DNA of 24,190 nucleotides, taken from positions 1-24,190 of the IMG/VR virus record IMGVR_UViG_3300031841_002377. One strand, given 5' to 3'. The notes below the pieces were generated by a model. The model had not been told where the DNA came from. It searched no databases and saw nothing but the letters and a program-made list of their open reading frames with translations. Shown here one piece after another: positions 1 to 24,190 of this stretch. Source of the stretch: a virus. The translations under genes were made by a program, and so were the position numbers. How positions within the stretch are numbered: the first letter of the stretch is position 1; each line of letters begins with the position of its first letter.

Positions 1-194
1 AAGTCAAAGTCGTATTTATCAGAGCCAACAGCACTAACTAGCTTAGATTTTGTATGAAAAGCCAAAGCTTCTTCTGCTATAAAGCCATCTAAGCGACCTT
101 TTTGCTCTCTAATAGAGTTTTTTAGGTTGGGCATCTCAGCATCTCTTATTTTTGCTCGGCTTATCATATCTTTAGTTAACTGCATTTTTATCAT
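1..194 (-). CDS. Hypothetical protein, N-terminal part (runs off window)
   Basis: An open frame reads leftward from an ATG at 194 to the window edge without a stop (64 codons seen). The ATG overlaps the TGA of the gene at 191-472 (ATGA), so the two are translationally coupled; a second ATG lies three codons in, at 185. The visible part is charged and ends with the sequence GRLDGFIAEEALAFHTKSKL and then a GSDKYDFD stretch. This style of opening (short charged helix, G-[FI]-AEEAL helix, then D-x-DF) is what I would expect before the ExK motif of a small phage PD-(D/E)XK nuclease-like protein, but the catalytic part lies outside the window, so this is a weak guess. Confidence 0.6.
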   Translation of the reverse strand, partial: MIKMQLTKDMISRAKIRDAEMPNLKNSIREQKGRLDGFIAEEALAFHTKSKLVSAVGSDKYDFD

Positions 195-472
195 TTGCTG
201 ATAATCTCTATTGAATACTCAAGTTTGTCTTTCAGTCCTTGAAGTTCTTTGATTGTATCTTTTAGTATTTCTTTTCTATCAGAAACTATTTCCCACAAGT
301 GGTCTACACCAGTATATTCTGCGTCTTCACCGCCTTCATAGTAATAACCGTAAAAGTCAACTAAGTTATTGATATCAGCTTTTTTTGCTGTTCCCCAAGC
401 TTTGATAGTTTTATCAACAAAAGTTTCTAATTTCTTTTCATCAATAAAATTGTATTCTTTATTTATATTCAT
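191..472 (-). CDS. Hypothetical acidic protein, 93 aa
   Basis: Complete frame starting at ATG 472 with a strong ribosome binding site (AAGGAGA, 485-479 on the minus strand) seven bases upstream. The protein is acidic and probably helical at both ends, with an aromatic-glycine patch in the middle (YGYYYEGGEDAEYTG) and a charged C-terminal helix that looks like a short coiled coil (DRKEILKDTIKELQGLKDKL). No family was recognised. Its stop codon overlaps the start of the next leftward gene, so the two form an operon. The ribosome binding site and coupling make it a real gene; the function is unknown. Confidence 0.8.
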   Translation of the reverse strand: MNINKEYNFIDEKKLETFVDKTIKAWGTAKKADINNLVDFYGYYYEGGEDAEYTGVDHLWEIVSDRKEILKDTIKELQGLKDKLEYSIEIISK

Positions 473-580
473 TTATATTCTCCTTAATTTGTATTCTATA
501 ACCTATATCCGAAACCATACCACAGCGGTAGGAACGAAAATTTTTTTTCTTTAGAATGGATTTACTTTTGACGAGCTAGA

Positions 581-602
581 CCCCACAATTTTTTTAGTGG
601 GG
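581..602. terminator. Hairpin with A/T loop downstream of the 118-aa gene
   Basis: CCCCAC at 581-586 pairs with GTGGGG at 597-602 around a ten-base A/T loop. It lies 22 bases past the stop of the leftward gene that ends at 624. There is no clean U tract after the stem on the minus strand, so it may be a weak terminator or an mRNA 3'-end stabiliser. Confidence 0.3.
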
Positions 603-623
603 CCTTAAATCGCCTCTAACCGT

Positions 624-980
624 CTAGAAAGGTGCTTTATCGTCTGGTATATAAGTTTCTCTTATAAACTCAGCAATATTTTCTTCTTGGTTCTCATAAC
701 TTTTAAAGTCATCAAGTAGACGATGGTTTAAAAGAATAAGGTCTTCTTCAATAAGAGCTAAAGATGCTTTTAGAGCTTTCTTTAATTTACTGAAGTATAA
801 CTGTAATTCAGCAACATCGTGTGCATCTTCATAAAGGTCTGATTCTTCTTTAAGAATTGACGCCATTCTGCTGTCCATACTATTGAGATAGTCTGTTAGT
901 ACTTCCTTTTTTGAAAGCACTCTGATAAGTGAGTTTGTAGTATGTTCTACAATCTCTTTTCTTAATGTTGGTCTTTCCAT
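624..980 (-). CDS. Hypothetical helical protein, 118 aa, next to a LexA box
   Basis: Complete frame from ATG 980 with GGAG about six bases upstream. The protein is almost entirely charged and leucine-rich helix (for example the LSKKEVLTDYLNSMDSRM and LQLYFSKLKKALKASLALIE stretches), consistent with a small coiled-coil or helical-bundle protein. There is no signal peptide and no cysteine. No family was recognised. A perfect LexA-type palindrome lies 23 bases upstream of its start codon, between the start and any promoter, so it may be repressed by host LexA and induced by DNA damage; that regulation is inference. It may be transcribed separately from the two genes further left, since 150 bases and a hairpin intervene. 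Confidence 0.75.
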   Translation of the reverse strand: MERPTLRKEIVEHTTNSLIRVLSKKEVLTDYLNSMDSRMASILKEESDLYEDAHDVAELQLYFSKLKKALKASLALIEEDLILLNHRLLDDFKSYENQEENIAEFIRETYIPDDKAPF

Positions 981-1002
981 TTAGGTCTCCAATTAGTCAC
1001 AA

Positions 1003-1018
1003 TCGAACGTATGTTCGA
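1003..1018. promoter_or_regulatory. LexA (SOS) box
   Basis: TCGAACGTATGTTCGA contains CGAAC-GTAT-GTTCG, which fits the Gram-positive/actinobacterial LexA consensus CGAACRNRYGTTYG at every position. It lies in the divergent control region, 23 bases upstream of the leftward gene 624-980 and about 165 bases upstream of the rightward -35 box at 1182. The match is seen directly; binding by host LexA is inference. Confidence 0.6.
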
Positions 1019-1045
1019 CTTCTTATTTTTGACTATAGCTGACGG

Positions 1046-1059
1046 GTATGACAAAAAAC
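1046..1059 (+). repeat. Copy 1 of a 14-base intergenic repeat
   Basis: GTATGACAAAAAAC occurs here and at 5056-5069, both times in gene-free DNA upstream of a rightward transcription unit. It could be a promoter element or a binding site. A 14-base match in AT-rich DNA can also be chance. Confidence 0.35.
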
Positions 1060-1096
1060 AAATTATTGATAAAGATTTCTTAATTTATTTATTTCT

Positions 1097-1144
1097 GTTA
1101 CTCTTTGAATGCAATTAGTTACTCCAGTTAATTAAATGCAATTA
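1097..1144. repeat. Imperfect tandem repeat in divergent control region
   Basis: Two adjacent units both begin GTTACTC and end AATGCAATTA: 1097-1117 (21 bases) and 1118-1144 (27 bases). The sequence lies between the LexA box and the rightward promoter at 1182-1210, a position typical of operator sites for a phage regulator. No protein in the window is known to bind it. Confidence 0.45.
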
Positions 1145-1150
1145 CCCAAA

Positions 1151-1170
1151 CCCCTTGAGCAATTAAGGGG
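1151..1170. terminator. Hairpin with GCAA tetraloop upstream of early promoter
   Basis: CCCCTTGA pairs with TTAAGGGG (one G-T pair) around a GCAA loop. It lies 11 bases upstream of the -35 box at 1182. The following bases are TGTTTAAAT, a poor U tract, so it may insulate the promoter from read-through or be an operator rather than an efficient terminator. Confidence 0.4.
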
Positions 1171-1181
1171 TGTTTAAATAC

Positions 1182-1210
1182 TTGACAAACATTTGTGCGT
1201 CAACTAGATT
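1182..1210 (+). promoter_or_regulatory. Sigma70-type promoter for the rightward early operon
   Basis: TTGACA (1182-1187), 17-base spacer, TAGATT (1205-1210). Transcription would start near 1217, leaving a leader of about 28 bases that contains AGGAG (1235-1239) before the ATG at 1245. Confidence 0.7.
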
Positions 1211-1244
1211 GCTACTTAGGTAATAAAAAATAATAGGAGTAATT

Positions 1245-1355
1245 ATGAATAGAGCGCAAAGAAGAGCCCAAACTTCTAAAAAGGGTGGAAAATACTTTGG
1301 TCTAAATAAAAATAGACAAACTCAAATCGGAAGAATCACAAAGCCTAATGATTGA
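1245..1355 (+). CDS. Small basic protein, 36 aa, first gene of early operon
   Basis: ATG 1245 is preceded by AGGAG at 1235-1239, five bases upstream, and follows the promoter at 1182-1210. The 36-residue product is strongly basic (MNRAQRRAQTSKKGGKYFGL at the N terminus, then K/R/Q-rich) and probably disordered, compatible with a nucleic-acid-binding or ribosome-directed peptide, though no family was recognised. Its TGA overlaps the next gene by eight bases. The promoter, ribosome binding site and overlap support translation. Confidence 0.7.
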   Translation: MNRAQRRAQTSKKGGKYFGLNKNRQTQIGRITKPND

Positions 1356-1764
1356 GAAAGTATTATTCAAAAGCTTAGCCAAACTTACTAGTGGTAACTA
1401 TTGGTTTAATAGAGATAAAGATTCTTCTTTTCCATATGGACTATGGGTAAATATTGATGGTGAATGGAAACATTATGATTTTAGATTTCAGTGGTTCAGA
1501 CATTTAATGTGGACTTGGGCAGTGTCTTCTAAAAATATATCAGCTGGTGGACGAGGTATTCTTTATTCAAATAAAGTTTGGAGAGCTTGGAAGTTGAGAC
1601 ACAATATTTTATATCGTCTGCATTATAAATACGACCGACCTTACGGAATGGGTATTCACGTAGAGATACACAAGAGATGGACTATGAATCTTAAACACAA
1701 AGATAAAGTTCGTTACTACGAAGATAGACCTATTGAAAAAACTTCTGTAGGATGGTTCGTATGA
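1348..1764 (+). CDS. Hypothetical Trp/His-rich basic protein, 138 aa
   Basis: Starts at ATG 1348 inside the end of the previous gene and ends in an ATGA overlap with the next (1761-1764). The protein is unusually rich in Trp, Tyr, His and Arg (for example RFQWFRHLMWTWAVSS near residues 47-62 and HVEIHKRWTMNLKHK near 104-118). It has no cysteine and no clear membrane segment despite the tryptophans. No family was recognised. The composition suggests a compact, cationic single-domain protein; the role is unknown. Gene status is secure from length and coupling. Confidence 0.8.
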   Translation: MIEKVLFKSLAKLTSGNYWFNRDKDSSFPYGLWVNIDGEWKHYDFRFQWFRHLMWTWAVSSKNISAGGRGILYSNKVWRAWKLRHNILYRLHYKYDRPYGMGIHVEIHKRWTMNLKHKDKVRYYEDRPIEKTSVGWFV

Positions 1765-1913
1765 AAAAATATATAGTTGCGTTTCAAGGCTACCAAAAAG
1801 TACTTGCTGATTCTTTTGATGAAGCAAAAAGATTGGTTGAAGAAGATTTTAAATACATTCATCCAAAAATGAATGTCCAATTTAAATCTATTCAGATAGA
1901 GGAGGAAGAATAA
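1761..1913 (+). CDS. Small protein, 50 aa, with Glu4 tail
   Basis: ATG 1761 overlaps the preceding TGA, and its TAA shares one base with the next ATG (TAATG). The product starts MKKYIVAFQGYQKVLADSFD and ends in EEEE. The beta-strand plus helix look (KYIVAFQG, then SFDEAKRLVEED) resembles the small phage proteins that convert a value to a short alpha/beta fold, but no family was recognised. The last four Glu codons contain GAGGAGG, which serves as the ribosome binding site for the following gene. Confidence 0.7.
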   Translation: MKKYIVAFQGYQKVLADSFDEAKRLVEEDFKYIHPKMNVQFKSIQIEEEE

Positions 1914-1915
1914 TG
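1899..1915 (+). repeat. RBS/stop/start junction cassette, copy 1
   Basis: The 17-base sequence GAGGAGGAAGAATAATG encodes the end of one protein (Glu-Glu-Glu-Glu-stop), the ribosome binding site and the start codon of the next. An identical copy lies at 2012-2028, and close relatives at 3118-3132, 3241-3255 and 4001-4014. Confidence 0.7.
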
Positions 1916-2026
1916 GCTAAACAAAATTACGATGTTCTTATAAAAAGACTTGATAAAATTTCACAAGAATATCCAAAAAAAGGATTAGCTGGTGGAATGC
2001 CTACTGATAAAGAGGAGGAAGAATAA
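1913..2026 (+). CDS. Small protein, 37 aa, with Glu4 tail
   Basis: ATG 1913 shares a base with the preceding TAA. The ribosome binding site is the GAGGAGG inside the previous gene's Glu codons. The product begins MAKQNYDVLIKRLDKISQEY, has a glycine turn (KKGLAGGMP) and ends KEEEE. One amphipathic helix is likely; no family was recognised. It ends in the same 17-base junction as its upstream neighbour, again overlapping the next ATG by one base. Confidence 0.65.
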   Translation: MAKQNYDVLIKRLDKISQEYPKKGLAGGMPTDKEEEE

Positions 2027-2028
2027 TG
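2012..2028 (+). repeat. RBS/stop/start junction cassette, copy 2
   Basis: Exact 17-base copy of 1899-1915, 113 bases downstream. It marks the boundary between the 37-aa and 32-aa genes. Confidence 0.7.
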
Positions 2029-2124
2029 CAGAAACGAAGGTTCCGTAAGGAGCAACACGAATGGACTTATGAAATTAACTGGAACACCAGTTTGCCAAAA
2101 TATGGAGAAGGTAAAAAGAAATGA
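2026..2124 (+). CDS. Small basic protein, 32 aa
   Basis: ATG 2026 shares one base with the preceding stop and has GAGGAGG eight bases upstream. The product is basic at both ends (MQKRRFRKEQHEW at the start, GEGKKK at the end). It ends in an ATGA overlap with the 173-aa gene. No family was recognised; the tight coupling on both sides is the main evidence that it is translated. Confidence 0.6.
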   Translation: MQKRRFRKEQHEWTYEINWNTSLPKYGEGKKK

Positions 2125-2642
2125 GAGATTTAATTTGGGAAATTGCTAAAAGCGGTGAAGAGGATTTATCTAACACCGAACTAGAGATGATTACAGAACC
2201 TAAAGAACTGTATGTAGCTAGAGGTCTATCAGCAGAAGCCAAAAGAGATACTACACGTATCAATGGTTTTGTTGATAACAAGATGGCTCAAAATGTTGAA
2301 GAAAACGGAGCATTAAAAATTGGTAAGAATGTATTTAGTTACTCAAAAGGTTCTAGAACAGTATTACAAGATGCAAAGAGACTTCTTGACTGGGCAACAA
2401 ATAAAGAATTATCAGAAGAAGCTATGAACAACCTTATTGCTGTTGTTGGAAATAATTTTTCCCCAAAGCTAAGAGGTATTGACGCAGTAGCAGGTAAAAA
2501 AGGTATGGATGTTCAAGTAGCAAGAGATACTTTTACAGAAAAAATTTGGGATAGTGAACCTAAACTACAAGTCATTGACGTAGAATTACCAGCCGCACCG
2601 AAATGGGCAAAGGAGTTGGAAGATGGACATAGAAGAAAATAA
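2121..2642 (+). CDS. Hypothetical protein, 173 aa
   Basis: Complete frame coupled to its upstream neighbour (ATGA at 2121-2124), with GGAGAAGG about ten bases before the ATG. The protein is soluble, of mixed alpha/beta look, with helices such as SRTVLQDAKRLLDWATNKEL near residues 78-97 and a Pro/Trp C-terminal segment (PAAPKWAKELEDGHRRK). It has no cysteines. It overlaps the next gene by 20 bases in another frame. No family was recognised; by position it belongs with early or middle DNA-metabolism genes. Confidence 0.8.
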   Translation: MRDLIWEIAKSGEEDLSNTELEMITEPKELYVARGLSAEAKRDTTRINGFVDNKMAQNVEENGALKIGKNVFSYSKGSRTVLQDAKRLLDWATNKELSEEAMNNLIAVVGNNFSPKLRGIDAVAGKKGMDVQVARDTFTEKIWDSEPKLQVIDVELPAAPKWAKELEDGHRRK

Positions 2643-3129
2643 ATACAACTGGGACAAAGATTCGTCCGCTGCGTTACTTTACTTTGTAGAAAATGTATCG
2701 GGTCCTTGGCACCCAAGTCAATGGTCAGTTATTGTAGAGCTTTGTAGTCAGATTGCTTCTTGGGAAGGTGAGAGACTTCCAGCTTCAACTCCAAGTAAAG
2801 CAAGAAGAAGTAACTTACACATTGCGCCTATGATGCAAGTCTTTATACAAGCGTTAACAAACGCTGAATATTTTGATGATGTGGATGATTTCTTTAAATT
2901 TATGGGAATGGCTCAAAGCGACCAAGTATTTTCAATGTTTAGATTTTGGATGCGTATAGATGCTCCAATAGATAAAGATGATGAGTACTGGACTGACTTT
3001 GTAACTCACATTACTGAATACAAAGAAAATTTAGAAGAGTTAAACACTGTTATTAGTTCTTATTCAGATGAACAAATTGCAGAAGAAATTGAAATGTTAA
3101 GGCAATCTTTTAATTTAGAGGAAGAGTAA
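2623..3129 (+). CDS. Hypothetical acidic protein, 168 aa
   Basis: Starts at ATG 2623, inside the last 20 bases of the preceding gene, with AAGGAG about nine bases upstream. The protein is acidic, helical and tryptophan-containing (GPWHPSQWSVIVELCSQIAS near 27-46; FRFWMRIDAP near 105-114), and ends NLEEE. The final Glu codons carry GAGGAAGAG, the ribosome binding site for the gene at 3130. No family was recognised. Confidence 0.8.
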   Translation: MDIEENKYNWDKDSSAALLYFVENVSGPWHPSQWSVIVELCSQIASWEGERLPASTPSKARRSNLHIAPMMQVFIQALTNAEYFDDVDDFFKFMGMAQSDQVFSMFRFWMRIDAPIDKDDEYWTDFVTHITEYKENLEELNTVISSYSDEQIAEEIEMLRQSFNLEEE

Positions 3130-3252
3130 ATGAAAATAAAAATTGTTTTAAACAGCGGTGGGCAATTTAAAGATATACATTTTGTTAATGCACCTATTCA
3201 CATTCCTATGGATGTTGAAATAGTGCATGAAGATGATTTTGAGGAGGAGTAA
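3130..3252 (+). CDS. Small protein, 40 aa, with Glu3 tail
   Basis: ATG 3130 directly follows the preceding TAA, with GAGGAAGAG as ribosome binding site. The product begins MKIKIVLNSGGQFKDIHFVN and ends EDDFEEE; it looks like a small all-beta protein with an acidic tail. The tail codons GAGGAGGAG serve as ribosome binding site for the TTG-started gene that follows. No family was recognised. Confidence 0.65.
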   Translation: MKIKIVLNSGGQFKDIHFVNAPIHIPMDVEIVHEDDFEEE

Positions 3253-3390
3253 TTGACAAATAAAAATACGTCAGATAAGTTAAAAAAGATAAAACAAGAA
3301 GTAACAAGATTAAGTAAATCTATTGACTTGTTTATTGAGGACTATATTGTAGGAGAACTAAATGAGACATACGTTAAAAAAAATAATTAA
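3253..3390 (+). CDS. Small helical protein, 45 aa, TTG start
   Basis: The frame starts with TTG at 3253, immediately after the previous TAA, with AGGAGGAG at the right distance and no suitable ATG. The product is a charged helix (KLKKIKQEVTRLSKSIDLFI) followed by EDYIVGELNETYVKKNN. It overlaps the next gene by 29 bases and carries that gene's AGGAG (3351-3355). A coiled-coil function is possible; no family was recognised. Confidence 0.55.
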   Translation: MTNKNTSDKLKKIKQEVTRLSKSIDLFIEDYIVGELNETYVKKNN

Positions 3391-4015
3391 GTTTTACACC
3401 CAAAAGGTAGTAGAAAATAATACAAGAAAAATTCATAAGATGATGGGTCAAGTTGCATTTGGAGCTGAACTAAATAAAGATGCTAAAAAGTATATTGATT
3501 TAGTTTTTGAGTCTGCATTTAATGCTGTTGATAATGGCGAATATGACAACTTATCTATGGTGAAGCAAAATGATTTGTTCAAATTTGTCGGCTCTCACTA
3601 CGAAAGTGCAGATGAATACTTTGAAGAAGTACAAAGAATTATGTTAGAGATTGAAGAATATATTGTTGAAAACCACGGTTCTTTTTTAAACTGGGTTTTG
3701 CTTCCACAATATGATGTTGAGCAAGACTTATCAGTTATCATCATTGTATTTACAGGATATGACTTAAAGTTAGAACACTATCGTTCAAGAAGAAGAGATA
3801 TGTTGCCTAGGTTTAAAAAGCAGGTTACAAAATTTTATGACTATTCTCAAATGGCAAATTTTTACTACCAAGAAAACAGAGATGAAGTTGTTGAAGATAT
3901 TGCTAAAATGACAGCTCTTTTACAGAGTGGTCGTATTATGGATGCGATGGAAGTTAAAGATGAACTTACAAAAAAGAAGTTAGATTACATTGGCTATAAC
4001 GAGGAGGAAGAATGA
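3362..4015 (+). CDS. Hypothetical protein, 217 aa
   Basis: ATG 3362 with AGGAG at 3351-3355. The protein opens with a basic helix (MRHTLKKIIKFYTQKVVENN), continues as mostly helical and acidic (SADEYFEEVQRIMLEIEEYI near 81-100), contains a hydrophobic strand DLSVIIIVFTGYDL near 121-134, and then an Arg-rich patch (HYRSRRRDMLPRFKKQ). It ends NEEEE, with those codons supplying GAGGAGG for the 25-aa gene. No family was recognised, and the single hydrophobic strand is too short and polar for a confident membrane segment. Confidence 0.8.
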   Translation: MRHTLKKIIKFYTQKVVENNTRKIHKMMGQVAFGAELNKDAKKYIDLVFESAFNAVDNGEYDNLSMVKQNDLFKFVGSHYESADEYFEEVQRIMLEIEEYIVENHGSFLNWVLLPQYDVEQDLSVIIIVFTGYDLKLEHYRSRRRDMLPRFKKQVTKFYDYSQMANFYYQENRDEVVEDIAKMTALLQSGRIMDAMEVKDELTKKKLDYIGYNEEEE

Positions 4016-4089
4016 GTAAAAATATTTTTTATTTGATTTGTGCTTTAATTTTAATTAGAGTGACGCTAACAGGAATTGGAGTATTGTAA
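4012..4089 (+). CDS. Single-pass membrane peptide, 25 aa
   Basis: ATG 4012 overlaps the previous TGA (ATGA) and the TAA shares a base with the next ATG (TAATG). The ribosome binding site is GAGGAGG in the end of the previous gene. The 25 residues are MSKNIFYLICALILIRVTLT followed by GIGVL: one hydrophobic segment with a basic N terminus, so a predicted membrane-inserted micropeptide. Coupling at both ends argues it is real. Function unknown. Confidence 0.6.
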   Translation: MSKNIFYLICALILIRVTLTGIGVL

Positions 4090-4883
4090 TGGATAATATA
4101 GATAAAGTACAACAAAACACTTTGATGCCTTTTGAACAAATGAAAAAGGAAACCAAAGATTTAATTAATGAGAAAGGCAACGCTAGGCCTTCAGAGGTAG
4201 ATGCCGTTGGTATCTCACAACAATACTGGATGGCGGACTTTCGCTCTATGTGGAATACAGAGTATCCACGTTCCGCAGAGAAATGGAATGAAGACTTTTG
4301 GGCGAGTTGGTATAAAAACTTTTCAGCATTTACAAGACAAGATATTGAATATGCTTTTAATGAAGTTAGAAAAGTTAAAAGAGATATGCCACCTAACTTA
4401 AGTCACTTACATGACTTCTGCGCTAACAACGCTCAGAAAAGAATTAAGATAGCAGATGTAAAGTCTGGTTCTAAGTGTAAAGATATTGAGGCGGGGAAAT
4501 GCGAATACGGTGACCCATACTGGCAATTAACTAAGTATGGGACACACGTATTTCAACTTATGTGTATTTTCAGATGTGATAAATCAATTGATGGTTATCC
4601 AAATGAATTTCAGAAAAAACATAAGCCACAAGCTCAGACTAAAGGTACTTGGTTTACTAATGTAGCAAAACTTTTATCCAATAGTGATGCTCCAATCTTT
4701 AATTCTGGTAAGACTCAGAAAGATAGAAAGTTTGAGACTTATCAGTACGCTGAGTTATTTCCCGATGGAAATATTAAAGAGGTTCTAAAAGCTCATAACT
4801 TAGATGAGAATCTTTCTTTTGTAGAGCAATGTCAACAAATTGCAGAGCTACCAAGAAAAGAGACAATACTAAGCAATGTTTAG
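4089..4883 (+). CDS. Putative replication protein, helicase-loader (lambda P)-like, 264 aa
   Basis: Last long gene of the early operon, coupled by TAATG to the membrane peptide. Residues 47-111 contain an aromatic helical region (WASWYKNFSAFTRQDIEYAF) followed by PPNLSHLHDFC at 101-111. This W...F-T-x-x-x-I...P-P-x-L/F-x-x-F-C arrangement is how lambda P-type replisome loaders look. Residues C130, C138, C159 and C163 could form a metal site in the C-terminal half. No ATPase motif is present, as expected for lambda P rather than DnaC. The assignment rests on one motif by eye; a DNA-binding protein of another kind is possible. A terminator 86 bases downstream closes the operon. Confidence 0.45.
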   Translation: MDNIDKVQQNTLMPFEQMKKETKDLINEKGNARPSEVDAVGISQQYWMADFRSMWNTEYPRSAEKWNEDFWASWYKNFSAFTRQDIEYAFNEVRKVKRDMPPNLSHLHDFCANNAQKRIKIADVKSGSKCKDIEAGKCEYGDPYWQLTKYGTHVFQLMCIFRCDKSIDGYPNEFQKKHKPQAQTKGTWFTNVAKLLSNSDAPIFNSGKTQKDRKFETYQYAELFPDGNIKEVLKAHNLDENLSFVEQCQQIAELPRKETILSNV

Positions 4884-4953
4884 AAATTGGGAAATTTCAA
4901 GATGGTACAATGGTTATGTCGGCTTCCCTAGAAGTGGAAACACTTCGAGCTGA
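4876..4953 (+). CDS. Possible micropeptide, 25 aa
   Basis: An ATG at 4876 overlaps the last eight bases of the preceding gene and opens a 25-codon frame (MFRNWEISRWYNGYVGFPRS, then GNTSS) that ends 15 bases before the operon terminator. It fills the space exactly as other tiny genes in this operon do, but its ribosome binding site is poor (AAGAGA). It may instead be untranslated 3' sequence; a GAAATT/AATTTC hairpin lies at 4883-4898. Confidence 0.3.
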   Translation: MFRNWEISRWYNGYVGFPRSGNTSS

Positions 4954-4968
4954 CTGCCCTCCCATCAA

Positions 4969-5003
4969 CAGCTTTGCCTTCGGGCGAAGCTGTATTTTTT
5001 TTT
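4969..5003 (+). terminator. Strong intrinsic terminator of the early operon
   Basis: CAGCTTTGCC (4969-4978) pairs with GGCGAAGCTG (4983-4992), one wobble, around a stable TTCG tetraloop, followed by TA and nine T residues (4995-5003). All elements of a Rho-independent terminator are present. Confidence 0.92.
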
Positions 5004-5055
5004 CTTAAATTGACTTGCATTTTAAAACGACGTCATCTATGTTAAGAGTATGTCT

Positions 5056-5069
5056 GTATGACAAAAAAC
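5056..5069 (+). repeat. Copy 2 of the 14-base intergenic repeat
   Basis: GTATGACAAAAAAC, identical to 1046-1059. It lies just upstream of the structured gene-free region and could mark its promoter; a TTGCAT (5015-5020), 17-base spacer, TATGTT (5038-5043) pair is the best sigma70-like candidate nearby, but weak. Confidence 0.35.
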
Positions 5070-5099
5070 GTATTGAGTATGAAACAATTAAATAAAGCT

Positions 5100-5480
5100 A
5101 ATCGACTGTCTTAAAAAGGGGCCATAAAACGGAAAGCTTGAATACTTCGGGTGGGTAGCCCAAAAAGGTCAAGCAAGTACTAATTAAAAATCCTAAAATA
5201 AGGGCAAAATCGCTGGCTATTCAACAAAACAGCATAAGAACCATTTCGGTGTGTCATCGGTGGGGAAAGTAAGTGATTAAGCACCGACTTTGCGTTGTTG
5301 ATGTGTCGTTTGTCTAAATCGAAATGTTAGGGGGGTGGCAGTTTAAAATTGTAGCGTTGCATAGGGAGCAATTGGTAAAAAAGGCTTAGGCCTCGACCCT
5401 TGTAAGTCACTGAAAAGAATTTAATTGTTTTAAGTTTGGATTGGCCCAGTAGACATACTGGGTCGTCCTTACAAAGAATT
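5100..5480 (+). ncRNA. Candidate structured RNA or long structured leader
   Basis: The stretch between the early terminator and the gene at 5503 has no credible gene on either strand, is richer in G+C (about 42% over 5101-5340) than the surrounding genes, and holds many paired segments. GCTTGA 5136-5141 pairs with TCAAGC 5169-5174 around TGGG-TAG-CCCA. CATTTCG 5242-5248 pairs with CGAAATG 5320-5326 and encloses TCGGTG 5257-5262 / CACCGA 5282-5287. CCCAGTA 5445-5451 pairs with TACTGGG 5456-5462 (GACA loop), enclosed by TTGTAAG 5400-5406 / CTTACAA 5468-5474. CGACCC 5394-5399 could alternatively pair with GGGTCG 5460-5465, giving a pseudoknot or a switch. It could be a trans-acting RNA, an antitermination leader for the late operon, or a packaging-site element. 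Boundaries are approximate; no known RNA class was recognised. Confidence 0.55.
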
Positions 5481-5502
5481 TAAGCAAACAGAAAGGGCAG
5501 AA

Positions 5503-6174
5503 ATGTCAAGTTATACAGACCAAGATAAAAATTATACACAATGCGCAAAATGCGCAGAACCATTGGAACCAAATAACCAAGGTGCATTAGATATTAGCTA
5601 TAACGGTGGTTATGGTGATTTCGTAGACAATTACGATGGGGAAGAATTATTCTTTCGTCTTTGTCACAAGCACGCTCATCAATTTACTAACTGGTTAGGT
5701 AATCCATCAGCAATACACCCAAGTGCAGGTCATTCTCACAATGGTTCAGAAAAAGGTTTTTGGTATGGCCATATTGGTTGGGACCAAAAAACTTGGTTGT
5801 CACACCTACGTACTTTTACGTGGTGGCTATTTAAAACACGTAGCTTTAAAAAAGCTTGGTCTGAATTAGTTCATTCAGTTAAAAGTCACATTACGTGGAC
5901 TCGTTCTAATATTAACGATTCAAGTACACCAGTTGTTTGGTCACAATTCTTTTTTAAATTGTTTTTCTTAGACAATGCTTATGCTGGTACAGTTACCGCA
6001 TTAAAGCGTAAGCTCACTGTTTGGAAACACCAAAAAGCTAAAAAAATATATCGTAAATACAAGTCTCTTTACTCAGAAATTTGGGAAAGTGCTATTTACG
6101 GTAAACTCACAGAATCCGAAAAATCTTTAATTATGGATATTGGTGAAGCTTTAAAACAGCAAGAAGAAGAGTAA
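5503..6174 (+). CDS. Zinc-binding protein of actinophage type, 223 aa
   Basis: ATG 5503 follows a moderate ribosome binding site (AAAGGG). The N-terminal 80 residues carry C14-x2-C17, then GALDISYNGGYGDFVDNYDG, then C54-x2-H57 with further histidines at 59, 77 and 79. I recall actinophage proteins with the same order (CxxC, GGYG-F-D, LCHxCAH, SHxH); here the second cysteine of the last pair is a histidine. The C-terminal half is Trp/Lys-rich with a hydrophobic patch (SQFFFKLFFLDNAYAG near 147-162) and ends QQEEE. All six arginine codons are CGT, whereas neighbouring genes mostly use AGA, suggesting high expression or a different origin. Position just before the terminase is where a small terminase might be, but nothing in it resembles one. 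Function unknown. Confidence 0.75.
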   Translation: MSSYTDQDKNYTQCAKCAEPLEPNNQGALDISYNGGYGDFVDNYDGEELFFRLCHKHAHQFTNWLGNPSAIHPSAGHSHNGSEKGFWYGHIGWDQKTWLSHLRTFTWWLFKTRSFKKAWSELVHSVKSHITWTRSNINDSSTPVVWSQFFFKLFFLDNAYAGTVTALKRKLTVWKHQKAKKIYRKYKSLYSEIWESAIYGKLTESEKSLIMDIGEALKQQEEE

Positions 6175-6184
6175 TCTTTTTCAA

Positions 6185-6213
6185 AAAGGGGGTATTGCTA
6201 CAATATCCCCTTT
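6185..6213 (+). terminator. 13-bp hairpin between zinc protein and terminase
   Basis: 6185-6197 pairs with 6201-6213 through 13 base pairs (one G-T) around a three-base CTA loop. The T run after it is short, and the stem is followed by the -10 box of the terminase promoter. It may terminate or attenuate the upstream transcript, or mark an RNA processing site. Confidence 0.5.
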
Positions 6214-6222
6214 AAAGCTGTT

Positions 6223-6228
6223 TATAAT
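6223..6228 (+). promoter_or_regulatory. -10 box of a leaderless terminase promoter
   Basis: A perfect TATAAT ends six bases before the ATG at 6235. Transcription would start at or within one or two bases of the start codon. No Shine-Dalgarno sequence precedes the ATG, and no good -35 is seen at 17 bases. Confidence 0.5.
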
Positions 6229-6234
6229 GAACTA

Positions 6235-7497
6235 ATGCCTAAAGATATTTTAGAGAATGTACAAGCGTCAAAACAGAGGGTATACAATATAACATTCCCC
6301 CCTCTTCACGATGCCCAAAAAGAAGTTCACGATTCTAAAGCTCGTTGGAAAATACTTTGTGCTGGTAGACGATTCGGAAAATCTCGACTTGGAGTACAGA
6401 TGTGCTTAGAAATAGCATTAGCTGGTGGACGTGCTTGGTGGGTAGCTCCTACATTCGCAATATCTAGAGTTGGTTGGCGTGATATTCAAGCAGCAGCCGC
6501 ATCTTTTCCAAAAGAAATGGGTGTAAACATCAAAGTAGGCGATATGCAAGTAGATTTTAACAATGGTGGCTTTATTGGTGTTCGTTCTGCTGATAATCCA
6601 CAAAGACTTAGAGGTGAGGGTCTTGACTTCCTTGTTATGGATGAGGCCGCTTTCGTAAAAGAGGAAACTTGGACAGAAGTACTTAGGCCTACTCTTACTG
6701 AAAGAAAAGGTTCTGCATTATTCATCAGCACACCAAAAGGAATGGATAATTGGTTTTATAGATTATTTGAAAGAGCAAAAACACAGCCCGACTGGGAGAG
6801 ATTTCAATTTCCCTCTACTTCTAATCCTTTAGTTGAAGAATCAGAAGTTGAAGCAGCTAAACAAGAAATTGGTTCTCTCGTATTTGCTCAAGAGTATATG
6901 GCTCAATTTATATCTGAGGGTTCTCAGATGTTCAAACAAGATTGGTTTAGATATTATCAAGAGGGTGTGGGACAAGTTTTTGCTGATGGAGAAAAATACG
7001 ATTTAAACGATATGACATTATTTGGTTCAGTTGACCTTGCAACATCAACAAGAGAATCTGCTGACTATACAGTTATAGGAAGCTTTGGACTTCATCAACC
7101 AACAAAAAAACTTTTTATTTTAGATATGACTATTGCAAGAATGGAAGCACCCGATATTATTCCAGCAATTAAAAGACACGTTGTAAAAAACAATCTTGAA
7201 TGGGTGGGAATTGAAAAAGCAGGTTTTCAGCTAGCTTTAGTACAATTTGCAAGAAGAGAAGGTCTTCCAGTTGTTGAATTAAGGGCTGATAGAGACAAGC
7301 GACAAAGAGCACTTCCTTTATCTGCTAAGATGGAAGCAGGATTAGTTTATCTTCCTAAGAATGAAGAGTACTCTTGGGTAGCTGACGTAGAACGTGAACT
7401 TCTCACGTTTCCAGTTGGTGCTCACGATGACATTGTTGACTGTATATCATATGCTGTCATACAAGAGAAACGTCAAAGGAAGTGGGAAGCATATTAA
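6235..7497 (+). CDS. terL: Terminase large subunit
   Basis: The packaging motor ATPase and nuclease that pumps phage DNA into the prohead through the portal. The ATPase domain shows Walker A AGRRFGKSR (about residues 43-51), Walker B LDFLVMDEAA (about 130-139) with the catalytic Glu, and the coupling motif STPKG (about 164-168). The nuclease domain has the first acidic residue in GSVDLATSTRESADYTVIG (about 264-282) and a late acid pair in AHDDIVDCISYAV (about 397-409). Length (420 aa) is normal for HK97-like phages. ATG 6235 is chosen because TATAAT lies six bases upstream and there is no ribosome binding site, suggesting leaderless translation. The portal gene follows two bases after the stop. 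No small terminase was recognised. Confidence 0.96.
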   Translation: MPKDILENVQASKQRVYNITFPPLHDAQKEVHDSKARWKILCAGRRFGKSRLGVQMCLEIALAGGRAWWVAPTFAISRVGWRDIQAAAASFPKEMGVNIKVGDMQVDFNNGGFIGVRSADNPQRLRGEGLDFLVMDEAAFVKEETWTEVLRPTLTERKGSALFISTPKGMDNWFYRLFERAKTQPDWERFQFPSTSNPLVEESEVEAAKQEIGSLVFAQEYMAQFISEGSQMFKQDWFRYYQEGVGQVFADGEKYDLNDMTLFGSVDLATSTRESADYTVIGSFGLHQPTKKLFILDMTIARMEAPDIIPAIKRHVVKNNLEWVGIEKAGFQLALVQFARREGLPVVELRADRDKRQRALPLSAKMEAGLVYLPKNEEYSWVADVERELLTFPVGAHDDIVDCISYAVIQEKRQRKWEAY

Positions 7498-7499
7498 TT

Positions 7500-10043
7500 A
7501 TGGCTGAAGAGAAAAGTTTTTACAGAAGAGCGGTTGAATACTTACAAGCACCGCCCGAAAGACAAGTTAAAGGTTTAACATATAATCAAAGCACAAACAG
7601 TGCTTTAGATTCTGCTGTATTCGGATACAATACAAGTTCGGGTGCATTTCCAGCTAAATTACTAGAAGATATTGGCGAGGGAACTGGTAATTCAGCTGTT
7701 GTCGCTTGTATCAATGTTTTAGCTACCGCTTTCGCAGAACCAGTCCTTAAAGTAATGACTAAAACTACTGATGGTGATGAAGAGCAAATGCTTCATCCAG
7801 TCGAAAAACTTTTACAAAGACCTAATCCTTTTACATCGGGTCCTTTACTTTCCCACTACATCGTTACAGCATTAAACGCTAGCGGTGACGCATATTTATT
7901 AAAGATAAGAAATTCTTCGGGCCGAGTCATACAACTAATCCCAATGATGCCCGACAGAGTTACCCCTCGTGGCAATGAAGATGAATTAATTACTCATTAC
8001 GAGTATTACGGTTCATCTAAGACAATGGGCGAATTCGTTGTTCTCAAGAAAGACGATTTAGTTCATATCCGACAAGGAATAGACCCAAACAATCACAGAC
8101 GTGGTTTTGCTCCTCTTAAATCTGTTTTAAGAGAACTCGTAGGTGATGAAGCTGCTGGTCAATATGCAACAGCATTACTTCACAATATGGCAGTGCCAGG
8201 CGTTATTCTTTCTCCGAAAGATGACTCTAACGGCGGACCGTCAAGAGAAGAAGCAGAAGCTATTGCTAAAATGTATAAATCTAAATTTGGTGGTGCAAAT
8301 AGAGGCGCTCCTATGGTTCTTACTGGACCAATGGATGTTAAACCAGTATCTTTTTCTCCAGACCAAATGGATTTAAAAGAACTTAGAAGACTTCCCGAAG
8401 AGAGAGTTTCTGCAGTTTTAGGTGTCCCAGCGATTCTCGCAGGCCTAGGAGCTGGTCTAGATGCGGCGACCTACAACAATACGAAAGAATTAAGAGAATT
8501 CTTTACTGAGCAAAAACTTATTCCTTTATGGAAAACAGTTGCTAATGAATTAACACATCAGTTACTTCTTTCAGACTTTACAAATGACGAAGCTACTTAC
8601 TGTGCTTATGACTTGAATATGGTCAGAGCTTTAGCTTCCGATAAAGATTCAACATACAAGAGAATGAATATGGCTGTTGCTGGTGGTTGGGCTACAATCT
8701 CAGAAGCTAGAAAAGCAGCTCATTTAGATGTTGATGAAACCCACGATGTTTATTTACGTCCACTTAACATGGTCGCTGTTCCTATAGAACAAGGTAACCA
8801 ACCATATCAGATTCAAGAAACACAAGAAGCTGATAAAAGTATTTCTACAAAAGACACATTGTCAACAGAGGATTTCGGAGTTGAGTCAGTAAGACAAGAT
8901 GTTGTTGCAATGACTGATGAACCAAGAAACGAAGAAAAGTATATTGCCGAAATGCCTAACGGTGCTTTTTGTATTATTGACCATGATACTGAAAAAGTAA
9001 TTGAATGTTTTAAAACAGAAGCTGCTGCTGAAAGAGCATTAGCTGATATGAAAAAATCAATTGCTGAAGAAAAAGCTGCTGTTTCAGCTAAGGTTAAAAA
9101 AACTTTACAAAAAAAAGTAAAAGAACACAACGATAAAAATCCTAAGTACAGAGCTACTTATGGAATGTTGGCCGCAGTATTTAGACGAGGTGTTGGTGCC
9201 TATAGAACTAACCCAGCTTCAGTGCGAGGTAATGTAACTGGTGCAACCCAGTGGGGAATAGCCAGAGTGAACGCCTTTATAAAAGGTCTTAAAGGTAAAT
9301 TTCCTAGAAGTGCTTTCGACCAAGATTTACTTCCTAGTGGTCACCCACTAAGTTCAAAAAAATCAGCTAAAGCTGAATCAGTTAAAACTGGTGATACTGT
9401 TAGCTGGTCAATAAATAAAGACCCAGACCCACCTTCAACGGTGCATGGTGTAGTTACTTCTGTCAACAGTGAGAAGAAAGAAGCAACTATGATGGTATGG
9501 GCCATTATGGAAGACGGTTCTCATAAAAAAACTGATAGAAGTGTAGTTCAGCCAATTTCTAAATTAAAAAAAATTAAAGATTGGCGTAAAGAGGAAAAAG
9601 CAAAAGATGATGTTACTAACTTCCCTAGAAGTGGAGATAACCAAAAAATATCTCTTTCTAACTCACAATACAAACAGTTTCCAGATTTCAAGTACGTACA
9701 AGACTTGAAAGACAACTACCCAACAATTTGGCGTAGAGCTGGCACTGGAGGAAACCCTCCTACTTCATTCACTGGTAATGATGCATTTAACAGATGGTCA
9801 AAATATAAAAAAGGTGATAGAAGTCCAGCAGTTCTCTCTTGGGTAAAAAGAAGAGAACGATTTATGAATCGTCACAAAAACAACAATAGGCTAAACGGTG
9901 CTATTGCTGTTATGAAATGGGGCGGTGTTACAACTGGTGGAGTTTCACAAATGAAGAAGCTTGTGAATGAACAGAAGAAAAAAGTAGACGCTAGAAAGAA
10001 AAAAGCTAAGCTTTTAGTTTCTGAGAAAACCGCTAAAAAATAG
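7500..10043 (+). CDS. Portal protein with a long multi-module C-terminal extension
   Basis: Residues 1 to about 425 are an HK97-type portal, the dodecameric ring at the capsid vertex through which DNA enters (NSAVVACINVLATAFAEPVL early on; later LRRLPEERVSAVLGVPAILA). Portals usually end there, but the frame continues without a stop to 847 residues. After an acidic linker come: a short module near 480-519 (FCIIDHDTEKVIECF then an Ala/Glu helix); a basic module near 540-617 (RRGVGAYRTNPASVRGNVTG ... DLLPSGHPLS); a Tudor/SH3-like DUF2945-type module near 627-690 (VKTGDTVSW ... TVHGVVTSV); and a very basic C-terminal module (SPAVLSWVKRRERFMNRH, AVMKWGGVTTGG, Lys-rich tail). These modules are familiar from marine phage head proteins. 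ATG 7500 is preferred; a GTG at 7482 would add six residues and overlap the terminase. Confidence 0.9.
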   Translation: MAEEKSFYRRAVEYLQAPPERQVKGLTYNQSTNSALDSAVFGYNTSSGAFPAKLLEDIGEGTGNSAVVACINVLATAFAEPVLKVMTKTTDGDEEQMLHPVEKLLQRPNPFTSGPLLSHYIVTALNASGDAYLLKIRNSSGRVIQLIPMMPDRVTPRGNEDELITHYEYYGSSKTMGEFVVLKKDDLVHIRQGIDPNNHRRGFAPLKSVLRELVGDEAAGQYATALLHNMAVPGVILSPKDDSNGGPSREEAEAIAKMYKSKFGGANRGAPMVLTGPMDVKPVSFSPDQMDLKELRRLPEERVSAVLGVPAILAGLGAGLDAATYNNTKELREFFTEQKLIPLWKTVANELTHQLLLSDFTNDEATYCAYDLNMVRALASDKDSTYKRMNMAVAGGWATISEARKAAHLDVDETHDVYLRPLNMVAVPIEQGNQPYQIQETQEADKSISTKDTLSTEDFGVESVRQDVVAMTDEPRNEEKYIAEMPNGAFCIIDHDTEKVIECFKTEAAAERALADMKKSIAEEKAAVSAKVKKTLQKKVKEHNDKNPKYRATYGMLAAVFRRGVGAYRTNPASVRGNVTGATQWGIARVNAFIKGLKGKFPRSAFDQDLLPSGHPLSSKKSAKAESVKTGDTVSWSINKDPDPPSTVHGVVTSVNSEKKEATMMVWAIMEDGSHKKTDRSVVQPISKLKKIKDWRKEEKAKDDVTNFPRSGDNQKISLSNSQYKQFPDFKYVQDLKDNYPTIWRRAGTGGNPPTSFTGNDAFNRWSKYKKGDRSPAVLSWVKRRERFMNRHKNNNRLNGAIAVMKWGGVTTGGVSQMKKLVNEQKKKVDARKKKAKLLVSEKTAKK

Positions 10044-10086
10044 CTGTTAAAATAAGATTTAGAGAAAGAGATTTAGGGGAAATAAA

Positions 10087-11349
10087 TTGAATAAAGAATC
10101 TAAAAATTTCGAGTTTAAAACAATTGATGACGAAAAAGGCTCAGTCGAAGCTGTCTTTTCTGTTTTTAACAATATGGATACAGATGGTGACGTCATGGTA
10201 CCAGGCTCAATAAAGTCTGGATTTAAAGATAATCAAGTGCCGATGGTCTTCGCTCACAAGTGGGACCAGCCAATTGGAAAAGGAGTCATCTCTCAAGATG
10301 AAAACAAAGCAGTATTTAAAGGTAGCTTTTTTATGGATACCGAGGCTGGTAAGGAGGCCTATGCACTGGCCAAAGGAATGGGAGACTTACAAGAGTGGTC
10401 CTTCGGATTTAGAATTGATGACGCAGAAGTAAAAGCTTTTCAATCAGAAGAAATGGAAGAAGAAGTGGAAGCACGTTTTATTAAAAGTGCAACTGTGTAC
10501 GAAGTATCCCCAGTACTAGTTGGCGCAAATCGTGAAACCTATACTCTTGCTATAAAGTCTGGCGAAGAAGCCGTTTATGAAGACGCTTTAAAAGCTCTTC
10601 CTAAAGATTTATTTGAAACACAAGAAGAAGCAGAAAAAAGAGCTCAAGAACTAGGTTGTTCTGGTTCTCATAAAGAAATGTATGAAGGCAAAGAATACTA
10701 TATGCCTTGTAATGACCACGCTTCTTACTTATCTTCAATGGAAAAAAGTTTAAGGAACGACGTCGAAGAAAAAGACGCTTCCGAAGATTCTGAATCTAAT
10801 ACTAGCGTGCAAGGTATGAGATTTTCAGACGAGGTAAAAGATGTGCTTGCTGCATTAGATAGCCTCATTGTAAGAGCAACTAGCATAGGCGAGTTGCGAA
10901 AGGGAGAGGGCAGAAAGTTGTCAGATAATGCAACTTCCGCACTTAGAGCAGTTCAAGAAGACTTGAACGATGCTTGGGCCGAAATTGACCAACTCATTGA
11001 GGACGTCAGTCTCGTACCAGCCGATTCTGAAGAAACAATAACAGAAGAGGAAACACTAGAAGCTGAAACTGCTGAGGCCGAGGAAATCGTCTCAGAAGTT
11101 GAAGAATCATCTGCTGAGGAAATCGTAGATGAAGCTACTACTGTAGAATCTGAAGTTGCTGTTGAACCAGAAGAGGAAGAAGCATCTGAAGAATCTTCAG
11201 AAGAAATGGAAACTGAAATAGCTGAAGCAGAAGCTCCAGTTGCTGAAGTTTCTGAAACTCCTCAAGAGCTTATGGAAGATGATTCTGATTTATTCGCGGA
11301 AACACAGCAAATACTTGCTGATGCTTCGATAGCGGAAATCGACGAATAA
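10087..11349 (+). CDS. Prohead protease (S78 family) fused to zinc-knuckle and acidic scaffold-like tail
   Basis: The serine protease that processes the capsid precursor during head maturation. Catalytic His57 lies in FAHKWDQPIGK and Ser105 in LQEWSFGF, both typical of caudoviral S78 proteases, in a domain of about 155 residues. The remaining 265 residues are unusual. A module at about 174-215 has C191-x3-H195 and C208-x2-H211 (GCSGSHKEMYEGKEYYMPCN), plausibly metal-binding. A helical stretch follows, and from about residue 305 the sequence is extremely Glu-rich, like a scaffold or delta domain. The start is TTG 10087: AGGGGA lies seven bases upstream and no ATG fits. Such protease-scaffold fusions would place both activities inside the prohead; that is inference. 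Confidence 0.9.
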   Translation: MNKESKNFEFKTIDDEKGSVEAVFSVFNNMDTDGDVMVPGSIKSGFKDNQVPMVFAHKWDQPIGKGVISQDENKAVFKGSFFMDTEAGKEAYALAKGMGDLQEWSFGFRIDDAEVKAFQSEEMEEEVEARFIKSATVYEVSPVLVGANRETYTLAIKSGEEAVYEDALKALPKDLFETQEEAEKRAQELGCSGSHKEMYEGKEYYMPCNDHASYLSSMEKSLRNDVEEKDASEDSESNTSVQGMRFSDEVKDVLAALDSLIVRATSIGELRKGEGRKLSDNATSALRAVQEDLNDAWAEIDQLIEDVSLVPADSEETITEEETLEAETAEAEEIVSEVEESSAEEIVDEATTVESEVAVEPEEEEASEESSEEMETEIAEAEAPVAEVSETPQELMEDDSDLFAETQQILADASIAEIDE

Positions 11350-11381
11350 GTATAAGCAATTAAACAAGGAGACATTTTCAA

Positions 11382-12638
11382 ATGGCTGAAATTAAAGAGC
11401 TAAGAGAAAAAGTCGCTGCTAAAAGAGCTGAATTAAAAGAGCTTTTCGAGGCACAAGAAGACGGCAAGTACTCAGCCGAGCAAAAAGGAGAAATCCAATC
11501 TCGCAATGAAGAACTTGCAAGTCTAGTAGAAGAAGTAAATATTCTTTCTGCTAAAAGTGCTAACGAAAAAGCTATGAATGAAGATTCAGAGCCAGTTAGC
11601 GGCGGATACGCCGAAGAGGCATCCGCACCAATTTCAACAATTGGTGATGCATTCGTTAAATCAGATGCATACAAAAACTACGTTACAAAAGGCGTAGGCG
11701 GAATTGACTCAACAGTGAAATTTAACCCAATGGGTTATAAATCCACTTTAGGCGCGGGTACAACTGCTTCATATCCACCAGAGGTCTTAAGACAACCTGG
11801 TGTCATTGAAGAAAGTTTGAGAGACCCAAATGCAGTTATTGGACTTTTCGACCAAATCGAAACAGACCAAAATGCATTCCAGTACCTTGAAGAAACCACT
11901 TTCACAAATGCTGCTGCTGAAGCAGCTGAAGAGGGTGCTGCTGCTGAAGCAGAACTTGACTTCACAGAGCAAACTGCTGCAATCAGAAAAATTGCAGTTT
12001 TCTTGCCAGTGACAGAAGAGTTACTCGCTGACGTTAGCGGAATTCAAGGTTACGTAAATTCAAGATTATCAACAATGATGAGACTTCGTTTAGACGGACA
12101 GTTACTTAGTGGTGACGGTTCCGCTCCTAACTTAGAAGGAATCCTCGATGCTGGTAAAACTCTTGTAAACTCTGTTGACTACTCCACATACGTAAGCGGT
12201 GGCGGAGAATTAAACAGAATGGGTGCAATCTATGAAGCAATCACTGACATTAGAACAGGTGCTTTCATAGAGCCAGATGCAATCGTAATGCATCCAAACG
12301 ACTGGTACCAAACAGTAACAGCTGTTAGCGACATCACAACAAGTGGTTCAAAGAACCCATTGTTCGTTGCTGCAGGTGGATTTGGTGCTGGACCACAAGC
12401 ATCACTTTGGGGATTAAAAGTTGTTCCTACAACTGCAATCTCTGAGGGTACAGTGCTTGTCGGTAGATTCGGTGGCGGTGAAGCTGCTCACGTAGTTATG
12501 AAACAAGGTATTGATATCGCTGTTTCTGACAGTCACTCTGACTTCTTTTCCAAAGGAAAAGTTGCAATCAGAGCAACAATGCGTGTTGGTTTCCCAGTCT
12601 ACAAACAAAAGGGATTTACCAAAATCACAAACTTCTAA
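11382..12638 (+). CDS. Major capsid protein, HK97 fold
   Basis: The main shell protein. The first 60 or so residues are a charged coiled coil (KELREKVAAKRAELKELFEA), the expected N-terminal delta/scaffolding region that the prohead protease removes. The shell domain follows (SYPPEVLRQPGVIEESLRD; KIAVFLPVTEELLADVSGIQ; QLLSGDGSAPNLEGILDAG, the usual G-G/D-G..P..GIL signature; LWGLKVVPTTAISEGTVLVG near the end). Length 418 aa is normal. AAGGAG (11366-11371) precedes the ATG. Two consecutive hairpins follow the gene, one across its stop codon, which may protect or terminate this abundant message. Confidence 0.96.
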   Translation: MAEIKELREKVAAKRAELKELFEAQEDGKYSAEQKGEIQSRNEELASLVEEVNILSAKSANEKAMNEDSEPVSGGYAEEASAPISTIGDAFVKSDAYKNYVTKGVGGIDSTVKFNPMGYKSTLGAGTTASYPPEVLRQPGVIEESLRDPNAVIGLFDQIETDQNAFQYLEETTFTNAAAEAAEEGAAAEAELDFTEQTAAIRKIAVFLPVTEELLADVSGIQGYVNSRLSTMMRLRLDGQLLSGDGSAPNLEGILDAGKTLVNSVDYSTYVSGGGELNRMGAIYEAITDIRTGAFIEPDAIVMHPNDWYQTVTAVSDITTSGSKNPLFVAAGGFGAGPQASLWGLKVVPTTAISEGTVLVGRFGGGEAAHVVMKQGIDIAVSDSHSDFFSKGKVAIRATMRVGFPVYKQKGFTKITNF

Positions 12639-12649
12639 AGTTAGAAGTT
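12630..12649 (+). other. Hairpin across the capsid gene stop codon
   Basis: AACTTCTAA (12630-12638, including the TAA stop) is perfectly complementary to TTAGAAGTT (12641-12649). It may stabilise the capsid message or affect translation of the next gene. Confidence 0.55.
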
Positions 12650-12656
12650 ACATTTA

Positions 12657-12683
12657 GTAAAGGGGTCCCAGTGACCCCTTTAC
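12657..12683 (+). terminator. 11-bp hairpin after the capsid gene
   Basis: GTAAAGGGGTC (12657-12667) pairs perfectly with GACCCCTTTAC (12673-12683), loop CCAGT. No T tract follows, so a partial terminator or an RNase-blocking 3' end for the capsid transcript is more likely than full termination. Confidence 0.6.
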
Positions 12684-12711
12684 ACAAAGAATTAAGAATA
12701 GGAATTAATAA

Positions 12712-12957
12712 ATGGAATATATAGTAGCAAAGAAAGACATTTGGAAATTACAAGACGGAACAATCTTTGAGGGTTCTGCTAACGAACTTCCAAAATCAAA
12801 CGCTTCTAAAATAGCAAAAGCTGGAATGGAATATTCAGTTGCTTATTTAGAGAATAACGGCTGGAAAAAAGAAGCTCCTAAAAAAGCTGCACCTAAAAAA
12901 GCTGCACCAAAAGCAGAAAACAAAGCTGTTAAACCAGAAGACTTAGAAGACAAGTAG
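12712..12957 (+). CDS. Small protein with Lys/Ala/Pro-rich tail, 81 aa
   Basis: ATG 12712 with AGGA about nine bases upstream, directly after the capsid hairpins. Residues 1-52 look like a small beta-rich domain (MEYIVAKKDIWKLQDGTIFE). The tail is a low-complexity basic repeat (KKAAPKKAAPK) ending PEDLEDK. Small genes between capsid and connector in HK97-like phages are often decoration or head-associated proteins, but nothing here proves it. The frame ends seven bases before the next gene. Confidence 0.7.
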   Translation: MEYIVAKKDIWKLQDGTIFEGSANELPKSNASKIAKAGMEYSVAYLENNGWKKEAPKKAAPKKAAPKAENKAVKPEDLEDK

Positions 12958-12964
12958 GCCATAA

Positions 12965-13651
12965 ATGGCTTTAAGTGCGGTTTCTGACGTAGAAAAAGTC
13001 CTTGGTGTAGATTTATCGACCAATGATGAGACCAACGTCACTAATGTTTTTATACCAGCTGCAGATGCGGCTATAGAAAACTACGTTGGTTATGAGTTAG
13101 ATTACCAATCAAGCATAGAGGAAAAATTCGATGGAAACGATGATGATTCAATTTATCTTAAACACATACCGATTATCAGTGTTTCTTCTATTGTTGAAGA
13201 TGGTGTTACTTTAACTGAGGGTAATTCTGAAGACTATGTTGTATATAAAAAGCAAGGCCTTATCAAAAGAACTGGTTTACAATACTGGTCAACTCAGAGA
13301 CTACAAAATATCGTCGTTACTTACAGTGCTGGTTATTCTGACTCCGAAGTTAGTGCAGAAGATATTCCTAGTGATATAAAATTTGTATCAGCACGTGTTG
13401 CTGGTAGATTATGGGCTGCTTCAGCCAATATTTCCACACAACAATCAACTGGTGTAGTTTCAACCAACATCGCAGATAATTCAACAGATTCAAAGTTTCA
13501 AATGGTTAAATCAGAAAGTATTGGCGATTATGACGTCGAATATGAATCACTATTAGACCAACTCAACCAAGAATTATTAAATCCAGCTGATAAATCAATA
13601 TTATCTAAATATAAAAAACAATTCTTCACATCCGCTGGAATATTAGACTAG
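12965..13651 (+). CDS. Head-tail connector (HK97 gp6 / SPP1 gp15-like), 228 aa
   Basis: Adaptor that forms a ring below the portal. The N-terminal helix pair is typical (VSDVEKVLGVDLSTNDETNV, then PAADAAIENYVGYEL), followed by the beta domain of the family (IYLKHIPIISVSSIVEDGV; NIVVTYSAGYSD) and a long helix starting IPSDIKFVSARVAGRLWAAS. At 228 residues it is slightly longer than many homologues, with extra C-terminal helix. Its usual partner (the gp7/gp16-like joining protein) is not adjacent but 3.8 kb downstream at 17496, because an accessory island intervenes. Confidence 0.82.
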   Translation: MALSAVSDVEKVLGVDLSTNDETNVTNVFIPAADAAIENYVGYELDYQSSIEEKFDGNDDDSIYLKHIPIISVSSIVEDGVTLTEGNSEDYVVYKKQGLIKRTGLQYWSTQRLQNIVVTYSAGYSDSEVSAEDIPSDIKFVSARVAGRLWAASANISTQQSTGVVSTNIADNSTDSKFQMVKSESIGDYDVEYESLLDQLNQELLNPADKSILSKYKKQFFTSAGILD

Positions 13652-13660
13652 ACTGTCTAT

Positions 13661-13846
13661 ATGGATAAAAACGTAAATAAACAAATGCGTAAGCAATTCT
13701 TGCAAAACATAGAAATGGATAAGTTTCTAGAAGCAACTATTGAGCAAATGAACTCATTAAGAATGAATGGTACAAACCTAGTTTCTGATATGGATGAGTT
13801 TGTAAATGGATACTTAGCTATTTGTAAAAAATACCCAATTAAATAA
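13661..13846 (+). CDS. Small helical protein, 61 aa
   Basis: ATG 13661 lies nine bases after the connector stop, with no Shine-Dalgarno. A TAGACT (13649-13654) ends six bases before the ATG, which matches the leaderless spacing seen at other genes in this window, though TAGACT is a poor -10 match. The protein is helical and basic at its start (MDKNVNKQMRKQFLQNIEMD) and contains the stretch DMDEFVNGYLAICKKYPIK at its end. No family was recognised. Confidence 0.6.
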   Translation: MDKNVNKQMRKQFLQNIEMDKFLEATIEQMNSLRMNGTNLVSDMDEFVNGYLAICKKYPIK

Positions 13847-13852
13847 ATAAAA

Positions 13853-14092
13853 ATGGCCAGATACGATTATAAGTGCCGTAGTTGTTCGCATATTTTTGAA
13901 GTTACTCATTCTATTAAAGAAGACCCAAAAATTAAATGTGAAAAGTGTAAAAAACTTTGTGATAGACAATTACCTAATACAGTTTATCTTTATGGAACTG
14001 TTGGTGTTGACTGGAATACTGACCCAAGTAAAGCATCTCCTAAGATGAAACAAAGAGCTCAACAAGCGACTAAGAGAAAGAGACAGTTTTAG
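13853..14092 (+). CDS. FmdB-type zinc-ribbon protein, 79 aa
   Basis: Starts MARYDYKCRSCSHIFEVTHS, the classic opening of the FmdB/CxxC_CxxC_SSSS regulatory zinc-ribbon family, with the second cysteine pair in KCEKCKKLCDR. The C terminus is basic (KMKQRAQQATKRKRQF), suggesting nucleic-acid binding. In phages these proteins are common near head genes and their role is not settled. There is no ribosome binding site before the ATG at 13853; the short distance from the preceding stop (13846) suggests reinitiation. The 3' end overlaps a converging small gene by 23 bases. Confidence 0.8.
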   Translation: MARYDYKCRSCSHIFEVTHSIKEDPKIKCEKCKKLCDRQLPNTVYLYGTVGVDWNTDPSKASPKMKQRAQQATKRKRQF

Positions 14093-14165
14093 TCAGATTT
14101 TCGCATACAGCGCAAACAACTTTACCTTCTGGGACAGGACGTCCGCAATCTAAACATTTAGACAT
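14070..14165 (-). CDS. Tiny zinc-ribbon protein, 31 aa
   Basis: Last gene of the leftward operon. The frame runs from ATG 14165, overlapping the stop of the SET-domain gene by eight bases, to TAG at 14072-14070. The product begins MSKCLDCGRPVPEGKVVCAV and has C4-x2-C7 and C18-x2-C21, a complete zinc-ribbon pattern with 10 residues between the pairs. Its 3' end overlaps the converging FmdB-type gene. A perfect cysteine pattern in so short a frame, coupled to an upstream gene, makes it likely to be real. Confidence 0.65.
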   Translation of the reverse strand: MSKCLDCGRPVPEGKVVCAVCENLTKTVSFS

Positions 14166-14460
14166 CATATAAAGTATATGTTAGCAGAATTTCTTCGTCT
14201 GGCATAACATCCTTATTTATCAAAAGATAGTAATACTTACCAATCTGTATAAGTTCACTGTTTGAATCTTCACTGTGGTTTATAAAACCACCTAAAGGTG
14301 TTCTTATTCGGTTATCTTCAAAATCACTGTTTTCTATGTGAGACACACCTAAGTTTGTACCTTTAGAAATTATTTGCGTCGAGAATAGGCCTAAGCCCTC
14401 GATAGGAGAGTTTTTAACGGTTACTTCTTCGGGAAGGGGCCGATAGTTATCTTTTTCCAT
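14158..14460 (-). CDS. SET-domain protein (putative lysine methyltransferase), 100 aa
   Basis: SET domains transfer a methyl group from S-adenosylmethionine to protein lysines. The motifs are in order: GLGLFST (22-28), NHS (61-63), and DEEILLTYTLYD (88-99), which corresponds to the GEEL..DY end motif with Tyr95 as the expected catalytic tyrosine. At 100 residues it is a minimal SET domain without the post-SET zinc site. ATG 14460 is preferred because GAGAGGG precedes it by four bases; the frame is open 12 codons further upstream. The start overlaps the preceding zinc-ribbon gene. The target, phage or host protein, is unknown. Confidence 0.8.
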   Translation of the reverse strand: MEKDNYRPLPEEVTVKNSPIEGLGLFSTQIISKGTNLGVSHIENSDFEDNRIRTPLGGFINHSEDSNSELIQIGKYYYLLINKDVMPDEEILLTYTLYDV

Positions 14461-14566
14461 TTTCCCTCTCAGATAACGAAAAATAACATTCATCACAAAT
14501 TATAAGGGAGTCTTTGAAGTTTAAAGGTTCTTTGCATTTAACACAATGCGTTCTTTCATTCGCCAT
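14447..14566 (-). CDS. Tiny zinc-ribbon protein, 39 aa
   Basis: Frame from ATG 14566 to TAA at 14449-14447. The product begins MANERTHCVKCKEPLNFKDS and has C8-x2-C11 and C24-x2-C27. The start overlaps the end of the preceding gene by 11 bases and the end overlaps the SET gene start by 14, so it sits within a chain of coupled genes. The ribosome binding site is weak, consistent with translation by coupling. It is a separate protein from the 31-residue ribbon 300 bases downstream, but of the same style. Role unknown. Confidence 0.68.
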   Translation of the reverse strand: MANERTHCVKCKEPLNFKDSLIICDECYFSLSERENGKR

Positions 14567-14714
14567 CTTCAAACCACTCTTTAGGAAATCCCTCATTATT
14601 TTTTTCAATTTCCCATAAACGCATTTCGTTTTGCCATTCTAGACGTTCAACTAGATGTTCTAGACCGTTAATAACGGATTCTAATAATCGTACAAGTATT
14701 CTTCTGAGCGCCAT
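14556..14714 (-). CDS. Small helical protein, 52 aa
   Basis: Frame from ATG 14714 (alternative ATG at 14726 gives 56 aa) to TGA at 14558-14556. GGGAAAAG precedes the 14714 start. It begins inside the 3' end of the lysin gene and ends inside the next zinc-ribbon gene. The sequence is amphipathic and leucine-rich (MALRRILVRLLESVINGLEH, then LVERLEWQNEMRLWE), ending FPKEWFEDGE. A helical, possibly membrane-associated or partner-binding peptide is plausible; its position after a lysin would suit a lysis accessory, but that is inference. Confidence 0.6.
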   Translation of the reverse strand: MALRRILVRLLESVINGLEHLVERLEWQNEMRLWEIEKNNEGFPKEWFEDGE

Positions 14715-15232
14715 TTCTTTTCCCATTTCTTTTCGTTACCCCAGCAAAATTTGCTAGCGTTCCAATCTTTCCAATTAAGTTTACTATAAGTATCTTCGGC
14801 AAGCAAGGATGCCATTTGGATATTGTAATAAGGTACGAACTGAACACGACGAGCTGACAAACCATCCTCATTAATACCTAAGAGTGAACCGAAGTACGGT
14901 TGCCCGTACCTCAGTATTATCCACTCATTCCATTTGGGCATATTATGCTTTGCAGCTACCCAATCCCACGTGGATGGAATAAATTGCATTACTCCCGAAT
15001 CATCTGCTGATTTTCTATAAGCAGAAGATTTGCCTCTGCTCTCACACCAACCAATTCTTACGGCAGTATATAAATTTTCTTCGTCAAAATGTTCTACGTA
15101 TTCGGGTAAGTGTTGAACCATATTTTTTGGTATGTTATCTAAACATCCAACAATTTCGTTTAAGTTAGTAGTAGAGAGCTGGGTATCCCCTTGTCCAAAA
15201 CTGGCTATTAATAATATGCAACTTGTAATCAT
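14681..15232 (-). CDS. Transglycosylase/lysozyme-like lysin, 183 aa
   Basis: Probable cell-wall hydrolase cleaving peptidoglycan glycan strands. The core reads RIGWCESRGKSSAYRKSADD followed by SGVMQFIPSTWDWVA: Glu64 in ESRG is the expected catalytic acid, and SGVMQF-x3-TW is the usual second signature of SLT/resuscitation-promoting-factor-like domains. C63 and C163 could form a disulfide. The N terminus (MITSCILLIASFGQ) is short and hydrophobic, an imperfect signal peptide lacking basic residues. It may be an endolysin or a virion-associated enzyme. The TATATT box six bases before ATG 15232, with TTGACA 18 bases further up, gives it its own leaderless promoter. Confidence 0.75.
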   Translation of the reverse strand: MITSCILLIASFGQGDTQLSTTNLNEIVGCLDNIPKNMVQHLPEYVEHFDEENLYTAVRIGWCESRGKSSAYRKSADDSGVMQFIPSTWDWVAAKHNMPKWNEWIILRYGQPYFGSLLGINEDGLSARRVQFVPYYNIQMASLLAEDTYSKLNWKDWNASKFCWGNEKKWEKKWRSEEYLYDY

Positions 15233-15238
15233 AGGGTT

Positions 15239-15268
15239 AATATAAGTGACCTATGGTCTTGTTGTCAA
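15239..15268 (-). promoter_or_regulatory. Leaderless promoter of the lysin operon
   Basis: On the minus strand: TTGACA (15268-15263), 18-base spacer, TATATT (15244-15239), then AACCCT and ATG 15232. There is no Shine-Dalgarno. The -35 box overlaps the stop of the upstream gene. Confidence 0.65.
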
Positions 15269-15495
15269 CTATTTAATTTTTTTTCAGCATCAGCTATAGC
15301 TAGAGATTTAGAATTACCTACTCCAAATGAAACTTGAGACATCCCAATCTTGCCTCTTTCATTCATGTAGCTCTTAAATATCTGAGCTTCGAAGACTAAC
15401 ATATAATCGTTATAAGAAACGTTATAGGTATAGCCCTCTTTTTCAAACTGTTCGTTCAAAAAAGCTGGTGCATCATCTTGTCTAATGTCTACCAT
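15265..15495 (-). CDS. Hypothetical protein, 76 aa
   Basis: Leftward gene upstream of the lysin. ATG 15495 is preferred; a GTG at 15513 would add six residues. An extended -10 box (TGTTAGAAT, 15512-15504) ends eight bases before this ATG and the ribosome binding site is poor, again a leaderless layout. The protein begins MVDIRQDDAPAFLNEQFEKE and contains an aromatic middle (YTYNVSYNDYMLVFEAQIFK), then a likely C-terminal helix. It looks like a small soluble alpha/beta domain. No family was recognised. Confidence 0.65.
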   Translation of the reverse strand: MVDIRQDDAPAFLNEQFEKEGYTYNVSYNDYMLVFEAQIFKSYMNERGKIGMSQVSFGVGNSKSLAIADAEKKLNS

Positions 15496-15503
15496 TACTC
15501 TTA

Positions 15504-15512
15504 ATTCTAACA
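15504..15512 (-). promoter_or_regulatory. Extended -10 promoter of the 76-aa gene
   Basis: TGTTAGAAT on the minus strand (TGn plus TAGAAT). It is overlapped by the inverted repeat CTAAC/GTTAG (15507-15511 and 15518-15522), which could be an operator. No clear -35 is seen. Confidence 0.45.
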
Positions 15513-15582
15513 CACTTTGTTAGCTGAAATCACGAAATTCGTAAAAAACACCAAAAAAAAATAAAAAAAATTATTTAAGCCT

Positions 15583-15600
15583 ATAAACATTGGGGTTTAT
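15583..15600 (-). terminator. Possible leftward insulator hairpin
   Basis: ATAAAC (15583-15588) pairs with GTTTAT (15595-15600). On the minus strand it is followed within 30 bases by long T runs (complement of the A tracts at 15544-15571). It could block leftward read-through into the divergent region; the A tracts may alternatively bend DNA. Confidence 0.3.
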
Positions 15601-15633
15601 CTGTAAAAATCAATGAATTTAAGGTATCTCGAT

Positions 15634-15662
15634 TTGACAAGAAACAGTACGTCAGTTATATT
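15634..15662 (+). promoter_or_regulatory. Sigma70-type promoter for the 15694-16574 genes
   Basis: TTGACA (15634-15639), 17-base spacer, TATATT (15657-15662). Transcription would start near 15669, with AAGGAG (15683-15688) before the ATG at 15694. Confidence 0.75.
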
Positions 15663-15693
15663 AGAGAATGACTATAAAACAAAAGGAGATGTT

Positions 15694-15954
15694 ATGAATA
15701 CAGAAAAACTCGAAATCGAGTATCACGTGCTAAAAGATTCAGTTGCTAAACAGCAAAACTGGCCTTATAGCCCACTTCAAACAGAACTAATAGATGAGGG
15801 TGTTGTCTATGTTGATAAAAAAGCTCAGCAAGACATCGTTACCATTACAGAATGGGTAAATAACGAAACTCGAATCTACAACAAAAAAAATACCGACAAA
15901 TCTATCACTTTCAGAGTAAGACTTGGTTCTTACTTTGATGGCGAAGAAGAATAA
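15694..15954 (+). CDS. Hypothetical protein, 86 aa, Glu3 tail
   Basis: ATG 15694 is chosen because AAGGAG lies at 15683-15688 and the promoter at 15634-15662 would not cover an upstream ATG at 15613 in the same frame. The product begins MNTEKLEIEYHVLKDSVAKQ, appears beta-rich later (SITFRVRLGSYFDGEEE) and ends in three Glu. Unlike the early operon, the ribosome binding site of the next gene lies after the stop, so this acidic tail is not forced by an overlapping signal. No family was recognised. Confidence 0.75.
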   Translation: MNTEKLEIEYHVLKDSVAKQQNWPYSPLQTELIDEGVVYVDKKAQQDIVTITEWVNNETRIYNKKNTDKSITFRVRLGSYFDGEEE

Positions 15955-15968
15955 AAGGAGATAACAAT

Positions 15969-16574
15969 ATGAATAAAAAAATATGGAATAATGGAGACCG
16001 TCCACAATCTGTAGTAGCAAGCAGAATTGCTGAGAACGAACTCGCAGATTTAAAAGATGTAGAAAGAAAGGACATTTCTGACTACTCCGTAAATCAATTA
16101 AAAAGGAATCTTATTGATATCAAGTCTTATGGACTTTGGTCTCAAGATATTCCCGAAGTAAAAGACCTTGCGATAGGTGATACATTTGAAGTACCTCACT
16201 TCACATTTACACCTTATCGTCGAAGTAGAGGTAATTACAATGTTTGTAATGCTGTGTTCAAAGTTTTGGACAAGAAAAGTATAAGCAAAGTAACAGAAGT
16301 GTTAAACGCTGACGGCACTAAGTTCGGAAAGCGTAAAACTAAGACTTCTTATGTTTTACTTGAGTGTGACCAAGATAGAGACCAAGGTCCCGACAATTGG
16401 TTTGAGAGATGTTCTGAATTTAGCTCTCGTAGAGAGGGCGGAGGACAGTACTATCCTCTCAAAAAGAAGAAACAAAAATGGGTTTCTCAAAAACAGATAC
16501 TTATGATGTTTCTGAAAGATGGAGGACTTTGTCCTCTAAAAAGACGCGGACAAGATTGCAGGTACTGCAACTAA
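15969..16574 (+). CDS. Hypothetical protein with C-terminal Cys cluster, 201 aa
   Basis: ATG 15969 follows an AAGGAG. The N-terminal third is charged helix (AENELADLKDVERKDISDYS). The middle looks like a beta domain (IGDTFEVPHFTFTPYRR, then TSYVLLECDQDRD) and the C terminus is basic with a cysteine group (GGLCPLKRRGQDCRYCN), which could bind zinc with C128/C138-region cysteines. The combination suggests a nucleic-acid-binding protein, but no family was recognised. Its gene ends just before the terminator-like hairpin at 16600-16621. Confidence 0.75.
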   Translation: MNKKIWNNGDRPQSVVASRIAENELADLKDVERKDISDYSVNQLKRNLIDIKSYGLWSQDIPEVKDLAIGDTFEVPHFTFTPYRRSRGNYNVCNAVFKVLDKKSISKVTEVLNADGTKFGKRKTKTSYVLLECDQDRDQGPDNWFERCSEFSSRREGGGQYYPLKKKKQKWVSQKQILMMFLKDGGLCPLKRRGQDCRYCN

Positions 16575-16599
16575 TTCGTTTCATATAAATCTTATGGCT

Positions 16600-16621
16600 A
16601 GCGGAGTTGACAAACTCCGCT
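16600..16621 (+). terminator. Perfect hairpin with embedded -35 box
   Basis: AGCGGAGTT (16600-16608) pairs perfectly with AACTCCGCT (16613-16621) around a GACA loop, followed by TTTGT. It can act as a terminator for the preceding gene. The loop contributes to a TTGACA at 16607-16612, so the same inverted repeat may be an operator of the next promoter. Confidence 0.6.
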
Positions 16622-16635
16622 TTGTCATATAAGGT
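16607..16635 (+). promoter_or_regulatory. Promoter candidate for the HTH/zinc-finger gene
   Basis: TTGACA (16607-16612) followed by TATAAG at a 15-base spacing (16628-16633) or TAAGGT at 17 (16630-16635). The -35 lies inside an inverted repeat. The leader then carries GGGAGG before ATG 16660. Confidence 0.5.
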
Positions 16636-16659
16636 AGAAGTATTACTGGGAGGTAAGAA

Positions 16660-17406
16660 ATGGCAAGAGACTACACCTTTGATGTCAAAGGTTTAATTAA
16701 AGAGATAGAGTATAAGCCTTGGGCAGATAACGTCTCTTTAGGAGAAAAATACGGAATATCTAGAGAAAGAGTTAGGCAAATCAGAATACAAAATGATTTA
16801 CCAACTTCTATAGATGCAAAAAAACAATGGATGATTGATAACTTCAATCTCTTTATTGATGGAGCTAGGAATGGTAAAACAATTACTAATCCAAGATTCG
16901 TAAAACAATTTCCAATGAGTTCAAAACTTATGAAAATAGTTTTAGATGAAAATCCAACTCTTAAGAACTTGTATGAGTCAGCATTAGAAGATTGGGCAGA
17001 TAGAATGGCTAATCCAACACATAAAACTTGTTTGATTTGTAAACAGAATAAGCCTATCAATGACTACTATACTTCTAAATCAGCTCGAACAAGAGATGGC
17101 TTCGACAGAAAGTGTAAAGAATGTAATGTTCGTGCCGTAAGTAAATATTACGAGTTACGAAAAGACAAACCTAAAACTATACCAACTGAAAAGTATTGTT
17201 CTGCAGTTCCCGAACTTGGAAAGTTACCAGCTTCTGAATTCAGAATAATGACTTCAGCCAATACTGGACTACAACCACAATGTACTCCATATCAAGACTT
17301 CTTCGTTAAGTTTAGAAAAGAACAAGAAGTAGACGATGCAAGAGAATTAGCAAGATTAGCAACGATAGCATATTACAAAGATTACAGTTCGGTCACTGCA
17401 AATTAA
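16660..17406 (+). CDS. Putative transcription regulator: sigma-region-4-like HTH plus zinc finger, 248 aa
   Basis: ATG 16660 with GGGAGG at 16650-16655. Residues 25-47 (VSLGEKYGISRERVRQIRIQ) match the sigma70 region 4.2 helix-turn-helix, the part that reads -35 DNA. Residues 124-155 hold C-x2-C and C-x2-C separated by a KPINDYY...RDGFDRKCKEC segment, the zinc finger commonly found in phage HNH-associated proteins. A second, degenerate copy follows (C180 and C208 only, the partner cysteines lost). No HNH nuclease residues are visible. It has its own promoter and terminator. A late-gene activator or sigma-like factor is the most attractive reading; a homing-endonuclease remnant is the alternative. 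Confidence 0.6.
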   Translation: MARDYTFDVKGLIKEIEYKPWADNVSLGEKYGISRERVRQIRIQNDLPTSIDAKKQWMIDNFNLFIDGARNGKTITNPRFVKQFPMSSKLMKIVLDENPTLKNLYESALEDWADRMANPTHKTCLICKQNKPINDYYTSKSARTRDGFDRKCKECNVRAVSKYYELRKDKPKTIPTEKYCSAVPELGKLPASEFRIMTSANTGLQPQCTPYQDFFVKFRKEQEVDDARELARLATIAYYKDYSSVTAN

Positions 17407-17443
17407 AATGTGATATACTGGAAGTTCATCTTGTCTATGTCGA

Positions 17444-17477
17444 GACCGACCCTCGTGGTCGGTTTTGGCTTTTTTGG
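17444..17477 (+). terminator. Intrinsic terminator
   Basis: ACCGACC (17445-17451) pairs with GGTCGGT (17457-17463), plus a flanking G-T pair, loop CTCGT, followed by a T-rich tail with six consecutive T (17471-17476). It closes the regulator unit before the tail operon. Confidence 0.85.
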
Positions 17478-17480
17478 GAC

Positions 17481-17489
17481 TGCTAGAAT
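17481..17489 (+). promoter_or_regulatory. Extended -10, leaderless promoter of the tail operon
   Basis: TGCTAGAAT (TGn-TAGAAT) ends six bases before the GTG start at 17496. It immediately follows the terminator. No Shine-Dalgarno precedes the GTG. Confidence 0.6.
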
Positions 17490-17495
17490 AAGTAT

Positions 17496-17837
17496 GTGCC
17501 AAAGATATCAACATCATTATTAAACGAAAGCGTTACTATCCAGCGATTGACTGGTTCATCTGTTGACGACCGAGGACTTAGCACAGCTACATTTGCTGAT
17601 ACATCAACAGTCCAAGCAAGAATAATTAGAAACAACTCCGTATCAGAAACTAGAACTGGTTTTGCTATATCAAGCAATACAGAATTCGCAGTAATTGTAC
17701 AAGGAGATGTGGATGTTACTGTAAAAGACAGAATCAAAATAGGAAGTGATTACTATGAGATTGAATCTGTTAATGATACAAAAGATAGATTTGGAAATAC
17801 TTTTTACACAGAAATAAGAATAAGTAGCGGGTTCTAA
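17496..17837 (+). CDS. Head-tail joining / head closure protein, 113 aa
   Basis: HK97 gp7 / SPP1 gp16-like stopper. The signature SVTIQRLTGSSVDDRGLSTA, then TFADTSTVQARI, a middle strand and a last strand (DYYEIESVNDT) is typical of the Phage_H_T_join family, and the length is normal. The start is GTG 17496; an ATG two bases earlier is out of frame and quickly stops. It appears leaderless, behind TGCTAGAAT. The stop shares a base with the next ATG (TAATG). Confidence 0.82.
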   Translation: MPKISTSLLNESVTIQRLTGSSVDDRGLSTATFADTSTVQARIIRNNSVSETRTGFAISSNTEFAVIVQGDVDVTVKDRIKIGSDYYEIESVNDTKDRFGNTFYTEIRISSGF

Positions 17838-18796
17838 TGGCAGTAGATAAATTATTCGGAGTAGCAATAAGAGCAGTAGGTGAAAGAAGATTACCTATGC
17901 GTAGGTTCACTGGTGGAAGTGGACAAGTTCCTAGGTACTTAAATGTTCCTAGAAATGTAAATGAAATATCAAAACTTAGAAGTTCTCTTTATACATTTTC
18001 TGTTGCTGCTGGTGACATAACATCTATGATACCAGGCAAGTTTATGCCTAACCTTAGAAACAATGCACTAACAATGGCTAGAGGTCTTGGTGATATTAAC
18101 GCTATCAACAAAACCATAATGAAATTAACTGGTGGAGGAAGTGGTGGTGCTGTAGGAGAAAGGTTCGCTAGACGTTTAACTGGTAGAGCTTCTGGTGTTA
18201 TAGTAAGAAAGATACCTGGCGATAACCCAGCATCACGTTTATTACGTTCAAGAATGGGTGCAGAATTACAAAGACAACAAAACAAATTATTTAGACAAGG
18301 CGGTAAAGCTGTACAAGTTACAGGTAAAGGAAAAATCAACGCTGGTATGGGTAATAAATATATTCAAGATAGATATGATGAATTTTTATTTAAGTTTGCA
18401 ACTGACTTTGTTACTTCTGTACAAAAGTATGTACCAATTGATACTGGTGCTTTGATTAAATCTGTACAAGTGAGTAACAGAAGTATTTCTGGAAATGAAA
18501 ATGAAGTTGCAGTAACAATGGGTGATAACAATAATGTTTACTATGCTCCAGCAGTTGAGTTCGGTCGTGGTGCAGGTGTATCTGGCCGTCAACCAACTGG
18601 TATAAAGAATACTGCAGGAGTACCACAGAGATTTGAAAACTACAAAGGCTTCCAGCCAACAAGAGCTCCTTTGCGTAAAGGTGCTATCGCTGTAACAAAC
18701 AAATACAAAGGACTTCTTAAAGAAACAAGTGGAAGTATTACTACAGATAAAATACCAACATTCTTAAGACAAAGCCTTAAAGGAGTATTCGGATAA
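17837..18796 (+). CDS. Tail completion protein, HK97 gp10-like, with long N-terminal extension
   Basis: The C-terminal part, from about residue 187, is the gp10 family: TDFVTSVQKYVPIDTGALIK, then strand SVQVSN, YYAPAVEFGRG, a loop and a C-terminal helix. Family members are normally 110-160 residues. Here about 185 extra residues precede it, rich in Gly, Arg and Asn (for example GGGSGGAVGERFARRLTGRA), probably partly disordered. The extension is in one uninterrupted frame with no internal ribosome binding site standing out. It is coupled to both neighbours by one-base overlaps (TAATG). The extension's role is unknown. Confidence 0.75.
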   Translation: MAVDKLFGVAIRAVGERRLPMRRFTGGSGQVPRYLNVPRNVNEISKLRSSLYTFSVAAGDITSMIPGKFMPNLRNNALTMARGLGDINAINKTIMKLTGGGSGGAVGERFARRLTGRASGVIVRKIPGDNPASRLLRSRMGAELQRQQNKLFRQGGKAVQVTGKGKINAGMGNKYIQDRYDEFLFKFATDFVTSVQKYVPIDTGALIKSVQVSNRSISGNENEVAVTMGDNNNVYYAPAVEFGRGAGVSGRQPTGIKNTAGVPQRFENYKGFQPTRAPLRKGAIAVTNKYKGLLKETSGSITTDKIPTFLRQSLKGVFG

Positions 18797-19245
18797 TGCC
18801 ACAATCATTACCAGACGCAGAAATATTAGCTAGGACTTGGGCCTTAAGTAAAACATCTATTACTGATATTGTTGACCAAAAGATAGCAACAAGATTACCT
18901 CAAGATGCAGAAATGCCTTTCTTAGTTATTACTAGATTAGGTGGAACTCCTTTGTCTGGAGAGGCATTAGTAGATGAAGCTTTACTTCAATTAGATTGTT
19001 ATGCTGGAAAATACGCTACAAACGATACAAAAGGACAGCCAGATTACGCTACCGCATATAATTTAGCTAGTGCAGTTGTAGCTGAAGCTTTTGACCAAAA
19101 CCCAGAAATTTTAACATCGAGTGGTGGAGTCAGTGGAAAATTGTCTGGATTTACCATTCAAAATGGTCCACAACGCATCGACGAGCCAGAGCTCGGATTA
19201 GCACGCTATACTATAGATATAGTAATGATTTACGGAGCTAAATAA
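18796..19245 (+). CDS. Tail terminator-like protein (gp17/DUF3168 type), 149 aa
   Basis: By position (after the gp10-like gene, before the tail tube) and by sequence this is the tail terminator that caps the tube and docks it to the head. Typical features are the N-terminal helix, the strand pair MPFLVITRLGG, then LLQLDCYAGKY with a following helix, and the last strands (QRIDEPELGLARYTIDIVMI). Length is normal. It overlaps its neighbours by one base on both sides. Confidence 0.75.
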   Translation: MPQSLPDAEILARTWALSKTSITDIVDQKIATRLPQDAEMPFLVITRLGGTPLSGEALVDEALLQLDCYAGKYATNDTKGQPDYATAYNLASAVVAEAFDQNPEILTSSGGVSGKLSGFTIQNGPQRIDEPELGLARYTIDIVMIYGAK

Positions 19246-19535
19246 TGAAGAAAGTTAAAGTAAATCCAATACTTAAAAGAAGTGTTGGGCAAGTCAGAGA
19301 CGAGAAACTTAACTGTTATTTCACTCACGATGAGTGGTGTGATGTTACAGAAGAGGATTGGAAACGTCTTAAAGAGGCTACGTTCAAACACGGAGACCTA
19401 CGGGTTTCAATGTATGTAGCCGATGGTGAGGCAGCCTTTGGAAATGTTGATACGCTTGAAAAAGCTAAAACAGCAGAGCCAGTTATCGAGGAAGAACCTT
19501 TTTGGGAAGAGGACGAAGTACAAGAAGAAGAGTGA
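19245..19535 (+). CDS. Small acidic protein, 96 aa
   Basis: ATG 19245 shares a base with the previous stop. The first 60 residues look like a compact domain (MKKVKVNPILKRSVGQVRDE; THDEWCDVTEEDWKRLKEAT) and the end is strongly acidic (PVIEEEPFWEEDEVQEEE). No family was recognised. A gene of this kind between tail terminator and tube protein is common in siphoviruses. The three-Glu end is not next to a ribosome binding site for the following gene, which has its own TAGGAG. Confidence 0.75.
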   Translation: MKKVKVNPILKRSVGQVRDEKLNCYFTHDEWCDVTEEDWKRLKEATFKHGDLRVSMYVADGEAAFGNVDTLEKAKTAEPVIEEEPFWEEDEVQEEE

Positions 19536-19568
19536 CAAACTCTTCCAATTTAAAGTAGGAGATTAGTA

Positions 19569-20156
19569 ATGGCTAAAAGTATTAGTGAGGTAATGCTCGG
19601 AACTGGTGTTTTGTACGTAGGTGCAGAAGCAGTATCATTCCCAGCAGACCCAACAACTTCACCTAGCGGTTCTGACTGGGACGACATTGGTTACTCTGAA
19701 AATGGTTGGACTCTTGACTATGACAAAACTTTCGAAGATGTTATGGTTGCAGAGGAAATCGACCCAATTTTCACAATCAAGACTGCTCAAGAAGTAAGAA
19801 TCAGCGGTGAGCTTGCTCAAGTTTCATTAGCAAACTTGAACGAAGCAATGGGCGGTGCGTCTGGAAACATAACAACTTCAGACCCAAGTGCTGGATTCAG
19901 TACCTTGACACCCCCAAGCACAGACTCTTTCGTAGAAAAGTCTTTGCTATTGAGAGTTGATGCACCAGATTCAACTCTTGGTGGAACACTTAAAAAGAGA
20001 GATATCCAAATTCCTCGTGCAGTGAACGTTGGAGCTTTCTCAATGACACACGCAAAAGCACCTCAAAAAGTGCTCGTTGCTGTTGAATATAAGTTGTTGA
20101 AACCAGGTTCTGGAGCTCAATTTACAGAGTTATTTAAGATAGTCGACGAAGTTTAG
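19569..20156 (+). CDS. Major tail tube protein, 195 aa
   Basis: The repeating subunit of the tail tube. ATG 19569 with TAGGAG about ten bases upstream suits a highly expressed gene. The N-terminal part begins MAKSISEVMLGTGVLYVGAE, then a DIGYSENGWTLDYDKTFEDV strand pair, then TAQEVRISGELAQVSLANLN, the core helix-strand motif of tube proteins; the C terminus returns to beta strands (VLVAVEYKLLKP). Position directly before the chaperone pair and the tape measure agrees. Only one tail structural protein of this size is present, with no sheath, hence a siphovirus. Confidence 0.85.
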   Translation: MAKSISEVMLGTGVLYVGAEAVSFPADPTTSPSGSDWDDIGYSENGWTLDYDKTFEDVMVAEEIDPIFTIKTAQEVRISGELAQVSLANLNEAMGGASGNITTSDPSAGFSTLTPPSTDSFVEKSLLLRVDAPDSTLGGTLKKRDIQIPRAVNVGAFSMTHAKAPQKVLVAVEYKLLKPGSGAQFTELFKIVDEV

Positions 20157-20177
20157 TCGATAGATTAGGAGGGCGGA

Positions 20178-20510
20178 ATGCCAAAATTTGATTTTGACGA
20201 AGCTGTCAAAGAGAATGAGAATGAGCCTTTGCAGATTGTGTTGAACGGTAGAGAGTATACTTTACCTCCACAATTACCTGCAAAGGTGGTTCTCACTCAA
20301 ATCGCACTAATGAACGAAGATGGAACTCTTGGAAACAACGACATTCCAACTTGGTTAGGTGCGTTAGTAGGTGAAGAGAACTTACAACAAATGTTAGATG
20401 ATGGAGCAACTTGGGAACAATTAGAACAAGTAACAATGAAACTTCTAAAGTTCTACAAGATTATTCCAGAAGAAGAAATTGAGACGGGACTAGAAGAAGC
20501 CCCAAAATAA
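20178..20510 (+). CDS. Tail assembly chaperone, short form (gpG-like), 110 aa
   Basis: ATG 20178 with AGGAGGG just upstream. The product begins MPKFDFDEAVKENENEPLQI and is acidic, with a helix pair (PPQLPAKVVLTQIALMNEDG; LQQMLDDGATWEQLEQVT). This position, between tube and tape measure, belongs to the chaperone that coats the tape measure during tail assembly. It stops at TAA 20508-20510 right after the slippery sequence CCCAAAA, so some ribosomes should continue in the -1 frame to give the long form. Confidence 0.82.
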   Translation: MPKFDFDEAVKENENEPLQIVLNGREYTLPPQLPAKVVLTQIALMNEDGTLGNNDIPTWLGALVGEENLQQMLDDGATWEQLEQVTMKLLKFYKIIPEEEIETGLEEAPK

Positions 20511-20800
20511 AACTGTCCCTCAATGACTTGGTGGATAGTTGGGGGGCTATAGAATCTGACTTTCAAAGGTTCTATAAAATTCATAATCCACTCGATATTT
20601 CTTGGAGAAGATTTAACATTCTTTTATTCAATCTCATATCTCAAGAATCAGCTTTCTTTTCTCCATTCTTAGCAGAAGCTAGAGAAGAGGCAGAAAGACA
20701 AGCTGAATGGGAGAAGTACAAGCGTGGAGATAGAGGGAACATACCTAGAGAGGCTGTTCCTCTGGACCAAGCTTTAGGAGAAATAGGAATAGGAAAGTAA
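20178..20800 (+). CDS. Tail assembly chaperone, long form (gpGT-like) by -1 frameshift, 207 aa
   Basis: Slippage on C-CCA-AAA (20501-20507), immediately before the in-frame TAA, moves ribosomes into the -1 frame, which is open through to TAA at 20798-20800. The junction would read EEAPK-IKLSLNDLVDSWG. The added 97 residues (SWRRFNILLFNLISQESAFF, then an Ala/Glu/Arg helix) look like the T part of lambda gpGT. The -1 frame has no ATG near its start and no ribosome binding site, only a TTG at 20528, so fusion rather than separate translation is expected. Confidence 0.75.
20501..20507 (+). other. Programmed -1 frameshift site
   Basis: C CCA AAA in the zero frame fits the X-XXY-YYZ heptamer (CCCAAAA) and is directly followed by the zero-frame stop TAA. 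It joins the two chaperone frames. Confidence 0.75.
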
Positions 20801-20801
20801 T

Positions 20802-23800
20802 TTGGAACAAGCAAATGTAATCGGTAGGCTGGCCTTTCTGGCTAACGTTGTCGGTGACGGAGCCGTAAGAGGAATACAACAAATGGCTAGAGGCACTGGT
20901 GCCGCTATGACCAAACTTGCCTCTGCAGTTCCAGCAGCAGCATTCGCATCATCTGCAATAGCTTTAGCTGGTGTAGGTGCAGCTCTTGCTGGTGGTGTTA
21001 AAGCAGCAGCAGAGTTCGAAGAATCATTCGCTTTAGTTAGAAAAGTTCTTGCTAGAGCTAGCGAAGAAGAACTAGGCGCTATCCGAGATTCAATATTAGA
21101 ACTATCAACTGAAATACCAGTTGCAGCTGGTCAATTAGCCACTTTAGGTTCTATTGCTGGTCAGCTTGGTGTTGAAGTACAAAACATTCCACAATTTATA
21201 GACACAGTTGCTAAGTTAGGTGTAGCAACAAATATGACAGCTGAACAAGCTGCTTTCTCAGTTGCAAGGCTTGCAAACGTAACAGGAATCGGAGCTGAGA
21301 ACGCAGACCAACTAGCTAACGTATTAGTTAGATTAGGTAACAACACTGCTGCAACAGAATCAGAAATAACATTATTAGCAACACGATTTGGTGCTGTTGG
21401 TAAGATTGCTGGTTTAACTGCAGACCAAACATTAGCTTTCTCCGCATCAGTAAGAGCTACTGGTACAGAGGCCCAAGCTGGTGCTACTGCATTACAGAAA
21501 TTCTTTTTAGCATTACAACAAGCTGCATCACAAGGTGGAACTAAATTAAAAGCCTTTTCTGATACTGTTGGTATGAGTGGTGAAGAGTTTAGAAAATTAG
21601 CTCAAGAAGATATATCTAACGCAGCAGCATTATTTGTTGAGGGGCTAGATAGGATAGGTTCTTCTGGTGGCGACGTACAAAGAGTTCTTAACGATGTAGG
21701 ACTAGGTTCTGTTCGTGTTTCTAAAGTTATGTTATCTCTATCTTCTGACACTGAAGAGTTGAGAAGTAACTTAGCTCTAGCAGCTGATGAAATGGAAAGA
21801 CAAACTGCTTTAAATAATGAGGCAGAGAAACGATTCGGAACCTTAATTCAACAGATTCAAAGATTTAAAAATGTTATAAGAGTCATAATGATTGACATTG
21901 GTGAAGATTTAGTTCCAGTCATAGCAGACTTTGTTGGTAACTTAACTGATGCTATTGCTGGAATAAAAGAACTTACTGGAGTTTTAGATACTGACTCTTT
22001 TGTTAGAGCAGCAAAAGCATTGACTGTTTTAACTGTAGCAATAGGTTCTTTAAGGTTAGCTGCTGTTAAAGGACTCGTAGATACCGTTGCACTTTCCTTT
22101 ATGTTTATGGCTGAGGGAGCTTTTGTAGCCGCTGGTGGTGTAAAGGCATTAATGGTAGCTTTCAAGCCTTTCCTTATAGGTGCAGCTGTCGTAGCAGGAA
22201 TTGCTGGCATACTTAAAATCTTTGGAAATATGGCTAAAGAAATCGCTATAGCTAAACGAAACCTAGAAGACTTTGAAGACGTAATGAATAACATAGATGT
22301 TTCTGATTCAGACTTTGACATATCAGACACTTTAGCTGAGGGATTGTTTGATAATCTTGAAGAAGATACTCAAAATGCATTTAAGAAAGCTTTCGGTAGA
22401 GAAACCACAAATGTACTAAAAGAAATATTAGGAAATCAAAGTACAGAAGTATTAGGAAATATTTCAAGACTATCTGAGGGTATGGCTGCAATGATTACAA
22501 GCACATCAAGTTATTTAGCAGGTGATGAAGCTGCAGAGGCTGCAATTGCTAGCAGATTAAAAATGACTAAAGAAGAAACTAAGTTAATCGGTGAGCGTAT
22601 GGGTACTGAATCTCAAGCCTTTAAGATTGCAAAACAGATAGAAGAAGTATTAGAAAAAAGAGTTGAGCAAGGCGGTAAATTAACTGTAGAAGACCAAGCA
22701 GCTTTATTTGCATTAACTGGACAGCTAGATGCATATGATGATTTACTAGCTCTACAAACTAAATCATTAGAACAGAAAATGGAAATTGTTAAGGAAGAAG
22801 TTAAACATCAATTAATACAAATGCAATTCTCTGGAGATTTAAATAACATCTTAACTAATGAAAAAGAATTACTTAGAATTGCAAGACAGATGGCACCAGA
22901 AAATAAAATTATTGCTGATGCTCTAGGATTTATGGCTGATAAATCAGAAGAAGTCGCAAAGAATATGAGCGTCTTTGATAAAGTGTTACAAAGAGCTACA
23001 GACTTTGCTACTGAATTAAATGCTCAACTAGAACCTTTGGAAGCCTTACAAGATTTAGAAGATGCCCAAGACAGTCTTAAGGATGCTAAAAAGGATGTTG
23101 TTGACCTAGGAAAAGAAGAAGTCGAAGTTCAAGAAGATTTAGCAAGTATTCAGAGAGAAATCAATGATTTATTGCAAGACGGTAAGTTTCTATCAGATGA
23201 CATAATATCTATCAAAGAAGAAGAATTAGAACTTGCTGAAATGATTAAGGCAGTCAACGAGGGAGTTGAGCTATCTTATCAAGAACAATTGAAACTTCTA
23301 AAACTTGAAAGACAATTAGAAATATTAAAACGTGCTAATTCACAAGGTACATTAGATAATGCAGAAGTACAACTGGGAGCTCTACAAGAACAAATAGACC
23401 TCATCAAGAGTGGTGGTGTTACTGAAAAAGATATTCTTGACCAAACTAAAAAAGTTCAAGAAACTAAAGACGAGGCCAAGATAAATGCACAAGAAAGAAT
23501 TAACGAGCTTCTTGATTCACAACAAGAAAAATCTGACAGACTAGTAGAGATTGATGATGAAATTGAAGATGCTAAAAGAGCTGTTGAAAGAGCTCAAATA
23601 GATGTTTTGAAGAAAACAAATGAATCTGTTGTAGCATTTGCAAAACTAGGCAATGAGGGCACTGACAATATGATGAGACTAGGCAAAGCTTTAGGATATC
23701 CAGAAGACAGACTTAAAAAAATTGTCGGATATATAGACCAAGCTAAATTGAAATTAGGTACAATGCCAGCATTTACTACAGCTTTTGGTGAGGGAATGTC

Positions 23801-24113
23801 TGCTGAAGACGCTGCAGCTCTACAAGGTTCTTTTGGAAATACTCAAGTTGCAAGACAAGGCGGAGGTATGGTCAGATTAGGACAAACAGGATTAGTTGGT
23901 GAAGCAGGTATGGAAATAATAAAACCAATGCCTCACGGTGTTATGGTCACTCCTATGCAAGGTGGCGGTGGTGGTCAACCAATTAACCAATATGTTTCTC
24001 TTAATGTGACTGGACTTCCAACAGACCCATTAGCTGCAAGAAAGATTGCACAAAATATTCAGAGAGAATTAAACAAATTGAAGACAGACGGTAGGAGTGG
24101 AATTGTTAGATAA
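20802..24113 (+). CDS. Tail tape measure protein, 1103 aa
   Basis: The protein that sets tail length and is ejected with the DNA. The start is TTG 20802 with AGGAAAG about ten bases upstream. A hydrophobic stretch near 38-66 is followed by the TMP core (EFEESFALVRKVLARASEEE; STEIPVAAGQLATLGSIAGQ; about 70-260). A membrane-like region lies near 405-476 (VAIGSLRLAAVKGL; FLIGAAVVAGIAGILKIF). Long coiled coils occupy about 740-850 and 900-940. The end is glycine-rich and then a helix (GGGGGQPINQY ... KIAQNIQRELNKLK). By the rule of about 0.15 nm per residue the tail would be around 165 nm, an estimate only. Confidence 0.93.
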   Translation: MEQANVIGRLAFLANVVGDGAVRGIQQMARGTGAAMTKLASAVPAAAFASSAIALAGVGAALAGGVKAAAEFEESFALVRKVLARASEEELGAIRDSILELSTEIPVAAGQLATLGSIAGQLGVEVQNIPQFIDTVAKLGVATNMTAEQAAFSVARLANVTGIGAENADQLANVLVRLGNNTAATESEITLLATRFGAVGKIAGLTADQTLAFSASVRATGTEAQAGATALQKFFLALQQAASQGGTKLKAFSDTVGMSGEEFRKLAQEDISNAAALFVEGLDRIGSSGGDVQRVLNDVGLGSVRVSKVMLSLSSDTEELRSNLALAADEMERQTALNNEAEKRFGTLIQQIQRFKNVIRVIMIDIGEDLVPVIADFVGNLTDAIAGIKELTGVLDTDSFVRAAKALTVLTVAIGSLRLAAVKGLVDTVALSFMFMAEGAFVAAGGVKALMVAFKPFLIGAAVVAGIAGILKIFGNMAKEIAIAKRNLEDFEDVMNNIDVSDSDFDISDTLAEGLFDNLEEDTQNAFKKAFGRETTNVLKEILGNQSTEVLGNISRLSEGMAAMITSTSSYLAGDEAAEAAIASRLKMTKEETKLIGERMGTESQAFKIAKQIEEVLEKRVEQGGKLTVEDQAALFALTGQLDAYDDLLALQTKSLEQKMEIVKEEVKHQLIQMQFSGDLNNILTNEKELLRIARQMAPENKIIADALGFMADKSEEVAKNMSVFDKVLQRATDFATELNAQLEPLEALQDLEDAQDSLKDAKKDVVDLGKEEVEVQEDLASIQREINDLLQDGKFLSDDIISIKEEELELAEMIKAVNEGVELSYQEQLKLLKLERQLEILKRANSQGTLDNAEVQLGALQEQIDLIKSGGVTEKDILDQTKKVQETKDEAKINAQERINELLDSQQEKSDRLVEIDDEIEDAKRAVERAQIDVLKKTNESVVAFAKLGNEGTDNMMRLGKALGYPEDRLKKIVGYIDQAKLKLGTMPAFTTAFGEGMSAEDAAALQGSFGNTQVARQGGGMVRLGQTGLVGEAGMEIIKPMPHGVMVTPMQGGGGGQPINQYVSLNVTGLPTDPLAARKIAQNIQRELNKLKTDGRSGIVR

Positions 24114-24190
24114 AATAAAAGATAATCTAGGTTTGATAGCTACAGCTATAGCTCTTATGGGTTCTATTGGTGCAGGTTTATCTACTGCTA
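24103..24190 (+). CDS. Small membrane protein, N-terminal part (runs off window)
   Basis: A frame starts with TTG 24103, overlapping the end of the tape measure by 11 bases, with AGGAG (24093-24097) five bases upstream. The 29 visible codons read as a basic start then a hydrophobic segment (DKIKDNLGLIATAIALMGSI, GAGLSTA), a membrane anchor. A holin is possible, but a minor tail or other membrane protein cannot be excluded. Confidence 0.55.
   Translation, partial: MLDKIKDNLGLIATAIALMGSIGAGLSTA

Follow-up and report, generated by a model that had tools for sequence, protein, structure and literature searches.

A conserved structured RNA between the early and late genes of a group of uncultured tailed phages

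The gene-free region and its flanks

The 24,190-nt stretch of viral DNA analysed here, which we call the window, belongs to an uncultured tailed phage: TerL, a prohead protease and an HK97-type capsid protein are all encoded in it. Between the gene that ends at 4883 and the first late gene, which starts at 5503, lie 619 nt with no credible gene (4884-5502), and the only ORF of at least 50 aa there is one that terminates at 5008. The first-pass annotation had described about 500 gene-free bases in a genome whose genes otherwise overlap. The first part of that description holds and the second is only roughly right, as this is the largest intergenic gap in the window but others of 367, 232, 207 and 151 nt follow it. 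The region was also said to be G-richer than its surroundings, which it is to a modest degree (23.2% G versus 20.5% for the window). It contains a terminator, a promoter-like site, the RNA region and a hairpin, all on the plus strand, as are the other features below unless stated otherwise. Stops occur in every forward frame of the RNA core (5-13 per frame in each of nine homologs), and indels in the strongly conserved DNA of the window clade are not multiples of three, so that the RNA region is noncoding; the protein-like conservation named earlier as a sign against an RNA is absent.

The strong terminator noted upstream is present. It is the intrinsic terminator of the early operon, an 11-bp stem followed by T9 (4968-4993), and it is conserved in relatives. 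On its 5' side is a further element (4918-4969), in which a stem of GUCGGCU (4918-4924) and AGCUGAC (4948-4954) surrounds GAAGUG/CACUUC and is followed by GCCCUCCCAUCAAC. This element is near-identical across the window-clade relatives and is a neighbour of the RNA, outside it; it could be another small structured RNA, or else a signal linked to the terminator. A similar element, with the same stem and GCCCUCCCAUCAAC, is also found before terL in L025 (about 2970-3010), a phage without the RNA.

Past the terminator is a candidate promoter (5015-5043), with TTGCAT at 5015-5020, a 17-nt spacer and TATGTT at 5038-5043. Promoter-like counterparts occupy the same place in relatives: TTGACA-17-TATGAT in L020 and TTGACA-17-TAAGAT in L013, which are nearest the consensus, and TTGACT-17-TATTGT in L012. 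These sites were read by eye, and that of the window falls below the threshold of our promoter scan (9 of 12) and is not listed by it. The spacer includes one copy (5029-5034) of the palindrome GACGTC, which occurs six times in the window versus 1.5 expected; in L006 and L007 there are two copies of the promoter and its palindrome, with a small ORF inserted between them.

At the other end of the RNA, directly after its closing helix P1, is a stable hairpin (5438-5468; about -22 kcal/mol). A stable hairpin stands at this position in every lineage, its structure kept and its sequence largely replaced, and the perfect hairpin 5445-5451/5456-5462 that the first-pass annotation quoted is its core. 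It has a T-rich tail in L020 and a poor T tract in the window. The hairpin may terminate a fraction of the transcripts, undergo processing, or delimit the RNA. In L018 and L019 the hairpin region is enlarged and two mutually exclusive helices are possible, one a short hairpin of AAGCUACC with GGUAGCUU, the other long and directed towards the late gene, an arrangement that looks switch-like as far as the sequences can tell.

The first late gene (5503-6174) lies outside the RNA and encodes a 223-aa Cys/His-rich protein that has no match in Pfam, PHROG or PADLOC. It is directly upstream of terL, and most of the related contigs examined have a homolog that can be recognised; phages without the RNA have it upstream of terL as well. 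Between this ORF and terL, just before the TerL start, is a 13-bp hairpin, AAAGGGGGTATTG/CAATATCCCCTTT, at 6185-6213. Farther into the plus-strand late operon there is a minus-strand cassette (14158-15513) whose products include a SET-domain protein (Pfam PF00856) and, just under the curated cut-off, a transglycosylase-like one (PF01464). Proteins ending in EEE or EEEE are common in the window, for example those of the genes ending at 3129, 4015, 6174 and 15954; such ends apparently arise because the last codons of a gene also serve the next one as a purine-rich ribosome-binding site of the GAGGAAGA type.

Relatives and distribution

Relatives were gathered by way of TerL in IMG/VR, which gave 23 contigs with a TerL 87-100% identical over its full length. 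The RNA region is present in all 20 of those that reach far enough upstream, and the remaining three begin too near terL to include it. As all close relatives in which the site could be checked have the RNA, it is probably worth its cost in so compact a genome. The core is 347 nt long in the window and 334-347 nt in full-length relatives. Four relatives (L003, L006, L008 and L012) have about 75 additional bases before P1, which by eye look able to form another hairpin.

A diverged copy, L151, resides in a separate 71.8-kb phage contig, G001, whose terminase is 67% identical. It was first picked up by a scan with a 17-nt motif from the P3b region; against a covariance model built without it, L151 scores 139 bits (E 7e-43) over the full length. 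The setting is different. The RNA is at 9643-9976 of G001, 10.7 kb upstream of TerL (20658), and the first ORFs to follow it (10111-10284 and 10357-10806) run on the other strand. It is preceded by one small ORF and by an ArdC-like anti-restriction gene, the latter a neighbour seen once. The front of L151 has a promoter-like site of its own, TTGACA-17-CAATAT.

How far does the RNA extend beyond these phages? Other contigs with a TerL about 62-72% identical to that of the window, many of them fragments and several longer than 20 kb, gave no convincing RNA match, and the noncoding gaps upstream of terL in the sister phages whose spacers were examined held small genes and no diverged RNA. DNA similarity to 50,697 phage and 72,556 plasmid records revealed nothing meaningful, so that neither a cultured phage nor a plasmid matched. 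Among the matches from six motif scans of viral contigs, only L151 was real besides the group itself, the others scoring as chance. Searching 84,980 genomes of bacteria and archaea with one motif gave 54 matches, none of them full-length; the best two lie inside clpX- and aroC-like reading frames. A covariance-model search of sampled Pelagibacterales and Actinomycetota genomes, with stricter filters that make it a weak negative, found none.

The sister phages carry iron-sulphur genes, IscA-like (PF01521) and ferredoxin (PF13459), at 2452-2796 of L104 and 919-1173 of L226. In a comparison with two bacterial groups, their IscA-like protein matches an Actinomycetota genome at 61%, and Pelagibacterales at 42% at best; this is no more than a hint that the host is an actinobacterium.

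A fold conserved by compensatory change

Folded singly, the sequences are unremarkable, with z of -1.46 for the window and -0.5 to -2.3 for six homologs; the window alone would thus not prove structure, and the case rests on comparison. Eleven sequences were placed in a structure-blind alignment, A2, and helices were then written down by inspection. In A2, 19 of 77 pairs change on both sides yet stay paired, versus 7.6 ± 1.5 in shuffles and 1-3 in slid controls, in which the partner strand is moved by 1-3 columns; 98.2% of cells are paired. With L151 and three truncated homologs added, the count rises to 34 double-change pairs versus 10.4 ± 2.1 in shuffles. A search of all column pairs then revealed P1b, P6b and a candidate long-range helix, P12, and the fuller structure has double changes at 42 of 85 pairs (shuffles 11.9 ± 2.3, slid controls 2-8), again with 98.2% of cells paired. 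Since the sequences are related, shuffles overstate the significance of these counts; the slid controls retain the relatedness, and the changes occur in several separate lineages. The later alignment was fitted to the model, and includes about six lineages and one distant homolog. G-U cells number 121 versus 4 A-C cells, which identifies the plus strand as the structured one. Compensatory changes at the same locus in relatives, which the first-pass annotation had proposed to look for, are therefore found above controls by pair counts. Taken together, the comparison shows a conserved structured RNA on the plus strand with a core at 5083-5429, identified through covariance-model matches and covariation counts, and we regard the existence of a folded RNA as nearly certain. 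The headline of the first-pass annotation, a candidate new structured RNA, is strongly supported.

Seventeen helices, with about 85 base pairs among them, make up the fold; besides the closing helix and the internal domains there is one pseudoknot that is well placed and another that is a candidate. In the closing helix, P1 (5083-5093/5419-5429), double changes affect 6 of 11 pairs, every one of them owing to L151, where P1 is a completely different and equally perfect helix, AAUUAAAAGGU/ACCUUUUAAUU. Inside it, P1b joins GCUA (5097-5100) to UAGC (5352-5355) and reads CUAA/UUAG in L151. P2 (5104-5110/5337-5343) has three pairs with double changes in several lineages and 100% of its cells paired; its inner six pairs are ACUGUC/GGCAGU, ACGGUC/GGCCGU, GUAGUC/GACUAC or GCUGUC/GGCAGC, according to lineage.

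The P3 hairpin (5136-5174) is built on P3 itself (5136-5141/5169-5174), where five of six pairs change on both sides, and is capped by P3a (5145-5147/5165-5167) and the invariant P3b (5149-5161; GGGU-GGGUA-GCCC), the invariant sequence of the cap being GGGUGGGUAGCCC. P4 pairs CCUAA (5192-5196) with UUAGG (5327-5331) and varies as CCUAA/UUAGG, CCUAG/CUAGG and CCUUA/CGAGG. The main domain (5204-5313) consists of P5 (5204-5208/5309-5313; four of five pairs change on both sides), P6 (5215-5217/5305-5307), P6a (5221-5226/5296-5301; six of six) and P6b (5232-5233/5292-5293), and carries two hairpins. One is formed by P7 and P7a (5241-5263), with double changes at four of nine pairs and P7 reading CCAU/GUGG, CUAU/GUAG or ACCU/GGGU by lineage; the other is P8 (5266-5270/5287-5291).

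The 3' part of the RNA, after the 3' strand of P2, holds the P1b/P9 pseudoknot, a conserved A-rich strand, GRUAAAAAAG, and the hairpin P11. P9 pairs AAUUG (5347-5351) with CAAUU (5369-5373), so crossing P1b, and is paired in 15 of 15 sequences. Being nearly invariant, P9 is suggested by its complementarity and weakly by covariation. An alternative helix for the P9 partner, GUUGC/GCAAU, suits the window clade and fails in L151, and reading the P1b/P9 arrangement as group I-like was given up, as an equivalent of P6 is missing and the space left for P8 is too small. P11 (5382-5393) has the form AGNC-UUNG-GNCU, its third pair being A-U in seven sequences, G-C in five and U-A in three.

The second, long-range pseudoknot is the candidate P12, in which AUAAGG (5198-5203) probably pairs with CCUUGU (5398-5403). 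Three of its pairs show double changes, all through L151, and L023 breaks two pairs. It competes with GGG (5364-5366)/CCC (5397-5399), and the two are indistinguishable from each other. P12 and P1b are less certain than P2, P3, P4, P5, P6a and P7, because they rest largely on L151.

The first-pass annotation had quoted five nested pairs, all of them perfectly complementary. Two are borne out, the core of the 3' hairpin and 5136-5141/5169-5174, which is P3. The other three are not: of the 7 pairs of 5242-5248/5320-5326, 2-5 survive in the relatives that are more remote, 5257-5262/5282-5287 lacks support and conflicts with helices that do covary, and the relatives aligned have not kept 5400-5406/5468-5474.

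Proposed role and comparison with known RNAs

What might such an RNA do? We think it probable that it is a discrete trans-acting phage RNA with its own predicted promoter, possibly also leading the late operon. The promoter-like site would drive the RNA, and from its position just past the early terminator the RNA would be made around the early-to-late switch. The hairpin after P1 would end, process or shield it. Some of the transcription in the window clade probably continues into the late operon; only a hairpin with a poor T tract intervenes there, so that the RNA may be mainly a 5' leader in these phages. The RNA would act in trans on a host or phage partner, whether a protein, the ribosome, RNA polymerase or its own copies. 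Its role is most likely host takeover or counter-defence, a guess prompted by the RNA's being found apart from the late operon or not at all, and by one neighbour gene. If the RNA does act in trans, marine phages would have in it an RNA tool of a new kind for use on their hosts. We also lean, with somewhat less assurance, towards seeing here the founding example of a new class, a large pseudoknotted trans-acting RNA of uncultured marine phages whose structure is strongly selected independently of its position, and which might be a ribozyme, an assembly made of RNA only, or an RNA for host takeover or counter-defence.

The case for action in trans comes largely from the single relocated copy, L151. 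That relocation, together with the absence of the RNA from sister phages, argues against a packaging element and against a late-operon antiterminator, and given its distribution the RNA seems to be a constant component of neither the packaging motor nor the late operon. Three options had been offered by the first-pass annotation, and a trans-acting RNA is the best fit among them; an antitermination leader is possible in the window clade and at odds with the G001 copy, and a packaging-site element is disfavoured.

The main rival, which we find conceivable if unlikely, is that the RNA is a cis-acting leader of the late operon, one that as nascent RNA binds RNA polymerase in the manner of HK022 put, so that terminators are read through, or that forms a processed 5' end. 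Its position suits a leader: a promoter-like site precedes it and the first late gene follows on the same strand after only a hairpin, and every window-clade contig has the RNA at that place. The G001 copy however is far from the late operon, with the next ORFs on the other strand, and sister phages have the same late operon without the RNA. The put RNAs are likewise phage RNA elements that come soon after a promoter, but they are about 70 nt with two stem-loops (PMC9378689), several times smaller than this RNA of about 350 nt and 17 helices.

Might it be a known RNA so diverged that the models missed it, such as tmRNA, RNase P RNA, a group I or II intron, GOLLD, ROOL, OLE or HEARO? Its size, closing helix and pseudoknots are generally similar to such RNAs, yet we find this very improbable. 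No family in Rfam 15, GOLLD, ROOL, OLE and HEARO included, matches the window at gathering thresholds, and with E values up to 10 nothing came near gathering for the window or for the L048 (L020-type), L009, L023 and L151 copies. RNase P RNA gave no Rfam match even at that E value. ARAGORN found no tmRNA or tRNA in the window, and no tRNA in G001, G002 or G003. The introns have no Rfam match either, and the RNA sits between a terminator and a complete ORF, with no interrupted gene, no splice context and no partner gene. The earlier failure to match tmRNA, tRNA, RNase P or intron signatures is thereby upheld. In the literature searched, mostly outside subscription journals, no description of this RNA was found.

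We give scarcely any credence to a cos or pac site in the DNA, or to a packaging-motor RNA like the pRNA of phi29. The RNA is indeed about 0.8 kb upstream of terL in the window clade, and phi29 pRNA, of about 170 nt, is also a phage noncoding RNA. But covariation and the excess of G-U pairs mark constraint on an RNA rather than on a double-stranded DNA site, and the present RNA is larger than pRNA, has no Rfam match, is not tied to terL, as the distance in G001 indicates, and is absent from phages with related terminases in the contigs searched. Finally, fortuitous complementarity within an A+T-rich spacer, or the decay of a gene, would suit the unexceptional single-sequence folding. Compensatory changes in several lineages refute this reading, the high conservation and the stops in all forward frames speak against it as well, and it merits practically no weight.

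Phage small regulatory RNAs (PMC12197685) resemble this RNA in being phage-encoded and likely made during infection; here, however, a large conserved fold is selected, not a short pairing region.

The structures solved for GOLLD and ROOL are unexpected RNA-only assemblies of unknown function, and to our knowledge few large structured RNAs are known from phages. The present RNA shares with these two that it is phage-encoded, large, heavily structured and pseudoknotted. GOLLD and ROOL are large, structured, pseudoknotted RNAs of phages and prophages, with no known protein partner or function; a ROOL example has 659 nt and many GOLLD RNAs exceed 800 nt (PMC12286853). At about 350 nt this RNA is shorter, and it does not match their Rfam models. 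GOLLD and ROOL are often near tRNA islands, whereas neither the window nor the three related contigs have a tRNA. The apical loops here are short (UGU, UUNG and GGGUA), with no palindromic covarying loop seen. The RNA is thus a new family with its own fold, kin in kind to GOLLD and ROOL and a member of neither. As a further, unrelated fold beside theirs, it is short enough for synthesis and imaging, and both a covariance model and a map of its helices are at hand.
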